DNA from: a virus | DNA: 54,011 nt | IMG/VR virus record: IMGVR_UViG_3300033145_000425 | Coordinates: 1-54,011 of that record | Reading direction: 5' to 3' (one strand) | Shown: piece by piece, positions 1 to 54,011 of the stretch | How positions within the stretch are numbered: the first letter of the stretch is position 1 | How the letters are laid out: every line of letters begins with the position of its first letter | The notes under the pieces: model-generated | What the model saw: the letters and a program-made list of their open reading frames with translations, nothing else | Told to the model about the DNA's origin: nothing | The model's database searches: none | Position numbers and translations under genes: made by a program

Positions 1-114
1 AATACTACCAAAATTCGTAAATTCATTGTGCCCTCCTTATGTACCAAAGTCTGTTATTATACCACCTGTTACGGTAACCGTGTTGCTATTGTTATCTTCA
101 AAACTTCCCGTCTG
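1..114. repeat. Terminal direct repeat, left copy
   Basis: These 114 bases are identical to the last 114 bases of the window. The contig therefore closes on itself, either as a circular or circularly permuted assembly overlap or as a short direct terminal repeat. Positions 1-26 hold the first codons of the lipoprotein gene that is complete at the right end. The stop codon and ribosome site at 24-39 join the tail-tip gene to that lipoprotein gene. Confidence 0.97.
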
Positions 115-1764
115 TCCAATGTTAGCACCTACCTCAAATCCCCCTGCATTGACATCGCCAACAAAATCTGCATCCCCATTATCCGACCTAATTTCAAAAT
201 TTTTCAATGCGGTTGCCCAACCCTGTAATACACCGACTCCACCATCCTCACGCAGATATACACGGTCTCCCGCAGCTTTTGAGTATACCGCGATGCCGGA
301 CAAAGTACCAGTTTGAATGTTGGTAGCGGTGAGGAGTCCTGTTACTATTTTGCCACCATCGATTATCGTCGTGTCACACTCACTGGTGCTCACCACGTCT
401 TTAGTAGCGAGATTGCCTTGGGAGGCGATGGTAGCTGCCTCATGGGTGCTGGTTACATCCGCATTTGCCTCTGCCGGGCCATTATTTAGGTTGAGTGCAT
501 TAACAGCATCCTCATCTACAGTCACAAGGTTGCCAGCATCAGTAAATTGGTCAATACCGGATGCACTAACTACGGTGAATGTGCCTTTGACCGCGAGCCC
601 GGAACCTGTCCAGTTCATATATGTAGTAGCATCACCAATGTAGAACTTTGGTTTACCGGCGTCCGAGTGGTCAATACCGAGTATAAATCCGCTCTGTGTG
701 TTGTCGTAGTCGGTTTTTCCTGCATTGATATAACAATCTGTCCCGCTCGATGCGAGAGTTATAGTTGTTGAGAACATGGTGCCGGAAGTCAGCTTATTTA
801 CTGTGAGGTCGTTGATTTTGGCGTCTGTGACGGCGAGGTTGGCTATCTGTGCCTCTTCCACTGCCAAAGCGGCTATCTGAGCCGTATCGACAGCGAGAAG
901 CCCGATTTTGGCATTAGTAACGGCAAGGTTACTTATTTTAGCCTCTACAATGGCCGCATCGAGTATATATGCGCTTCCAATGACCTGATTGGCGATGCTA
1001 TTCCACGCTACGTTGTGTGAGCCGGAATTATTCATACAAATGATGAAAGTGGTGTCATCACGGGTGGGCGCAGTATCAGACTTCTGATATGTGTTTACGG
1101 ACGATACAAGTTGCCAATATATGTACTTTTTATTACTATTCCCGGCAAGTATGGTGTATTTGTTGCCATTATAGTACAAACTATGACTATTCCACGCAAT
1201 CGATCCCGCTCCCGGAGTGTTGTCCGTCCATGTATCCCCATCGAGTATGGGTATTTTAGTGTATATCTTGGATGCAGTCACGGCAAAGTCCGCTATACTC
1301 GTGGCTGCCACACCAAGCGATATGCCCGATACGCCTGCTGTTGTAGATGGGTAGAAGTCCGACACCTCGCCAGACGTATTTACAGCCCGTATCCAGTAAT
1401 ACCGTGTCGTTTCGCCGAGCCCTATCGTGTCCAGGTACGTAATGCCCTTCTCTTTGGCTATCTTCACCGCAAGGTCGATGTCATTTGTCGTTGCCCTCCA
1501 CACTTCCATGTAGTCAAAGTCATAATCAGGTGAATTCTCCCATACCAGATTGATAGCATTGAGATACCCGGACGTGGTTAGCGTATCGGGCGTAGTCGGA
1601 GGAGGTTTTGCCCCCTCGATAACTATTGTGTTGTGGGCTGCATCCTCGATAGCCTGCCTGACACCATCTGAACCAACCGCTACCACCCTGACCTCGTATT
1701 TATGCCCCACAATGAGGTCATGTGTGATTACAGCCGTCCTGTCCCGTATAATACCCGTGCTCAT
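37..1764 (-). CDS. Tail tip / fibre protein with FN3-like domain
   Basis: The product is 575 residues and is likely a distal tail or host-contact protein. The N-terminal third looks like a fibronectin-III fold (VRVVAVGSDG and YYWIRAVNTSGE strands). The middle is a repetitive stalk with a recurring NLAVTDAKI / ALAVEEAQI pattern near residues 275-330, typical of trimeric phage fibres and lambda gpJ C-termini. The C-terminus is a beta-rich GDADFVGDVNAGG-type segment. I chose the ATG at 1764 because it overlaps the upstream stop as ATGA and lies 8 nt after AGGAG; an ATG at 1794 is also open. The stop is followed by GGAGGG and the lipoprotein start, so tail-tip and lysis genes are contiguous across the circle junction. 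The fibre role is inferred from architecture. Confidence 0.75.
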   Translation of the reverse strand: MSTGIIRDRTAVITHDLIVGHKYEVRVVAVGSDGVRQAIEDAAHNTIVIEGAKPPPTTPDTLTTSGYLNAINLVWENSPDYDFDYMEVWRATTNDIDLAVKIAKEKGITYLDTIGLGETTRYYWIRAVNTSGEVSDFYPSTTAGVSGISLGVAATSIADFAVTASKIYTKIPILDGDTWTDNTPGAGSIAWNSHSLYYNGNKYTILAGNSNKKYIYWQLVSSVNTYQKSDTAPTRDDTTFIICMNNSGSHNVAWNSIANQVIGSAYILDAAIVEAKISNLAVTNAKIGLLAVDTAQIAALAVEEAQIANLAVTDAKINDLTVNKLTSGTMFSTTITLASSGTDCYINAGKTDYDNTQSGFILGIDHSDAGKPKFYIGDATTYMNWTGSGLAVKGTFTVVSASGIDQFTDAGNLVTVDEDAVNALNLNNGPAEANADVTSTHEAATIASQGNLATKDVVSTSECDTTIIDGGKIVTGLLTATNIQTGTLSGIAVYSKAAGDRVYLREDGGVGVLQGWATALKNFEIRSDNGDADFVGDVNAGGFEVGANIGQTGSFEDNNSNTVTVTGGIITDFGT

Positions 1765-2342
1765 AGCCATTTCTCCTGATATAGTCTGCGCCATTCCGCT
1801 GTAGAATCGGGATTATTGCCCACGTTATGCCCTACTTTACTCACAAATACATGCCATTCTACATCACTGCTTGCCTTGTATAGTACCGCATCGTCAATAT
1901 CGTATGATACTGCTATATCCCATTCACCCATCCATCTAAGCGTGTCATCGATGAGCAGCCATGCCGGATTACCTGCGGATATTGCGCCGATTGGTATTAG
2001 CTCACCGGACAGCCCAATCACATATGTAGGTGTGGGCACAAGCCCCCCGGCAAGTGTAAGCCCACCGGGAAATGGGAGTGGTGTCACGAGAACGTTCAGG
2101 GTCGCTGACGGTGTAAGCGTACCCCCATAGATCCGATACCGTGTAGTAACGCGCGAGAGTGCTCCTGCGGAGGTCAGAGTTCCCCCTATCACCTTGGATA
2201 TGATAGGGGGTAGTCCTGAGTACACCCACGATGCCTGTTCCCTGTCCCCCACACTGAGTACGCCGTCGGCAACAGGATAGGTATTTAGCCCGGGCACACA
2301 CTGCAACACACTCCGGCGTTTGTTTTCTGTGTCAATCGCCAT
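1761..2342 (-). CDS. Tail-tip protein with C-terminal chitin-binding-like module
   Basis: The product is 193 residues. The last ~55 residues (WDIAVSYDIDDAVLYK ... DSTAEWRRLYQEKW) follow the W..Y..GD.V.Y ... W pattern of carbohydrate-binding family 5/12 (ChtBD3-like) modules, which often end phage tail proteins. The N-terminal part contains repeated short GGTLT / GGLTL beta segments with no recognised family. The start codon shares its first base with the upstream stop (TAATG), and the stop overlaps the next start (ATGA), so it is tightly coupled in the tail operon. A glycan-binding role at the tail tip is inferred; the target glycan is unknown. Confidence 0.65.
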   Translation of the reverse strand: MAIDTENKRRSVLQCVPGLNTYPVADGVLSVGDREQASWVYSGLPPIISKVIGGTLTSAGALSRVTTRYRIYGGTLTPSATLNVLVTPLPFPGGLTLAGGLVPTPTYVIGLSGELIPIGAISAGNPAWLLIDDTLRWMGEWDIAVSYDIDDAVLYKASSDVEWHVFVSKVGHNVGNNPDSTAEWRRLYQEKWL

Positions 2343-2860
2343 TAAGGTCCACTCACCATTTTAGCGCGTGTAAAGTCAACAGAGTCATCAGCAAGGGTTG
2401 CTTTGGCTATAACTGCCCCCGCATTATTGTTTATTTCCAGTAAAGTAGCGCTCGTAGTGGTCAAATTACGGAGTGTCATGTAGAGAAGCATGAGAGCATT
2501 GCGTAATGTGGGGGTCGCTGATGGTTGCCCCTGTGCTAACTCGGCAAGCGTAATATCCTCTGTGGGCGTAAATGTATGAATGACGTGGAGAGGGATATTA
2601 GCACCAGTCGTACTGGAGGTCATCTTTATGACCTTAAGGTCAAAATTCATCTCTGCCTGAGTAATATCAAGACTATACACCCCGGTTGCTTGAATCTCAG
2701 TCAACTCATTATCCATGTCGGAGAAATTACCCTTATCGTCAGAATCCTCCGAGTCTAACCCTGCGGCCCCACTGACATAGGCATCTGACCATTCACCATC
2801 ATATACAGGTGTTACAAGGACAAAGGCAACGTTCTTGGGCGCTCGAATATGAATTATCAT
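2342..2860 (-). CDS. Baseplate/tail-fibre-associated protein, function unknown
   Basis: The product is 172 residues. The first ~95 residues read as a beta-sandwich (short alternating strands with YDGEWSD, TGVYSLDIT, NFDLKVIKM). This resembles the N-terminal domain of upper baseplate proteins, but I cannot assign the family firmly. The rest is helical and polar. It has a clear ribosome site (GGAGATAAATT before ATG) and sits among tail-tip genes, so a structural role is likely. Confidence 0.55.
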   Translation of the reverse strand: MIIHIRAPKNVAFVLVTPVYDGEWSDAYVSGAAGLDSEDSDDKGNFSDMDNELTEIQATGVYSLDITQAEMNFDLKVIKMTSSTTGANIPLHVIHTFTPTEDITLAELAQGQPSATPTLRNALMLLYMTLRNLTTTSATLLEINNNAGAVIAKATLADDSVDFTRAKMVSGP

Positions 2861-2870
2861 AATTTATCTC

Positions 2871-3725
2871 CTATTCTGTCCAGACTTCAGCAAACAACAC
2901 ATCCATATCAGTTTGTACTCCGTTTTTATTTCTTGTTGCAAAACCGAGAGGCATGGCAAGGTCCGGGAGTCGTGCTGTGTGCGTTGCCAGTAGAACATCA
3001 TCAACAATACACTTAACCGAAGTGCCTGCTGTTAATATCAACTCAACTGTATGATAAGAACCCTCTGCCATCTCAGCCGAAATAGCTGTTGTCTCAATAA
3101 TACCATCTGACGTGTTGAAATTAATTACATCATTATTACAATGTACACAAGCTTCAGGGTTGACAGTACCATAGAAATTTGCCGATAGAGGCGATTGGCA
3201 AAAACCAAATCCATATTCTCCTTCTGTGTCATCACACTGTATCCGTGTTCTAAAATGCAATTCATCTTTTAATAAATTGACAAAATCCCACACGAACATA
3301 CCCACTGTATTGATATAAGCATCATTATCACCAACTGACCCGGCGGTAATCTCACACCTTACATCAGTTGCACCAAAATGAACCCGCACAACAGCATCAT
3401 TATCTTCCACAACGTTCCATTTTGCCGTATCCGGGACGGCTAAAGACCCAACTGTGGCAAAATACTCATTCAGAGTTGGTTGCCCAAAACTACCCATAAA
3501 TGCTTTTTCTTTCCCAGTTAGTGTGCCGACTGCGGCGAGTGCATCAATAATATCCTTATGAGTCCCACTTGCCCCCATGAGGTTGGACTCGGTAGTAGAC
3601 AGGGATTGGTCTACATTCGTGTTCACCGTATCCACAACACTCTTCACGCCTGCAACATCTACTGCTACGCTGGCACCCGCCGGTGTTCCAACTCTCGCAA
3701 GAATTCCACCTGCTTTATCCGCCAT
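2871..3725 (-). CDS. Tail protein with C-terminal lectin-like (LamG/ConA) fold
   Basis: The product is 284 residues. The first ~90 residues are low-complexity and helical (VKSVVDTVNTNVDQSLSTTE). From about residue 95 there is a jelly-roll pattern: KWNVVEDNDAVVRVHF, FRTRIQCDDTEGEYGFGF, SYHTVELILTAGTSVKCIVDD. This matches concanavalin-A-like domains placed on tail proteins for surface binding. Four cysteines lie between residues 155 and 200. The ribosome site GGAGGATGAC precedes the start. A binding rather than enzymatic role is inferred. Confidence 0.55.
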   Translation of the reverse strand: MADKAGGILARVGTPAGASVAVDVAGVKSVVDTVNTNVDQSLSTTESNLMGASGTHKDIIDALAAVGTLTGKEKAFMGSFGQPTLNEYFATVGSLAVPDTAKWNVVEDNDAVVRVHFGATDVRCEITAGSVGDNDAYINTVGMFVWDFVNLLKDELHFRTRIQCDDTEGEYGFGFCQSPLSANFYGTVNPEACVHCNNDVINFNTSDGIIETTAISAEMAEGSYHTVELILTAGTSVKCIVDDVLLATHTARLPDLAMPLGFATRNKNGVQTDMDVLFAEVWTE

Positions 3726-3726
3726 G

Positions 3727-4236
3727 TCATCCTCCCGCCGTACAGGTTAGCTGATACGTAAATTCTATCTTATCACCCGACGCCACGGTAATCGCCGAGA
3801 ACACACTCCTATCCATGAGCGTACCAGCAGCAGCGGCATTGAACAATCCGTGCTCGGTAATCGCAAATGAACCGGCATAAGTGTTCGTAGCTACCGACTT
3901 GTAAATGTTAGCCGTCGCCCCCTCAATCTGCGTCCCCACATCACGTGCTTCCCCACATGGTGTCTGGAGCACTGTATCCGCTGCCGCCTCCACGTTCGTC
4001 CCGGTACCGGAGTCATGGTACTTAAAGTCAGAAAAGCTCGCTACGGAACTCTGAAGCGTATCTACAAGCGCGGCTACAAACGCATCCGTGACTACCCGCT
4101 TACAAACTACGCCGTAGTCTATTACAGTCCCATCTCCACGTATAAGACGGGCGGATAGATTGGATTGCCAGCGAACCCACCCTTTACCCATGACTTTGTT
4201 AATGATATCACCAATATATACTAACACCTGTCCCAT
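3727..4236 (-). CDS. Tail-associated structural protein, function unknown
   Basis: The product is 169 residues and rich in Gly, Ala and Thr. The segments FSDFKYHDSGTGTNVEAAAD and YAGSFAITEHGLFNAAA recur in proteins encoded near phage baseplate genes and suggest a beta-rich structural subunit. The start codon shares a base with the stop of the 40-codon gene upstream (TAATG). No catalytic motif is visible. Confidence 0.55.
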   Translation of the reverse strand: MGQVLVYIGDIINKVMGKGWVRWQSNLSARLIRGDGTVIDYGVVCKRVVTDAFVAALVDTLQSSVASFSDFKYHDSGTGTNVEAAADTVLQTPCGEARDVGTQIEGATANIYKSVATNTYAGSFAITEHGLFNAAAAGTLMDRSVFSAITVASGDKIEFTYQLTCTAGG

Positions 4237-4358
4237 TATTCTTTCCCTCCTCGTATGATGTCCAATTTCTTGAACTGTTTCTTTCCCCTTTTCTTAATCC
4301 GTATGGAAAGTGTTTCGTGTTGTGCCGGTGCTTTTCTGTAAATTGTTGTCTTTGCCAT
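4236..4358 (-). CDS. Small basic protein (40 aa) between tail genes
   Basis: This ORF fills the gap between two tail genes: MAKTTIYRKAPAQHETLSIR followed by a run rich in Lys and Arg, ending RGGKE. It is strongly basic, so RNA, DNA or charge interaction is possible, but the function is unknown. Its stop overlaps the next start as TAATG, which argues for real coupled translation. The upstream ribosome site is weak. Confidence 0.55.
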   Translation of the reverse strand: MAKTTIYRKAPAQHETLSIRIKKRGKKQFKKLDIIRGGKE

Positions 4359-4361
4359 AGC

Positions 4362-4607
4362 TTAATGTAGTCCATTTAGTCTGGATTCTAATCTCGTTAT
4401 CCGGTCTTGTACTGCTTTAAGATCGGACTTGTGTGTCTTTTGGTCGGATTTATACTCATTACTCCAGAGTTTATCGTCCTTAATCCCTTTAACAGTAGAA
4501 TAGAGGAAAGCGATGTATACTGTGTTGACAACAGACAAAATTAATAAGGCAAGCAGTAAACCGGCTGTACCTTTCTCCATTAGTGCGGCCAAGCTCATAA
4601 ATCCCAT
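4362..4607 (-). CDS. Small membrane protein with C-terminal coiled coil
   Basis: The product is 81 residues with one hydrophobic helix (GLLLALLILSVVNTVYIAFL, about residues 16-35). A charged helical tail follows, ending in a heptad-like DLKAVQDRITRLESRL. An N-terminal anchor plus coiled coil is the layout of inner-membrane spanins, but it is short and lies inside the tail-tip genes, so a holin-like or infection-stage membrane role is equally possible. I chose the ATG that stands 6 nt after AGGAG rather than the one 6 bases upstream. Confidence 0.6.
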   Translation of the reverse strand: MGFMSLAALMEKGTAGLLLALLILSVVNTVYIAFLYSTVKGIKDDKLWSNEYKSDQKTHKSDLKAVQDRITRLESRLNGLH

Positions 4608-4616
4608 ATCCATCTC

Positions 4617-7600
4617 CTATACGCTAACTGGTGTTGATTTATTGTCATCCTCAAGACTAATATATGTTTTTCCATCGAGTTCTACCTTATCGCCTTGCTC
4701 ATATCCTGCCCCATCAGCCAACTTCCCCTCCGCTGCCCATGTTCCCTGCCAATCAATATCTATCGCATCCACATCCCTGAACCATATCTCCCATGTGCCC
4801 CGGGTATTGCCCAACTCTACATCCCATGTCGCAAGGATACTGGACTCAAAAGTGCCGGTCTTGCGGTTTTCGGAGAATGTTTCCTGTAACTGGACATTGG
4901 ATGCTTTATTAATTAATTCCTTTACCGTCTCTGTTGTATCGCTGGGTGGCCTGATGGCGGGTTTGGATAAACCACCGTCCCATCCAGCTTCCGACTCAGG
5001 GTCACTTGGTACATAACTATCATACAGATCCGCATCATACTGTACCAGTGTCAATGTCCTCATAAGCTCTGAAGTACGGCTGATGTCTGTGATACGGTAC
5101 TTGTTGACTATTGTATCACTGTCATCACCAAATGAATATACATCATATTGCTGCGGAGGTACAGTCCACACAGTGCTATAATTTAGGCTATCCCGTGTTT
5201 CTCCCGTATTAAGGCTCGTGGTTTTGGTTATGCGTGTGCCACTTCTCCAGACTATGAGCTCATCATCGCCTGCCAGCGTAACTTCTCGGTCAAGCGTCAC
5301 CCGCGCCTGTTGCATCCAATCCGTAACCGCTGCCGCTTCCTCTACCTGTACCGCATCAAAATAAGCCGAACCCTCTCCGCCCAGCCATATCGTGAGAGTG
5401 GTTTGTCCGGGTTCCGTAGTCACAGTAAATTCGAGTCTTTCCCACGCATTCAGCCCCGCAGGATGTTTACTCGGATATGCGCTGCCTATCTTCGTCATAA
5501 TACGTAACGATGTGTCTGTGTGTGGGTAGGTGTAACATGACAGGGTGTATTGGGTAGAGGCCTTTAATCCTGTAATTGTCTGGCTAATACCACCGTTTTC
5601 AACGGCCCCAGTGTGGTAATAAGCCTTGTCGCCACTATATTTCCTCGCCGTGGAGATTATACGGGTTGCGGTTCCCCAATTAACCCAACTACTGAAGTCT
5701 GTTTCAAAGCTGGGATTGGATATGGGGTTTTCCTCATACTTCACAATACGCCCGCCACGCCCGGCATTCAACACATCATGCTGCACTTCCACCACATCTC
5801 CCGCCTGCGCCGCCAACGCATCTATATCCACGCCAAAAGATATTGCATTGTTAAGAAGTTCATTCCCCATGAGTATGAAACGCGCAGTAGCCCATGCCTG
5901 GTCAAATGTAGTAGTGCCATAAAGCGTTATAGTTACGGGTATACTGGGCATCTCGCTGCTGTCCCAGTCCTCCGTCCTCGCCGCCAGAGTCGTTTTCTCA
6001 TAGTTACGTTCCCGGTCATAGTAATTCGCCTCTATCATGTTTATCTTCTGATTGGATTCCATGAACTTCTGTACAAACGTACCGGTATGGATATTACCCA
6101 TAGTGAATAGCTGAGTGGCATCCGCTGCTTTGTCCGTAAACGCGTATATCTTAGACCCGACCGGATACACCATGCCCCGTCCCTCCTGACATACCCGCAA
6201 TATCGCATCCCAAGCGGTCATAAACGTATCAAACACTATATTGAGCTCATAGTCCAATGTCTCTATGTTGTCTGCCCATTCCCTGAATGATTCATAGTCA
6301 AGACGGTCTTTGTCCACACCACACCCGTATATTGCCTCTGCATCCTCATTGCCTGCTGTCGGGTACGCCGGGTGGTCAGGATGCCCCTGTGCAAGTATAT
6401 CATACACTGCCCATGCGTGATTGTCAGCAGGCCCCTCTACCCACAATCCGGTAGCCGTGAGCGTTATTTGCGTGGTCATAGCGCCATTTTCATTGATTGT
6501 GATGGTGCTATAGTCACTATCAAGATATAAGCGTTCAAAACCCATTACCTCGAACGCCACTTTACGGCTAATTTTGTACACACCATTATTTGCCCCACCA
6601 CTCACTACCGCACCGCTAATTGTAATAAACTGCCCTACCTGAAAATCATTCCAGTCGCCGTAGTATCCTTTGATGCGGATATAATTACCTGAAGCATAAA
6701 GTGTTATTTTGCTTGTAGTAAGTGTCTTTGCGTGTCGTGTATTATACACCCACACCTGACTCCTCTCCACATCCACCTGTACATCCAAATCTCCGCTGAT
6801 TTGCCCTGATGCCAGCGCTTTAATGCCGAGTAGGGGTTCACCGGGGTAGGTAAATCCGGGAGCCGACCTATCTGCATTTTCCTCTCCATAAACAACAGTT
6901 GCCACATTCGTCAGTTTTATAATAGATGGTGAACTTGCCGCTACACGTATCTCATATGTTTTGCCATATCCAAGTACCTCGTTTGCCTTTTTAGCGTTTA
7001 CAGATATGTGGAAATTCTGCGGTTTTGAGCGTGTTATTGCGCCTGCAGAAGGATCAGTATTCGTAATCTTATAATCTGTACCAGTGGCAAAGCCAAACTC
7101 AAAGTCAATCCAGCTTTCCGTATCACTATCTGTGTATTCTCTGTATTGGGCGAATACTCTACAAGAAGCATTCACCGTCTCTCCGGTTGTAGTCACCCCA
7201 TATAGCCCAAATGGGAATTCAAATATAAGTTGAATATCGTGTGCATTCGTTAATTTGAGACCCGGTTCATACCAATCGTCCGCAACCGGCATATTAGTGC
7301 CATATGGGTATTTTTTATCGTACCAACCCTGCGTGTCAACCCTAAAAGTGAAAATGTCATAGGCGGTGCCTGGAAGAGTAACATTGCCATACGCTTTTTG
7401 ATATTCTTTTTCGGACACCGCTTTGTCAAAAATAAGGTGAACAGTATGGGGGAGCATAGCTGGCGTAAGTACATACTCGTCTGCCTTTATCGTATAGGAT
7501 TCCCCTCGAAGAAGGAGCTGGTGCTCGTCCCAGCTTACCACCATAGCATCCGTATCTATTCGAAAATTAGCCGCTTCTTTAACAATTTCCGGGTAATCCA

Positions 7601-8474
7601 GATAAAGCATCTCGCCTAACACATAATGGGTATAAGTAACATCAAAATCCAATACCACCGTCTGTTCCGACAACCCTGGTCGCGTTTCCCATTCCACATC
7701 CTTATCAAAGTCCTCGATTGCCCGCCCGTCAATAGTTATATCATCATGGAAGGAAGCCATGCCCTTCCCAAATGGCATATCGGCAAGATAAGCTGCTACG
7801 GCTGGTATATTGTTTGGGTCTGGACCATTGTACACCAGCGGATAGACAAGTGTTGCTCCCAACATTGATGGATGTGTAAATTCCTCACCGCCGCCGACGA
7901 GACCTTCTATAGCATCAGATAGGGTAGCCACCCCGGTCCTCTCATCAACTTTATGTGCAGCTATCCCATACAGCGCATACAACATCTGCCTATCTCCGTC
8001 TATAGTAACATACCTGTTCTTCAGCGCCGGTCGTACCCGCGCCTTACCATAGATTATGGGCATAGGCAAACCATGAGCTGCTGTAGGGCTATTTCGATGT
8101 TGCCATGCGTATGATTCCGACATGGACTGGTTTATCTCTTTATCCTTGAGAAATAGTGAAATTGCAACACTTCCCAAGTATGCGGCGGCAGGTCCCCAAC
8201 CTGGTATGAAGCTCACCGCTGTCATTGCCGAATACCCAAGTAGCCGTTGCGATTGCCTATCCACGCCCGCAACCATAGGCATCACCACATACTCATCGGT
8301 ATCCGCTGGGAATATCTTATCCAGCGGCAGTGGAATGATTTCGCGGTTATAAGCAACCACACACTCACCGTCAAACCCCATATACTCTGATAAAGGCTTA
8401 CCTTTCTCCCAGACATACTCCTCTGTGGTAGCCCCACCAGTCAATGGATTTAGTATGTTAGTTATCTTGAACAT
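4617..8474 (-). CDS. Central tail tip / hub protein (lambda gpJ-like)
   Basis: The product is 1285 residues, the largest in the genome, and follows the NlpC/P60 gene as gpJ follows K/I in lambda-like phages. The N-terminus carries a hydrophobic stretch (WGPAAAYLGSVAISLFL, near residue 95) typical of gpJ-type hubs. The middle is beta-rich. Residues ~915-1055 (NPSFETDFSSWVNWG to YFDAVQVEE) form a carbohydrate-binding module of the CBM4/9 type inserted in the hub. The C-terminal ~35 residues (YEQGDKVELDGKTYISLED) look like a second small carbohydrate-binding motif. It likely forms the tail tip that contacts the cell. Its first 17 bases overlap the NlpC/P60 gene. Confidence 0.8.
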   Translation of the reverse strand: MFKITNILNPLTGGATTEEYVWEKGKPLSEYMGFDGECVVAYNREIIPLPLDKIFPADTDEYVVMPMVAGVDRQSQRLLGYSAMTAVSFIPGWGPAAAYLGSVAISLFLKDKEINQSMSESYAWQHRNSPTAAHGLPMPIIYGKARVRPALKNRYVTIDGDRQMLYALYGIAAHKVDERTGVATLSDAIEGLVGGGEEFTHPSMLGATLVYPLVYNGPDPNNIPAVAAYLADMPFGKGMASFHDDITIDGRAIEDFDKDVEWETRPGLSEQTVVLDFDVTYTHYVLGEMLYLDYPEIVKEAANFRIDTDAMVVSWDEHQLLLRGESYTIKADEYVLTPAMLPHTVHLIFDKAVSEKEYQKAYGNVTLPGTAYDIFTFRVDTQGWYDKKYPYGTNMPVADDWYEPGLKLTNAHDIQLIFEFPFGLYGVTTTGETVNASCRVFAQYREYTDSDTESWIDFEFGFATGTDYKITNTDPSAGAITRSKPQNFHISVNAKKANEVLGYGKTYEIRVAASSPSIIKLTNVATVVYGEENADRSAPGFTYPGEPLLGIKALASGQISGDLDVQVDVERSQVWVYNTRHAKTLTTSKITLYASGNYIRIKGYYGDWNDFQVGQFITISGAVVSGGANNGVYKISRKVAFEVMGFERLYLDSDYSTITINENGAMTTQITLTATGLWVEGPADNHAWAVYDILAQGHPDHPAYPTAGNEDAEAIYGCGVDKDRLDYESFREWADNIETLDYELNIVFDTFMTAWDAILRVCQEGRGMVYPVGSKIYAFTDKAADATQLFTMGNIHTGTFVQKFMESNQKINMIEANYYDRERNYEKTTLAARTEDWDSSEMPSIPVTITLYGTTTFDQAWATARFILMGNELLNNAISFGVDIDALAAQAGDVVEVQHDVLNAGRGGRIVKYEENPISNPSFETDFSSWVNWGTATRIISTARKYSGDKAYYHTGAVENGGISQTITGLKASTQYTLSCYTYPHTDTSLRIMTKIGSAYPSKHPAGLNAWERLEFTVTTEPGQTTLTIWLGGEGSAYFDAVQVEEAAAVTDWMQQARVTLDREVTLAGDDELIVWRSGTRITKTTSLNTGETRDSLNYSTVWTVPPQQYDVYSFGDDSDTIVNKYRITDISRTSELMRTLTLVQYDADLYDSYVPSDPESEAGWDGGLSKPAIRPPSDTTETVKELINKASNVQLQETFSENRKTGTFESSILATWDVELGNTRGTWEIWFRDVDAIDIDWQGTWAAEGKLADGAGYEQGDKVELDGKTYISLEDDNKSTPVSV

Positions 8475-8859
8475 ATCTATAATATCCCGCTATACGGCTT
8501 TTCAGTGCATCTACTCTCGACAATATAACTCCCGTACCTTTTGTTGTGTGAATTATCCTATTTCCCCCAATATACACGCCCGCATGGGTAATAAGTGTTG
8601 GGTGCATCCGCATCAGCACTACCAGTGGCGCATCTTTGTCCGCCGGTCTGTACACCTCTTCCCATTTTCGTGACTCTACAGCTTCCCCTGCAAGAGCATT
8701 AATAGCTTGGCAAGCGAACGCATCTACTGTAAAATCGGGTACAGGCGCCTTATACCGCTTAAACACTTCCATTACCAATCCCCAACAGTCGAGCCCGGTA
8801 TCCACGTTCCGGCCACCATCCACAAACTGCTTGCCAATGAGATTGTCCAATTTAGCCAT
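8458..8859 (-). CDS. NlpC/P60-type tail peptidase (lambda gpK-like)
   Basis: The product is 133 residues. Cysteine 25 in DTGLDCWGLV, histidine 92 in THAGVYIGG and histidine 104 form the catalytic triad pattern of NlpC/P60 cysteine peptidases, which cut peptidoglycan stem peptides. Placement between the L-like and J-like genes is the classic site for a tail-tip peptidase acting during DNA entry. I preferred the ATG at 8859 (ribosome site GGTGGAG) over a GTG three codons earlier. Confidence 0.88.
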   Translation of the reverse strand: MAKLDNLIGKQFVDGGRNVDTGLDCWGLVMEVFKRYKAPVPDFTVDAFACQAINALAGEAVESRKWEEVYRPADKDAPLVVLMRMHPTLITHAGVYIGGNRIIHTTKGTGVILSRVDALKSRIAGYYRYVQDN

Positions 8860-10237
8860 AGACTCCACCCGCTATGCCCGGACTTCCTCCGTAGTTCTGG
8901 GAGTTATTCCGTAGCTTACACGCCCCGAGCGTATGGTCACAATTCTCATACCCCACCGTTAATGTAATCTCGTTACCAGCACTCTCTGTCACCATCTCCT
9001 GCATCCCGGGCTCACTCCCCGTAAACACCCGTACATACTTATCATCCACGCCATAAAACCTGTTTGCCCTAAAAAACCCATCATTATACTTTGACCCGCT
9101 CACTATAAATCCTACATCAGTATTTAGACCTGCAGGATCGGAGGCGGTATAATCGCCAGCAGTAGCGCCCTCCACTAAACATATTCCGTCAAAGAAAGTA
9201 TAACCCGAATCTCCGCCCAGATAGATACGCGCGCCGATATATGATGCAGGTCCCATGTTCTCGATAACAAAGCGTACCCATTGATCCTTTTGTGGGATTC
9301 TTACCTCTCTGGGGCCAATAGATGAATATATGTAGGCGTCCGTCCAAAAGTATTCTTCACTACACCAAACCCAGCCAGACAAAGAGTAGTATTTGCCCTT
9401 TTCTACGGTAAAGCCTTGGGATATCCCTCGGGATGATTGACTTCCAGCTTCTTGTCGGTGCTTATAACTATAGCTCCCAAACTTAGACCGTTCACTTGAC
9501 CGCTCCGCAACCCAAGCGTTTCCGTCTATATCCCACCCGCTTAAATCATAATACTCAAAATCCCCATTGTGCAATAAATTACCTGGACAATACAGTCTTC
9601 CCCGTTGTAGGGAAAAGAGATCGAGAAGGCCACCATCGTTTACCCATACTGTGTTGTAGTCATCGCCTTTAGTAAAGGATATTTGGCTGCTGGTGAGGGT
9701 ATAGATATCAGAAGCCACTACATATCCACATAATGCCCCTGTAAACTTATGCCTGCAAAAACTTGGTACATACCTATCGCGCGGAAACCTCTTACTGAGC
9801 AAACTGGGAATACCGATAGTAAACACTACCGCATTGGCAACGAGTTCACAATTAAGTATTTCCACCAATTCATCAATAGCGGGTGTGGTTAAGTTAAGAT
9901 GGTCGGAGTGCACCACCATGAGCCGTACTGTGCTCCCTGTGAGTCCTCCGGTTTCTTTAATCTGTCCGCGTAGATTGCTACTTAAATCCACTTCACTTAT
10001 TTGCAGTCTGTATTCCGGGAACTTCCCGCTTGTCGAAACACTCAAGTCGTCCATGCTGAATGAAGTGGCATAATAGAGTTCTTCGTTAACGCCTGTCGGC
10101 CATCTCACATTGGAATTGTTATTAGCAAATCTTAAAGTAGTCTGGCCAGTAGTGATAATCTCTAACAGCCATATCCACGCACCACTACTCGCTATCTTAT
10201 TCTGCTCCGTTATATATCTGCTATCTAATACGTCCAT
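8852..10237 (-). CDS. Minor tail protein (DUF2163, gpL-like) with inserted CBM
   Basis: The product is 461 residues. The N-terminal half and C-terminal end match the DUF2163 / gpL pattern, with cysteine pairs in PSFCRHKFTGALCGY and NCDHTLGACKL. In lambda gpL four cysteines bind an iron-sulfur cluster; the equivalent residues are present here, so a metal site is likely. Between the pairs, at about residues 225-355 (HNGDFEYYDLSGWDIDG to FFDGICLVEG), a carbohydrate-binding module of CBM4/9 type is inserted, which separates the cysteines by far more than usual. The start codon overlaps the upstream stop (TGATG) and follows GAAGAGG. Confidence 0.8.
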   Translation of the reverse strand: MDVLDSRYITEQNKIASSGAWIWLLEIITTGQTTLRFANNNSNVRWPTGVNEELYYATSFSMDDLSVSTSGKFPEYRLQISEVDLSSNLRGQIKETGGLTGSTVRLMVVHSDHLNLTTPAIDELVEILNCELVANAVVFTIGIPSLLSKRFPRDRYVPSFCRHKFTGALCGYVVASDIYTLTSSQISFTKGDDYNTVWVNDGGLLDLFSLQRGRLYCPGNLLHNGDFEYYDLSGWDIDGNAWVAERSSERSKFGSYSYKHRQEAGSQSSRGISQGFTVEKGKYYSLSGWVWCSEEYFWTDAYIYSSIGPREVRIPQKDQWVRFVIENMGPASYIGARIYLGGDSGYTFFDGICLVEGATAGDYTASDPAGLNTDVGFIVSGSKYNDGFFRANRFYGVDDKYVRVFTGSEPGMQEMVTESAGNEITLTVGYENCDHTLGACKLRNNSQNYGGSPGIAGGVYG

Positions 10238-10614
10238 CAGACCTCTTCCAATACGAACTCTACCATCCACCAGAGGAAATTAGTATGAGGATGGGGTATA
10301 TATCTAACCAATCCCAGGAACCTTACATCATAATCGGTACTGTCCTCTGGGTTAGTCCATGTAAAACTATCCGAACCACCTACTACCGTATCGTCTACAA
10401 ATGCCTTGAGTGTGTCCTTATTAGTTTGTGACATCCATGTATAGTTCACTATCCACTTGTGCGGTATCCGAGTAAACCGTGCCCGGGAGGTAACATAACC
10501 CCCCTCTGATTGACTTCTTATCGCAGGATCATGCGCCATAGTATCTTCAAATTCACCCACAACCGGACTATGTAGCTCCGTACCACGCCTGTATAATGTT
10601 GGAAATGTTGCCAT
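10237..10614 (-). CDS. Minor tail protein (gpM-like / distal tail)
   Basis: The product is 125 residues and lies between the tape measure and the L-like protein, the position of gpM. The pattern FTRIPHKWIVNYTWMSQTNKD with GGSDSFTWTNPEDSTDYDVRF matches small distal-tail ring proteins. It has no enzymatic motif. The function is assigned mainly by synteny and fold-like pattern. Confidence 0.7.
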   Translation of the reverse strand: MATFPTLYRRGTELHSPVVGEFEDTMAHDPAIRSQSEGGYVTSRARFTRIPHKWIVNYTWMSQTNKDTLKAFVDDTVVGGSDSFTWTNPEDSTDYDVRFLGLVRYIPHPHTNFLWWMVEFVLEEV

Positions 10615-10617
10615 ATC

Positions 10618-13011
10618 CTATCTCCCCATCCCATCTCGGAAATTGGGATTGGTGTTCATTTCTTCCAATACTGTATTAATAATTAGCCCTTTAACCGATG
10701 ATTGTCGTCCTGTTTCGCGAAGATTCATGGGTCGCCCGGACTCATTTTTAATATTGATGGCTACCTTACTTAAACCCTGTGGCAGCATTTCCCCGTATGA
10801 GTTCCCACCTACACCAGTAGTCGGGACATCCGGTTGCTGTCCTCCAAACAAGCCCTTTAGACCAGCGGGGACAAGATCCCATAAAGTAGGTACTTTTGCT
10901 CCTCTGTCCACCCCCGTACCCGTCATAGCATAGAGCAAATCATTAGCCGCTATCTCTGCTATCATATGGTTGAATGAGTTTAATACCCCCAGAAACATAT
11001 CCTCCATAAAGTCCTTCCAGTTGGTGCCGGTTTTCAGCATATTCTCAAATGTGGATGCCCACTGTGAGCGGATATCTGTCAGTACGCCTACAAACTTACC
11101 ATGCCATTTGTCTATGTCCTCCTCCGACGGGTCGAACATTTCGGCAAGTGCTCTCCTCCACGCAACTGTCAATTCCCCTATTGCTATCCCACCCTTCTTC
11201 GCCGCTTCACCCGATGCTTCCCCAAGATTCGTCAGTTGGTCTGTCATCACTTCCACTGCAGGCGCAATAGGTTCTTTCATTATCAGGTCAATCATTTCTT
11301 TCAGGGTAGCTATTGCAGTATCAAGACCTTCAGCCCATTTTGCCGGTAATAGTTTCTTCGTCCACTCATCTGTAGTGCTAAGGAGTGCTTCCATATCCAA
11401 TCGGAGTTGGTTTATTGCCATTTTACCTATCTCTGCCGCTGCTTTCTTCCCCGATTCAGCTACATCTTTAAGTTGGGGTTTAGTGGATGTTAGTGGTTGG
11501 GCAAATTGCCCCAATCTATGCCCTGTGAGCATGGGTACATCCCCGTATCCAAGGTCAATGGCGTGCTGTTTCATTCTAAACGGCGCTGAAAGTAGTTCCC
11601 CATATCCTTTACCGGAGGTTTTAAGTAACCACCATACCCCTTTTACGACTTCATCAAGTATGCCAAATTTCTCATCAGCAAACTTAGATAGTGTCTCTCC
11701 AAACTCATCCAGAGATTTATTCAACACTCCGCCGTGTCTAAATGTGTCCTCCCATACAGTCCGAAAAAGATAGAGTGTTCCGATAACTACAGTAAATGGG
11801 TTTATTAATGACAATACTCCCGATATTAGTGAAATCATAATTGGAACTGCGACTGCGAGTGTACCAAGCACCGCCACCCATTTCAGGGTAGTGGCAATGG
11901 CCTCCGCATTGTTTTTAATATATTCCTCCACTAACTTTGCTTGCTCCATTAATCTTTCGGTTACTCTTATTAAAGCGGGGGCAAGCTGTTCTCCGGTTAT
12001 GATGGCAATCTTTTGCATCTGCCTCCACAATTTACCCATTTGCTCCGTAAGCGCCTTCATCTGTTTACCGGCGACCTTTTCGGTAACGCCGCCCGCATTC
12101 TTTATCTCGTCGGCATACTTCTTGATCGCTTCTGACCCCATATCAAACAATCGTATCTGACCAGCGAGCGCTCTCACCCCGAACAATGTTCTGAACACGA
12201 GATTTTTATACTCATCGGTTGTTCCTTTGAGTCTATCGCTTATATCCCCCATTATATCCACAAACGGCTTCATCTTGCCGGTAGTATCATATATTTCGAG
12301 ACCCAACTCGTATATCAGTCCTCTCATCGCCCCCATGGGCGCCATAAGATTTGCCATAGCGCGTCTTAACACCGTACCCGCCATACTCCCCTTTATACCA
12401 GCGTTGGCCATAATCCCAAGCATGGCAGAGGTCTCCGCAAGCGTGTTATTGGTCATCTTGGCTGTGGATGCGGCATATGACATCGCCCTGGACAGCACAT
12501 CGAATGTTTGATTGGAACTTATAACAGTCTTGGTTAGTTGATCGGCAATACTATCAATATTAGCGAACTCCAGACCGAATGCACGGACAATATCCACGGT
12601 GCCTTCCACGGTCTTGGCTAAATCACTACCCATTGCACGGGACAGCATGATGGTGGTATTAAATGCCTGCATCTGCTCAGTCACGGTTAGACCGGCGGAA
12701 CCAAGAAAATAGAAAGCCTGGGCGGTATTTGCGGCGGCTTTGTTCCATTGCACCGAAGCGTCCAGTGCCATATTAGACATTTGCTTGAATTGTGCCTCCG
12801 TAGTCTCGCTAACAGACGTGGCGTGGCGTATGGCCTTATCAAACTTACCAAATTCACGCGTAATAAGGGTTATAGAGCCTACTGCCGTTGCTCCAAATAC
12901 GGCAAATGTACGGGATAGGGTTTTAAGCGAATTGTTCGCACCCTTCATACCCTTATCCCATCCGCCAGTATTTAGCTTTAAATACCCTACTGCCGCGCCT
13001 ACATTAAACAC
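10618..13011 (-). CDS. Tail tape measure protein (TP901 family)
   Basis: The product is 797 residues. The N-terminal ~330 residues carry the TP901-type tape measure core (ATSVSETTEAQFKQMSNMA, AQAFYFLGSAGLTVTEQM, LAETSAMLGIMANAGIKGSM). Hydrophobic segments follow near residues 375-420. It sets tail length and helps DNA passage. From general scaling of about 1.5 angstrom per residue I expect a tail of roughly 120 nm. Translation starts at GTG 13011 just after AGGAGGCAAAG; no ATG lies in the right place. The start overlaps the end of the T-frame chaperone gene. Confidence 0.92.
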   Translation of the reverse strand: MFNVGAAVGYLKLNTGGWDKGMKGANNSLKTLSRTFAVFGATAVGSITLITREFGKFDKAIRHATSVSETTEAQFKQMSNMALDASVQWNKAAANTAQAFYFLGSAGLTVTEQMQAFNTTIMLSRAMGSDLAKTVEGTVDIVRAFGLEFANIDSIADQLTKTVISSNQTFDVLSRAMSYAASTAKMTNNTLAETSAMLGIMANAGIKGSMAGTVLRRAMANLMAPMGAMRGLIYELGLEIYDTTGKMKPFVDIMGDISDRLKGTTDEYKNLVFRTLFGVRALAGQIRLFDMGSEAIKKYADEIKNAGGVTEKVAGKQMKALTEQMGKLWRQMQKIAIITGEQLAPALIRVTERLMEQAKLVEEYIKNNAEAIATTLKWVAVLGTLAVAVPIMISLISGVLSLINPFTVVIGTLYLFRTVWEDTFRHGGVLNKSLDEFGETLSKFADEKFGILDEVVKGVWWLLKTSGKGYGELLSAPFRMKQHAIDLGYGDVPMLTGHRLGQFAQPLTSTKPQLKDVAESGKKAAAEIGKMAINQLRLDMEALLSTTDEWTKKLLPAKWAEGLDTAIATLKEMIDLIMKEPIAPAVEVMTDQLTNLGEASGEAAKKGGIAIGELTVAWRRALAEMFDPSEEDIDKWHGKFVGVLTDIRSQWASTFENMLKTGTNWKDFMEDMFLGVLNSFNHMIAEIAANDLLYAMTGTGVDRGAKVPTLWDLVPAGLKGLFGGQQPDVPTTGVGGNSYGEMLPQGLSKVAINIKNESGRPMNLRETGRQSSVKGLIINTVLEEMNTNPNFRDGMGR

Positions 13012-13288
13012 CTTTGCCTCCTCCTATAAACTTTAGCATATCCCACGTAGCTTCTGACCTCTGTTTCTTAACATCATCCAAAGTCTCGGTAAGTTCAAGC
13101 CCCTCAAGAGCTTCCTGTCCCTTATCTGAAAATGCCATACTAATACCGGCACCCACCCCATAGGCAATCATGGCTATATTCTGCCTTCTCAATGCATCAA
13201 GCTGCCTCAACCAGTATCCCCGTTGTCGCAACCCCATGTCGATAAGTTCGGACCAAGTAAACATTCCCGGAAAGGCCGCAGCTATCAT
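13004..13288 (-). CDS. Tail assembly chaperone, downstream (T) frame
   Basis: This ORF has 94 codons from its first ATG, but it is most likely translated as an extension of the upstream chaperone through a -1 frameshift. Its frame stays open upstream of the ATG back to the slippery heptamer at 13318-13324. The expected fusion is 133 residues of the first frame plus 104 of this one, about 237 in all. As in lambda gpG/gpGT, the fusion should bind tail tube subunits and the tape measure. The segment MIAYGVGAGISMAFSDKGQ is hydrophobic. Confidence 0.85.
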   Translation of the reverse strand: MIAAAFPGMFTWSELIDMGLRQRGYWLRQLDALRRQNIAMIAYGVGAGISMAFSDKGQEALEGLELTETLDDVKKQRSEATWDMLKFIGGGKGV

Positions 13289-13290
13289 AG

Positions 13291-13716
13291 TTATTTCGTC
13301 GCTGCGACCTTTGGGACGTTTTTTCCTTCTAATTCCTCATTGACAGTATCCATGAGCTCTTTTATGAGACGCATAAGTTTCCGCATACCGAGTTTGGCTA
13401 TTTCCGCTTTGTCCGCGTTTAACATATCGGCGGCCATCACTGATAGCTCTTCAAAGTTGTCTATATTATTAAATTCTTTGTTGAGCTTGGTTATCTGTTC
13501 TGCGCCCTTTTCTACATCGGCAGCAGAATTGGTTTTCTCAGCGACTTGCATGAGCCGGGTCGCTTTTTCCAACCTAACCTTGATATCGTCAGACTTTTCG
13601 GTGATTTTAGCCATCTTCTTGGCGGTATCCCGTGAAATGTCCTCGACGGTGTACGTTTTCCCACCTACTGTAACCTCAATAGGTTCACAAAGTTCATCAA
13701 TGTTAATTTTGGGCAT
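13291..13716 (-). CDS. Tail assembly chaperone, upstream (G) frame
   Basis: The product is 141 residues, charged and helical (VEDISRDTAKKMAKITEKSDD). It lies between the major tail protein and tape measure genes, the standard site of the tail chaperone. Near its end the codons GGA AAA AAC form the -1 slippery heptamer A_AAA_AAC, eight codons before the TAA. The unshifted product is the short chaperone; the shifted product is the fusion described for the adjoining ORF. The ribosome site is AAAAGGAGGGATTT. Confidence 0.85.
   Translation of the reverse strand: MPKINIDELCEPIEVTVGGKTYTVEDISRDTAKKMAKITEKSDDIKVRLEKATRLMQVAEKTNSAADVEKGAEQITKLNKEFNNIDNFEELSVMAADMLNADKAEIAKLGMRKLMRLIKELMDTVNEELEGKNVPKVAATK
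13318..13324 (-). promoter_or_regulatory. Programmed -1 ribosomal frameshift site (A_AAA_AAC)
   Basis: On the minus strand the zero-frame codons GGA AAA AAC contain the heptamer A_AAA_AAC, a textbook X_XXY_YYZ slippery site. A one-base backward slip moves ribosomes into CGT CCC AAA GGT CGC, which stays open and runs through the ATG of the next ORF. Position and phase match the conserved tail-chaperone frameshift of long-tailed phages. Confidence 0.88.
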
Positions 13717-13728
13717 AAATCCCTCCTT

Positions 13729-14286
13729 TTAAGCGTAAACTGTATCACCCCATACGTACCCGGCACTCCACAAAACGTTGCCTTTGTTTTTATCGGGGTG
13801 TGCTGTAAATGTCAACCCGTACACCCTTTGGTCGCGTAGATTGAAGACTACATCGAAATTGGCTTGCGGATAGGTGCGTTCCAACCGCATCCATGTCCCG
13901 TTGACAGCCGCTATGCCAGCCACTATTGGCTTGACGAACAGTGGCAGTCCATTATCATACATAGACACACCAGTCATTGCTGCTACGTTAATGGCTACTG
14001 CTACATCTTCGTCGACGGTGGGGGGATTTGTACCAGCGTCCGCAAGCAATGTAGCAAATGTCGCAGTTGTAATACGTGTAGCAGGCACAGTAATTGAGCA
14101 TTCCGAAATCCCCGATATAATAGTATCTACCGGTGTGCCCCCGGATATTGCCTCATAAACCTTGCCCGCTTCTGCCGAATTGAGCGTAAGCCGGACTTCC
14201 TCGAATATTTCCGATACGGTGGTTGCTCCCCAAGCAACAATGGCCGGTCCCAAATCTCTTGTTGGTCCCATTGTTCCGATTGCCAT
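13729..14286 (-). CDS. Major tail (tube) protein
   Basis: The product is 185 residues with a beta-rich composition: VRLTLNSAEAGKVYEAISGG, GISECSITVPATRIT, WMRLERTYPQANFDVVFNLRD. It sits directly upstream of the tail chaperones, where the tube subunit is encoded. The ribosome site AAGGAGGAATAAC is strong, as expected for an abundant protein. The assignment rests on size, composition and synteny. Confidence 0.75.
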   Translation of the reverse strand: MAIGTMGPTRDLGPAIVAWGATTVSEIFEEVRLTLNSAEAGKVYEAISGGTPVDTIISGISECSITVPATRITTATFATLLADAGTNPPTVDEDVAVAINVAAMTGVSMYDNGLPLFVKPIVAGIAAVNGTWMRLERTYPQANFDVVFNLRDQRVYGLTFTAHPDKNKGNVLWSAGYVWGDTVYA

Positions 14287-14300
14287 GTTATTCCTCCTTG

Positions 14301-14702
14301 TTAAGATGACATATTTGTTACTGTTACATCGATAGACATAGCAAATACATGCCGCCTACCGGATTCGTCCAGATCCACATAATATGGTGTTCTGCACACA
14401 AAATTACACACGTAGATGGGGCCACTGTCAATTACAGGCAAGCTTATCTGATGTGTTCCGTGCAGAAGATTAAACACGGTATAGGCGTTATCCCGCGCTG
14501 TGAAACGTGTAACCGCTCTCGCATAGGCTACGAGAGGTACTTGGCGTAAGTCAGTGAGGATACCATTGGCCAGACCAGGCGCAGGCTCCGCAATGACAAT
14601 ACACTCATCCTGTACATTGGAATCCGCACTTATCTCTATAAGGTCAGTTCCAACGGTAAATGAGGTGTTTGCTGCTATATAAGCGCATAATTCTTGTATC
14701 AT
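14301..14702 (-). CDS. Tail terminator / minor capsid-type protein
   Basis: The product is 133 residues. The start (MIQELCAYIAANTSFTVGTD) and the later VYARAVTRFTARDNAYTVF-type pattern fit tail terminator proteins that cap the tube before head joining. It lies between the neck genes and the major tail protein. Its ATG overlaps the stop of the small HTH gene (ATGA). Confidence 0.65.
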   Translation of the reverse strand: MIQELCAYIAANTSFTVGTDLIEISADSNVQDECIVIAEPAPGLANGILTDLRQVPLVAYARAVTRFTARDNAYTVFNLLHGTHQISLPVIDSGPIYVCNFVCRTPYYVDLDESGRRHVFAMSIDVTVTNMSS

Positions 14703-14863
14703 ACGTTGACTTTCTCTGCTTTATTTTTCCGTCTTAGCAACCTGTTTATAGTAACCCGAGTTACATTAAACCGTTCTGCAATATGTCTCGATTTCACGCC
14801 CTGTAGGTATAGTACAGATATTCTGTCTGCCTGTTGTGCTGTTAAATGATTTCCTTTACTCAT
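14699..14863 (-). CDS. Small helix-turn-helix protein inside the neck module
   Basis: The product is 54 residues: MSKGNHLTAQQADRISVLYL followed by QGVKSRHIAERFNVTRVTIN and a basic RRLLRRKNK-like tail. This is a clear helix-turn-helix of the Hin / resolvase C-terminal type (GVKSRHIAERFNVTRVTINR is helix-turn-recognition helix). The start overlaps the upstream stop (ATGA) and the stop overlaps the next start, so it is translationally coupled to the neck genes. A DNA-binding protein in a head-tail connector block is unusual and may regulate late genes. Confidence 0.75.
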   Translation of the reverse strand: MSKGNHLTAQQADRISVLYLQGVKSRHIAERFNVTRVTINRLLRRKNKAEKVNV

Positions 14864-15369
14864 AATCTTATTGCATTGGCCAGAATGTCCATGTACTCGA
14901 CTGCATTCCCGTAGAGCTTCTTTGACATGAAATATCTACCGGCGCCCTTTTGAGTCTTTCGCTCAAATGATTCGTGCTGTTTGGCGGCGTAGGGGGCATT
15001 AAACACAACACAGGCTTCATGGCTCGTGGGTACAATAGGAGTTCCACCATAGTTATTTGGCTGATATTTACCTGTTGCGCCCTCTCCGTGATTCACCGTT
15101 GTCCCCTTTTTCACCCCATCCACAAACAACGCCCCTGATGCCCGTAACTCACCTGCTTTTCTGTCATCCTTATATGGAGGCTCGCCGGGTTGCCTGGATC
15201 GCCGTATGGGTGTCGTAGGCACCCCTGTGACTGTATCCGTCATGAACTTGAGTCCGGCTAATGTCAATCCCATTCTGATACGTGCAGGCATTACCACCAC
15301 GTTAAGCCGTTCCATGTTCCGCATTACCTCGGACATATCCAGATGCATTTCTCTACTTCTAAGCGACAT
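14860..15369 (-). CDS. Neck / tail completion protein (HK97 gp10-like)
   Basis: The product is 169 residues. The pattern RQPGEPPYKDDRKAGELRAS and YAAKQHESFERKTQKGAGRYFMSKKL is typical of gp10-like minor structural proteins that join head and tail (the GEPP ... E..H motif). It is encoded between the head closure protein and the tail terminator. I chose the ATG at 15369, 11 nt after AAGGAG; a TTG three codons upstream is too close to the site. Confidence 0.75.
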   Translation of the reverse strand: MSLRSREMHLDMSEVMRNMERLNVVVMPARIRMGLTLAGLKFMTDTVTGVPTTPIRRSRQPGEPPYKDDRKAGELRASGALFVDGVKKGTTVNHGEGATGKYQPNNYGGTPIVPTSHEACVVFNAPYAAKQHESFERKTQKGAGRYFMSKKLYGNAVEYMDILANAIRL

Positions 15370-15694
15370 ATACGTCAAAACTCCTTACAGTAAAATCTCT
15401 CGCTTTGTTTATCTTCATAATAGCGTGTTCAGCGCCATCAAATACTATTAAATCCTTATCCGATATTGTATTTGTTGCCCGTGTGGAGAACCCGGTCGTG
15501 ATAATTGTACGGGGTCTCATCCGCACCTTGGTATTACTCACTACCATTGTCCCTTCGGCATTCTGTATCCTGTACTCCCCATACTCTATGAATGCTTTCA
15601 CACTCACATCTTTGGGCGTTAATGGTTCTTGATGAGTATCCGTACCCTTATTCATGCGTAAGGTCACTGTATCTTTGAGATATGAACCGATCAT
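15359..15694 (-). CDS. Head closure / stopper protein
   Basis: The product is 111 residues with a beta-barrel-like pattern (TVTLRMNKGTDTHQEPLTPKD, VKAFIEYGEYRIQ, DLIVFDGAEHAIMKINKARD) typical of the SPP1 gp16 / HK97 stopper family. It should seal the portal after packaging. The ribosome site is GAGGTAATT before ATG. Confidence 0.65.
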   Translation of the reverse strand: MIGSYLKDTVTLRMNKGTDTHQEPLTPKDVSVKAFIEYGEYRIQNAEGTMVVSNTKVRMRPRTIITTGFSTRATNTISDKDLIVFDGAEHAIMKINKARDFTVRSFDVYVA

Positions 15695-15703
15695 AATTAC
15701 CTC

Positions 15704-16969
15704 TTATATCTCCTGAAGCTCAAGCCACACAGTCGCAGTATCCACACCAGCGGACTCCGATTTAGAATACGCCGATATTACTGCTCCCTGATTAAATATA
15801 AATTCTGTTCCTGACGGAGCGCTTACTCCAGTTCTTTTATGAGCAAGATTCTCACCTTCAATTTGTATATCCATAAAAGTAGTTGTCCCATCTGTGAGTT
15901 TTATGCGGAATTTCTCAGAAGCATCTGCCTCCACATGAACTCCGGTAATACGGAATGGCACGGATGCCGCACCACGTACCTGTACCGGAGCAGCAGTCCA
16001 TACATTTGCGCCATCGCCGGTATCAACATCAACACCAGTGAAATTATCCGGTTCCGTGGATATTGGGAACTCACCGTGTATGTTGGTGAATATGTGGTCG
16101 CCCACCTCATCATCTATATTAACCGTGTTGTGGTGAAATATGATGCCATTGAAATGCTGCTCATTACCTTCGTCGAGGTCGAGTGCTATTGCACATTCCC
16201 CTATATCAATATCATTAAACGCATTTTCATCCGAAGTTGCGCCTGTAATCTGGATTCCTTTAAGGCAATCGTGCATTCGTAAACCAGTAAAATTAGAGCA
16301 ACAATATTTATCTAAAAGTAGTGCCGTCATGAGCGTCCCGTTCTTGCCACGAAAATTACAATCAGTTACTTTTGCGTGTTTAGCAAGCGAGGCATGGTTG
16401 AGGCTCAAGGCTGTCTTAGCTGATGTCAAGTCCTCACCGACAAACTGACAATGGCTTACCCTTGCCGCCCCTTTTCTAATGCTCACACCATTATTGCCAG
16501 TGCCGAGATTAAAATTCAGGTCTATTAATGACGTGTAGCCGGTAAATTTCAATAGACTGGTAGCTCCGGCATGGTTATTCTTTATCTTCGTCCACGTCCG
16601 GTGGCTTCCCTGGACAATATAGTTGCCGGTGAAAGTGGGATTGCCAGTCATGTCAATATCATAGTAATTACTCCCTGTGTTTATCCCAACGAGAATAAGA
16701 GTACACTCATTAACATCGGTACTTGCGGCTGCTAAAGCCCCTTGGATCGTCGTGTATGCCGTGCCCCATGTAAGCCCATCACTATCATCCCCATTCGGGC
16801 TCACGCGCAAGACAGCCGTTACTGCTCTCCCTGCTGTGGACATCCCGCTGGTTTGGAGATTATTCGCGGCCTCAAGTCCAGTCGCCGCGTCATACGCCAC
16901 TATAGCGGCTGCACTGGCTTCCTGAGCCTCTGTCTGTGTCAGGGTCGGAACTCCACTTAAATTAATCAT
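15704..16969 (-). CDS. Right-handed beta-helix protein among head-tail connector genes
   Basis: The product is 421 residues. From about residue 55 it shows a repeating coil pattern with regularly spaced turns (SHCQFVGEDLTS, VTDCNFRGKNGT, NFTGLRMHDCLKGIQITG, FNDIDIGECAIALDLDEGN), the signature of parallel beta-helix (pectate-lyase-like) tailspike or fibre folds. A short SPNGDDSDGLTWGTAYTTIQ segment before the coils is common at the start of such domains. Beta-helix proteins usually belong to tail spikes; here it lies between connectors and the glycan cassette, so a head fibre, decoration or neck appendage is possible. I chose the ATG at 16969, which follows AAGGAGAGAGCT. Confidence 0.72.
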   Translation of the reverse strand: MINLSGVPTLTQTEAQEASAAAIVAYDAATGLEAANNLQTSGMSTAGRAVTAVLRVSPNGDDSDGLTWGTAYTTIQGALAAASTDVNECTLILVGINTGSNYYDIDMTGNPTFTGNYIVQGSHRTWTKIKNNHAGATSLLKFTGYTSLIDLNFNLGTGNNGVSIRKGAARVSHCQFVGEDLTSAKTALSLNHASLAKHAKVTDCNFRGKNGTLMTALLLDKYCCSNFTGLRMHDCLKGIQITGATSDENAFNDIDIGECAIALDLDEGNEQHFNGIIFHHNTVNIDDEVGDHIFTNIHGEFPISTEPDNFTGVDVDTGDGANVWTAAPVQVRGAASVPFRITGVHVEADASEKFRIKLTDGTTTFMDIQIEGENLAHKRTGVSAPSGTEFIFNQGAVISAYSKSESAGVDTATVWLELQEI

Positions 16970-16979
16970 AGCTCTCTCC

Positions 16980-17387
16980 TTACGAGATTGATTGTATATA
17001 CGCCTGTAATTGTATCGTGGCGGCCGCAAGGACTCCTGCTGCCCCGGTTATGCCTACGCGCACATAAGGAGGTAAGGCATCGCCGAAGCGCATGAGAGTG
17101 CATCCATTGGTAGATATGGTTATTGGCGTTAGAGTAGCAGTCGGGTCAATAATAGACCTGATGTCATCCCAACCCACAGCATCCAAACTACCCTCGACGG
17201 TAAGGGTAATTTCATCTCCACTACCTAAACCAGCCACATCCGCCTGAACGAACAAATCCCGGCACCATGGGCAGAATATTTCGTCCGTATAGCCTGTCGC
17301 GCCTATCAGAGGCAGCGATATGGTTACATATTCCGGCCCAACATAGTTTAATGTCGGTGATGGCTTGGCTGTTCTTACTTCAATCAT
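16980..17387 (-). CDS. Virion-associated protein, function unknown (135 aa)
   Basis: The product is 135 residues and beta-rich with pairs of hydrophobic strands (VTISLPLIGATGYTDEIF, DEITLTVEGSLDAVGWDDI, ATIQLQAYIQSIS). CPWC near residue 39 could be redox-active or metal-binding. It resembles small phage decoration-like proteins encoded before fibre genes. The ribosome site is AAAGGGGAAAGACA. Confidence 0.5.
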   Translation of the reverse strand: MIEVRTAKPSPTLNYVGPEYVTISLPLIGATGYTDEIFCPWCRDLFVQADVAGLGSGDEITLTVEGSLDAVGWDDIRSIIDPTATLTPITISTNGCTLMRFGDALPPYVRVGITGAAGVLAAATIQLQAYIQSIS

Positions 17388-17399
17388 TGTCTTTCCCCT

Positions 17400-17657
17400 T
17401 TATTCCGGTGCAGCCATGTTAGAAGCGAAATCCTCAGCCATCTGCTCAGCATCGTTGAGCGTCTTGGCTGTCCACGGACCACGTTCCTCTTTGTAGGCAC
17501 AACTGCCTTTAGGTACTGTGGAGCCGATTCCGTACTTATTCTGTTTTCCATTACAGGTTACACGAAACATCTGCTCTTCCTCAATGAACACTATGCTCAT
17601 TTTAGGCACTGCTTTTTTCTTCGTGCGGGTACTTCTCTTCCCGGACTTGTTCATCAT
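17400..17657 (-). CDS. Small basic protein, function unknown
   Basis: The product is 85 residues with a lysine/arginine-rich N-terminus (KSGKRSTRTKKKAVPKM), then a compact segment with two cysteines (VTCNGKQNKYGIGSTVPKG, then SCAYKEERG) and an acidic helix. I do not recognise the family. It is expressed with the connector genes (GAGGAGGAT before the start). Confidence 0.5.
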   Translation of the reverse strand: MMNKSGKRSTRTKKKAVPKMSIVFIEEEQMFRVTCNGKQNKYGIGSTVPKGSCAYKEERGPWTAKTLNDAEQMAEDFASNMAAPE

Positions 17658-17669
17658 ATCCTCCTCTGT

Positions 17670-18155
17670 TTAGCTATCCGTCTCATCGGCAAGCTGATTA
17701 GTGTAAGCGTCGTAGTCTACGCTTTCATTCTCATTACGTGCAATATCAACCAGGTACACAGGCCTGTCCGTATCATAGTCCTGTAACAACTGTTGCACTA
17801 TCGGTGGTATAGGCAATTCCACAGAGTTATCATCCTTATACCGCTCCTTCACCACGCCTGCTGCTATAACCCCCTGCACCTGCAACCCCATGCGCAAATC
17901 AAGGTCGGGTTGATGCTGTAGCAGGAAAAAAGCCATCTCGCATTGCGCATCCTTTATGGGCTGGGCAGCGGTAGCGGATGCCGCGAGCGAATATTTCCCC
18001 GACAAGAGCCAGTTGTATGCGGTAATCAATGCCGGTATATTATCGTCTGCGTCATTCGTCCAATAGTCATCCCCATGAATCCGTCCCTCAAAATACGTAT
18101 TAGCTGCTTCTTCTGTCACCCAGCTATTCGTCCCTACTGTTATCGTGGCTGCCAT
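17670..18155 (-). CDS. Head-tail connector (DnaT-like/adaptor)
   Basis: The product is 161 residues. The pattern VGTNSWVTEEAANTYFEGRI ... NIPALITAYNWLLSGKYS ... DAQCEMAFFLLQ matches the DnaT-like head-tail adaptor family, which opens with a short strand and a YF..R helix. It is the first structural gene after the glycan cassette and resumes the head-tail order interrupted after the major capsid gene. Its start follows GGGGTGATATA, directly after the gmd stop. Confidence 0.72.
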   Translation of the reverse strand: MAATITVGTNSWVTEEAANTYFEGRIHGDDYWTNDADDNIPALITAYNWLLSGKYSLAASATAAQPIKDAQCEMAFFLLQHQPDLDLRMGLQVQGVIAAGVVKERYKDDNSVELPIPPIVQQLLQDYDTDRPVYLVDIARNENESVDYDAYTNQLADETDS

Positions 18156-18159
18156 TATA

Positions 18160-19134
18160 TCACCCCTTCAGTGTTTTATATTCTGCCTTCACCATCATCT
18201 CGACCAAGTCTGTGAATTTCGTCTGTGCCTCCCACCCCAACTCTCTCTTGGCTTTTGACGCATCCCCCAATAACAACTCCACATCACTTGGGCGCTTGAA
18301 CTCTTCATCCGTCACTACACATTTTCTCCAGTCTAATCCGAGCTCGTCGAATGCCCATGCACAAAAATCCTGTACCGTATGCGTCTCCCCGGTGGCTATC
18401 ACATAATCTTCCGGCTTATCTGCCAGCAACATCATGTTCATAGCCTCTACATACTCTTTGCTGTATCCCCAATCCCTCTGTGCCCCAATATTCCCAAGAT
18501 ACAGTTTATCGGCTCTGCCAAGTTTTATCATTGTAGCGCCGTGTGTTATCTTACGTGTAACAAATTCCATGCCCCGCCGTGGTGACTCGTGATTAAACAA
18601 TATCCCGCTACATGCAAACATCCCATACGCCTCCCTGAAGTGCCTTGTAAGGTCAAATGCGGCTACTTTAGACACCCCATAGGGAGAACGTGGGTGGAAG
18701 GGTGTTTGCTCATTCTGCGGGGACACTGACACCTTGCCAAACATTTCCGAGGAACCGGCGAAATAAAATCGGCATTCCGGCTTCACGGTCTTAATGGCGG
18801 TGAGCATATTCAGCGTTCCGGTTATATTTATATTCAGGGTGGTGTGTGCATCCTCAAAGCTGTCAGCAACAAAGCTCTGTGCTGCCAGATGGTAACACTC
18901 GTCCGGCTTGAGCAGTTCTATCACACGAAACATACTGCCATAGTTCTCCACTGACCCGGCATGTAGAGACAACTTGCCACGCAGGTGATGTATCCTCTCC
19001 ATCCGTACACTTGGCTTCATGATAGCCGCTCTACGTACTACACCATGCACCTCGTAGCCGCGCTCCAACAATAATTCGGCGAGATAGCTTCCGTCCTGCC
19101 CGGTAATCCCTGTGATTAATGCTACTTTCCCCAT
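18160..19134 (-). CDS. gmd: GDP-mannose 4,6-dehydratase
   Basis: The product is 324 residues and an extended short-chain dehydrogenase. The NAD(P) motif TGITGQDGSY is at residues 8-17, GSSEMFG at 127-133 supplies the catalytic Ser/Glu, and Tyr152 and Lys156 in PYGVSK complete the active site. The segment ILFNHESPRRGMEFVTRKI is diagnostic for Gmd. The enzyme makes GDP-4-keto-6-deoxy-D-mannose from GDP-mannose in the cytosol. It is slightly short for the family but appears intact. With the next gene it should give a GDP-6-deoxyhexose. It is the last gene of the glycan cassette in transcription order. Confidence 0.95.
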   Translation of the reverse strand: MGKVALITGITGQDGSYLAELLLERGYEVHGVVRRAAIMKPSVRMERIHHLRGKLSLHAGSVENYGSMFRVIELLKPDECYHLAAQSFVADSFEDAHTTLNINITGTLNMLTAIKTVKPECRFYFAGSSEMFGKVSVSPQNEQTPFHPRSPYGVSKVAAFDLTRHFREAYGMFACSGILFNHESPRRGMEFVTRKITHGATMIKLGRADKLYLGNIGAQRDWGYSKEYVEAMNMMLLADKPEDYVIATGETHTVQDFCAWAFDELGLDWRKCVVTDEEFKRPSDVELLLGDASKAKRELGWEAQTKFTDLVEMMVKAEYKTLKG

Positions 19135-19139
19135 AGTTG

Positions 19140-20135
19140 TTATTCCTTAATCTTATGTTCCCAGTAGTCCAGTAAATCCACTAATGTTTGTGCTATCGGG
19201 ATTTTTGGTTGCCACCCGGTCAACTCTCGGCACTTAGTGCTGTCCGGTATCTGCACCGGGATATCTATTTTCCTAACAAAATTAGGATTGACTTCAAACT
19301 TAACCTTGTCCGTTAATCCTGCAAAGCCCATCATCAGATTCAGATAGCCACCTATCGTGTCGAGAGTATCGCCCCCGATATTATACGACTCACCCGGAGT
19401 AAATGTCTCCATGAGCATCTTGTATGCCCTGACACAATCCCTCACGTCCATCACGACCCGTTTACTACTCAATGTCCCAACGGCTATAACAGGCCTCTGT
19501 AGCTCTTTCTTTATCCGTACAATCTGGTACGCATCACCGGATATAGAAAACCTGAACCCGCGCCGTGGTCCTGTGTGAGAGAAAGCCCGGGTATTAAACA
19601 ACTGTAGCCCTTTCGACTGTGCCCTTTCGGTCACATATAAGTCCCCAGCCGCCTTACTCACCCCATACGGATTAACGGGTGCTATAGGAAAGCTCTCTGT
19701 GATCGGCTGATCATCTTCCGTCACTGCCCCATACACCTCGCTCGTGCTACAATTCATAAACTTACACGCTGGAGAATATTTCTCTATGAGGTCAACCAGA
19801 TTTATCGTGCCAAGCGCATTAGTGGCAAAGGTATACCTCGGTTGCGCAAAGCTTGTCGGAGGATGCGATTGGGCGCCAAGGTGATATATTTCATCGAACG
19901 TGATTTTAGAGAATATTCTATCCAATGACGCATAATTGCCTAAATCACCCTGTACCCATTCTATCTGACTGAACACACCGTCTGTCACCACATCCCTGAT
20001 ATCGTTCTCACGCCCATTAGATGCCCTTATAAGACCATAAATCTTCAGATCATATTCTGGTACACAATTTATAATACAGTTTGCCAGATGCGGCCCGGCG
20101 AAGCCTGTAATACCTGTTATGAGTATATTCTTCAT
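19140..20135 (-). CDS. GDP-4-keto-6-deoxy-D-mannose reductase-like SDR
   Basis: The product is 331 residues. TGITGFAGPHL binds the cofactor, STSEVYG (130-136) and Tyr157/Lys161 in NPYGVSK form the active site, and NTRAFSHTGPRRGFRF matches the R-F-H-T-G-P substrate loop of GDP-6-deoxy-D-mannose reductases (Rmd). Paired with gmd, the likely product is GDP-D-rhamnose; GDP-6-deoxy-D-talose or another epimer cannot be excluded from sequence alone. GDP-L-fucose synthase is less likely because its usual signature is absent. It is separated from gmd by only five bases. Confidence 0.8.
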   Translation of the reverse strand: MKNILITGITGFAGPHLANCIINCVPEYDLKIYGLIRASNGRENDIRDVVTDGVFSQIEWVQGDLGNYASLDRIFSKITFDEIYHLGAQSHPPTSFAQPRYTFATNALGTINLVDLIEKYSPACKFMNCSTSEVYGAVTEDDQPITESFPIAPVNPYGVSKAAGDLYVTERAQSKGLQLFNTRAFSHTGPRRGFRFSISGDAYQIVRIKKELQRPVIAVGTLSSKRVVMDVRDCVRAYKMLMETFTPGESYNIGGDTLDTIGGYLNLMMGFAGLTDKVKFEVNPNFVRKIDIPVQIPDSTKCRELTGWQPKIPIAQTLVDLLDYWEHKIKE

Positions 20136-20470
20136 CCCTTGCCATCCTTCTCTACCAATTTATTAATCAACTTACTCATTTTCACCCGTATAACATTGAA
20201 TTTCCGTACCCGTAATGATAATATGCCAGCTATTACCGGATCGCCATCCATCTTTCCGCTATGTATTGGCGCCTCATAATCCCATATCGTGCCATTTATT
20301 GTATACATCACATCGATTAACTCATCCCATAACAAATCTGGATGTTTCCTTTTCACCTCACTCACACCAGCGTTGAGCCGTCCCTCCTCCTTTATATCAC
20401 CATTATCCCGCTCCCTGTACAGTCTCGCAATCGTGTATTTGTCAATTAATTCCCCCGGCTGCATCTCCAT
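20132..20470 (-). CDS. DUF6165-like protein of sugar biosynthesis clusters
   Basis: The product is 112 residues. MQPGELIDKYTI near the start, a mid helix DLLWDELIDVMYTINGTIWD, and LRVRKFNVIRVKMSKLINKL near the end match the layout of DUF6165 proteins (GEL.DK.TI at the start, N..R..IK..IN.L at the end), which accompany LPS and glycan genes. The biochemical function is unknown. The start at ATG 20470 follows GAGGGGAATTATA. The stop overlaps the next gene. Confidence 0.6.
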   Translation of the reverse strand: MEMQPGELIDKYTIARLYRERDNGDIKEEGRLNAGVSEVKRKHPDLLWDELIDVMYTINGTIWDYEAPIHSGKMDGDPVIAGILSLRVRKFNVIRVKMSKLINKLVEKDGKG

Positions 20471-20481
20471 TATAATTCCCC

Positions 20482-21372
20482 TCACCAAGCTACTAATGTG
20501 TAAGGTTTACATGGTCTATACGCCTCGTCTTTCACCAAGCTGCCAGTCCATCTTCCCCACAGCACTATGTGATAATCCGGGCGTATAGAGGTCAGATATC
20601 TGTAAATCAAAAAAGCATCCATATATCTGTGATATGTTTCCACAATCAGTTTTGGCTTACACCGCTTTATAGTGTTCATAGCCCCTATCAGGCAGTCAAA
20701 CTCGCTGCCCTCTATGTCCAGTTTAATAATATCTATAGCCGGATTTCCATTCTCCGCGACAACAGAATCGACAGTTCTTATGTTTATATCCAGTTGTTTT
20801 CCATGCCCTTCCATTCTTCCGTGCACTGCCGACCCTTCCTTATTAAGGTGGAGTGTGTTTTTTGCATCAAGGCTACCCACCGCCTGATATATTTTTAATT
20901 TATCTTTATTCCCGAAGTTTTTGCGTAAAGCCTCCACCATAATTGGGAGTGGCTCAAAGGCAAAAACACGAGATGCACCACGATTAAAGCAATCAAAAGT
21001 ATAAAACCCCTCGAATGCTCCACCATCAATCACTACATCCCCCGGCTCTATTTGGAAAAACTGATAGGAATGTGCATTTATAGCAGGTGGGGCAAACGTG
21101 TTAAAGAACACCATTCTAATTACCTTTTCTGACACCTCTTGCGAAATATAAAGTTCGCCATCCGACCACTTGAAAGTATTCAGCCCTTGTCTCTTGCTCG
21201 GTTTGTATGAAACGCCGTGCAGCCTGCTAAAGCCGTCTACAGTTGCGCTAAGTGTAGCACCATCAGTTGTCACGCCCGTGGAAAACTTGTATAAGTCATC
21301 CGGCAGACTCACATTGGGTGGGCAATAGTCAAACTTAATATCCCCAAAACACCCCTCAGACAGCTTAGCCAT
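20482..21372 (-). CDS. FkbM-family SAM methyltransferase
   Basis: The product is 296 residues. DVVIDGGAFEGFYTF (112-126) is the SAM-binding motif I, VFAFEPLPIMVEALRKNF the acidic motif, and IKLDIEGSEFDCL (about 216) the FkbM signature. Members methylate sugar hydroxyls in glycans and polyketides. Residues 1-100 are an extra N-terminal domain with no recognised family. In this cassette it probably O-methylates a transferred sugar. It is coupled to the next gene by TAATG. Confidence 0.88.
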   Translation of the reverse strand: MAKLSEGCFGDIKFDYCPPNVSLPDDLYKFSTGVTTDGATLSATVDGFSRLHGVSYKPSKRQGLNTFKWSDGELYISQEVSEKVIRMVFFNTFAPPAINAHSYQFFQIEPGDVVIDGGAFEGFYTFDCFNRGASRVFAFEPLPIMVEALRKNFGNKDKLKIYQAVGSLDAKNTLHLNKEGSAVHGRMEGHGKQLDINIRTVDSVVAENGNPAIDIIKLDIEGSEFDCLIGAMNTIKRCKPKLIVETYHRYMDAFLIYRYLTSIRPDYHIVLWGRWTGSLVKDEAYRPCKPYTLVAW

Positions 21373-22235
21373 TATAATCCCCCTACCGCCAACGCACCCA
21401 GCACTTGGCTATATGACATCTTTGGGATATGGGCATAGTGGCTATTCGGCGAACAGTTCACAATCTTAATCTTCTCCGGCTGATATTTAAAGTTCTTATT
21501 AAATCTTACGGTGCCTACTCCAACTCCAGTCGCTCGCTTTTCCCCTTTGAAGAACCCGGGATCATAGTACGTATCCAGCATCTTCTGTTGATTCCACCGG
21601 ATTATTTCCAGTTCCGATTTTCCTTTCATCGTTGGCTCCAAATATCCGTCTGCTCCAAAAAGTATAAGGTGCTCCACCTTTGCTTTAATCAATTCATCGA
21701 TAATGACTTCGAGTGAGATCGGATATGCTGGTCTACAAAGCAGCCTTGGCATTAGATACAGCTTATCCCGGAAGTCACCCAGCATCCAGTTTCTATCCGC
21801 CTCATTTAGCCATGTCATGGAGCATAGCGTGGTCATCAGTAAGTTCTTATTGTTGCGGAAAAGAAACTCCTTAATATCATGCACCCTAAGCGGCATATCC
21901 TGTTCCGACATGCAGAAAACAATATCGAAGCACTTGTTGACTTGGCTTAAAATTTGGTGTTCGATGGCGCTGAACCGATTAATCCCCATGTAGCAGAGGT
22001 CGAAGCTGTTAAAGCACTCGATCTGATCCTCAAGCTGCTTAATTGAGCCGCCGTTTAGCAACAGCGCTACGGTACGACCACCTATAACGTCGGTGAGTCG
22101 CTTAGTAGTTGCATCGTATTCCCGACCAATGCGCGCTTTCATGGTCGCGATTGACTTATGGTCAATGGGATATGTCCACCCTTCCGGTTTATTCAAATCA
22201 GGTGTCACGAGGAAATCTGTAGGTTTCTTGCTCAT
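21372..22235 (-). CDS. DUF115-like (MptE / flagellin-modifying Maf-type) protein
   Basis: The product is 287 residues. VALLLNGGSIKQLEDQIECF followed by FDLCYMGINRFSA fits the G-G-S and GINR motifs of the DUF115 superfamily, as does VEHLILFGADGYLEP (compare GFDM/GADG). DUF115 proteins include flagellin glycosylation Maf factors and sialyltransferase-like proteins. A second copy of this fold forms part of the 705-residue cassette protein. The role in sugar transfer is inferred from family and neighbours. Confidence 0.6.
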   Translation of the reverse strand: MSKKPTDFLVTPDLNKPEGWTYPIDHKSIATMKARIGREYDATTKRLTDVIGGRTVALLLNGGSIKQLEDQIECFNSFDLCYMGINRFSAIEHQILSQVNKCFDIVFCMSEQDMPLRVHDIKEFLFRNNKNLLMTTLCSMTWLNEADRNWMLGDFRDKLYLMPRLLCRPAYPISLEVIIDELIKAKVEHLILFGADGYLEPTMKGKSELEIIRWNQQKMLDTYYDPGFFKGEKRATGVGVGTVRFNKNFKYQPEKIKIVNCSPNSHYAHIPKMSYSQVLGALAVGGL

Positions 22236-23371
22236 GGGAACTCCTTACACATAGGGTCATCAGTATTTACGAATAACTTCTCACATTGAATATTATAATC
22301 ACCAATGCAGCACCGCGTTTTACATTTCTCGGGCGTATCGCCGTATAACAGTTGCCTATGCTTCTTCCCGCCCCAGATATCAGCTATTAACTGCGGATCC
22401 CCCGCACATGACCCCAGGCAATACTCCGGCCTGTAGAATTGGTCGTCACAGAAATAAACATTGGCATCCGGCGCAATATGTATCTTCAACGGTGCCCCAT
22501 AACATTGCCCAAACGGCTTGGAATGCGTGAAGTCCGCATTGAACTTGTGCATGACCGTGAACACGTTAAACTTGTCTGTAGCGAGCTTATGACACTCCTC
22601 GAACTGCTCAAATATGAGCTTCTGGTCGAACTCATCCACTTTGGTCTTATGGTTCTTCATACCCTGGTGCATCGTGTCCATTGGACGTACAATAAAGTCA
22701 TGTACGCCAATTTTCTTCGCTTTCTTACACGCAGTGAGTATCTCGTGCTGGTTCAACGGTGATATCAGAAATTTGTACCCCACCGAACAGTTCACTGAAC
22801 GCCTCACCATGTCCTGTAGATTCCACATCACCCACGAGAACAAGTCCTTGCCCTTTATCTTCTCGTATGTCTCGCTGGTGCCAGCATCCACACTTATCCC
22901 CACCCATCTTACATGCCTGCCAATAAGTTTGCTGTAGTCGTCATTATCATACGTACCATTACTAAGTAGCCCGGTGGTCAATCCCATCTCCGCGGCGTAC
23001 CCTATAATGCGCCCAAACATTGGATGCTGGGTCGGTTCACCACCACCTGCCCAGCAAATACTCTTTACGCCCCACCCCTCAAGGTAGTCAATTAGCTTAT
23101 ACACAAACTCCACCTCAAGCTCGTCCTTATGGCGACGATACATAGCCGAGTTACACCATGCACAATTCAGATTGCATTTGAGCGTCAGGTCGATACGGGC
23201 CTCTATCGGTGGCAGAAGCATATATCTCTTCGCTATCCGCTTGTAGTGTTCTGCGTAGAGCAGCCCTTTCCAGTTGTTGAAGCTATTGAACGTGTTCTTA
23301 TCAGACCATTCCCGGATGAATGTTTCGCTACCCTTATGTCCGTGATGCCCTGTGTGTCTTTCCTGTATCAT
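22232..23371 (-). CDS. Radical SAM protein with C-terminal cysteine-rich (SPASM-like) region
   Basis: The product is 379 residues. LTLKCNLNCAWCN carries the CxxxCxxC motif (Cys66, 70, 73) that binds the [4Fe-4S] cluster, and SICWAGGGEPTQHPMFG is the GGE motif. Seven or more cysteines after residue 290 (GQCYGAP, VYFCDDQF, YCLGSCAG, KCKTRCCIGD) suggest extra clusters of the SPASM/Twitch type. The substrate is unknown; a sugar, a peptide or the glycan acceptor is possible given the neighbours. The ATGA overlap with the next gene indicates co-translation. Confidence 0.88.
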   Translation of the reverse strand: MIQERHTGHHGHKGSETFIREWSDKNTFNSFNNWKGLLYAEHYKRIAKRYMLLPPIEARIDLTLKCNLNCAWCNSAMYRRHKDELEVEFVYKLIDYLEGWGVKSICWAGGGEPTQHPMFGRIIGYAAEMGLTTGLLSNGTYDNDDYSKLIGRHVRWVGISVDAGTSETYEKIKGKDLFSWVMWNLQDMVRRSVNCSVGYKFLISPLNQHEILTACKKAKKIGVHDFIVRPMDTMHQGMKNHKTKVDEFDQKLIFEQFEECHKLATDKFNVFTVMHKFNADFTHSKPFGQCYGAPLKIHIAPDANVYFCDDQFYRPEYCLGSCAGDPQLIADIWGGKKHRQLLYGDTPEKCKTRCCIGDYNIQCEKLFVNTDDPMCKEFP

Positions 23372-23386
23372 GCCCTTTTCCTTGAA

Positions 23387-24037
23387 TTACGTTTGTCTTG
23401 AGCGTATTACAGGCAGTATACCTCTACCTGCGGGGTCTCTTCCGCACAATTCCCCGTGCAGGTTTAGAAACTCAATATGTCCACATACATGCACATCAAT
23501 CCCCTTTGTATTTAATCCATAGAATCGCTTTCTCCACCACTCTATAGGCATTACCGTCTTATGTATACCAAGATTGGCAGTGCTGGGTATTGTTGCGATG
23601 CAGTGGAATGTTTTCACTCGGGTAATTCGATATATTTCTTTTATTGATGCCATAACTGTCTCCGTTATGAGATGCTCCATTACATCAAATGAGAACGTAT
23701 AGTCGAAGGCATTATCATCGAACGGCATATCCCACAAGGGTGCTTCTGTAAATGAGCAGGCAGGAATAAACTCATCGTACTCATGCCCGGTCTTGCGTTT
23801 AGAGTTAAGCCCAGCCAACGATATATCTACCCCAGTGCAATTACGTCCATGGCTGCATATTACCCGCGTAGGGTCGCCGTGCCCACAACCTATATCCAGA
23901 AGTTTGTCGTCTGTTTGGGATGTAGCCACTATATACCCCACTATTTCACGCCAGTATCCAGTTGTATCGCAATACTCATTGTTATACATATAATCGTATA
24001 AGTGTTTTTCATACTCGCCATGTTTTTCCTGTGTCAT
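23387..24037 (-). CDS. SAM-dependent methyltransferase (cassette paralog D)
   Basis: The product is 216 residues of class I methyltransferase (Methyltransf_11 type): LLDIGCGHGDPTRVI is motif I, TGVDISLAG motif II, APLWDMPFDDNAFDYTF motif IV with DVMEH after it. A family-specific tail, GIHKTVMPIEWWRKRF, is shared with three other domains in this cassette. Parts of its DNA are nearly identical to the 25609-26181 gene, so the two duplicated recently. It probably methylates a cassette glycan. Confidence 0.85.
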   Translation of the reverse strand: MTQEKHGEYEKHLYDYMYNNEYCDTTGYWREIVGYIVATSQTDDKLLDIGCGHGDPTRVICSHGRNCTGVDISLAGLNSKRKTGHEYDEFIPACSFTEAPLWDMPFDDNAFDYTFSFDVMEHLITETVMASIKEIYRITRVKTFHCIATIPSTANLGIHKTVMPIEWWRKRFYGLNTKGIDVHVCGHIEFLNLHGELCGRDPAGRGILPVIRSRQT

Positions 24038-24897
24038 GGGAATGTCTCCCTCTCCCGGTGCATCCCCATAGCAACATAGTTCTTACCAGTGACGAGGTGG
24101 CGTGACTCCTCCTGTGCTTTGGCTAAATCGCCAATCAAATCAAAGTTAAGTCCCCAGTGGTATCCGCGTTTCCCCCTCTCGTGCAACATATCCTTCTCTC
24201 TTTTTGTAGAGCCGTCTGTTCTGCTTTTTTTGCTTACCTCGTCCTCAGTCTCCTTTGTATGCGGCGCCCAATGGTCTATCAGTATTTCCGGGCAATACCA
24301 TACAAGACTGTAAAATCTCGCAACCGCTATGAATTCCACTTCCCAAACAACACGTTTATAGTCCGGGCAAAATATTGGCTTGTCTGGGTGCGCTTTATAG
24401 TGGTTTTTTATCACCCCGGAACCTATGAAGTGTGGGTTTCCGTATGAACTCTGCCATGGCCAGTGTTTTGGGTTATTTGCTATTTTTATACCAAGAATTC
24501 CATTATATGACACTATCTTTGGATGATGTTTGTCCCTTTTAGGGAATCTCAGCATCATAGTGTTTGCAGCAAGGGTGTATGTATCTTCATATACACCTAC
24601 ATCATCCCACAACCATTCAAACATGTCTGCTTCCGATGTTCTGAAGAACTCACCTATCATAAGAGGTGCTTTGGTATTATAGTCCTTAACTACCTCGATA
24701 TTGTACCACCCGTTGTTGCCAAAGCGCTTAAAAAAGAAGTCCTTCTCTTCTTCCGTATCGACCCAGTGAGTTAGATTTATGGATTCCATCTCCTTAACAT
24801 TAGCGAATGCGTGGTTTCTCGCTGCAATGACTCTCATCAGATTGCCTTGCGCCATAGTCTGTCTCTGAAAACTTCTAAAAAGTATCTGTAGTTTCAT
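24034..24897 (-). CDS. Glycosyltransferase-like protein (paralog of the adjacent GT)
   Basis: The product is 287 residues. Its C-terminal half aligns with the neighbouring GT-A protein: FCPDYKRVVWEVEF versus YCPEYYRFYVDTEM, DHWAPHTKETEDE versus QHFHPNAPGGTLDD, and GYHWGLNFDLIGD versus GYLWGKDLNIVG. The N-terminal half is divergent, with EADMFEWLWDDVGVYEDTY in the place of the usual D-D motif. It is therefore a diverged family-2-like glycosyltransferase or an inactive partner. The start follows AAAGGAGATGGA. Confidence 0.6.
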   Translation of the reverse strand: MKLQILFRSFQRQTMAQGNLMRVIAARNHAFANVKEMESINLTHWVDTEEEKDFFFKRFGNNGWYNIEVVKDYNTKAPLMIGEFFRTSEADMFEWLWDDVGVYEDTYTLAANTMMLRFPKRDKHHPKIVSYNGILGIKIANNPKHWPWQSSYGNPHFIGSGVIKNHYKAHPDKPIFCPDYKRVVWEVEFIAVARFYSLVWYCPEILIDHWAPHTKETEDEVSKKSRTDGSTKREKDMLHERGKRGYHWGLNFDLIGDLAKAQEESRHLVTGKNYVAMGMHRERETFP

Positions 24898-24907
24898 TCC
24901 ATCTCCT

Positions 24908-25612
24908 TTATCGTATTCCTACTATATTAAGGTCTTTCCCCCACAAATATCCCTTTGCCTGCCGGGCTTTCCATATTTCATTATCCCACTTCTGCTTCTC
25001 ACCACGGTTTGCATAATGTGTATCATCCAAAGTCCCACCCGGGGCATTTGGATGAAAATGCTGCATTCTGGCTTCCTCACAAAAGGCAAATTTATTTACG
25101 AGTTTAGAATACATGCCCATTTCGGTATCAACATAGAACCGATAGTATTCAGGGCAATAAGCCTGTCCATCGGGGAATCGTTTATGAAATTTTCTACCTA
25201 CGAGTCTGAATCCATATTGGGTAATCGCCTCCGGCCAACTTGGGGGATAATTAGTGACATTGAGCCCAATAAGCCCATCGCCGTCCGGGAAGTGTTTATG
25301 TAGGGCATTGGCCGCATTGACAAGACAATCTACATCCAGAGCACAGTCATCACAGAGAAAAAGGATTAGCCCTGCATCACTCTGTTTAACAAAGTTATTC
25401 CAACACGTACTCACCTTGCTATAATCGGTCTGCTGGATAACTACACGGGCATCATGCCTGAACTGTTTGCTATATCTGGGCATTTCGTTGAAATCCGTCC
25501 ATAGGATATGCACACGAACATTTGGGTATCTACCGTTCAGGATGGACTCCACACAGACCGTCAATTTCTCTGGTCGATGAAGTGTGGGTATTGCAATGTC
25601 AATTCTTTTCAC
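24908..25612 (-). CDS. GT-A fold (family 2-like) glycosyltransferase
   Basis: The product is 234 residues. IDIAIPTLHRPEKLTVCVES is the GT2 N-terminal nucleotide-sugar binding strand, and LILFLCDDCALD carries the acidic D-D motif that holds the metal and sugar nucleotide. GDGLIGLNVTNYPPSWPEA follows as an acceptor region. The start is a GTG at 25612 that overlaps the stop of the upstream methyltransferase (GTGA), 7 nt after AGGAG; longer in-frame codons upstream belong to the overlap. The donor may be the GDP-6-deoxyhexose made by the cassette. Confidence 0.78.
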   Translation of the reverse strand: MKRIDIAIPTLHRPEKLTVCVESILNGRYPNVRVHILWTDFNEMPRYSKQFRHDARVVIQQTDYSKVSTCWNNFVKQSDAGLILFLCDDCALDVDCLVNAANALHKHFPDGDGLIGLNVTNYPPSWPEAITQYGFRLVGRKFHKRFPDGQAYCPEYYRFYVDTEMGMYSKLVNKFAFCEEARMQHFHPNAPGGTLDDTHYANRGEKQKWDNEIWKARQAKGYLWGKDLNIVGIR

Positions 25613-26181
25613 CCTACTCTCCTTTTGTTGACATAATGGCAAAGCAACCATAATTCTTCTGGATTAACAATATGTGTATCTACTTTTTTATTATTTTGTT
25701 CCTTAAATTTCTTTTTCCACCATTGAATGGGCGCGATAGTTAAATGCACATTCGGATAATTTGGGTCATCGATTGTTGCGATGCAATGGAATGTTTCTAC
25801 TCGGGTAATTCGGTATATTTCTTTTATTGTTGCTTCCACCATTGTTGGAGGTATATGTTCCAGAACATCGACAGAGAAAGTGTAATCAAAAAAACTATCG
25901 TCAAACGGCATATCCCACAAGGGTGCTTCATAAAATGCCGAAGCTACTACTTCTGATGGTAAGCCACGTCGGGTAATATCTATACCTTTACAGTTGAAAC
26001 CACGTTCCCTAAGCCATAAAACGGTACTGCCGTGACCCGTGCCCATATCAAGTATATGGTCTCCTTTACGCGCCGTGTTTTTTATGAACTCGGCTGCATC
26101 TATTGCATAACCAGTGCGGGGATATGACCCTTCATATAACTCTAAATATTTCCTTCTCTCTTGTTCGGTTAATGAAAACAT
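25609..26181 (-). CDS. SAM-dependent methyltransferase (cassette paralog C)
   Basis: The product is 190 residues. ILDMGTGHGSTVLWL is motif I (with a Thr where Cys is usual), GIDITRRG motif II, APLWDMPFDDSFFDYTF motif IV and DVLEHIPP the following helix. The cassette-specific VHLTIAPIQWWKKKF tail is present. Stretches at 25772-25833 and 25904-25929 nearly match the 23387-24037 gene at the DNA level. The strong site GGAGGAACTTATCT precedes the start. Confidence 0.85.
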   Translation of the reverse strand: MFSLTEQERRKYLELYEGSYPRTGYAIDAAEFIKNTARKGDHILDMGTGHGSTVLWLRERGFNCKGIDITRRGLPSEVVASAFYEAPLWDMPFDDSFFDYTFSVDVLEHIPPTMVEATIKEIYRITRVETFHCIATIDDPNYPNVHLTIAPIQWWKKKFKEQNNKKVDTHIVNPEELWLLCHYVNKRRVG

Positions 26182-26897
26182 AGATAAGTTCCTCCGTGAG
26201 ATAAATCAGGCACATGCCTGGGATCCCTTTCGTGTATTTTCAGATGCCTTGCTAATTTTTCCTTATTATCAAAAACCCTACCGCATGTGCATTTAACCTC
26301 AATGTCTATTTCCTGCTTTTTTTTTTCATACAATATAAGAAATTCCGCGCAGTCAACTACTAACCACTTAATACTATTCACATTACGCCGACCGAACATT
26401 CCTCTCCACCAGTTCACCGGCTTCACGGTTAGATGCAACCCTTCTTTACAGCCACTCGGTTGTGTACTCACCACATGAAGTGTCTGCTTGCTCGTAACCC
26501 GGTATATCTCTGCGATAACATCTGGTATTAACTCTGGCGGTATATGTTCCAACACGTCCGCCGAGAATGTATAATCAAACTCATTATCCTTGAACGGGAG
26601 TGCCCACAGGGGGGCTTCGGTAAACATTTTAGAAAAGGTACTCTCATTAACACTGGACTTTACGCCCACGAGAGTTATATCCACACCGAAAATGCTACAT
26701 TTATTCTGTCGCAAATAGTCCACTGCCACACCGCGCCCACATCCCATATCCAGTATTTTATCACCCGGTTTAGCTGTCCACCGCACGTACTCGCTAATAT
26801 GCTTCTGGTAGCCGGTAGAGCCGTACTTCTGCGCATGTAACCGCATATATTTACCATGCTCAGCCTGTTCAATCTGTTTAAGTTTAGTGGATTCCAC
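26169..26897 (-). CDS. SAM-dependent methyltransferase with C2H2 zinc-finger tail (paralog B)
   Basis: The product is 242 residues. The methyltransferase core is ILDMGCGRGVAVDYL, FGVDITLVG, APLWALPFKDNEFDYTF and DVLEHIPPE, then LHLTVKPVNWWRGMF. After it, near residues 200-225, CTCGRVFDNKEKLARHLKIH has the spacing C-x-C-x12-H-x3-H of a C2H2 zinc finger with its conserved F and L. A zinc finger fused to a small-molecule methyltransferase is odd and may bind the acceptor protein or DNA. The start is taken as GTG 26897, 7 nt after GGAGG; a TTG at 26915 is the alternative. Confidence 0.8.
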   Translation of the reverse strand: MESTKLKQIEQAEHGKYMRLHAQKYGSTGYQKHISEYVRWTAKPGDKILDMGCGRGVAVDYLRQNKCSIFGVDITLVGVKSSVNESTFSKMFTEAPLWALPFKDNEFDYTFSADVLEHIPPELIPDVIAEIYRVTSKQTLHVVSTQPSGCKEGLHLTVKPVNWWRGMFGRRNVNSIKWLVVDCAEFLILYEKKKQEIDIEVKCTCGRVFDNKEKLARHLKIHERDPRHVPDLSHGGTYLCFH

Positions 26898-27234
26898 CCT
26901 CACTCCTCCGTTCAATATCTACACCATCATACTTATAATCATATATTTCTATACATTTAACATCAGTGATAGCACTAAATTTATGCCAGGTGCCTAATGG
27001 AATCTCAAATTGCCGGACATCATCCAAGATTACTATAGTACATCCAGGTTTATCTAACCCCCATAGGGTCAGTTTAAGCCGACCGGCAATGAGATAGAAG
27101 ATATTACTTTTCTGTGCATGGCGATGTTCCGAACAATATCCACCCTTTTTAATCTCCAAGTAGTGTGTGGATGTCGTGCCATTACGAAATAGTTCGGTCG
27201 TCTGTCCCCATACTTTTTCTTCTGGCTGCATCAT
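26884..27234 (-). CDS. Cupin-fold protein (RmlC-like)
   Basis: The product is 116 residues. CSEHRHAQKSNIFYLIAGRL and QFEIPLGTWHKFSA are the two cupin motifs; His in EHRH and His in GTWHKF could hold a metal. Small single-domain cupins beside sugar genes are often sugar isomerases or epimerases, or the sugar-sensing part of larger enzymes. Which applies here is open. The start shares ATGA with the stop of the 705-residue gene and the end overlaps the next methyltransferase. Confidence 0.78.
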   Translation of the reverse strand: MMQPEEKVWGQTTELFRNGTTSTHYLEIKKGGYCSEHRHAQKSNIFYLIAGRLKLTLWGLDKPGCTIVILDDVRQFEIPLGTWHKFSAITDVKCIEIYDYKYDGVDIERRSEGGIH

Positions 27235-29348
27235 TTTCCACCATACCCCGCCATGAACATCGGTCTGGCCATAACAACTGCATCCTCTTTACCATTGCTT
27301 TTATTCACGGCTGCAAACTGGTCTATCCACCACTCAATAGGTTTCACAGTCATATGCAAAACCACACCATTCAATATACCATCAAACAGAGCCACCACAT
27401 TAAATGTCTTCCGTTTCGTTATTCTGAATATTTCCTTAATCGATGCCGATATCTTCTCCGTCGGTACATGCTCCAAAACGTCCGTAGATACCGTGTAATC
27501 GAATTGGTTATCATCGAACGGCATATCCCATACCGGAGCCCCGAAGATGCCGTGTAGGCCGTGTGGCACTCCCTCCAGTGATATATCCACGCCCATACAG
27601 TCAACACCCGCTTCCCGGAGCCCTATCACCGAAGTACAATCGCCACAGCCAATATCCAATACTTTATCACCTTTATTCATTGTTTTTAACACATGCTGGA
27701 TTAAGGGTTGGGCGCACTTCGATGGTCCCACATAATGCCCCTTATAGCTTAGCGACCAGCAATCATCGTACTTTTTCTTTTCCCTCTCTACAACCGGGTC
27801 TTTAATGCCAACTTTATTCCGATACATTCTACTTGCCTGTCTTTGCTCAATCACCGGATACCCCTCCTCCATCATAAGATCATAAATCTGACAATAGGAA
27901 GCAGGTATATTATAAAATTTCAACTGGCTTTCCCATTTACTGAGCACATCCGCCATCGTCTGCATTTCGATGCGATCAGGATGCTCTTCATTTAAACGCA
28001 CCCACGTATGAACAAATCTTCTAACCTTGTCGATGTTCTTCAGATATATTACCGCATTGGCAAGCTGTTTATCCGTTCTGCGCCCGTGTGTATACTTTTT
28101 CCAATCAATTTTATGCACCCCAAGATCAAAATCAGCATTGTCAAATATGGCAGGGTACTGATGTATAGATGAATCCACATCCAGCCACAGAATATTCCGT
28201 TTGGGATACTTCTCCATCATCCCAGCGATAAATTTAGCCTTGTACTGCGTGTTCTTTTGCCAAGAACCAAAACTCGATATGCCCTGTATGTCGTGCTCAA
28301 GTCCAAATAAGTGCAATTCCTTGATTAGGCGGTCCGCCTCTTTCTTATAACCGGTCTCACGTGTATAAAATGACACCACTATAGGTCTGTCAGGTTTATT
28401 AGAAAGTACCGTCCGCAGATCACCGAATGGGAAACACTTCAATCCAGACTTCCGGTTAAGATTTACTACTTTGATTCCAGCCTTTGCCAATACCGGTGCG
28501 AATCCTGTGATTTCCTTAATATACTTTGCGTAAACACTTTCGCCATAATCTAAGGGATACCCGGAGTGCCACCATTTCTGTTTACCGCTCTTATTTCCCT
28601 GCATATCAAAGCCCAGCAGATAAATTTCCTTTACACCCAACGCTGCTGCGAGATTCAGTGCACCGTAGCCGGAGTTATTTTTGAATGATAAATGCTTCGT
28701 AGTGCCAATCCTGTGATCTGTTCTGGAATCCACGCCAATTAAAGAGAAATCTGTGGGATAAATTGTCTTGGAGAGAGACATCCACGCCTTAAAACCCTTA
28801 TAAGACTCAAACTTCTTTCTGGACGCTTCCCCAAGTTTACCGAGCACGGCCCACCCAAACAACTGCGGGTCAACCCCAAATAGAATGCTGGGGTCAAGTA
28901 GTTCATAAGCACGATTAATACCAATTACAAGCTCGCCAGCTAAGCCATCAAGGTTGCACCGCTTCAGGCTTGGTCCACCCCCTATAATAAAACACCTTCT
29001 GCCTTTCCATGTGCCATCGGGGACATAGTTCGCAAAGATTTCTGGCCCAAGTGATGCCCGCTGCTCCTGCATCCGCAGTTTACGAGCCGCCATTACAGGT
29101 TTGCGACCAGCGGCGGCGGCGGCTAATTTACGAGCGGCTGCCTTTCGTCTCGGTAAATCACTTATAGTAAGTATCTTTGCCGGGGGTATATCGGGTAGCA
29201 ACTCAATAGGCTTTATTCTCCGCCCACGAGAAGGCAGGTTGCTTATAGTTATTAACTTTGGTTCTAATTCAGCCTTTTGTTTTACCATTTGCTCCTCAGT
29301 AGGTCGCTTACGTTCCCCTTTTTTCCGCATATCGGACATTCTCAGCAT
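27231..29348 (-). CDS. Three-domain DUF115 / glycosyltransferase / methyltransferase fusion
   Basis: The product is 705 residues and the first cassette gene. Residues 1-100 are basic with a repeated LITISNLPSR / ILTISDLPRR motif and an Ala/Arg helix. Residues ~114-315 are DUF115-like (CFIIGGGPSLKRCNLDGL, VIGINRAYELLDPSIL, IYLLGFDMQG). Residues ~320-505 look like a GT-A sugar transferase, with VVSFYTRETGYKKEA and the acidic ILWLDVDSSIHQYP (DVD at 390-392). Residues ~540-680 are a methyltransferase (VLDIGCGDCTSVIGL, APVWDMPFDDNQFDYTV, DVLEHVP), homologous to three separate cassette genes. Fusing transfer and methylation suggests consecutive steps on one glycan. It starts just after the capsid terminator. 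Confidence 0.82.
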   Translation of the reverse strand: MLRMSDMRKKGERKRPTEEQMVKQKAELEPKLITISNLPSRGRRIKPIELLPDIPPAKILTISDLPRRKAAARKLAAAAAGRKPVMAARKLRMQEQRASLGPEIFANYVPDGTWKGRRCFIIGGGPSLKRCNLDGLAGELVIGINRAYELLDPSILFGVDPQLFGWAVLGKLGEASRKKFESYKGFKAWMSLSKTIYPTDFSLIGVDSRTDHRIGTTKHLSFKNNSGYGALNLAAALGVKEIYLLGFDMQGNKSGKQKWWHSGYPLDYGESVYAKYIKEITGFAPVLAKAGIKVVNLNRKSGLKCFPFGDLRTVLSNKPDRPIVVSFYTRETGYKKEADRLIKELHLFGLEHDIQGISSFGSWQKNTQYKAKFIAGMMEKYPKRNILWLDVDSSIHQYPAIFDNADFDLGVHKIDWKKYTHGRRTDKQLANAVIYLKNIDKVRRFVHTWVRLNEEHPDRIEMQTMADVLSKWESQLKFYNIPASYCQIYDLMMEEGYPVIEQRQASRMYRNKVGIKDPVVEREKKKYDDCWSLSYKGHYVGPSKCAQPLIQHVLKTMNKGDKVLDIGCGDCTSVIGLREAGVDCMGVDISLEGVPHGLHGIFGAPVWDMPFDDNQFDYTVSTDVLEHVPTEKISASIKEIFRITKRKTFNVVALFDGILNGVVLHMTVKPIEWWIDQFAAVNKSNGKEDAVVMARPMFMAGYGGK

Positions 29349-29361
29349 ATTTGCTCCATTT

Positions 29362-29396
29362 ATAAAACAGGGGAGCCGGTGGTGGCGACCCCCCTG
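29362..29396 (-). terminator. Rho-independent terminator after the major capsid gene
   Basis: Read on the minus strand, CAGGGG and CCCCTG pair around a GC-rich loop and are followed by GTTTTATAA. It lies directly after the capsid stop and before the glycan cassette. It should reduce transcription into the cassette, leaving lower read-through expression or an unseen promoter. Confidence 0.75.
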
Positions 29397-29419
29397 CCGG
29401 GCATTGCGTTGTAAAAAAC

Positions 29420-30481
29420 TTAGGCGGTCTTACAACGCACGATTTGTTTGAGTTCCCCGATTGCGGCACCATACCATTGCCACCCAACGGCGATATCCGT
29501 AAATGCTTCGATATCAAAATCGCTGAATACCGTCAAATCCATACGGTTTGCCGCTTGGATTTTCTTGCCGGGTATCATGACATAATAATCGGCGGTATTG
29601 GTGAACATAAGGGTGTATACGGGGCGCACATTATAGTTTAATTGAGTTGTGCTACTGGAGAACGGCTGTTGTACCATTCCGAGAGCGCGCTTGATTCGTC
29701 CGACATTCTGAATCGGCGATACAATTAAGAACTCGCTATTCGGCGTTACGCTCATCCCTAAATCCTGGAGACGTATCAGGATATTCTCACAAGCTTTGTT
29801 AATCGTGTTAATATCTCTGATAGGCACATAGTTCTCATTAGTGTTGGGAACAGCACCAGTAACAGCCTGCCATGAGAGGTCATAAGTTGTGGCTATGGCT
29901 TCAATTAAGTCATAATGATCCTGAGCCTTCGACTCAAAAGCCTTGTTCCTGAACTCAATAGCATTATCCTCAATCGTCCAGTATTCTTTGTTCATAAACA
30001 AACGCCTTGACCATCCAAGACCTGCACCATACATATCGAGTGTAACAGTGACCTTATCACCGGACATTTTATATATCTGTACCTTCTGGCCTTCGGGCAC
30101 AAGATTGAACCTCAACCCGGAGATAACATCGAGAATGTCGAAGCTATCTCGGTTGGAATTACGCAAGTCTATCATCTTAAAGGCTTGCTCCCAACCACTA
30201 TCGAAATATAATGTCTGGTGATATTTGTCAAGAACCTCTAATACACTTGCCGGAAAGTCCTGTGAAGTGGCGAATGCTTGGATAGCAGCCCGTCCGGCAC
30301 TCACATCGCCAGTGCTGTAAAACGCTTGAGCCGCTGCCCTGAAGGGGGCAGTTGTGGGTTGCACCAGAAAACTATTGAGCGCTCCCCTTATCATACTTCT
30401 CGCGCTGGGGTTTTCAATTCCACCCATGCGTTCAACGAGTCCCCAATCGGAGACTATTTTTCCTCTAAAGCTTTTCATCAT
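29420..30481 (-). CDS. Major capsid protein
   Basis: The product is 353 residues, the right size and place (after decoration protein, before a strong terminator) for an HK97-fold capsid subunit. The N-arm is helical (RSMIRGALNSFLVQ), then LDVISGLRFNLVPEGQKVQIYKM and ENYVPIRDINTINKACENIL fit the E-loop, P-domain and spine-helix order. The C-terminal VFSDFDIEAFTDIAVGWQWYG resembles the A-domain end. The ribosome site AAAAGGAGACA is strong. The family is inferred by position and composition, since capsid sequences diverge widely. Confidence 0.85.
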   Translation of the reverse strand: MMKSFRGKIVSDWGLVERMGGIENPSARSMIRGALNSFLVQPTTAPFRAAAQAFYSTGDVSAGRAAIQAFATSQDFPASVLEVLDKYHQTLYFDSGWEQAFKMIDLRNSNRDSFDILDVISGLRFNLVPEGQKVQIYKMSGDKVTVTLDMYGAGLGWSRRLFMNKEYWTIEDNAIEFRNKAFESKAQDHYDLIEAIATTYDLSWQAVTGAVPNTNENYVPIRDINTINKACENILIRLQDLGMSVTPNSEFLIVSPIQNVGRIKRALGMVQQPFSSSTTQLNYNVRPVYTLMFTNTADYYVMIPGKKIQAANRMDLTVFSDFDIEAFTDIAVGWQWYGAAIGELKQIVRCKTA

Positions 30482-30490
30482 TGTCTCCTT

Positions 30491-30883
30491 TTAGGCTACG
30501 ATTTCCATGGCGCCCATCCAATGGACAAGAACCGTTTCGTCCCCAACGGACGGTGCTTCAAGAACAATACCACAAAGATTAAGAGTACCTGCTGCGGATG
30601 TGACCTCATTGTTAACAACGTCAGCATACACCTTGCAACCCACTTGGAACTGCGCGAGATTGCCTGATGTAACTTCCACACAAGGTACTAAAATCTTAGC
30701 GGCCCAGTACACAACGACTACTTGTGCGTCTATAGCTACAGTTTCCACTACAACCCCCACTATATCCTCTACTGTCACTATCTGCCCAGCCGTGTAAACT
30801 TCCTCGGCAGTGAATTCAAGTGCAGCATACGGGGAGTTATTCGTGGAACTGCGTAATTTAAAGTCTGTTCCTCCAAGAGCCAT
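30491..30883 (-). CDS. Capsid decoration / cement protein (DUF2190-like)
   Basis: The product is 130 residues. FTAEEVYTAGQIVTVEDIVG with VVVVYWAAKILVPC has the strand pattern of DUF2190 proteins (GEVV..GD.VG.A ... GV), which decorate capsids or act as minor head proteins. It is encoded directly before the major capsid gene in transcription order. It would be an exposed, plausible target for the glycan cassette. Confidence 0.72.
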   Translation of the reverse strand: MALGGTDFKLRSSTNNSPYAALEFTAEEVYTAGQIVTVEDIVGVVVETVAIDAQVVVVYWAAKILVPCVEVTSGNLAQFQVGCKVYADVVNNEVTSAAGTLNLCGIVLEAPSVGDETVLVHWMGAMEIVA

Positions 30884-30898
30884 AATATTTTATCCTTA

Positions 30899-32113
30899 CT
30901 ATTGCGTCTTCTGTGCTTCTTCAGCAGCTTTTCCACCCGGTATGAGCGGATTGAAACTCGGATCCATTTCAGCGGCAAGAACTTCTTCCCGGTCAGCGGG
31001 TATTTGCGATGCCTGTGGTATGGATTGCGTTTGCTTCTGACCTTCCACGGTAAGATTGTCCGGGAGCGTGAATGTCAAAGACTTGTCAGGGGCTTTATCA
31101 ACCTCTACCCCGAAGAACTTTGCCTCCTCCACATATTCTTTCACCGACGCATCCACAAATTTACCAACATCTGCCTTGAGAGTATCTTCATCCTCGGCGT
31201 CAGTGGAGAAGGTCTTGAGATTACGCTTAATGAATGCTTTCGCCTTATCATCAAGTTTACGCTCAGGGTCAGCTAATACGGCATCAAATATTGGAGCACT
31301 TTTGGATTGCATCGTATGCTGCTTCAATTTTTTATCGGTTTCAGCAATCGTGTTTTCCAATTCGGCTACCTTTTCATTGGCCGTATCCCGTTCCCTACCG
31401 ACTCGTGTTGCGGCTTCCTGTAGATTTGTTCGCACCTTTTTGTCGGCCACAACGTCCTCAATACTGAATAAATCAGATGGGCTTAGTTTGAGTTCTGCTA
31501 CTGCTGCTTTCACATCAGACTGGTTCACTTTATTATCTCCTATTTCGCCTGCGAATGCCTGCACGTAAGCCTGCACTGCACTCAACAGGGATGCACCCGG
31601 AAACCCGGGGATTTCGGTGTCGGAATTACCCAATGCAATCCCTGACACGGTTTTGATTGCGGTTGGCCAAGCCTGATGCCCGTCATGGCTGAATTCAATA
31701 TCAGCTTCAATACTTGCAATATCAAGTGGTCTGGACTTGAATTGTGGATATATGTAGATAGCTGCAAGTGTATTAAGACGGTTGCCTATTTGCCTCACGG
31801 CTTTACCAACGACTTCTCCTATTTGGTTTCTCCCGTCGTGGGAGTTTGTATTAGGATCGTGTTTATCGAATACCGCAGTGCCACTAATAAGTTTATCCGC
31901 TATTGCCTGTACTGCGGCTCGCATCCATTTGAATGGCACATTGCCAAAGCCCGGAAGTTTAAGATCGGCCTCACCCTCGTGCCCTATTGAATATAACCTT
32001 ATTTCGGGATGCTCCTCACGGGCTTTAAGATTCCTCAATGTGGATTCGTCAACCATTTCCTCAAGTTCTATCTGGCTCGCTGCTTGTATCTGAGCGCTTA
32101 GATACTGGCGCAT
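30899..32113 (-). CDS. Head maturation protease fused to scaffold
   Basis: The product is 404 residues. Residues ~1-195 form a compact domain (LYSIGHEGEADLKLPGFGNV, GRNQIGEVVGKAV, ADIEFSHDGHQAWPTAIK) in the place of a prohead protease, with Ser/His candidates in the SHDGH region. Residues ~200-400 are acidic and coiled-coil (RDTANEKVAELENTIAETDK), as expected of an internal scaffold. The fused protease-scaffold arrangement is common before capsid genes. The protease active site is not certain. The start follows GGAGGAGCAGGCA inside the end of the portal gene (53-base overlap). Confidence 0.7.
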   Translation of the reverse strand: MRQYLSAQIQAASQIELEEMVDESTLRNLKAREEHPEIRLYSIGHEGEADLKLPGFGNVPFKWMRAAVQAIADKLISGTAVFDKHDPNTNSHDGRNQIGEVVGKAVRQIGNRLNTLAAIYIYPQFKSRPLDIASIEADIEFSHDGHQAWPTAIKTVSGIALGNSDTEIPGFPGASLLSAVQAYVQAFAGEIGDNKVNQSDVKAAVAELKLSPSDLFSIEDVVADKKVRTNLQEAATRVGRERDTANEKVAELENTIAETDKKLKQHTMQSKSAPIFDAVLADPERKLDDKAKAFIKRNLKTFSTDAEDEDTLKADVGKFVDASVKEYVEEAKFFGVEVDKAPDKSLTFTLPDNLTVEGQKQTQSIPQASQIPADREEVLAAEMDPSFNPLIPGGKAAEEAQKTQ

Positions 32114-33323
32114 TGCCTGCTCCTCCGGTTACTGTTGTTAATTCTGGTTTGTCAATAGTGGAGTCCACTGCCATTGGATTAAGTTTTGTACCAAACACTG
32201 TATTGTAGATTACCATGGCTTTCTGGAATAGTTCCTCATATGCCCCCATCCATGTGTTACGTTCTTTGTTCGTGGAGAGGACTATGAGTTCAATAAGGTT
32301 CTCTGCTGTGTCTCTATTGCTCAGTAGTTCAGGGTAGCCGAGGAAGTGTACGGGTATGCCGGTGGTGCCTGATATGGTCTTGACAAGCGACTGTGTTTCC
32401 TCCTTGAGGGTCGTGTATCCATCACCTTTCCACCCCACGAGCTCATATTTTACGTTTAATCCGCCAAGCACAAGTGCCTCACCTATTTTCCAGTTCTTCC
32501 CGTCAAGCCATGTATTTAATTCTTTAGAGGTTGTTTTATCTTCTGAAGAGAATGTGGGTGTGGGTGCAGCAAACAGTCTGTTTATCTTTCGCCAATCCAC
32601 AATAGCCTTATCCAAATCTTCCATCTCGCGGATAACAAAAGAGGTCTTGGGTGGCGTTTCATTTATCTTGGACGCACCCCCTCCAAACCGTTTATAGACG
32701 AAAAATTCAGGCGTCAAGTCAAACTTTATCCCAGGCTCACCACTACCAACGTATTCGGCTCTATTGTAATTAAAGAAATCCCAAGCTGGTGTATAAATTG
32801 TGTAATTGAATTGCCGCCATGGCACATGGACAACACGGATGTTCTCCGCCGTCTGATCCACGAGAAACCGTAATAGTATCTTCCCTTCTATCTCGGCCTC
32901 CTTCGCATACTCCTGTGGCATCTCCTCATCGAGATTATTAAACCGCATGAACTCTTTACACCATTCCAGTTCTTTCGTGGCATCTTCTTTGAAATCTTTG
33001 TGTTTTATCACTCTTACACCTGTACCTACCGAGAATGCTGTCCGCATATCGATGACGTTCTTTGCAATCATACATCCCCAGTCGGCAATATTGTCGTAGA
33101 GTTTACCGAGTTGTGTGACTTGCTTTGCGTAAGTGTTTAATCTGAAAGGAGTGCCAATATAGACTTTACCTGTGGTGGAGTCAATATTTGTGGTGATATC
33201 TGTGGATGCCTGTATTTGACTCATAAGATGGTGAAGTTGCCCTGTTACCAATTTATTATGTGCTATAAGTTGTTTGTGTGCGGATTTGTCGAAGTATTTT
33301 GCTATGAAGGGTGGTATGAGCAT
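32061..33323 (-). CDS. Portal protein
   Basis: The product is 420 residues. It lies directly after the large terminase and before the protease/scaffold, the canonical portal position. Features fit: WGCMIAKNVIDMRTAFSVGTG, EAEIEGKILLRFLVDQTAEN (clip/stem region) and VKTISGTTGIPVHFLGYPELLSNRDTAENL-like portal wing and crown segments. It forms the dodecameric DNA entry ring. The leader upstream contains the promoter and operator repeats listed separately. Confidence 0.85.
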   Translation of the reverse strand: MLIPPFIAKYFDKSAHKQLIAHNKLVTGQLHHLMSQIQASTDITTNIDSTTGKVYIGTPFRLNTYAKQVTQLGKLYDNIADWGCMIAKNVIDMRTAFSVGTGVRVIKHKDFKEDATKELEWCKEFMRFNNLDEEMPQEYAKEAEIEGKILLRFLVDQTAENIRVVHVPWRQFNYTIYTPAWDFFNYNRAEYVGSGEPGIKFDLTPEFFVYKRFGGGASKINETPPKTSFVIREMEDLDKAIVDWRKINRLFAAPTPTFSSEDKTTSKELNTWLDGKNWKIGEALVLGGLNVKYELVGWKGDGYTTLKEETQSLVKTISGTTGIPVHFLGYPELLSNRDTAENLIELIVLSTNKERNTWMGAYEELFQKAMVIYNTVFGTKLNPMAVDSTIDKPELTTVTGGAGNAPVSKRSDTSSEPDRT

Positions 33324-33338
33324 ACCGTGGTCTCCGAG

Positions 33339-33372
33339 TGTGGCATTCTGCTACATGTGGCATTTTGCAACA
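33339..33372. promoter_or_regulatory. Tandem operator-like palindromes before the portal gene
   Basis: Two 17-bp inverted repeats lie end to end: TGTGGCATTCTGCTACA at 33339-33355 and TGTGGCATTTTGCAACA at 33356-33372. Each reads TGTNGCA-N3-TGCNACA. They sit between the -10 element at 33382 and the portal start at 33323, a good place for a repressor or attenuating factor. A third copy is at 49435. Confidence 0.7.
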
Positions 33373-33381
33373 TTCGGATAC

Positions 33382-33410
33382 ATGATATGGTACATTTTCT
33401 TTTTTGTCAA
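33382..33410 (-). promoter_or_regulatory. Sigma70-type promoter for portal/head genes
   Basis: On the minus strand TTGACA (33405-33410) is followed by 17 bases and TATCAT (33382-33387). The consensus -35, ideal spacing and one-mismatch -10 support a real promoter. The transcript would start a few bases downstream, next to or inside the tandem operators, and read portal, protease, decoration and capsid genes up to the terminator at 29362. Confidence 0.75.
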
Positions 33411-33413
33411 GGA

Positions 33414-33482
33414 TTATTTTGGTGTATGTTGTGGTTGCAATACATTATTTGGATGATACTCCCTTTTATTTATTTGCCTCAT
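33414..33482 (-). CDS. 22-codon ORF after the large terminase
   Basis: MRQINKREYHPNNVLQPQHT plus two residues. It has a strong ribosome site (TAGGAGGAGAAAGA before ATG) and begins 12 bases after the terminase stop. No family is recognisable at this length. It ends just upstream of the portal promoter. Confidence 0.45.
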   Translation of the reverse strand: MRQINKREYHPNNVLQPQHTPK

Positions 33483-33493
33483 TCTTTCTCCTC

Positions 33494-34981
33494 CTACGGT
33501 GTCACATCCCGTTTAGTAGTCCCAATATACACGCCTTCTCCCTCACTCATCTTCGCCACGACAAAATAACCCGCATCATCCATGCTATGATTGTTTTTGT
33601 CCACAGGTTTACCGTTCTTCACGGCATACATCAATATCTCCTGCCGGAAGTGTAGGCATATCCGATTAATTAGCATTTTAGGTGCACCGAGTACAGGACG
33701 TAATGCGGACTTCATTCGCTCTATACGCTCATCTATTTCTTTCTTAGGGATAACGGTCATCTTGGCATTGGGACACGCTTCCCGCCATTCTTGAATAAGG
33801 TCTGGACGCGAGTTATCCGGCACTATCTCACTAATCAACTTCCACCACGGGGCTTTCTTTGCTTTCTCAATCACCCGTGTGTTTGTAGTAGACTCCTCCG
33901 CCATCTGCATATAGAGTTCCGTAACCCGTATCCACGTACCCTTGCCGCCGAGTTCTGCCGGCGCTTCCTGCCATACGCCCACGCTAAACGGGTCAACGCC
34001 CCCAAAGTCTATGCTTAATACCACAGGCCTCTGGCGTAACGATACGCTAACCAAGTGCAACTTTTCATCCCACTCCTGCTCATACACTGTGTCGCCCATG
34101 CCAACTTTAATACACAGCCAGTCCCGTGCCAGCATGGAGTAGGACAGGGTATTGAGCTTTTCTATGAAGTCCTCTACGCTGTAATAACCGTCTGCTCCCT
34201 TCATCTGTTCGCCCGGGCAGAGTTCGTGGAGGGGGCATGTGGAGCACGAATAATCTTTACACGATGCCAGACATTCCCATATGCAATATTTATATATATT
34301 ATGTTTATGTGATTTAGCATTCGCTAACGCCCTGTCCATTTGCCCCATGACGTTATGATTGGTTGAGAACATACCCAGGGCTGCCTTGTGCCCGTATTTA
34401 GATGTGGGCTGTGAGAGTGCGGCTTGGTATACCTCTTCGTCTATTTCATCCACCTCATCCAGAAGTAATGCTTGAGGATGGGGGCCACGTACGGCTGTTA
34501 TACTCGCTGTGAGAATAGATACTTTGGATTTGTTAAGGAATTCTGCCTTCGTCTGCATGATATCCCGGATAAGGCGTGAGTTGAGTGGGTCGGTTTCATC
34601 GCGGAACGTCTTCATGGCTTCATAGGAGAGCAATGACTGGTCTTTACTGCCACCAAGTATTCGAGTCTCGTAACGAGCTTTACTGCAACTCTTTACCCAT
34701 GTGTTAAGACCGCCATATAGGAATGTTTTAGAGCCCGACCTACATGCCCATATAACATAGTACCGGGCGATGTCTCGCAGCACATCTGACACGGCTCTGA
34801 ATTGCGGCGTGTGGTCAGGGTTCCCGCACAGGTGTTTCGTCCCCACCACCGCTACTTGTAGGGCTGCCAGAAACTCCTTCACATCCATGTCCGTCTTCAT
34901 CCCCTCGTTCAGGTACTTGTTCAAAATCTGCGTCCTGAATTCTTCCTGTAGACCGCCTATCTCCTCCTGAGACATTTTCAT
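33494..34981 (-). CDS. Terminase large subunit
   Basis: The product is 495 residues. WACRSGSKTFLYGG (about 79-92) is the Walker A-like motor motif and ALLLDEVDEID the Walker B. VLSIDFGGVDPFSVG and HSMDDAGYFV supply the aspartates of the RuvC-like nuclease. A cysteine cluster CKDYSCSTCPLHELCPG between motor and nuclease may bind zinc. It packages and cuts the DNA. The annotated ATG at 34981 lies 167 bases inside the small-subunit gene; a later Met (MKTDMDVKEF, 34900) would reduce the overlap. Confidence 0.92.
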   Translation of the reverse strand: MKMSQEEIGGLQEEFRTQILNKYLNEGMKTDMDVKEFLAALQVAVVGTKHLCGNPDHTPQFRAVSDVLRDIARYYVIWACRSGSKTFLYGGLNTWVKSCSKARYETRILGGSKDQSLLSYEAMKTFRDETDPLNSRLIRDIMQTKAEFLNKSKVSILTASITAVRGPHPQALLLDEVDEIDEEVYQAALSQPTSKYGHKAALGMFSTNHNVMGQMDRALANAKSHKHNIYKYCIWECLASCKDYSCSTCPLHELCPGEQMKGADGYYSVEDFIEKLNTLSYSMLARDWLCIKVGMGDTVYEQEWDEKLHLVSVSLRQRPVVLSIDFGGVDPFSVGVWQEAPAELGGKGTWIRVTELYMQMAEESTTNTRVIEKAKKAPWWKLISEIVPDNSRPDLIQEWREACPNAKMTVIPKKEIDERIERMKSALRPVLGAPKMLINRICLHFRQEILMYAVKNGKPVDKNNHSMDDAGYFVVAKMSEGEGVYIGTTKRDVTP

Positions 34982-35510
34982 TTATCATCCCTTTCAGCAG
35001 GGTAATGCGCTCATCCTGAGACACAGCGCCCAAGTTTATATTAAGCTCCTTAATATTCGCACTTCTATCTTTGCTCTTGGCGGCAGGCATGAACTCTGCC
35101 ACGAACTTGTGATAAGTTTCGAGGTATCTACGGTATTCAGCAATGAGTTTTGTCAACTCCTCTACATCTTTAACTACAATTCTGGGTGATAATTTTCCCC
35201 TCTCGTCTTTGACAAATGCGTTGTCAATCATCGCCTCTATTCTGTTCATGGCGTCTACAAGTCTTTGGGCGATGGGATCGTCTATCTTAAGTAGCGCCCC
35301 TACTTCTTTCTTCTCGGCAACTACCGCTGTATGGCTCGCTATCCGCTCATCCCAGTTAAACCACGTCGCCCACTTGCTTACCGATGTGGTGGAGCGATCA
35401 ACTATCCGCGCTACTTCCCGAAATGTGCGTCCGTAGCCGAGGTCACGGTAGACCTCATAAGCGTGGAAATGGTGTTTGCGTTCTACTCTGTCGGGTGCTC
35501 TTCCCTGCAT
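34815..35510 (-). CDS. Terminase small subunit (HTH)
   Basis: The product is 231 residues. The N-terminal GRTFREVARIVDRSTTSVSKWA is a helix-turn-helix used for recognising the packaging site. The middle (DDPIAQRLVDAMNRIEAMID ... LAEYRRYLETYHKFV) is an oligomerising coiled coil. The C-terminal ~55 residues, Gly/Asp/Ser-rich, overlap the large subunit in another frame. The ATG at 35510 follows AAAAGGAGGATAT, a clear choice over an upstream frame-open start. Confidence 0.82.
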   Translation of the reverse strand: MQGRAPDRVERKHHFHAYEVYRDLGYGRTFREVARIVDRSTTSVSKWATWFNWDERIASHTAVVAEKKEVGALLKIDDPIAQRLVDAMNRIEAMIDNAFVKDERGKLSPRIVVKDVEELTKLIAEYRRYLETYHKFVAEFMPAAKSKDRSANIKELNINLGAVSQDERITLLKGMINENVSGGDRRSTGRIQDADFEQVPERGDEDGHGCEGVSGSPTSSGGGDETPVREP

Positions 35511-35656
35511 ATATCCTCCTTTTGTATGTCTCTTAGCTCTCCGCTCCGCTGCCACAGGGGCATCCATGAGGGATATGGTGGTAACATCCACTCTTTTATA
35601 TCAAAAAGCGGGTTGCCGAAGTCACCCATTATGAAGTCCCAATCACGAGAGGTCAT
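35483..35656 (-). CDS. Small protein (57 aa) before the terminase genes
   Basis: MTSRDWDFIMGDFGNPLFDI begins the product, with PPYPSWMPLWQRSGELRD following. The start overlaps the upstream stop (ATGA) and the end overlaps the small terminase start by 28 bases. The gap would otherwise be empty. Tryptophan- and proline-rich; no family is recognised. Confidence 0.6.
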   Translation of the reverse strand: MTSRDWDFIMGDFGNPLFDIKEWMLPPYPSWMPLWQRSGELRDIQKEDICREEHPTE

Positions 35657-35880
35657 TGGTATGCTCCCTTTACCAGTTTAATAGCCTCCTTTAAATGCAC
35701 ACCACTTACCAACCACGAGTCTAATACCTCGATGAATGCGCCAATCCCGACGGGATGCTGGGCACAGAACAGTTCAATGTCAGGGAATGCTTTCCTTAAC
35801 TTCTTTTCGCTCACTGCTCCATGCTTACACGCCCATTGTATGAGCTCGTCATTCGACATGCCCATTAATTCTGGGTTCAT
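35653..35880 (-). CDS. Small protein (75 aa), function unknown
   Basis: The start is MNPELMGMSNDELIQWACKH after AAAAGGAGGCGGGCGA. Two amphipathic helices (AVSEKKLRKAFPDIELFC and VHLKEAIKLVKGAY) are visible, but no known motif. Longer in-frame codons upstream belong to the 56-residue gene in another frame. Tightly coupled to both neighbours. Confidence 0.6.
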   Translation of the reverse strand: MNPELMGMSNDELIQWACKHGAVSEKKLRKAFPDIELFCAQHPVGIGAFIEVLDSWLVSGVHLKEAIKLVKGAYQ

Positions 35881-36047
35881 TCGCCCGCCTCCTTTTCCAC
35901 TACTAAATGCTTGGTATCTATATCCTTTTTCGCCTCTAACACTTGGCGCTTCTGGGAATTCCAGTACAAATCCCCCTTCTTTGGATGCCCCCACCTTTTA
36001 ATAATACGGGCTTTCCCAGTACCCCTAAACAAGTAGTCACGAGCCAT
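35877..36047 (-). CDS. Small basic protein (56 aa)
   Basis: MARDYLFRGTGKARIIKRWG then HPKKGDLYWNSQKRQVLEAKK. Highly basic in its first half. The start shares a base with the stop of the membrane-protein gene (TAATG) and the end overlaps the next start (ATGA). No family is recognised; nucleic-acid binding is possible. Confidence 0.6.
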   Translation of the reverse strand: MARDYLFRGTGKARIIKRWGHPKKGDLYWNSQKRQVLEAKKDIDTKHLVVEKEAGE

Positions 36048-36352
36048 TATCTATTCTCCTCTATCTCCATGAGCATTCTGTTATACATGTTCGTTTCCTC
36101 ACGCCCAATATCAATGCAGTCTCGCAGTATATAATTAACCTGGGTGGCGCTAACACCACACTCCCGAACAGCCCTGCGCGTCACCTTCGCATCCTCCAAT
36201 AGATAATGCATCTGCGCTATTGCCCCTTCGAGTGACAATTCAATCGGCGTCTGTAGATCCTCCATGCGGTTGTCTAATATGGTGAGAAATATAAATGCCA
36301 TCACTATCATACCTAATACCATGCCCGATAGAAATATACATACCTGTTTCAT
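36047..36352 (-). CDS. Small membrane-anchored protein
   Basis: The product is 101 residues. Residues 4-26 (VCIFLSGMVLGMIVMAFIFL) form a membrane helix or uncleaved signal. The rest is a charged helical domain with three cysteines (RECGVSATQVNYILRDC). The ribosome site AAAGGAGTAAGTA is good. A 65-base AT-rich gap precedes it. Confidence 0.6.
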   Translation of the reverse strand: MKQVCIFLSGMVLGMIVMAFIFLTILDNRMEDLQTPIELSLEGAIAQMHYLLEDAKVTRRAVRECGVSATQVNYILRDCIDIGREETNMYNRMLMEIEENR

Positions 36353-36417
36353 TACTTACTCCTTTCCGCTAAAAAATTTACTCCATAATTTAAATAATAG
36401 TAGTGTAAATAATTATA

Positions 36418-37029
36418 TTATCCACTTAATTGTTTAGCCGCCGTTTCCGCCAGCTTCTTTATATTTCTCTCGCCGTGCCCCTCAAGGACTTTATGCTTCC
36501 CTGTTCCGGTTTCGATTAAAACAGGTTTACCTATATGGTCCATATAACCATTTGTGGTATTTTCAATCTCAATAATACCCTTCAAGTATTCAGGATGCTT
36601 GTCCCTGGTTGCGAGGATTTTATAGTTATTAACAAACTCTTTTTGCATCCATTTGTCCATAGGCATGTGGCAGAACTCAGCCCAGCCGGTAGCCATGAGC
36701 CTCACAACGCTGTGTATGACCGGATCGCTGAATTGAACAGAGCAATATGACCCTTTAACCGACATTGCCCTCTTAACCGCTGCCCAGGCTAATACAGCAT
36801 CATTGTCCGTGTCGACTACCAGTTGTTCGCGGACGAGCGCGGCAAAGTTGTCTGATGGGTAAAATTTTGTCTGTTCCCGACATATTTTAGTAACGGCATA
36901 GACGAATTGCTCATCAGTCAAGTCTTTGAGCAGCATGAACCAGACTTTATGGGTTTTGGTATCCAACTTAACAGCGGAAAATGTTGCGGAAAATATCGCC
37001 AAGCCCTCTTTAAATGCTTTGTTTGTCAT
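36418..37029 (-). CDS. Putative helicase loader / replication protein (DUF6475-like)
   Basis: The product is 203 residues. The N-terminal LTDEQFVYAVTKICREQTKF-YPSDNFAALV pattern and the later DAVLAWAAVKRAM segment fit the small phage proteins that follow replication initiators and resemble helicase loaders. No helicase gene is visible, so it would recruit the host enzyme. The start overlaps the initiator stop region (GGAGGAATAA before ATG). The family call is tentative. Confidence 0.6.
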   Translation of the reverse strand: MTNKAFKEGLAIFSATFSAVKLDTKTHKVWFMLLKDLTDEQFVYAVTKICREQTKFYPSDNFAALVREQLVVDTDNDAVLAWAAVKRAMSVKGSYCSVQFSDPVIHSVVRLMATGWAEFCHMPMDKWMQKEFVNNYKILATRDKHPEYLKGIIEIENTTNGYMDHIGKPVLIETGTGKHKVLEGHGERNIKKLAETAAKQLSG

Positions 37030-37797
37030 TTATTCCTCCTCCACTTCCATGTCAGGGTCAAGCCCACCTTCTTCTCCGAAATTAGTATTTTTAATCTGTC
37101 TTAATTGCTTATCGAGAGGGCTTTCTTGGTTATTATCCCCCCAAGTGATGTTATTTCTCAACCACGTCTTAAATCTCCTATTGATATCAAATACTTTCTC
37201 CATCTCCCACCGCTCTTTTTTACCACCAGGTTTTTTTTCTTTCCAGTATTCCATGAAATCAAATTTGTTTTTCAGTTCGCTGGGAGAGAATTTTTTTTCT
37301 ATTTCTTTAAAAAGGGATTCAAGTGTATCGTTAGATATACCTATATTTGAAGATGAAGAAGAAGATGAAGAAGAAGATGAAGAAGAAGGGGTTGGATTTT
37401 GGTTGGAGTCTTGCTTAACCTTTTGCTTAACCTTTTGCTTAACCAAATTAGGGTTGCCGCCAAGCTTTCCTGACTCCTTTCTTATATTCCTAAGTCTATT
37501 ATCTTCAATCATTCGCTTACAGTAAAGCACCCCCTCTTCATCTTCTTTTAAAACACCGTATAGAATGAGTTCATTTAGTGCCACCTCAAACGTTCTATGA
37601 TTCATCCTCAACAGTTTTATAACCGGTTTATAACCGTTCTTTGAGCCGTTTATGAGCAGTTTACCATACGTTTCTGATTGATGCATGAGACACATAAGAT
37701 TAATTAAAAGCCCCTGAGATGTCATTGAACACATCTGTAATTTTGTATTGCTTAACCAATCTTCTGGATAAAATTGAAAGCTCGGTTGTTGTCCCAT
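37030..37797 (-). CDS. Replication initiation protein (DUF1376-like N-terminus)
   Basis: The product is 255 residues. SFQFYPEDWLSNTKLQMCSM with GLLINLMCLMHQSETYGKLL is the winged-helix start of phage replication initiator / replisome organiser proteins. Residues ~120-148 are a linker with KQKVKQKVKQ repeats and 13 consecutive serines, both encoded by 12-bp DNA repeats. The C-terminal domain (KWDFMEYWKE-like, VFDINRRFKTWLRNN) may contact the loader. The start ATG shares its A with the stop of the leader ORF (TGATG); the upstream TTG is less likely. Confidence 0.78.
   Translation of the reverse strand: MGQQPSFQFYPEDWLSNTKLQMCSMTSQGLLINLMCLMHQSETYGKLLINGSKNGYKPVIKLLRMNHRTFEVALNELILYGVLKEDEEGVLYCKRMIEDNRLRNIRKESGKLGGNPNLVKQKVKQKVKQDSNQNPTPSSSSSSSSSSSSSNIGISNDTLESLFKEIEKKFSPSELKNKFDFMEYWKEKKPGGKKERWEMEKVFDINRRFKTWLRNNITWGDNNQESPLDKQLRQIKNTNFGEEGGLDPDMEVEEE
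37348..37444 (-). repeat. Two adjacent 12-bp minisatellites in the initiator gene
   Basis: At 37348-37389 a unit TCTTCTTCTTCA (minus strand) repeats about 3.5 times and encodes polyserine. At 37413-37444 a unit close to AAGCAAAAGGTT repeats about 2.7 times and encodes KQKV. Both lie in the linker, where slippage would change length in steps of four residues without breaking the frame. Confidence 0.85.
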
Positions 37798-37892
37798 CAC
37801 TTCACCCCACAAAAGAAAAAGGCAGTAAATCCCGACCGAAAGAAATGAAGTATCATTTCTAATACGAAATCTACTGCCCTTAATTTATCCAT
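37797..37892 (-). CDS. 31-codon leader ORF coupled to the replication gene
   Basis: MDKLRAVDFVLEMILHFFRS then GFTAFFFCGVK. It is hydrophobic toward the end. Its ribosome site (GATGAGG) lies in the 5' arm of a long stem at the mRNA start, and its TGA overlaps the initiator ATG (TGATG). This is the layout of a regulatory leader peptide whose translation controls the downstream replication gene. Confidence 0.6.
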   Translation of the reverse strand: MDKLRAVDFVLEMILHFFRSGFTAFFFCGVK

Positions 37893-37916
37893 AAAAAATA
37901 CCTCATCTCTTTCGGT
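37821..37916 (-). promoter_or_regulatory. Switch-like structured 5' leader of the replication gene
   Basis: Two inverted repeats interlock. Stem A pairs 37898-37916 with 37835-37853: 19 bp, with 17 Watson-Crick pairs and two G-U pairs in RNA. Stem B pairs 37869-37878 with 37821-37830: 10 bp, one G-U. The order A5'-B5'-A3'-B3' means the stems form a pseudoknot or exclude one another. Stem A begins at the predicted transcript start and hides the leader ribosome site. Confidence 0.72.
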
Positions 37917-37922
37917 ACTTAC

Positions 37923-37951
37923 AGTATAAACACACGATTTGAAAAAGTCAA
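37923..37951 (-). promoter_or_regulatory. Sigma70-type promoter for the replication operon
   Basis: On the minus strand TTGACT (37946-37951), 17 bases, then TATACT (37923-37928). Transcription would begin near 37916, exactly where the long leader stem starts. It lies just downstream of the methyltransferase remnant and drives the leader ORF, initiator and loader genes. Confidence 0.78.
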
Positions 37952-37969
37952 GCTTTAAAATCCAGGTCA

Positions 37970-39321
37970 TTATAAATCCAGCTTTCTCTGTTTCATTTCA
38001 AACTCTATCCGCTTATTTGCCATGTCTATATATTCCTGATTAGGCTCAAATCCGATGAATTGCCGGTTAGCTCGCAGGGCAACTTTAGCAACCGTGCCAC
38101 TTCCCATGAATGGGTCAAGGACTATACCATGTTCTGGACACCCCGCAAGTATAGGTGTCTCAACAAGCTCCTCTGGAAAGGTGGCAAAGTGTGCTTCTGG
38201 ATATGGCTGAGTCGTTATGTCCCATACAGATTTCTTTAGCCCGTATTCCTTACCTATTTGTTCCCAAACTCCGGGGGCAATATCACCTACACGTTGAGAT
38301 ATGAATAGTAGTAACTCATCTATATCAATGGACTCGTCTTTCCATACACAGCGTTTGTTGCGACCTTGTAACATGCGTTCCCTTGTTTTATCTTCATCTC
38401 TATTTTCTTGTGTAAATGCAGAATTACCCCCTTGCCTATCCGATGAATAATCTTTAGCTTTCATCAATCGTCTAACATCACCCTCGGGGTCCAAACTTGA
38501 ATCAAACTGTTGCTCAAACCAATACTTCCTCTGCTTAGTAAAGAAGAACACCTTTTCAAAGTCCACCGTGAACCTGTCCTTTGCCGAACTTGGCATACAG
38601 TTCCGTTTAAACCATATCAGCTCATTCCGTAGTATCCATCCTGCATCAGTCATGGCAAGGGCAAACCTTGATGGGATTTGGCAGAGTGATTTGGCGGGTA
38701 ATCCACATCTATCAGGTGCTTGTTTACCCATAAAATCTATTGTCCCTTTATTTCCCAGTTGTGTATTGCTTGCATTATCAGCTCCACCCCCACGATAATT
38801 AGCATTATAACTATCTCCAATATTAACCCAGCATGTCCCTGTCTTTTTCAGTACACGCTTAACCTCGTCAAATATCTGCATCAGGTGTTGGATGTATAGC
38901 TGAAAGGTTGGCTCAAGTCCAAGACTGCCACGCCATGCACCGCAGAGGGTGCAGAAATTTCCGTGCCCTTTATTCTGATTGAGATTAGTTTTCTTCATGG
39001 GCGCACCAATAGTTGTTTTGTGGCAACCCGGGTTATGATGTTTACGCTTAAATGTATGCCAGCCCGATTGCCCTGCAGGCAGCATTGTATCTCCCCACTC
39101 ATGCTCACAACTATTGGCAGTCCAACTCATCATCCCGCGATAGATCTCCATTGAAATATGAGATTCAGCATCCCATACAAGCGGTTCAAGCCCATAATCC
39201 CTGATTAAAGTCCCCAATAAGGAGGAGATGTAATAATACAATCAATAGATTCATCCGGTAATTGCTTTAAACCCGTTAAGGCATCGGTGCAAATAATCTT
39301 ATTTATCCACTCGTTGAGAAT
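37970..39321 (-). pseudogene. Beta-class DNA methyltransferase, broken at its N-terminus
   Basis: Residues after position 39202 (RDYGLEPLVWDAESH onward) give a methyltransferase with motif I at the end (LDPFMGSGTVAKVALRAN), the beta-class order. The missing front is present in another frame: 39205-39321 encodes [20 protein letters not shown] and then [12 protein letters not shown], motif IV, followed by TAA. Conserved proteins read SPPYWGLRDYGLE, so five extra bases (TAATC) separate the halves and shift the frame. The front part also lacks a start codon and directly follows the HNH stop. It is probably inactive, unless frameshifting restores it. The middle contains cysteines and CTLCGAWRGSLGLEP. 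Confidence 0.8.
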
Positions 39322-39846
39322 TTAAACCACCCCCTTGCTGTGTTCTTTTTTATGACATTTTATACATAGAGTTATTAAATTTGTTGGCTCAAATCTTAAT
39401 TTAGGGAATCTACTCCATTCTTTGATATGATGAACATTGTAATTCCCCTTTGTATTTCCGCATTGTTGGCATGTATAATTATCTCTTTTAAGAATACTCT
39501 TGGCTAATTCTTTCCATGCAGACCGTGCATATTTTGATTGTCTTTCGGGCGAACATCCACCATTCCAATTAGGATTTTGTTTACCAGTTTTACCATACAT
39601 CCCATTTAATTTTCCCGATTGCCCCCAAATTTTAATCTTTCTTATTTCTTTCGTTGTACGTGTCTGTATATTATGTTTTTTAAGAAAGTACAAGATATTA
39701 TTTTCTTTACACCCCTGTTCATCAGCTATTTGTGAAGCTGATTTACCCTGTATTATATATTCATTATTGAGCCAATCTCTATCCCAATAAGATTTAGGTT
39801 TCCGCCAATGATGCCCTTTTGTAAATTGTCCTTTTTTATTTATCAT
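39322..39846 (-). CDS. HNH homing endonuclease with NUMOD3-like motif
   Basis: The product is 174 residues. The N-terminal WLNNEYIIQGKSASQIADEQ is a helix-turn-helix; GKLNGMYGKTGKQNPNWNGG is the NUMOD3 DNA-binding motif. The HNH core is YTCQQCGNTKGNYNVHHIKE with a second cysteine pair in ITLCIKCHKKEH. It is inserted at the conserved PPYW codons of a DNA methyltransferase gene. I chose the ATG at 39846, since codons upstream are the out-of-frame methyltransferase remnant. No ribosome site is evident, but a promoter lies just upstream. Confidence 0.88.
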   Translation of the reverse strand: MINKKGQFTKGHHWRKPKSYWDRDWLNNEYIIQGKSASQIADEQGCKENNILYFLKKHNIQTRTTKEIRKIKIWGQSGKLNGMYGKTGKQNPNWNGGCSPERQSKYARSAWKELAKSILKRDNYTCQQCGNTKGNYNVHHIKEWSRFPKLRFEPTNLITLCIKCHKKEHSKGVV

Positions 39847-39848
39847 AA

Positions 39849-39992
39849 TTATAATATACCATATTGTTGTATAAAAAGCAAGACATATCCCCAATATGGC
39901 GGCCTGGTAATCAGACAATCCACACTCTCATCGTCAAGCTGTGCCAATCCAGTCAGGGCATCCATGCAATGTATTTTGTTTAGTTCAAGCAT
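39849..39992 (-). pseudogene. DNA methyltransferase N-terminal fragment (motif IV)
   Basis: The 47 codons give MLELNKIHCMDALTGLAQLD, then DESVDCLITRPPYWG and a foreign tail. This is the start of a beta-class DNA methyltransferase with motif IV (PPYW; Arg replaces the usual Asp/Ser). It stops at the point where the homing endonuclease begins. It is a paralog, not a copy, of the fragment after the endonuclease: the residues are similar but the DNA is quite different. The start overlaps the resolvase stop (TGAATG). Confidence 0.8.
39853..39881 (-). promoter_or_regulatory. Candidate promoter of the homing endonuclease
   Basis: On the minus strand TTGCTT (39876-39881), 17 bases, then TATATT (39853-39858), ending 6 bases before the endonuclease ATG. 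So short a leader would give a nearly leaderless mRNA, in keeping with the missing ribosome site. Confidence 0.5.
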
Positions 39993-40454
39993 TCATTTCA
40001 CCCCGAACTCTTCCATAACAAAAAGCAAGAGCGCATAGGCATCGGCCTCGTTGTCATCAACAGGAGGTCGCCCGGTGATGCGTTCAAACCATGCCATCAT
40101 ATCAGGTTTTGAAGCATTGCCTTTGCCGGTAGCGAACTTCTTTATAGTTGCCGTATGAACCGCCATGTATTCCGCATCAATACTGGCAGCGGCTTCCATG
40201 GCACGAGTGGTGAGACCAACACAGATTTCGGTAGCGGCGCCCCCGCGATGATGTGCCCGCTCAAAGGCGATTACCTTAACATCAGACGGCGTGATTTCTT
40301 TGAGCCATTTATTAAACCGCAGAAACAAAATCCCATTTGATTCACCACGCTTTTTACTGAAGTCCTGGACACCACTTTCAATATTGCCTTCATATAAACA
40401 AGCCCAGCCGGTTTTGGTTGCACAATCGAGTGCCATAATATTAAAATTATTCAT
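39993..40454 (-). CDS. RuvC-like Holliday junction resolvase
   Basis: The product is 153 residues. MALDCATKTGWA gives the first catalytic Asp (10), VIAFERAHHRGGAA the Glu, and DDNEADAYALL near residue 137 the C-terminal acidic pair, the RuvC/RNase H-fold pattern. It resolves four-way junctions made by RecT-driven recombination or replication before packaging. The ATG at 40454 follows GGGAGGGTAT and overlaps the upstream stop (ATGA). Confidence 0.82.
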   Translation of the reverse strand: MNNFNIMALDCATKTGWACLYEGNIESGVQDFSKKRGESNGILFLRFNKWLKEITPSDVKVIAFERAHHRGGAATEICVGLTTRAMEAAASIDAEYMAVHTATIKKFATGKGNASKPDMMAWFERITGRPPVDDNEADAYALLLFVMEEFGVK

Positions 40455-41206
40455 ATACCCTCCCTTGGATATTGATTCCATACTTTACCGTCAAGTACAG
40501 GCATTTTCACGAGTTTACCATCACCCGGCATCTGTTTCAAAAAGAAAGGCACACCTGCATCAGTGCATTGGTCACGCAATGAACGTATCCAGTCTATTTT
40601 ACAAGGACGGCGACTTGGGCCTGATTCGCAACCACATATTACCCAGTCAAGTTCCGCACCACATTCTGGTAAAAACCCGAAATCAATCGCCTCCAGCATC
40701 GGCTCAACACTGACAAACCGAACGGCCGTGGGAATCTGTAATAGAATCGGGATAAGTTCTTCAGCATCTTTTTGCGTGGATATTGAAACACCAAGATAGA
40801 GATTCGGGGTTAATCCCCTGATTGGAAGTTTAGAGTAATCTCCTTTAGGGTAATGAAATAAACCAGTAGACCATTCTAAAGCTCTTTTGGGTCTTTTTGT
40901 CAGAATTATAAATGTATGCCAATATGCCTCCGCCATGTAACCAAATACTCTTCCAATAAATCTCTCATCTACATCTTCGTGAAACAGATCGCTAATTGAA
41001 CACACAAATATGAGACATGGCTTTCGCCAACGCAAAGGCTGTTCGAGTCTGTCGGGGTAGCAATGAATATCGGTAAATTTTCGGTCGCCCCAGAATCGTT
41101 TTGCCATGCGCTCCGCATAACAATTTTTACAGCCCTCACGTATCTTTGTACAACCCGTTACCGGATTCCAGACCTTCTCTGCCCACTCAATCTTTGTAGT
41201 TCCCAT
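40451..41206 (-). CDS. DUF5131 (phage Gp37/Gp68) family protein
   Basis: The product is 251 residues. IEWAEKVWNPVTGCTKIREG with CKNCYAERMAKRF, PCLIFVCSISDLFHEDV, and IILTKRPKRALEW are the hallmark blocks of DUF5131. VDWVICGCESGPSRRPC-like and FFLKQMPGDGKLVK also match. The cysteine cluster suggests a radical-SAM-like iron-sulfur site, but the reaction is unknown. It is very common in phage recombination blocks. Confidence 0.88.
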   Translation of the reverse strand: MGTTKIEWAEKVWNPVTGCTKIREGCKNCYAERMAKRFWGDRKFTDIHCYPDRLEQPLRWRKPCLIFVCSISDLFHEDVDERFIGRVFGYMAEAYWHTFIILTKRPKRALEWSTGLFHYPKGDYSKLPIRGLTPNLYLGVSISTQKDAEELIPILLQIPTAVRFVSVEPMLEAIDFGFLPECGAELDWVICGCESGPSRRPCKIDWIRSLRDQCTDAGVPFFLKQMPGDGKLVKMPVLDGKVWNQYPREGI

Positions 41207-41208
41207 TA

Positions 41209-42114
41209 TTACACCCCCAGAGTTTTTTGGGAAGGAGAAAGACCGCCCTTGCCAAATAGCTTTTCAGCTTCTTCTTTTTGAGAGAGCTTCGGACTATCTT
41301 TCTTGTCTTTAGCCGTTGCTTTCGGTGATTCTGTAATCTCGCCTGTTTCGGTGTCGACATCAGCAGATTCGGTTTCGACTGTAGGGGCTATCAAATTTAC
41401 AAGGCTTTCGGTACGAGTTCTGCCATCATCAATAGGAGTATCAACAATCCCGGCAATCTGATTATCGTACTCGATAGCTTTCTCAAGATCAGGAGAACAC
41501 GGCAGATATTTAAAGAGACGACGGACAGCGGTTTTTCGACACATCTCAATGTAATCAGAGTTCCATATATAGTCTGTCTTTGCCCGTTTCCGAATAGCAT
41601 CGAGTTGCTCTTTTGTCATAAATTCATACTGTGGTTCATCTTTTTTAAACCATGCTATAGCATAAGCACCTATAATATTGCCGGGATTGCCGGTGATTAT
41701 TGGTTTATGAACGAGTTTTGGCTCAAGCCCGTATTCGATTTCAAATTCATCGTTTTCATGAACGATATGAGCCTCAATTTTTGAAACCGTACCGGAGCGT
41801 TTTGCAAGATCAATCATGCCCCTGTATCCTGGCATAAAGGTAGCTGTTTTCCCGTATGCGATTAAATAAGCATGTCCTTTGGCGGGTGTAAAGTCGAGCC
41901 CGAGCTCGGCGGCATTAATGATTGACGTAATGAGACTATTTTGCGTACACTCTAATAGCTTTGGCTCCCGGGAGATTGCCAAGAATGTGGACTTGATAAA
42001 TCGGTTGACGGGTACATGAGTTGGTAATAGTTCGCCGATATCGGGTTGTTTTGTGAGTATTAAAGCCTTGATGGTTCCAAACTTAGTGGTTACTACTGCT
42101 GTTGGTTTATTCAT
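41209..42114 (-). CDS. recT: RecT-family single-strand annealing protein
   Basis: The product is 301 residues. FLAISREPKLLECTQNSLIT, AAELGLDFTPAKGHAYLIAYG and TFMPGYRGMIDLAKRSG are RecT core motifs. The C-terminal ~60 residues are acidic and disordered. It anneals single strands produced by the neighbouring exonuclease. AAGGAGAATAATT precedes the start. Confidence 0.93.
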   Translation of the reverse strand: MNKPTAVVTTKFGTIKALILTKQPDIGELLPTHVPVNRFIKSTFLAISREPKLLECTQNSLITSIINAAELGLDFTPAKGHAYLIAYGKTATFMPGYRGMIDLAKRSGTVSKIEAHIVHENDEFEIEYGLEPKLVHKPIITGNPGNIIGAYAIAWFKKDEPQYEFMTKEQLDAIRKRAKTDYIWNSDYIEMCRKTAVRRLFKYLPCSPDLEKAIEYDNQIAGIVDTPIDDGRTRTESLVNLIAPTVETESADVDTETGEITESPKATAKDKKDSPKLSQKEEAEKLFGKGGLSPSQKTLGV

Positions 42115-42116
42115 AA

Positions 42117-42278
42117 TTATTCTCCTTCTTGAATTTCAGCGGCGGTTTTTGTGGCAAATCTAAAACCACAATTCGGACATAAGATAAGTTGCAGTGAAGC
42201 TTTTGCTTCGGCTTTTGCTTCCAAATCAGCAAGCACTTTCACCTGTTTATCAAGCTCTATACGATTAGCCTCATTCAT
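42117..42278 (-). CDS. Small protein with CxxC zinc-binding end
   Basis: The product is 53 residues: MNEANRIELDKQVKVLADLE, an Ala/Lys helix, then LILCPNCGFRFATK. The single CPNC pair suggests a zinc-linked dimer. It sits between exonuclease and RecT genes and its start overlaps the exonuclease end by 8 bases. Function unknown. Confidence 0.6.
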   Translation of the reverse strand: MNEANRIELDKQVKVLADLEAKAEAKASLQLILCPNCGFRFATKTAAEIQEGE

Positions 42279-43224
42279 GTGTTTTTCCTTTTCGGATACT
42301 CGCAACCCTCGATTTGCTTTCCTTGAGCACGGCATCGTAAACAGTGGGATACTCAGCTTTCAATAGTTTTGTATCCACCCTGTGTGCTGTCTGCTGGAAG
42401 TATGTGAATATACTTCCATTATTGAGTTTCACCCCTTCAGCATCACCCAGGTGAAGTAATATCTCGGCAAATATTGACCGCTCATCTTTTTCTACTGTGA
42501 GTCGCTCTTGTCTGAGCCTCATCCACTCATAAACAGTATTGCTATCAACCTCAGCGAAGCTTGCGGGTTGCCGTACTATCCTCTTGAATATTTCAATATT
42601 GCCGACTTCGCCTTTCGGAGGCGGAGTCTTGGTGAGCACATGGTCATTCCAGAACTGTTCACCACGTTCAATAATAGCGGTGATAATCGTCTCATTGCGT
42701 TCGACAAGATACATCTCCTCAGTAAGACCCCACTTGCCGAGTAGCACGGCTATATGAGCCTTCTTCCAGCCCGTACAGAGCATTTGTTGATGAACCTGGA
42801 GGTTGACACGGAACGGCACGTCGTCTGTCCCGGGTTCGCCCCATTCACCTGTTAATCCGGTTGTCTTGACTTCGACTATTTCATAGGGGTTACCATTTTG
42901 AATTGATGTATACCCATCAAGATTACATGCAAATATAGGATGCTCTTTGCAGATGAATCTCATTATTGAAGGATCGGTGTAAATTTCACACCCAAGTTCT
43001 TGTTTAGCAAACTCAATCAACGCCGATTCATATCGATGCCCGATTGACATTGACTTCGATTGTTTATCGCCTGGCTCCTGCTCAAATGTCTTTAATGCCC
43101 ACACATCTCCCGCCGTTTTAAATGGATCGAGGCTCTTGCCTTGCTCATCGGTGAATAGCGCTGCGATATCAGATGAGCCAAGAAACTTCTTGCGCTCTTC
43201 GCGTTGTTTGTCTATTATTGCCAT
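42271..43224 (-). CDS. YqaJ/lambda-type exonuclease (PD-(D/E)XK)
   Basis: The product is 317 residues. FLGSSDIAALF, GHRYESALIEFAKQELG, FACNLDGY, YEIVEVKTTGL and VNLQVHQQMLC are the motifs of the YqaJ viral recombinase family; the Asp in LDGY and E-x-K in VEVKT are catalytic. It resects 5' ends and loads RecT. The ATG at 43224 follows AGGAGGATAAC; earlier codons overlap the upstream gene. Confidence 0.9.
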   Translation of the reverse strand: MAIIDKQREERKKFLGSSDIAALFTDEQGKSLDPFKTAGDVWALKTFEQEPGDKQSKSMSIGHRYESALIEFAKQELGCEIYTDPSIMRFICKEHPIFACNLDGYTSIQNGNPYEIVEVKTTGLTGEWGEPGTDDVPFRVNLQVHQQMLCTGWKKAHIAVLLGKWGLTEEMYLVERNETIITAIIERGEQFWNDHVLTKTPPPKGEVGNIEIFKRIVRQPASFAEVDSNTVYEWMRLRQERLTVEKDERSIFAEILLHLGDAEGVKLNNGSIFTYFQQTAHRVDTKLLKAEYPTVYDAVLKESKSRVASIRKGKTHE

Positions 43225-43225
43225 G

Positions 43226-43453
43226 TTATCCTCCTGATAAGATTTCAAACTGGTGTGATGGTTGAATAATCAATACTTTAGATTCTTTCTTTCCTACCGG
43301 AAGAAGGATCCACTTTCTGCCGTGATATAAAGAACCGTGTTCCCGTACCCTCGCTCTGAAGGCAATAATATCACGGTAATATTCATTGGTTGGTTGATAG
43401 GCTTCTACCTTTTCATCTTCATCACGTACTACGATTACTTCATAAAGTCTCAT
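43226..43453 (-). CDS. Small protein (75 aa), function unknown
   Basis: It begins MRLYEVIVVRDEDEKVEAYQ and has a mixed strand-helix pattern with no known motif. AAAGGAGGTATCATT is a strong site. It is two bases from the exonuclease start, suggesting a recombination accessory role by position only. Confidence 0.6.
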   Translation of the reverse strand: MRLYEVIVVRDEDEKVEAYQPTNEYYRDIIAFRARVREHGSLYHGRKWILLPVGKKESKVLIIQPSHQFEILSGG

Positions 43454-43498
43454 AATGATACCTCCTTTATTCCTGTGTCATTTTGTTGAATACTTCAG

Positions 43499-43690
43499 TC
43501 ATTCCAAGTTCTCTATAATCTGGTCAATATGCCGCATGAATGCTTTGTAGCTCTGCGCCATATCCTCGTTAATGGCGCATCTGAGGCAGTGCGGGTTGTC
43601 CCTATGGAGTAAATCAAAGTTAGCATCCTTCTTATCAGGTAGATTCGCCTCAAACACTGCCCCACAGACAACACACGTATATTTACTCAT
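43499..43690 (-). CDS. Small zinc-ribbon protein
   Basis: The product is 63 residues. YTCVVCGAVFEANLP and NPHCLRCAINEDM supply two CxxC pairs about 30 residues apart, a zinc-ribbon layout. The C-terminus is helical. Overlaps the upstream gene by four bases (ATGA). Function unknown. Confidence 0.68.
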   Translation of the reverse strand: MSKYTCVVCGAVFEANLPDKKDANFDLLHRDNPHCLRCAINEDMAQSYKAFMRHIDQIIENLE

Positions 43691-43932
43691 CCAGTTATCC
43701 TTTCTGCCGGTATGGCGTAAATCACAAATTCACCTTTATCATTTCTTCTCGAACGTGTGTCATTAATGAAAAAGTTGCCATTTTTGCTCAACCGAAAAAT
43801 CACATTTTGACCAGAAAGAGATACATAAGCCTTTAAAATATTAGCAATAACACTTCGCACTTTGTATTGTTCCGGCTTTAATACGACAAACTCACGCGGA
43901 ATAGTTCGTTTTAGCCGGTAATCGGGTCTCAT
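43687..43932 (-). CDS. Small protein (81 aa), function unknown
   Basis: MRPDYRLKRTIPREFVVLKP begins a basic product with SLSGQNVIFRLSKNGNFFIN and FVIYAIPAERITG strands. No motif is recognised. It is coupled to both neighbours in the block between dATP/dGTP diphosphohydrolase-like and recombination genes. Confidence 0.55.
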   Translation of the reverse strand: MRPDYRLKRTIPREFVVLKPEQYKVRSVIANILKAYVSLSGQNVIFRLSKNGNFFINDTRSRRNDKGEFVIYAIPAERITG

Positions 43933-43933
43933 T

Positions 43934-44245
43934 TCAACTGTCCTCCTTGTCCTTGACTACTGGCTTGGCATATCCACGTTCGATTGCCACAGCCATCATC
44001 AGACGAGTGAAGGCATGAGCGAGATGGTCTTCGGCATCACCCTTATGTGCAAAATAATCATGTAAGTGGTTAGTAGCCCTGTGTATTTGATTATTCATGG
44101 ATAACTGCCATCCTTCGCCCTTCGGGTGCTTCTTCAGCCCCTCTTCCATGACCTTCTGTATCTCATCCACCACCTGATACGGCCATAGTTCCTCGGATAC
44201 TTTCACGTTCAGTTTAATTGTCTTTTGCATTTGTCCCATTGCCAT
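43934..44245 (-). CDS. dATP/dGTP diphosphohydrolase-like protein (DUF5664)
   Basis: The product is 103 residues. GLKKHPKGEGWQLSMNNQIH, RATNHLHDYFAHKGDAEDHL and AHAFTRLMMAVAIE follow the H..RA..HL ... ED.L.HA...L pattern of DUF5664, the family that includes MazZ. In phages it adjusts purine deoxynucleotide pools. No PurZ or other 2-aminoadenine gene is visible, so base replacement is not implied. The start ATG overlaps the upstream stop (TGATG). Confidence 0.65.
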   Translation of the reverse strand: MAMGQMQKTIKLNVKVSEELWPYQVVDEIQKVMEEGLKKHPKGEGWQLSMNNQIHRATNHLHDYFAHKGDAEDHLAHAFTRLMMAVAIERGYAKPVVKDKEDS

Positions 44246-44595
44246 CACTCACTTCCCTCCTCATCGCCGTCCACGGCTTCGGCGCTGTCTTCTGCTTCAT
44301 CTCCCGGTGTGAGTGCTTTGATGGCCTCGGCTGCTGTAATTCCTGTACTTGCGAGCGCCTCTACTTCCTGCCTGTATGGGAAATTGGCTACATCTCTCAC
44401 TTGTACCCACTCGTTAATAACAGCCAATCCCTGCTCGACCGTTCTTGACCTTATGAACTGCGCCATAAACTGCTTGCGCTTAGCAATGCCCACATTCTTC
44501 TTTATAAGGTGCGCAAACGCCGCATCAAAGAGCTCGGTGGGCTTACCCATAATATCCTTGTCCACGTATACGATGTATCTCGTTTTTCTTGGCAT
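44245..44595 (-). CDS. Early/middle protein (116 aa), function unknown
   Basis: The N-terminal half is basic and helical (MPRKTRYIVYVDKDIMGKPT, KKNVGIAKRKQFMAQFIRS); the C-terminal 20 residues are very acidic. No family is recognised. GGAGGAATAA precedes the start. It is the first gene after the tRNA-like element. Confidence 0.55.
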   Translation of the reverse strand: MPRKTRYIVYVDKDIMGKPTELFDAAFAHLIKKNVGIAKRKQFMAQFIRSRTVEQGLAVINEWVQVRDVANFPYRQEVEALASTGITAAEAIKALTPGDEAEDSAEAVDGDEEGSE

Positions 44596-44618
44596 TTATT
44601 CCTCCGTTCTTATTTAAG

Positions 44619-44733
44619 TGAGGCGGGCAGGGATTTGTACCCTGCATGACTCGCCGGAAGGTTATTTATTCCGGTTACTACTATCCGGCTCCGTTTGTCT
44701 ACTAACAGCGTCTACCTATTCCGCCACCGCCTC
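44619..44733 (-). tRNA. tRNA-like RNA, class II (Leu-like), anticodon unresolved
   Basis: On the minus strand GAGGCGG pairs with CCGCCTC as a 7-bp acceptor stem (9 bp if extended), followed by an A. TGGCGGAATAGGTAGACGC is a near-perfect tRNA-Leu D arm and CAGGG-TACAAAT-CCCTG a T arm. A long variable region contains CCGGAA/TTCCGG. Deviations are serious: the T loop has TAC instead of TTC, the T stem is one pair too long, and the best anticodon stem (CTGTT/AACGG) encloses eight bases with no U33-anticodon frame. It is probably decayed or specialised. Confidence 0.6.
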
Positions 44734-44748
44734 ACAATTTATTTAAGA

Positions 44749-44812
44749 GATGAGTGCTCTTCTGGGAAATAGGGAACCCACCTGAAAGGTCGCCCATATC
44801 AGGACACTCACC
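44749..44812 (-). ncRNA. Structured RNA next to the tRNA-like element
   Basis: The minus strand folds as an 8-bp closing stem (GGTGAGTG with CACTCATC, one G-U), enclosing two hairpins: CCTGA/TCAGG and TGGG/CCCA. The three-way shape resembles a tRNA lacking one arm. Its 5' end overlaps the stop of the ribbon-helix-helix gene. It lies 15 bases before the tRNA-like element. The identity is unknown. Confidence 0.45.
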
Positions 44813-45050
44813 CCTGTTTAATTGATTGTTTAAACCCTGGCTTGAGATGTTCCCAAACCACACCTTCCTGCTCTAACACTTTCCTTTCCTTCTCAACTAA
44901 GGCGCCGAGAGCAACGGCAATGAAATTTGTCATACTCGGATACTTCGCGGTCAGGTAAATCACGCGCTCCATATCCTCCATCAATTCCGGTTTAAACCGA
45001 AACGTTTTTACTACACATGCAGTATTTTTAACCTCTGGACCCGCCATCAT
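44808..45050 (-). CDS. Ribbon-helix-helix-like DNA-binding protein
   Basis: The product is 80 residues. [20 protein letters not shown] then [20 protein letters not shown] has the strand-helix-helix pattern of RHH regulators (F-R-F at the strand, S-x-T-N-F-I at helix B). It probably dimerises and binds operators, possibly those described in this phage. The start is ATG 45050 or 45047 after GGAGGGGGA. Confidence 0.68.
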
Positions 45051-45445
45051 TCCCCCTCCAGTTCTTTCTCTGCTTGGGCAAGGAAATGGTTAATCCAATG
45101 CTGATTGCTATCACTATTAAATGTATCTTTATCTGGACAGCGATACGTCATGCTGTTAGCTGCTATTTCCAACGCCTTCTCAAGCACGGTTATTTTCTTA
45201 TTCCGCTCACGTTGTAGATGAACCAGCCCATTGATTGAATCCTGCCGTATCTTGATTTGCTCTTTATGGTTAGTATCTTTGGCAGCCGCATCGAGTATTG
45301 TTTGTCTGATAGTCTTATCCTGCTCAGCAATGTGAGCTTGGATGACATCGAGATGTTTATCAATTTCTGCATCACCGCCATAAAAACCCACAAGATACTT
45401 TACTGCGTCAAATCGTTCCCTTATCCGTTCCTGTGTGTCAGTCAT
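45047..45445 (-). CDS. Coiled-coil early protein (132 aa)
   Basis: The product is largely helical and charged: [61 protein letters not shown] coiled coil is likely at residues 30-95. No family is recognised. AAGGAGGGGAA precedes the start. Confidence 0.55.
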
Positions 45446-45834
45446 TTCCCCTCCTTGTCAGGCTCATCATGGATGGAGCCGATACGTTTGGCTCCACTTA
45501 GAATCTCTACTATAGGCTCTTCAATAACCCTTCCACTCCAATCAGTTATAAAGAAGCCATTTTCATATTGCACCTCAAACTCTGCTCCTCCTCCATACCA
45601 CCCTCTATCCCCCTCAAACCACCATTCATTGCCGACCTTGATGCCTTGCCCCCATGAGTCATGTTTAATCCAATCCTGATAATGGTCTACCATATAGGGC
45701 GCAACCTCACACCAAATCTTCATATTAGTTGAATGTTCAATTATCATAACATTTTCATTTATTATTCGCCTTCGTTCATGCCCGACAATCTTCCCATCCC
45801 TAAGTAAGCATTTCATGTCTTCATTCTGTGCCAT
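45442..45834 (-). CDS. Early protein (130 aa), function unknown
   Basis: Rich in aromatic residues: MKIWCEVAPYMVDHYQDWIK, NEWWFEGDRGWYGGGAEFEV, GFFITDWSGRVIEEPIVEIL. The beta-strand pattern recalls YopX-like phage proteins, but the diagnostic GD.V block is not present. Its start overlaps the MazG-like gene by 14 bases. Confidence 0.5.
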   Translation of the reverse strand: MAQNEDMKCLLRDGKIVGHERRRIINENVMIIEHSTNMKIWCEVAPYMVDHYQDWIKHDSWGQGIKVGNEWWFEGDRGWYGGGAEFEVQYENGFFITDWSGRVIEEPIVEILSGAKRIGSIHDEPDKEGK

Positions 45835-46087
45835 CTTTCCCCTCCTTATCTATCATATCCTTAATTCTCTCTTGACATTCAAGCCATGCCACACATACCG
45901 CAGCCGATTGAATGATTTCTTTGTCAATTTCAGCATCTTTGCCTTCCAGAATTGCCTTCCCAATTTCCCCGACTTCCTCAATGAGTATTACAAGCCATTT
46001 GAGGTCAGAGTGATTCTGTTCACCCCATTTAGTATCTTGAAAAACTCTTTCCATTTGGATTAGTTTAAGAATGTCAGTCTGTGCCAT
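45821..46087 (-). CDS. MazG-like nucleotide pyrophosphohydrolase
   Basis: The product is 88 residues. QDTKWGEQNHSDLKWLVILI is followed by EEVGEIGKAILEGKDAEIDK (the EExxE metal motif) and EIIQSAAVCVAWLECQE (the E..D-type second motif). Short all-alpha NTP-PPases of this kind hydrolyse nucleotides or (p)ppGpp in phages. AGGAGGACTAACG precedes the start. Confidence 0.72.
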   Translation of the reverse strand: MAQTDILKLIQMERVFQDTKWGEQNHSDLKWLVILIEEVGEIGKAILEGKDAEIDKEIIQSAAVCVAWLECQERIKDMIDKEGKDGTE

Positions 46088-46123
46088 CGTTAGTCCTCCT
46101 GTTCACAGCATTAATAGCACTTC

Positions 46124-46384
46124 CTAAAGTTTTGTAATCATAAGCCATTTCTGCAATCGGTATGACCAAGACTTGTTTTTCTTTTCTAACTCTTTTGCTC
46201 TACCCCTGCCATCCCATCCCTCTTTGTATGAGTCTTGTTTTGTTCTCCCAATAGTCGTAGCGATTAACTTAATACAGTCAAGATTAAACTCATCAAAGCT
46301 ACTAATCATGTCAAGTTCATGTAATATTTGTCGTGCTTTAATCTCATCAGGATGCACAACCCACTCACTTTCATTCTCTGCCAT
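46124..46384 (-). CDS. Early protein (86 aa), function unknown
   Basis: MAENESEWVVHPDEIKARQI starts a helical, charged product ending KSWSYRLQKWLMITKL. No motif is recognised. It lies between the ASCH-domain and MazG-like genes in one run. Confidence 0.52.
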   Translation of the reverse strand: MAENESEWVVHPDEIKARQILHELDMISSFDEFNLDCIKLIATTIGRTKQDSYKEGWDGRGRAKELEKKNKSWSYRLQKWLMITKL

Positions 46385-46387
46385 GTT

Positions 46388-47080
46388 TCACTCCTTTTTA
46401 AATATGTTTCCAGCTTGCTCTCCTATTATTATATTACCCTTTAATATCCATATGTAAGGATTATTTTCCCACCGCAACCCATCGCCTGACTTGACTGGCT
46501 TTCCATGGGCGGTGTTCCAATGGTCTGCAAAATTCTTATAAACAAGGCTTGTATAAGTTTTTCTAAAATATTCCTGACTTTCACTATCATCTAAAGTATT
46601 GGTATAATGTAGCATTAAATCATCATAGCTTAAATTTTGCACCCGCACACACCCAATCTCCTGCACATTCAGCCATGACCTGATAGCATCTTCTGGCATG
46701 GTTGCAGGGGAGCGCCAAGTAATAAAATTATGAACTTTAAGCATCCATTCAGGTGGTTCCTCATAATGTATAGTTACTTTTTGCCCATAATGATTAGGAA
46801 ACTTATACTCAACAGACCAATGGGGTGGGCAAATAGATTTCCCATGGGGTCGCCAAGTTTCCCGCAAGCCAAACAATCCGACTTGGTAGGGGCAAAGCAA
46901 TGGATTCCAATAATCAGGTTCATCGGATGTTACATAATACAGTTCACTATGATGGTTGTGTACTTCTGCTCTTTCCGGTGGCTGTTCCTTCATCACCCTC
47001 AACAGCACAATCTTATCGCCGGACTTCTTATTGGCGAGCATGGTTGCTTCGTCATTGGTGAGATTAATACACGATTTCAA
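46388..47080 (-). CDS. ASCH/PUA-like domain protein
   Basis: The product is 230 residues. RVMKEQPPE, then LFGLRETWRPHGK, and WRSPATMPEDAIRSWLNVQE with IGCVRVQNLSYDDL match phage ASCH-domain proteins (RVVKPQP, LYVRETW, MP..ASR..LEV..V....L). The fold binds RNA or modified nucleosides. Translation begins at TTG 47080 after GGAGAGGTAAAA; the choice is supported because the preceding small gene starts with the same LTNDEAT sequence in the same register. Confidence 0.7.
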   Translation of the reverse strand: MKSCINLTNDEATMLANKKSGDKIVLLRVMKEQPPERAEVHNHHSELYYVTSDEPDYWNPLLCPYQVGLFGLRETWRPHGKSICPPHWSVEYKFPNHYGQKVTIHYEEPPEWMLKVHNFITWRSPATMPEDAIRSWLNVQEIGCVRVQNLSYDDLMLHYTNTLDDSESQEYFRKTYTSLVYKNFADHWNTAHGKPVKSGDGLRWENNPYIWILKGNIIIGEQAGNIFKKE

Positions 47081-47291
47081 TTTTACCTCTCCTTCCTCTC
47101 TCTCTAACCCAATGAATTACGTCAAGGATTCGTCTACCCTTCATCCATCGGGCAATAGGTGGAGCTTCAACAACCCTTGCATATTCAACGTTGTCTGAAT
47201 TAGTTATGATACCAAAGCAAGCATAAGAAAGCTCTATTCTCCATAGACAAGTAGTTGCTTCGTCATTGGTGAGGCAGAGTTTAGTTTTCAT
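47064..47291 (-). CDS. Small protein sharing the ASCH protein's N-terminus
   Basis: The product is 75 residues. MKTKLCLTNDEATTC repeats the start of the next gene, and about 20 bases encoding LTNDEAT are identical in both. After that the sequences differ (RVVEAPPIARWMKGRRILDV). It looks like a partial duplication of the ASCH gene's 5' end joined to new sequence. The start overlaps the end of a reading frame upstream (CCATGA). Confidence 0.55.
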   Translation of the reverse strand: MKTKLCLTNDEATTCLWRIELSYACFGIITNSDNVEYARVVEAPPIARWMKGRRILDVIHWVRERGRRGKIEIVY

Positions 47292-47448
47292 GGTAATCGT
47301 TTCTTTGCAAAATTGTCTGATTTCATTAATTTATAGGTTAGTATTTTTGTTGAGTCAAACTCCTCAAGCTCGCCAAATACTTCAAAGAATAATTTACGCT
47401 TAGCTTTGCTAAGGGGTACGATAAGGGTATTTCCTCTGCGTATTTCAT
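47288..47448 (-). other. Small ORF region with a probable frameshift
   Basis: Two frames compete. Frame one (ATG 47448 to TAA 47338, 36 codons, MKYAEEIPLSYPLAKLSVNY) has a ribosome site, GAAAGGTGGATGAT. Frame two has no start codon but reads like a real protein (RRGNTLIVPLSKAKRKLFFE, then VFGELEEFDSTKILTYKLMK). It ends with a stop that overlaps the next ATG. A single-base shift just after the ATG would join them into one ~55-residue gene. Confidence 0.5.
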
Positions 47449-47460
47449 ATCATCCACCTT

Positions 47461-48762
47461 TCATTCAGGACTTGTAAACACACCCTTGCTTACACTGTAT
47501 GGTATGACTTCAAGACCGAGGGCTTTGAGGAACTGTCTTGCGTGTGGTGATAGAACCTTTACAGGTGCATCATTTTTAATACATACAACTGTTTCTCCAT
47601 CCTCATCCTCATACGCCCGCATCACCACGCCATTCCGTGTAACCGTGCATTTGTCCTCCCAAAACTTCAGGACTTCGGCTTCGGTTGCGTGGCGTTCGAT
47701 ATTAGAAAGGTTCGCAGACTTACCATTGGCAAAGAAGGCAATATTACCTTCCACTTTACTTATTTCACGTAATTCATTTGGTGAATTATCAGGATAGCCA
47801 GCCATCACTATATCCCCAACCTTGTACTCTGGCTTGGCTGGCTCGACTATCCAACGAGGGTCTATCCAATTTTCATCAGCAAAAATAACAGCCTCTTTAG
47901 TATGTTTAGACATGAAATAATCACATGGAACAGGGTTGCGATATTCACCTGTAAATACCCACTTTTCCTTCTCACTACTTAATGCCAACTCAATAACCTC
48001 ACCCTTGACGTGCTCTGGCTCGACTATCCATTTTGCAATATCTTTAAGAGACCAGGAGTAAATCTTACCCTTGACATGCTCTGGCTTGGCTGGTTTGGCT
48101 GGCTCAAACTCATGGGTGCAGTCATCACATTCGTGGATACTCCAATCTTTACTTGCCTTCTCCGGTCCACCCACTATGCGGACAAATTCGAGGATGGGAT
48201 GTTTAACTGCATCACACACATAATAGCGAGCATAACCATCGTTAACATCATAAGAATATTTGTTTTCGGGGCTGCTATACTCACCGGTAAACTTAAATAT
48301 TGCCTTCTCACCTACTGTACAACCTAAAATTCTGCTTACAGAACAACTGCATTTACACTCAATCTCCTCACCCTTCATCCGTGCGATGCAATCCCCGAAC
48401 CAAGCATCATAGCCCCTGTCTATGATTTGCTCCAATAGGGCGACTTGGGCGACTTCGCATGTGTGGAAAGCGGGGAAATCTTTCTGCCCTTGCGAATAAC
48501 AGGCATCACGCCATGATTGGTTGCATATACTGAGGTTATTGTGCTCATACAAAGGACAAAGTGTATTGCTTTGGCATGTGTTTCCTATAGCATGACAATT
48601 ACTCTCAGTTGTGTTAAAAATACTGCATAATGCACAAGCATCATCGGTAAGTTTAAAGTTCTGATATGTCTTCTCTGTCCTGCTTGCCCCATCCACATGA
48701 TGATTAAGAGCATTTATCGCCCCCTCTTTCCACACTTCCTCGGTGATGTCAAATACTGTCAT
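47461..48762 (-). CDS. Large cysteine-rich early protein with repeats
   Basis: The product is 433 residues. The N-terminal third is cysteine-rich (DDACALCSIFNTTESNCHAI, CKCSCSVSRILGC), suggesting metal sites. Later there are repeats: FKFTGEYSSP and WVFTGEYRNP; WIVEPEHVKGE, KPEHVKGKI and WIVEPAKPEYKVGD. These look like duplicated small beta modules joined by Glu-Pro-Ala-Lys linkers. I do not recognise the family. It overlaps the upstream gene by 4 bases. Confidence 0.6.
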   Translation of the reverse strand: MTVFDITEEVWKEGAINALNHHVDGASRTEKTYQNFKLTDDACALCSIFNTTESNCHAIGNTCQSNTLCPLYEHNNLSICNQSWRDACYSQGQKDFPAFHTCEVAQVALLEQIIDRGYDAWFGDCIARMKGEEIECKCSCSVSRILGCTVGEKAIFKFTGEYSSPENKYSYDVNDGYARYYVCDAVKHPILEFVRIVGGPEKASKDWSIHECDDCTHEFEPAKPAKPEHVKGKIYSWSLKDIAKWIVEPEHVKGEVIELALSSEKEKWVFTGEYRNPVPCDYFMSKHTKEAVIFADENWIDPRWIVEPAKPEYKVGDIVMAGYPDNSPNELREISKVEGNIAFFANGKSANLSNIERHATEAEVLKFWEDKCTVTRNGVVMRAYEDEDGETVVCIKNDAPVKVLSPHARQFLKALGLEVIPYSVSKGVFTSPE

Positions 48763-49241
48763 GGTGATCCCCTTTCGTTTTCACAGGGTAAAAACTCTGT
48801 GATAGTCTCATATATTTCATCTTTCTCTGCGTTCATTAAAACCTTAGTATCATGGTCTTTATATCGCTGGGGCGTCCAGGCCGCATAATCTTGATTATAT
48901 TCAAGGGCTGAAGCGCTTTCTACAAAAAATATATGTCCTCTTTCTACCACTGTTTCAAAAATACCCTGCCCATGTTCAATAATACTATTTATATCATAGC
49001 TGTTGATTTTACTTTCCGGTACACTGGCTACATGAAACCAATCCCACCCATTTTCACTATATTCCCACTTGTTTGCATGGGAAATATGAACAAACTTATT
49101 GCCACAATTTTCCCTTAAGTCATGTTGCTCAAACCCAACAAGCTCATTATGAAAATAAAGCATAAAGTATGTCTCGCGGAGTGAAAAATATTCAGTATAA
49201 TATTTATCATAATAATATTTTGGATAAAGTTTCTTTTTCAT
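48759..49241 (-). CDS. Early protein (160 aa), function unknown
   Basis: The N-terminus is rich in Tyr and Lys (MKKKLYPKYYYDKYYTEYFS), then mixed alpha/beta (FVHISHANKWEYSENGWDWF, YDINSIIEHGQGIFETVVER). No motif is recognised. The start overlaps the preceding stop (ATGA). Confidence 0.55.
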   Translation of the reverse strand: MKKKLYPKYYYDKYYTEYFSLRETYFMLYFHNELVGFEQHDLRENCGNKFVHISHANKWEYSENGWDWFHVASVPESKINSYDINSIIEHGQGIFETVVERGHIFFVESASALEYNQDYAAWTPQRYKDHDTKVLMNAEKDEIYETITEFLPCENERGSP

Positions 49242-49360
49242 CGTTTTCCTTGCCCTGAGCGGGCATAAAATTCTGTGTGCGGTGTATATTCTTCGTAGGT
49301 TTGTCTCGTCTGGTATATAATATTGGATACACCCTCATTCTTGTCAAGTAAAATTTTCAT
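49238..49360 (-). CDS. Small protein (40 aa) opening the second early operon
   Basis: MKILLDKNEGVSNIIYQTRQ then TYEEYTPHTEFYARSGQGKR. The stop overlaps the next start as ATGA, and an AAGGG site lies ten bases upstream of the ATG, so it is likely translated. Function unknown. It is the first gene after the regulatory gap. Confidence 0.58.
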   Translation of the reverse strand: MKILLDKNEGVSNIIYQTRQTYEEYTPHTEFYARSGQGKR

Positions 49361-49384
49361 TCTCCCTTATCCCTTACCACATCG

Positions 49385-49523
49385 CTATTTGAAACCGCAA
49401 TCCCATTCCCACTTAAAGAGGCAATATCTCGAGGTGTGGCAAAATGCAACACTCACACTTGAAAAGCCCTATTTAAAACCAGCCACTTGAAGAGGCTATT
49501 TGAAGACCCCTATTTGAAGACAG
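49385..49523 (-). repeat. Seven degenerate YTTCAARTRG-type repeats
   Basis: Read on the minus strand, seven short elements follow one pattern: GTCTTCAAATAG twice, CTCTTCAAGTGG, TTTTAAATAGGG, TTTTCAAGTGTG, CTCTTTAAGTGG and GTTTCAAATAGC. Start positions on the plus strand are about 49385, 49411, 49457, 49469, 49484, 49496 and 49510; the last four steps are 12-15 bases. Two variants alternate (AAATAG and AAGTGG). They resemble iterons or a repressor array. Confidence 0.6.
49435..49451. promoter_or_regulatory. Operator-like palindrome (third TGTNGCA-N3-TGCNACA copy)
   Basis: TGTGGCAAAATGCAACA matches the site at 33356-33372 at all positions except the three central bases. It lies in the leader of the second early operon, inside the degenerate repeat array. 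Confidence 0.68.
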
Positions 49524-49788
49524 ACTATTGTAGCCGGAATTCGGACGGACAAACCGGGAAACGATTGAGTATTACACTACCACAATATAAGCGGTGTCAG
49601 CCATCCCCTGCCCTATTTTACATAGCAGAAGCATAATATGTCCATAAACGTCCATAGCTCCATCATAGAGACATTATTAGCCATTATTGGTGGGTTACTA
49701 TGTCCGGTGTCCCGATATGCTGTGCTGTACCCGTGCTATGCCCCTGGCAATGTGGATTAATGTATTGTGTTTGACATTGTGCAATGGG

Positions 49789-49820
49789 CAATAAAAAGCC
49801 CGGACAAACATCACCCGGGC
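49789..49820 (-). terminator. Rho-independent terminator of the first early operon
   Basis: On the minus strand GCCCGG and CCGGGC pair around a loop (the first arm is CCGGGC-rich, GCCCGGGTGATG) and are followed by TTTTTATT. It lies 100 bases after the last small early gene and before the regulatory gap. Confidence 0.85.
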
Positions 49821-49848
49821 AGTTTACCCTTATTTATATGTGTTATGT

Positions 49849-49923
49849 TCAATCTCCTTTCGGTAACATCGGCAAGCAAAGGCCGATAAATAGAATTATG
49901 ATCACAATAATAATATGTGTCAA
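49849..49923 (-). CDS. Possible 24-residue membrane peptide
   Basis: A TTG-started ORF reads MTHIIIVIIILFIGLCLPML and PKGD, a single membrane helix with a short charged tail. GAGGAGG lies nine bases upstream. It is placed between the last early gene and the terminator. The rare start codon and small size keep confidence low. Confidence 0.4.
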   Translation of the reverse strand: MTHIIIVIIILFIGLCLPMLPKGD

Positions 49924-49927
49924 CTGG

Positions 49928-50191
49928 TTATACCTCCTCTGCTTTGGTTAATGCTTCTTTTGCTGTTTGAACTGCTTTTTCATCATGACTTTGGAAAGCG
50001 ATTGCCTGTAACGCCTCAACAAGCTCGTCATGCAGGTTGACACAATGGACTATGTGTTCACGATACGCTTTAACCTTTGCTAAATTTGCATTTCTTATGA
50101 CACAAATTGGGTGATTGTTAGCATCATATATTTCGCTATGATGTTCAGTGTAATTTGTTACGGTAAATGGCGGTGTCGGTGTGTGTTTCAT
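49928..50191 (-). CDS. Small early protein (87 aa)
   Basis: MKHTPTPPFTVTNYTEHHSE and YDANNHPICVIRNANLAKVK match a widespread type of short phage early protein of unknown function that ends in a helical region (NLHDELVEALQAIA, KAVQTAKEALTKA). The start overlaps the upstream stop; the leader GTGAGGCAA is shared with the upstream gene. Confidence 0.65.
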   Translation of the reverse strand: MKHTPTPPFTVTNYTEHHSEIYDANNHPICVIRNANLAKVKAYREHIVHCVNLHDELVEALQAIAFQSHDEKAVQTAKEALTKAEEV

Positions 50192-50436
50192 TTGCTTGCC
50201 TCACTTTCTGCCTTTCTCTTATATAATTCCGGGTCCATAACCCACTTTTGCCGGTACTTTGGATTGCCACCGTGTTTAGTATTGAAATGAATCTGACATT
50301 CAATGAGTGTCATTCCCATACGGCCGTCAGTTGAAAGTACCTCTATTTTTTGTTTAGGAAAGCTATACCACCTTGGTATTTCAAATGTTACGCCGTCCCA
50401 TATAAGCTTTTGCCCTTTGTGAAAAGGTGACTTCAT
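50188..50436 (-). CDS. Small early protein (82 aa), function unknown
   Basis: MKSPFHKGQKLIWDGVTFEI and RMGMTLIECQIHFNTKHGGN suggest a small beta-barrel-like protein. No family is recognised. It is in the run of short genes behind the early promoter, where host take-over proteins are common. Confidence 0.55.
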   Translation of the reverse strand: MKSPFHKGQKLIWDGVTFEIPRWYSFPKQKIEVLSTDGRMGMTLIECQIHFNTKHGGNPKYRQKWVMDPELYKRKAESEASK

Positions 50437-50452
50437 TTGCTTGCCTCACTTT

Positions 50453-50635
50453 CTACTTTTTATACTGTTCAGCGGTTACCATGATCGAAAAGTTAAATCC
50501 ATTGCGGTAAAAGCTTGTTTCAAATAGTGCGAATTGTTTTGCGTTTTGAAATGTTTTGCTCCAATTATGGATATTAATATCATCAAGGCCATTAATCATA
50601 ATAGCGTGTATCTCATGCAACTCTTTACTAATCAT
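50453..50635 (-). CDS. Small early protein (60 aa), function unknown
   Basis: MISKELHEIHAIMINGLDDI, then FQNAKQFALFETSFYRNGFN. It shares the MISK start with the upstream gene (MISKCSKCKKEL). No motif is visible. Confidence 0.5.
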   Translation of the reverse strand: MISKELHEIHAIMINGLDDINIHNWSKTFQNAKQFALFETSFYRNGFNFSIMVTAEQYKK

Positions 50636-50639
50636 TGTC

Positions 50640-50984
50640 TTACCCTTTGGTTAAATAGTGTATGGCTATAGTCTGTGCGTCCATGCAAAGTAACTGGAAA
50701 CTACTCTGTGCCCGCCACAGACTGATTGTTTTCTTTAACAAGCCGATTGCCCAGAAGTATGCTGCCTCTTCACAATTTTGATTGATACGGTCTGCAATTT
50801 CTTGAGTTGTTATCTTAACGGCCCCTTTCATGGGTTGGTTATAATTAATTAATGCAAGTACTGCATTATACTTCTTTTCCTCTTTTTTTAAACATTCATT
50901 ACAAAGCCACTCATGAAACCACCGTGTTAATTCATCAATATCTTTTTGAAGTTCTTTTTTGCATTTACTACATTTACTTATCAT
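50640..50984 (-). CDS. Small early zinc-finger protein (114 aa)
   Basis: CSKCKKELQ and WLCNECLKKEEKK supply two CxxC pairs, a likely zinc site. The rest is helical, with ITTQEIADRINQNCEEAAYF resembling a DNA-binding helix pair. GAAAGGGAAGTACA precedes the ATG. A regulator or host-interacting protein is possible. Confidence 0.6.
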   Translation of the reverse strand: MISKCSKCKKELQKDIDELTRWFHEWLCNECLKKEEKKYNAVLALINYNQPMKGAVKITTQEIADRINQNCEEAAYFWAIGLLKKTISLWRAQSSFQLLCMDAQTIAIHYLTKG

Positions 50985-50996
50985 TGTACTTCCCTT

Positions 50997-51182
50997 TCAT
51001 AGAAGATTTATTTCATCATTTTTTATTGACAGTAGCCGGTACAGGTGTTCTCTTTTCTCCTGGTCCTCTGCCGTGACCGTAAATGGCTCACCCGCATCAT
51101 CAAAGAATGTGCGTGATGTGCCATTGTAACGGCTTGTTTTGAAGTATAGATAACACTGTTTTAATAGCTCTTTGTCAGTCAT
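50997..51182 (-). CDS. Small early protein (61 aa)
   Basis: MTDKELLKQCYLYFKTSRYN, then TFFDDAGEPFTVTAEDQEKR. Helical with no known motif. The ATG at 51182 overlaps the upstream stop as ATGA, which I prefer to a longer frame-open version that covers the membrane-protein gene. Confidence 0.58.
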   Translation of the reverse strand: MTDKELLKQCYLYFKTSRYNGTSRTFFDDAGEPFTVTAEDQEKREHLYRLLSIKNDEINLL

Positions 51183-51298
51183 ACTACACCGCCTTTCATG
51201 TTCAATACTCCGGTTATAATGTATGATATTAAGTGTATGCTGATATATAGCCAGGCAAAGCAGAGAAAACAAAGCCCGGTAAATGTCTTTAATGGCAT
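51179..51298 (-). CDS. Small membrane protein (39 aa)
   Basis: MPLKTFTGLCFLCFAWLYIS with IHLISYIITG forms one long membrane helix. GGAGG lies five bases upstream of the ATG. It overlaps both neighbours. Function unknown. Confidence 0.55.
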   Translation of the reverse strand: MPLKTFTGLCFLCFAWLYISIHLISYIITGVLNMKGGVV

Positions 51299-51462
51299 AC
51301 TACCTCCATGGATTTATGTGAACTTAATTTATGTAATTCTTGTACTCTTTTAATTGATAAGCTCATCCCTTGTGATATTTCTTCATAAGTCCAGCCCCGT
51401 GTAAAATAAAGAATATCAAATAAATCCTGACGGATATTGTAATTCTTTATTATTTTACTCAT
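51289..51462 (-). CDS. Small helix-turn-helix protein, first early gene
   Basis: The product is 57 residues: MSKIIKNYNIRQDLFDILYF then TRGWTYEEISQGMSLSIKRV and QELHKLSSHK. WTYEEISQGMSLSIKRVQEL is a helix-turn-helix (sigma-region-4 / homeodomain-like). ACAAGGAGGTTGAC is a near-ideal ribosome site and the strong early promoter lies 40 bases upstream. It is probably an early transcription regulator. Confidence 0.72.
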   Translation of the reverse strand: MSKIIKNYNIRQDLFDILYFTRGWTYEEISQGMSLSIKRVQELHKLSSHKSMEVVCH

Positions 51463-51501
51463 GTCAACCTCCTTGTATAGTGTTTATTCAATGTACACGT
51501 A

Positions 51502-51530
51502 AATATACAGTATAATATTGCACTTGTCAA
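51502..51530 (-). promoter_or_regulatory. Strong sigma70-type early promoter
   Basis: On the minus strand TTGACA (51525-51530), 17 bases, then TATATT (51502-51507). It has a perfect -35 and spacing and stands 40 bases before the first early gene. It is the best promoter in the window and should switch on first. Confidence 0.85.
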
Positions 51531-52156
51531 GTACTTTCTTTAACTATTATACATGTTTAGAGAAATAATCATAGTAGTAGTTATGTAAGGAATAACACAT
51601 GGTCAGCAGTTGTCAGACAACTAAAACAACAATGTGCACTATATATGGGAGGTACGAAGTAACAGGTCTTTTTAATTATTGTTCTCTAAATAGAACAGAA
51701 CGTTCTCTATAGTGATCAGCAAAATAGACTCTATATTATACTTTTACTATGCAACAGGGCAGGGAATAGAGGTGTATATCGTTACACTATTATTATTGCG
51801 TATAATATACATTATGTAAACTTAGCCCCTGGTGATCCTTATTCTATCAGCCTCCCTCCTATTATTAGTTTATTACACTTGGGTCAATTCCGCTTTTTTA
51901 TAATAAGCCCCTATGGAGTCCCACTTATCTACTGTTCACTTTCCCGTTTTTCCGACTTCCGGGGTAAAACCAGTATTAAAAGGGTAAGTGGTTTTGGGAT
52001 TAAGTTCAATAATATGTTCATTTATTTTTAGAATCTACCAGAAAGGTCTTGACAGAGAGCATTTTGAGGATTAGCTTATCAGCAGGAAACGCGAAAAAAG
52101 GTTTTTAAAAGTCAGCTTCTATTTATAATATATGGATGTTATTGGGCAATAAAGAT
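51531..52156. other. Long AT-rich intergenic region between lysis and early genes
   Basis: About 625 bases without a credible gene on either strand. It holds the operator-like palindromes at 51681-51706. A plus-strand ORF of 37 codons (51598-51711, MVSSCQTTKTTMCTIYGRYE) has only a weak AAGGA site. A plus-strand TTGACA-17-TAGCTT at 52049-52077 could start a short RNA. This is the natural place for an origin or a control region. Confidence 0.55.
51681..51706. promoter_or_regulatory. Paired operator-like palindromes (GTTCT/AGAAC)
   Basis: GTTCT-CTAAAT-AGAAC at 51681-51696 is followed at once by the perfect palindrome AGAACGTTCT at 51697-51706. The word GTTCTCTAWA also repeats 21 bases apart, two helical turns, on the same face of the DNA. 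This suits a dimeric regulator. The early promoter lies about 150 bases away. Confidence 0.5.
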
Positions 52157-52182
52157 GGGCACCCGGTTAAGAGTGCCCTTTT
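52157..52182. terminator. Hairpin terminator after the lysis genes
   Basis: GGGCAC (52157-52162) pairs with GTGCCC (52173-52178) around a 10-base loop. On the plus strand it is followed by TTTTGG; on the minus strand by ATCTTTATT. It may work in both directions. It closes the lysis block and shields the control region. Confidence 0.6.
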
Positions 52183-52186
52183 GGCG

Positions 52187-52219
52187 TTAATTGAACGGAT
52201 TAGGGTATTTGGCTCCCAT
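52187..52219 (-). CDS. 10-codon mini-ORF with a strong ribosome site
   Basis: MGAKYPNPFN and stop. AAAGGAGGTATAG precedes the ATG, a better site than most real genes have, and the terminator hairpin begins five bases after the stop. It may be a chance ORF, a translated leader, or a remnant. Function unknown. Confidence 0.3.
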   Translation of the reverse strand: MGAKYPNPFN

Positions 52220-52234
52220 CTATACCTCCTTTGT

Positions 52235-52450
52235 TTAAACTGTGCCCTTCGGCGTTGCTGCGCCTTCTGTAGGTGACTCCGGTTTTTTTGGATTGAGTAG
52301 CTGGTCTATTATGTATATCTGGTTCTCAATCCCGTTGAGTTCCATCTGTGCTCTGCGCTGCAGGTCATCCCGGGCGTCAATGAGTTCTTCGCGTTTGGCT
52401 TTCATGCGGTCTTCCATGGAGGGTTCTGGTGTTGCTACAGGTTTGGTCAT
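52235..52450 (-). CDS. Small coiled-coil protein in the lysis block (71 aa)
   Basis: MEDRMKAKREELIDARDDLQ and RRAQMELNGIENQIYIIDQL form a long charged helix flanked by proline-rich ends. No membrane segment is present. AAGGAGGGCAGTA precedes the start. It may assist holin or spanin function, or be structural; there is no family match I recognise. Confidence 0.6.
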   Translation of the reverse strand: MTKPVATPEPSMEDRMKAKREELIDARDDLQRRAQMELNGIENQIYIIDQLLNPKKPESPTEGAATPKGTV

Positions 52451-52461
52451 TACTGCCCTCC

Positions 52462-52776
52462 TTACTTATTATCGCTGTGGAGGCCGTTAAACAGGCCATC
52501 TTTAATTGCCGAGAAGATATTATCGAGTAGGTCTACTACGAAGGGTTCGATAGTTTTATTCCATGCGCTACGTGTCCATCTCCATTTTGACAAACCCACA
52601 GTACAAGCCACCCCCGCGGTGTAACAGATGCCATATATGGGCTTATACACCCACTTGTTGTCGATGCGCTTAAGTATGTATCCGAGTAAAATCAGGCCGA
52701 TACCGGCGCCAATACCCTGTGGAGTGATTATGAGTGCTCCTGCGGCCTTTAATGCGCCGATGATTGTTGTTAACAT
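52462..52776 (-). CDS. Putative holin
   Basis: The product is 104 residues. Hydrophobic segments at about 3-36 (IIGALKAAGALIITPQGIGA then GIGLILLGYIL) and 47-61 (YGICYTAGVACTVGL) are separated by a basic turn, with a charged C-terminus. This topology, the size and the place next to the endolysin suit a holin that opens the inner membrane. The ATG at 52776 follows AAGGAGACACATC; longer frame-open codons are not used. Confidence 0.68.
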   Translation of the reverse strand: MLTTIIGALKAAGALIITPQGIGAGIGLILLGYILKRIDNKWVYKPIYGICYTAGVACTVGLSKWRWTRSAWNKTIEPFVVDLLDNIFSAIKDGLFNGLHSDNK

Positions 52777-52787
52777 GATGTGTCTCC

Positions 52788-52967
52788 TTATTGAGGTGTT
52801 TTGTTGGTAGCGTAGATTGTAATATATGTGGGAGTGTCCTGAACTGTTACCCAACCTGTTCCAAAGCAGCCGTTACACGTTTCAATACGAATCATACTGT
52901 CGGTTGCCCATGTCCTGTCAGCATTCCCGGTTCCGCCACATATCGGACATTTCTCTGCGTGTGCCAC
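52788..52967 (-). CDS. Small zinc-finger (DnaJ-type CxxCxGxG) protein
   Basis: The product is 59 residues from a GTG start: MAHAEKCPICGGTGNADRTW and later CNGCFGTGW. CPICGGTG and CNGCFGTG are the paired CxxCxGxG motifs of DnaJ-type zinc fingers. GGGAGACACACT precedes the GTG, and the internal ATG would lose the first motif. Its role in the lysis block is unknown. Confidence 0.65.
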   Translation of the reverse strand: MAHAEKCPICGGTGNADRTWATDSMIRIETCNGCFGTGWVTVQDTPTYITIYATNKTPQ

Positions 52968-52981
52968 AGTGTGTCTCCCTA

Positions 52982-53146
52982 TTAGTCTGTTAATGAGGAT
53001 AAATCAGAAATAAGTATTGCCCCGTGGCATAACTTCCCGTCCAGTACCCATACTCCAGTGACTGCTGTCCTAAATACTTGTATAACAGTCACCTCAATAT
53101 TATACTCCGCCCATAATACTTTATCCCAGATATTGAGCGTGCTCAT
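52982..53146 (-). CDS. Small protein (54 aa) next to the endolysin
   Basis: MSTLNIWDKVLWAEYNIEVT, then VIQVFRTAVTGVWVLDGKLC. AAGGAGGGCGGT precedes the ATG, and the gap would otherwise be empty. Beta-rich with one cysteine; no family is recognised. Confidence 0.6.
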   Translation of the reverse strand: MSTLNIWDKVLWAEYNIEVTVIQVFRTAVTGVWVLDGKLCHGAILISDLSSLTD

Positions 53147-53161
53147 ACCGCCCTCCTTGGT

Positions 53162-53554
53162 TTATCCCTGCCACCGTGCTGGAATCCCCGGTCGGAGGTC
53201 GAGGTGGACAAAGGATTTGTAGTAGCCAATGCCGCCCCAATCGTTTATAAGGGCGACTCTATATATACTCAGAAGGCGTTTAGCGAACCCGGTACCCCAT
53301 GATGGGCGTATATCCGTGGCATATATCATATGCTGGGAGTTTTCCGAGCCGCCGACTTCCTCGTTATGGTTGTAGCATCGGTAGCCGGAGTTGATAATCA
53401 AGGCGAACCCGAGTTTCTGGCGTATCTGTTCGAGTTTTTCCATGTGATCAAAGAACCGCGGCGTGGGCTTCAGAGCGTCGCAGCATGGGCATTTACATTT
53501 TTCAAAACTAAAATGCTCGGTTATGTAGTCGATTTTGCTTGACAAGATGGACAT
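53162..53554 (-). CDS. Endolysin, M15-type peptidase
   Basis: The product is 130 residues. IINSGYRCYNHNEEVGG, then SENSQHMIYATDIRP (His75, Asp81) and SFVHLDLRP (His117, with Asp119) form the zinc site of peptidase M15_3 enzymes, which cut peptidoglycan cross-links. The N-terminal CKCPCCD cluster (residues 20-25) may bind a second metal. There is no signal peptide, so a holin is needed. The start follows AAAGGTAATCATAT. Confidence 0.88.
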   Translation of the reverse strand: MSILSSKIDYITEHFSFEKCKCPCCDALKPTPRFFDHMEKLEQIRQKLGFALIINSGYRCYNHNEEVGGSENSQHMIYATDIRPSWGTGFAKRLLSIYRVALINDWGGIGYYKSFVHLDLRPGIPARWQG

Positions 53555-53595
53555 ATATGATTACCTTTCGTTTTCCTTTCAATTAATGTACCTGT

Positions 53596-53646
53596 CCGCA
53601 GGAGTAAGGAGGCGTAAGCCGGCCGATAACCCTGCGGGCTTTTTTT
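53596..53646 (+). terminator. Plus-strand hairpin with GNRA loop and T-run
   Basis: CCGCAGG (53596-53602) pairs with CCTGCGG (53631-53637). Inside, GGC-GTAA-GCC (53611-53620) forms a hairpin with a GNRA tetraloop, and TTTTTTT follows at 53640-53646. Both features make sense only when the plus strand is transcribed, yet no plus-strand gene lies upstream. It may end a small antisense RNA over the endolysin leader. Confidence 0.55.
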
Positions 53647-53647
53647 A

Positions 53648-53923
53648 TTACCGGGTGTAGAGAACGTAGGGCATATGGTGTTCTATGAATATCCCGTCCA
53701 AATGTACCCATACAAAGCCGTCGGCAATGGTGACATAGCTGGCTGACACCACGGCGCCGGAACTGTGCTGGACAACGGCATGTACCTCACAGTCCAAATT
53801 ACTCCTAACCTTAAAAGTGTGAAAATCTATGGCATTCTCGTTCTGAATCTCCCCAGTTTGGTACTGTCCTACGCAGGAACAGAATACCAAGCAAATCAAT
53901 ACTACCAAAATTCGTAAATTCAT
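53648..53923 (-). CDS. Small lipoprotein, possible outer-membrane spanin
   Basis: The product is 91 residues. MNLRILVVLICLVFCSCVGQ is a lipoprotein signal with lipobox-like VFCSC, so the mature protein would start at a lipidated cysteine. The rest is a compact beta-rich domain (EVHAVVQHSSGAVVSASYVT, FVWVHLDGIFIEHHMPYVLY). Its place between tail tip and endolysin suggests an o-spanin or a superinfection-blocking lipoprotein. The ATG at 53923 follows GGAGGG; seven upstream codons in frame are ignored. The same start appears at position 26 in the left repeat. Confidence 0.68.
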   Translation of the reverse strand: MNLRILVVLICLVFCSCVGQYQTGEIQNENAIDFHTFKVRSNLDCEVHAVVQHSSGAVVSASYVTIADGFVWVHLDGIFIEHHMPYVLYTR

Positions 53924-54011
53924 TGTGCCCTCCTTATGTACCAAAGTCTGTTATTATACCACCTGTTACGGTAACCGTGTTGCTATTGTTATCTTCAAAA
54001 CTTCCCGTCTG
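53898..54011. repeat. Terminal direct repeat, right copy
   Basis: Identical to positions 1-114. It contains the start of the lipoprotein gene and the last codons of the tail-tip gene, so the window wraps round from here to position 115. Confidence 0.97.

Follow-up and report, generated by a model that had tools for sequence, protein, structure and literature searches.

What does a tailed phage do with a gene that joins three transferase domains in a single polypeptide and lies directly behind its major capsid gene? The question arises from a viral DNA of 54,011 nucleotides (IMG/VR record IMGVR_UViG_3300033145_000425), analyzed at its full length and referred to here as the window. Its minus strand carries, at positions 27231-29348, one uninterrupted frame of 705 amino acids plus stop, which begins with an ATG at 29348, has a Shine-Dalgarno-like GGAG a short way 5' of the start, and ends at 27231.

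Architecture and integrity of the fusion gene

The encoded protein consists of an N-terminal tail, a DUF115/Maf-like domain, a GT-A glycosyltransferase (GT), and a class I methyltransferase (MT). An initial annotation, made from the sequence alone, had proposed that the three domains share one polypeptide, and this is borne out by profiles for each segment or its relatives, by the GT-A fold predicted for the middle region, and by the presence of the fusion in three contigs. The same tail-DUF115-GT-MT layout is encoded by the independent contigs L013 (691 aa) and L088 (683 aa). That a sequencing error had joined two genes is ruled out by the fusion in L013 and L088 and by selection across both domain junctions: in a comparison of the window with L013, in which synonymous sites are near saturation, pN/pS was 0.27-0.29 within the domains, 0.34 and 0.35 across the two junctions between them, and reached 0.69 in the tail. 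A whole-protein search of viral contigs returned no close relatives, and we found no description of a DUF115-GT-MT phage protein in the open literature.

The DUF115/MptE-like, Maf-like domain spans residues 101-318 (28395-29048, minus strand) and contains an invariant GGGxS, NR, D, and H261. It scores below the 34.6-bit cutoff of PF01973 (MptE-like/DUF115), at 21.2 bits for the protein and 25.4 bits for the domain alone, and 17 of 19 family members match PF01973 at E<0.01; judged by sequence, the domain is thus at most a distant relative of PF01973. A phage family named alpha-2,3-sialyltransferase matches it at 3e-24, and a DUF115 profile searched against PDB sequences retrieved only sialyltransferases (E about 0.005). 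The AlphaFold domain (model range 98-397), confidently predicted, aligns over 200 residues with the Maf flagellin glycosyltransferase of Magnetospirillum (5mu5; Z 16.3), a protein-directed enzyme with which it shares the DUF115 fold and the conserved GGGxS; sequence identity in such fold matches is 12-13%. Unlike in Maf, the domain here is encoded by a phage late gene and is joined to a second GT and an MT. Maf/GT42 relatives use CMP-nonulosonate, whereas neither a CMP-nonulosonate pathway nor a NeuB/PseI-type match was found among the cassette proteins tested; supply by the host is possible. A separate DUF115-like gene, placed by the initial annotation at 21372, was detected neither by Pfam nor by the profile built from the DUF115 family.

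The middle domain (residues 319-514; 27807-28394, minus strand) is a Nucleotid_trans-like GT, assigned from the AlphaFold model, the DxD motif, and the profiles of its relatives. AlphaFold gives a confident GT-A fold with pLDDT mostly >90, as the annotation had anticipated, and both aspartates of the DVD motif (residues 390-392; 28173-28181, minus strand) are invariant in 24 sequences. PF03407 Nucleotid_trans and the GT34- and GT8-like enzymes have the DxD and the GT-A fold in common with this domain; PF03407 is matched by 14 of 24 relatives (best 4.7e-9) but not by the window domain, which alone has no convincing Pfam match and differs in being fused between DUF115 and an MT. The best solved structural match is domain 1 of A064R from the chlorovirus PBCV-1 (Z 18.6, rmsd 2.8, 182 aligned residues, 12% identity), followed by other GT-A proteins such as GT6 enzymes and glycogenin at Z about 15-16, and structural relatives also occur in other giant viruses and in uncultured phages. 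A GT profile of 24 relatives found no convincing relative among PDB sequences and did not retrieve A064R.

The C-terminal region (residues about 527-705; 27234-27770, minus strand) is a class I SAM-dependent MT, with a Methyltransf_11 match at residues 564-646 (E 2.4e-10; 41.3 bits against a cutoff of 21.2) and VLDIGCG at motif I. Its AlphaFold model, built from two aligned rows only, is poor, and the domain call rests on profiles. Structure prediction thus recovered two of the three expected folds with confidence.

A glycan cassette behind the fusion gene

All genes of the cassette lie on the minus strand. A WbuC-like cupin (26884-27234) overlaps the fusion gene by 4 nt and is followed by an MT (26169-26915) paralogous to the fused one. 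Two further paralogues lie at 25609-26181 and 23387-24037; all three, called as separate MTs in the initial annotation, are confirmed as such, with 42-44% identity to the fused domain. The two separate GTs of that annotation fared less evenly: the GT2-like protein at 24908-25651 is weakly supported by families, and its neighbor at 24034-24897, a probable GT with no family match, is recognized only through its relatives, being distantly related to the 24908 protein family. Next come a radical SAM protein (22232-23371) conserved in related cassettes, an FkbM-family MT (20482-21372), an SDR of the NDP-sugar dehydratase/epimerase type (19140-20135), and a GDP-mannose 4,6-dehydratase-like protein (18160-19134; 400 bits, TIGR01472 cutoff 415). 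Relatives of the radical SAM protein were also seen in the glycan cassettes of L007, L013, and L015, with a similar gene in L088. A membrane-spanning segment is present in none of the cassette proteins, the highest 19-residue hydropathy being 1.65. Given the dehydratase-like protein, the SDR, the MTs, and the lack of a membrane protein, taken together with the fusion gene itself, cytosolic glycosylation of the capsid protein is the simplest reading.

Linkage to the capsid gene

The gene directly upstream of the fusion (29420-30481, minus strand) encodes the major capsid protein (MCP), which matches PF25209 Phage_capsid_4 with 30.0 bits (cutoff 27), as do 9 of 11 relatives; its AlphaFold model has a pLDDT of 41.5. 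It is preceded by the cement protein gene (30491-30883; PF09956), and the same-direction order reads terminase, portal, putative protease/scaffold, cement, capsid, and fusion gene, with protease, portal, and terminase assigned by gene order and sequence without a profile. No gene intervenes between the capsid gene and the fusion gene, and relatives of the latter likewise directly follow a homologous capsid gene. Between the two genes, a GC-rich hairpin followed by a T-run (29365-29398, minus strand; z -1.3) resembles an attenuator, and close relatives (L005-L014) have a similar hairpin at the same place; it is probably an attenuator through which the cassette is expressed less than the capsid.

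In some relatives, an intein-like insert of about 330-350 aa interrupts the terminase large subunit in frame, at one of two sites: after about residue 233 in L012 (767-3232) and near residue 469 in L014 (3617-6151) and L008 (2148-4685). The window terminase has no such insert, and the insert-bearing relatives gave no Rfam intron match.

A basic tail with a repeated motif

Residues 1-100 (29049-29348, minus strand) form a basic, low-complexity tail with 26 K+R and 10 D+E, predicted to be disordered (pLDDT about 41-57). The internal repeat noted by the initial annotation is present in the DNA as 19 nt, 84% identical, at a spacing of 81 nt, and in the protein as three copies of a short motif: MLRMSDMRKK at residues 1-10 (29319-29348; p 0.0055 against the shuffled tail), LITISNLPSR at residues 32-41 (29226-29255; p 0.0005), and ILTISDLPRR at residues 59-68 (29145-29174), all on the minus strand. 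The third copy is near-invariant in the core clade, with I59, L60, and R68 invariant in 12 aligned sequences. The tail outside the motif diverges (21-42% identity) whereas the motif persists in repeated copies.

We trained a motif matrix on the core clade and applied it to tails outside that clade. The motif was enriched in 14 tails adjoining the same capsid family (Fisher 2e-12, a value that overstates independence since the tails are related) but not in 8 tails elsewhere, away from this capsid family (Fisher 0.64); motif scores also differed between capsid-family tails and others (Mann-Whitney p 0.002, likewise weakened by relatedness). Five loci adjoining the same capsid family (L015, L032, L042, L044, and L093) have no significant motif. 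When sought in the other genes of the window and its relatives, the motif was present solely in the fusion protein. Tails of at least 35 residues occur in every gene adjoining this capsid family and in few others, with L030, L036, and L037 as exceptions; L092, L095, L097, and L098 have tails without such a capsid gene within the short flanking stretch. The suggestion that the tail might hold the protein to the capsid or to DNA therefore gains ground in its first half, as the motif tracks one capsid family and the gene directly follows that family's gene, and finds no support in its second.

Module exchange at the DUF115/GT joint

All 11 contigs found by the capsid protein carry a tail plus DUF115 gene directly after the capsid gene. 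Most of them continue with two GT2-type domains; L013 instead has GT-MT and L015 a lone GT, and the L005 and L011 contigs stop before this part of the gene. A scan with the GT alignment yielded 58 loci. DUF115-GT fusions adjoin the same capsid family in L015, L029, L032, L035, L040, L041, and L044. In L035, a separate MT gene begins at the fusion's end, and in L032 (5212-7218) DUF115-GT is fused to an unrelated MT (Methyltransf_24, 5e-9), which is a second, independent joining of GT and MT. The L049-L066 group has DUF115 and GT as two adjacent genes. In genome contigs searched for prophages, the DUF115 alignment found ten loci, including L116 and L117, where a DUF115-GT gene adjoins a capsid homologue; the capsid alignment found none. 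The modular states are thus DUF115 alone, DUF115-GT, DUF115-GT-MT (with two unrelated MT types), and DUF115-GT2-GT2, so that unfused, partly fused, and fully fused forms are all visible among relatives. The fusion is therefore one arrangement of these modules among several and not unique to the window phage.

Comparing the window with L006, L007, L009, and L014, identity is 70-77% for MCP and 65-68% for DUF115, dropping to about 20% for the remainder, which by sequence is unrelated after residue ~310-318 and consists of two GT2 domains instead. The opposite gradient is seen against L088, with 50% for MCP, 47% for DUF115, 69% for GT, and 58% for MT. In the GT tree, the three fusions (window, L013, and L088) form a clade with 100/100 support. 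The MCP tree rejects a grouping of the window with L013 (p-AU 3e-4) as well as a clade of all three fusions (3e-6); the latter clade is also rejected by the DUF115 tree (p-AU 0.005). The groups in these tests were named after a first look at the trees and identities. Since the DUF115 tree unites the window and L013 (97/93), it was the whole fusion gene that moved between those two, and the GT-MT half between them and L088. The catalytic C-terminal half has thus changed capsid backbones, and the joint lies near residue 310-318. The cassettes show the same pattern: most of the window cassette recurs in L013 in the same order, and those of L007 and L014 are different. By eye, LicD-like and cytidylyltransferase-like genes seem to be present after the fusion gene in L007 and L014, which suggests phosphodiester-linked decorations paired with the GT2-GT2 version of the fusion.

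Proposed function and alternatives

We consider it probable that the fusion protein acts in the cytosol as a capsid-glycan synthase, docking on the capsid through its tail and carrying a catalytic end that can be swapped; the acceptor, the donors, the order of steps, the docking, and the channelling are what we infer. The disordered basic tail would dock on the new major capsid protein, or on an assembly partner, through its repeated short motifs. The DUF115/Maf-like domain would attach a sugar, and by analogy with the Maf flagellin transferases this is most likely the one nearest the protein; the GT-A domain would add a second sugar; and the MT domain would cap the glycan with a methyl group. 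The sugar, probably a GDP-6-deoxyhexose, would be made and completed by cassette enzymes, among them several paralogous MTs that methylate it. Exchange between phages would affect the fusion gene from residue ~310-318 onward together with the genes behind it, altering the capsid glycan, and would leave the tail and DUF115 linked to the capsid gene. A more specific version is possible, and we offer it tentatively: that the repeated peptide is specific to the capsid family and tethers the synthase in the manner of encapsulin loading, and that the half behind DUF115 is an exchangeable cartridge switching the capsid glycan.

Might the cassette instead alter a host surface glycan or LPS, for exclusion or serotype change? 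O-antigen loci also carry GDP-deoxyhexose enzymes, GTs, and MTs, and the cassette has a WbuC-like cupin. We judge this very unlikely, however, because no membrane protein, and hence no hint of a flippase or polymerase route, was seen in the cassette, which lies within the late structural block and whose first gene is linked to the capsid gene. The synthase might also decorate another virion protein, e.g., cement, tail tube, or tail proteins, with the motif binding that protein or an assembly factor. The cement and tail genes belong to the same late block, and mycobacteriophages carry glycans on both capsid and tail tube subunits (cited in PMC12619734); but the fusion follows the capsid gene itself and its tail motif tracks the capsid family, which makes this alternative unlikely. 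Glycosylation of phage DNA would fit the basic tail and has a precedent in phage GTs that hypermodify DNA (also cited in PMC12619734). It is nonetheless highly improbable, as no DNA-modification partner was noticed among the cassette genes, the tail has a conserved hydrophobic-acidic-basic motif beyond its positive charge, and the closest folds are protein- and glycan-directed.

A last alternative bears on the docking step only: the tail may be a solubility or translation-coupling leader, its motif kept by common descent. The tails are indeed related, and, as listed above, some relatives adjoining the same capsid family have no significant motif. Against this stands the persistence of the motif copies in an otherwise diverging tail, and we regard a mere leader as somewhat unlikely.

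Comparison with known systems

The closest functional precedent for a capsid-glycan synthase of this kind is A064R of PBCV-1, in which two GT domains and one MT build the end of the major-capsid glycan (PMC9614988). Like the window protein, A064R (638 aa) is a viral polypeptide with two GTs and a C-terminal SAM-dependent MT, and PBCV-1 also encodes a GDP-mannose dehydratase, as the window cassette has a GDP-mannose dehydratase-like gene. It differs in belonging to an algal virus, in acting on an N-linked glycan, and in that no such tail is described; its domain 2 is of a different GT family, and sequence comparison detects no similarity between its domain 1 and the GT domain of the window protein. 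The fusion may thus work like A064R by analogy, homology being unsupported by sequence, and the substrate channelling on a single glycan suggested by the initial annotation would fit this precedent. In mycobacteriophages, phage-encoded GTs decorate capsid and tail subunits; neither a DUF115-GT-MT fusion nor a tail with such motifs is described in the literature we found. Chloroviruses are documented to have multi-transferase capsid-glycan enzymes, and a comparable three-transferase layout is now seen in tailed phages; what is new is the capsid-gene linkage, the candidate targeting tail with a capsid-family motif, and the module exchange at the DUF115/GT joint.

For the tail, encapsulin cargo-loading peptides such as LTVGSLRR (PMC5959871) provide a parallel, being likewise short motifs at a disordered enzyme end paired with a capsid-type shell. 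In a post hoc comparison, the score of LTVGSLRR was similar to that of the tail motif (random 8-mer 3e-5, permutation 5e-4). The shell here, however, is not an encapsulin, and a peptide docking inside the shell would be ill placed for decorating its outer face. Two questions become testable with this system: how, in the absence of a secretory pathway, a virus brings its own glycan enzymes to the capsid, and whether phage head glycans are swapped like serotypes. If the tail motif binds the capsid protein, it would also offer a handle on how enzymes reach phage heads. If the cartridge reading is true, a phage lineage could change its capsid glycan by exchanging half a gene and the cassette behind it.

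Two further loci carry related domains. An uncultured 462-kb phage (L016:5248-7755; LR756500) encodes an 836-aa protein with the same GT domain and a C-terminal GT group 1 domain, the N-terminal part appearing DUF115-like by eye. In a Manatee Spring phage (L017:19995-20549; MW202621), a related MT gene lies directly after the annotated major capsid gene.

Follow-up and report, generated by a model that had tools for sequence, protein, structure and literature searches.

Leader ORFs and attenuators are already known to control the replication genes of plasmids, and a related logic is found in P4 and Gifsy-1. In the I-complex plasmids, such as ColIb-P9 and pMU720, repB/repA is controlled by alternative RNA structures and a pseudoknot. 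Translation of the leader peptide is required for repA in these plasmids, under the control of RNAI (PMC10286972). In pT181 repC and pIP501 repR, which are under antisense control, a pre-emptor helix is set against a terminator directly ahead of rep (PMC5703833). The isrK-orf45-anrP locus of Gifsy-1 has a premature terminator with readthrough, forms alternative structures and couples anrP to a leader ORF, and the same article places the replication genes of satellite phage P4 under premature termination and RNA pairing (PMC4825925). In Escherichia coli pyrBI, a ribosome advancing behind RNA polymerase blocks the pyrL terminator (PMC5021804). Here, we compared with these systems a locus at which the choice of making a phage replication protein is probably taken at an RNA switch, helped by translation of a leader ORF.

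The putative control element and the probable replication gene

The window, meaning the whole stretch of viral DNA that was analyzed, comprises 54,011 bases and carries its long genes on the minus strand. All parts of the putative control element lie on this strand between 37951 and 37797. Upstream of the element are genes for a RecE/YqaJ-like exonuclease, RecT, a DUF5131 protein, a RuvC-like protein, an HNH protein and a DNA methyltransferase, and downstream the probable replication gene (rep) is followed by a DUF6475 gene, the small and large terminase subunits, and then glycan and tail genes. The features of the locus are as follows.

37923 to 37951, minus strand: sigma-70-like promoter TTGACT-17-TATACT, from a consensus match alone (10/12)
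37897 to 37916, minus strand: 5' arm of stem A, 20/20 pairs (3 G·U) with 37854-37835
37797 to 37892, minus strand: leader ORF of 31 codons, MDKLRAVDFVLEMILHFFRSGFTAFFFCGVK, whose stop TGA overlaps the rep ATG (TGATG)
37865 to 37881, minus strand: 5' arm of stem B, 17 contiguous pairs (4 G·U) with 37834-37818
37841 to 37860, minus strand: inner hairpin of stem B, 8 bp AGAAATGA/TCATTTCT, loop UACU
37835 to 37854, minus strand: 3' arm of stem A, partner of 37916-37897
37818 to 37834, minus strand: 3' arm of stem B, adjoining the 3' arm of stem A with zero linker
37811 to 37820, minus strand: U-tract UUUUUCUUUU / TTTTTCTTTT, directly after the G+C-rich base of stem B
37802 to 37808, minus strand: rep Shine-Dalgarno (SD) sequence GGGGTGA, outside both stems, -6.0 kcal/mol to the anti-SD
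37030 to 37797, minus strand: probable replication initiator or replisome organizer of 255 aa, from weak PHROG matches

The promoter boxes TTGACT (37951-37946) and TATACT (37928-37923), separated by a 17-nt spacer, are intergenic and located directly past the methyltransferase stop. A match of this kind is not rare by itself, with 13 found versus 10.7 expected in a relaxed scan. The promoter ends ~6 nt upstream of the predicted +1 at ~37916, which coincides with the first base of stem A. Among the upstream genes, the HNH endonuclease gene (39918-39322, minus strand) is flanked by two partial DNA methyltransferase-like starts within 39200-40010 of the window, one a truncated copy ending in ...TRPPYWGY and the other running to ...TSPPYWGL before a frame break. 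This arrangement suggests an insertion or duplication inside the methyltransferase gene.

The 255-aa protein is a probable replication initiator, based on its weak PHROG matches to a replisome organizer (8e-5) and a primosomal protein (9e-5). A comparison with Pfam, NCBIfam and PDB sequences gave no useful match, and the AlphaFold model of the protein was poor (mean pLDDT 46). Homologues are present in the relatives L002 (71%) and L003 (66%), which have similar recombination and replication neighbourhoods, and the C-terminus of the L003 homologue gives a DnaA_N match below threshold. In L003, this gene (5001-6278) also carries a GIY-YIG/T5orf172 domain between its N- and C-terminal parts, an endonuclease domain of the homing type set within a replication protein.

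Several other sequences in the window were recorded alongside the replication gene. Short direct repeats of TCTTCAARTRG (three exact and one near) cluster at 49409-49520 (minus strand) in a long non-coding stretch, and this iteron-like cluster is a possible origin. The 17-bp motif TGTTGCANNNTGCCACA has two tandem copies at 33339-33372, which closely follow a promoter-like TTGACA-17-TATCAT (33410), and a single copy at 49435-49451 in the non-coding region at 49.4 kb. With 6 hits on both strands at 3 places versus 0.63 expected, it is a candidate operator common to two phage control regions. A 705-aa protein encoded at 27231-29348 (minus strand) has sialyltransferase-like and methyltransferase-like parts according to PHROG and is near another glycosyltransferase-like gene, and the region is a possible glycan-modification cluster among the late genes.

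The leader TGA (37799-37797) and the rep ATG (37797-37795) share one base, and from this overlap the leader is probably coupled translationally to rep. The leader SD, GAGGU at 37904-37900, pairs with the anti-SD at -7.2 kcal/mol compared with a gene median of -8.2 kcal/mol. The codon usage of the leader is like that of the phage genes, but frame +1 scores nearly as well and the ORF is too short for a coding test. Phe accounts for 7 of the 31 residues, a content largely dictated by the T-rich arms and the U-tract; a Phe-sensing role of the leader is only an idea.

Two mutually exclusive RNA stems

The preliminary description of this locus had placed a transcription start exactly at a stem hiding the leader ribosome site, a second stem interlocked with the first, and a 31-codon leader overlapping the replication gene. 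We saw all of these elements, although the transcription start is a prediction from the promoter boxes. The 5' arm of stem A begins at the predicted +1 and contains the leader SD, and the 5' arm of stem B is inside leader codons 4-10. The lengths given for the stems required revision: the helix described as 19 bp is the same helix, in which 20 pairs (3 of them G·U) follow one another without a break, and the interlocked second stem, underestimated at 10 bp, runs to 17 unbroken pairs (4 of them G·U). Stem B as a whole is made up of the 17 pairs, then a small internal loop, then the perfect 8-bp hairpin, and this inner hairpin overlaps the 3' arm of stem A and thus competes with stem A. The arms are interlocked in the order A5'-B5'-A3'-B3'. 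Since the two 3' arms abut with zero linker, the full 20-bp and 17-bp stems cannot coexist and a full pseudoknot is impossible, while a partial pseudoknot may form between the arms of A and B. As such, a ColIb-P9-type (I-complex) pseudoknot, the kind of plasmid control with which the locus had been compared, is not supported here.

The observation of the two stems is real and statistically strong. When we surveyed the minus strand of the window for ungapped helices spanning at most 120 nt, allowing G·U pairs, A and B were the two longest (20 and 17 bp; next 15 bp), and 40 dinucleotide shuffles contained a mean of 0.075 helices of at least 17 bp. Among 2000 synonymous recodings of the leader, in which the peptide was kept and phage codon usage was applied, none gave an interlocked 20/17 pair, whereas weaker interlocks of 12/10 were not rare, at 130/2000. 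In terms of GC-corrected folding energy, the region was the most stable of 2696 windows of 110 nt on the strand.

The pairing could in principle act in DNA, with the inverted repeats serving as operator or origin sites. Long inverted repeats do adjoin both a promoter and a replication gene here. However, all seven non-Watson-Crick positions (7/7) read as G·U in the mRNA, where the opposite strand would have A·C. While this count is partly built in by a search that allows G·U, the core mismatches in the stems were also G·U in an unbiased repeat search. The folding energy was -37.3 kcal/mol for the mRNA strand versus -17.8 kcal/mol for the opposite strand. The wobbles on the mRNA strand together with this energy gap point to RNA and not DNA. 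Furthermore, the arms are not repeated elsewhere, and the short repeats near 49.4-49.5 kb are more origin-like. Because of the strand bias of the G·U pairs, we judged the operator or origin reading unlikely, and we give it hardly any credence.

To follow the order of folding, we calculated minimum-energy folds of a transcript growing from 37916, with all energies being equilibrium predictions. Stem A was present at ~76-92 nt (-27.6 kcal/mol when complete), and from 96 nt on, with the 3' arm of stem B emerged, the fold switched to stem B (-34.7 kcal/mol at 98 nt). In the 107-nt transcript, the energies were -36.2 kcal/mol for B versus -28.9 kcal/mol for A. The direct nested path from A to B had a saddle near -6.2 kcal/mol, and so A may, in this model, be kinetically trapped and remain in place while transcription proceeds; the saddle could be lower if the path ran through a pseudoknotted intermediate. 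We also masked a ribosome footprint along the leader. B formed when the ribosome occupied codons 1-2 or ~13-18, A when it occupied codons 3-11, and B was absent from codon 20 on, in a crude model in which some ribosome positions leave A standing and a ribosome inside the A loop is doubtful.

Terminator-like site and proposed control of rep

The U-tract directly following stem B was missing from the preliminary description. Stem B ends ~20-21 nt before the rep ATG, and the U-tract ends 13 nt before it. From their sequence, stem B and the U-tract look like an intrinsic terminator just before the rep ribosome site. With strict criteria (a helix of at least 7 bp and at least 8 T in 10), the minus strand had no other site of this kind, against an expectation of 0.3 sites per shuffle. 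Two points count against a terminator: the loop region of B is unusually long for an intrinsic terminator, and a standard scan missed B. Under looser criteria, ordinary short-loop terminators were found elsewhere in the phage, for example at 49820-49798 and 29396-29368. The latter (minus strand) is a G+C-rich terminator-like hairpin, CAGGGG..CCCCTG followed by a T-run, and a hairpin of similar sequence recurs 3' of the terminase gene in the relatives L035, L037, L038 and L041.

Stem B might be a passive terminator between operons that ends or dampens upstream transcripts, with stem A and the leader ORF being fortuitous. Same-strand genes lie on both sides of B, and intergenic terminators are used in this phage group, as at 29396-29368 and the similar sites in relatives. 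However, the 20 nt from B to the rep ATG leave no room for a promoter, and therefore rep must be read through B. A fortuitous stem A is also difficult to reconcile with its being the longest helix of the strand and interlocked with B. We regard a passive terminator as quite unlikely.

Two mutually exclusive helices, the later of which is followed by a U-tract, are what characterizes an attenuator, and this is the arrangement of the predicted folds. The terminator-like character of B and its U-tract moves the likely mechanism from control of translation only to transcription attenuation. We propose that the element is a cis-acting transcription attenuator, with A as antiterminator and B as terminator, overlaid on a translationally coupled leader ORF and controlling the probable rep; we put the chance that this is correct at about even. 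In this mechanism, RNA would start at the first base of stem A, and A would form first as the RNA emerges. Stem A would bury the leader ribosome site and tie up sequence that B needs, thereby acting as an antiterminator. If A were prevented or displaced, B would form, and transcription would end in the U-tract without reaching the rep ribosome site. A ribosome that loads on the leader would block the 5' arm of A. A ribosome close behind RNA polymerase would then cover the arms of B, so that termination would not occur and re-initiation on rep at TGATG would give high expression, whereas with a late or slow ribosome B would form and rep would be off. The downstream packaging genes are perhaps also under the control of the attenuator.

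A more specific proposal concerns the signal that the switch would sense. One helix would serve as both the antiterminator and the lock of the leader ribosome site, leader initiation and ribosome speed would set readthrough or termination, and replication, possibly together with the packaging genes, would be gated on host translation capacity. This proposal is tentative, and we consider it somewhat improbable.

Control might also be exerted on translation only, such that the stems govern the leader ribosome site, most Rep comes from coupling at TGATG, and the U-tract is incidental. This corresponds to the idea in the preliminary description and would be I-complex-like, minus the antisense RNA. 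The burial of the leader SD in A and the TGATG overlap are consistent with this, as are a rep SD slightly weaker than typical (-6.0 versus a median of -8.2 kcal/mol) and the I-complex precedent, in which repA needs translation of the leader (PMC10286972). Nevertheless, the rep SD is outside both stems, and so nothing obvious ties rep to the leader, and a U-tract right after B would be a coincidence given the 0.3 strict sites expected per shuffled strand. Nor does the locus have the full pseudoknot, impossible with zero linker, or an antisense promoter among the plus-strand matches described below. Translation-only control appears unlikely to us, though worth weighing.

Antisense control had been suggested as a reasonable guess for this locus. 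A plus-strand scan of 37400-37950 confined to the sigma-70 consensus found no promoter match of at least 8/12, which speaks against the suggestion. A related reading is that a terminated short RNA, or an RNA or protein acting in trans (possibly Rep), binds the 5' arm and sets A or B, creating dose-dependent feedback on replication. The strong arm sequence at the 5' end of the RNA would suit such a factor, and pT181/pIP501 and isrK use trans RNAs at the same step. Apart from the result of the antisense promoter scan, this reading is disfavored by the fact that neither arm has a second copy elsewhere in the window, save for A's own partner, and that no RNA-binding feature was recognized. We think a trans-acting factor improbable.

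Relatives and comparison with known systems

We then searched for relatives of the element. None of the 4227 Rfam families gave a covariance-model match above its gathering score, and the DapZ and ctRNA matches were weak, far below the cut-off, and were rejected. Nothing meaningful was obtained by blastn of the 4.2-kb region and the 191-bp element against phages or of the element against plasmids, and tblastn of the leader peptide against phages gave no match. We searched IMG/VR with exact patterns of an A arm and the B 3' arm, and GTDB contigs with a pattern of the leader start, and obtained no copy of the element; 20 arm-pattern matches in IMG/VR all occurred without the partner arm and were taken as chance. 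A GTDB scan for Rep relatives gave none. In L002 and L003, the closest Rep relatives, a different gene precedes rep and there are no such stems. In the terminase relatives (71-84%), there is either a module of the L002 type or a different one, in some cases a swapped module that has a DNA polymerase gene instead, and no interlocked pair of long stems was present in the regions covered for the Rep, DUF6475 and TerL relatives. Since no homologue of the element was found and the relatives are without the whole leader instead of having a broken version, there is no covariation to draw on. The lack of a homologue, which is the chief weakness of the case, and the fact that close Rep relatives manage without the element count against the attenuator.

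When the phage locus was compared with pT181/pIP501, the common feature was a predicted pre-emptor helix competing with a terminator hairpin directly before rep. In contrast with those plasmids, which need an antisense RNA, none is apparent at this locus, and the element sits in a phage. Moreover, the leader ORF runs through the structures, whereas no leader ORF is mentioned in the pT181/pIP501 description (PMC5703833). Gifsy-1 isrK-orf45-anrP is similarly a phage locus with a promoter, a terminator, structures hiding the leader ribosome site and coupling between leader and gene. However, its target anrP activates an antiterminator while the target here is a probable replication gene, its terminator belongs to an upstream sRNA while the putative one here is inside the leader ORF, and the likeness seen is one of arrangement. 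In satellite phage P4, immunity involves a processed CI RNA acting on seqA/seqC, and no such RNA was identified at this locus.

As with pyrL, we propose that a ribosome trailing RNA polymerase through the leader ORF prevents the terminator; set beside pyrL, the phage locus is marked by an extra helix, A, that closes off the leader ribosome site, and by the TGATG overlap. The I-complex plasmids share with the locus a leader peptide upstream of a replication gene, but here there is no antisense RNA promoter in the sigma-70 scan, no full pseudoknot is possible, and a terminator U-tract is present. If the proposed mechanism is true, the locus would be a self-contained version of such control before the probable replication gene of a tailed phage, with the antiterminator doubling as the lock of the leader ribosome site, and would offer phages a compact means of linking their replication to translation in the host. 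Taken together, by analogy the element seems to be a variant of a known switch type that works most like pT181-type attenuation with leader coupling of the pyrL/isrK type, a resemblance in working that does not establish membership in those families.
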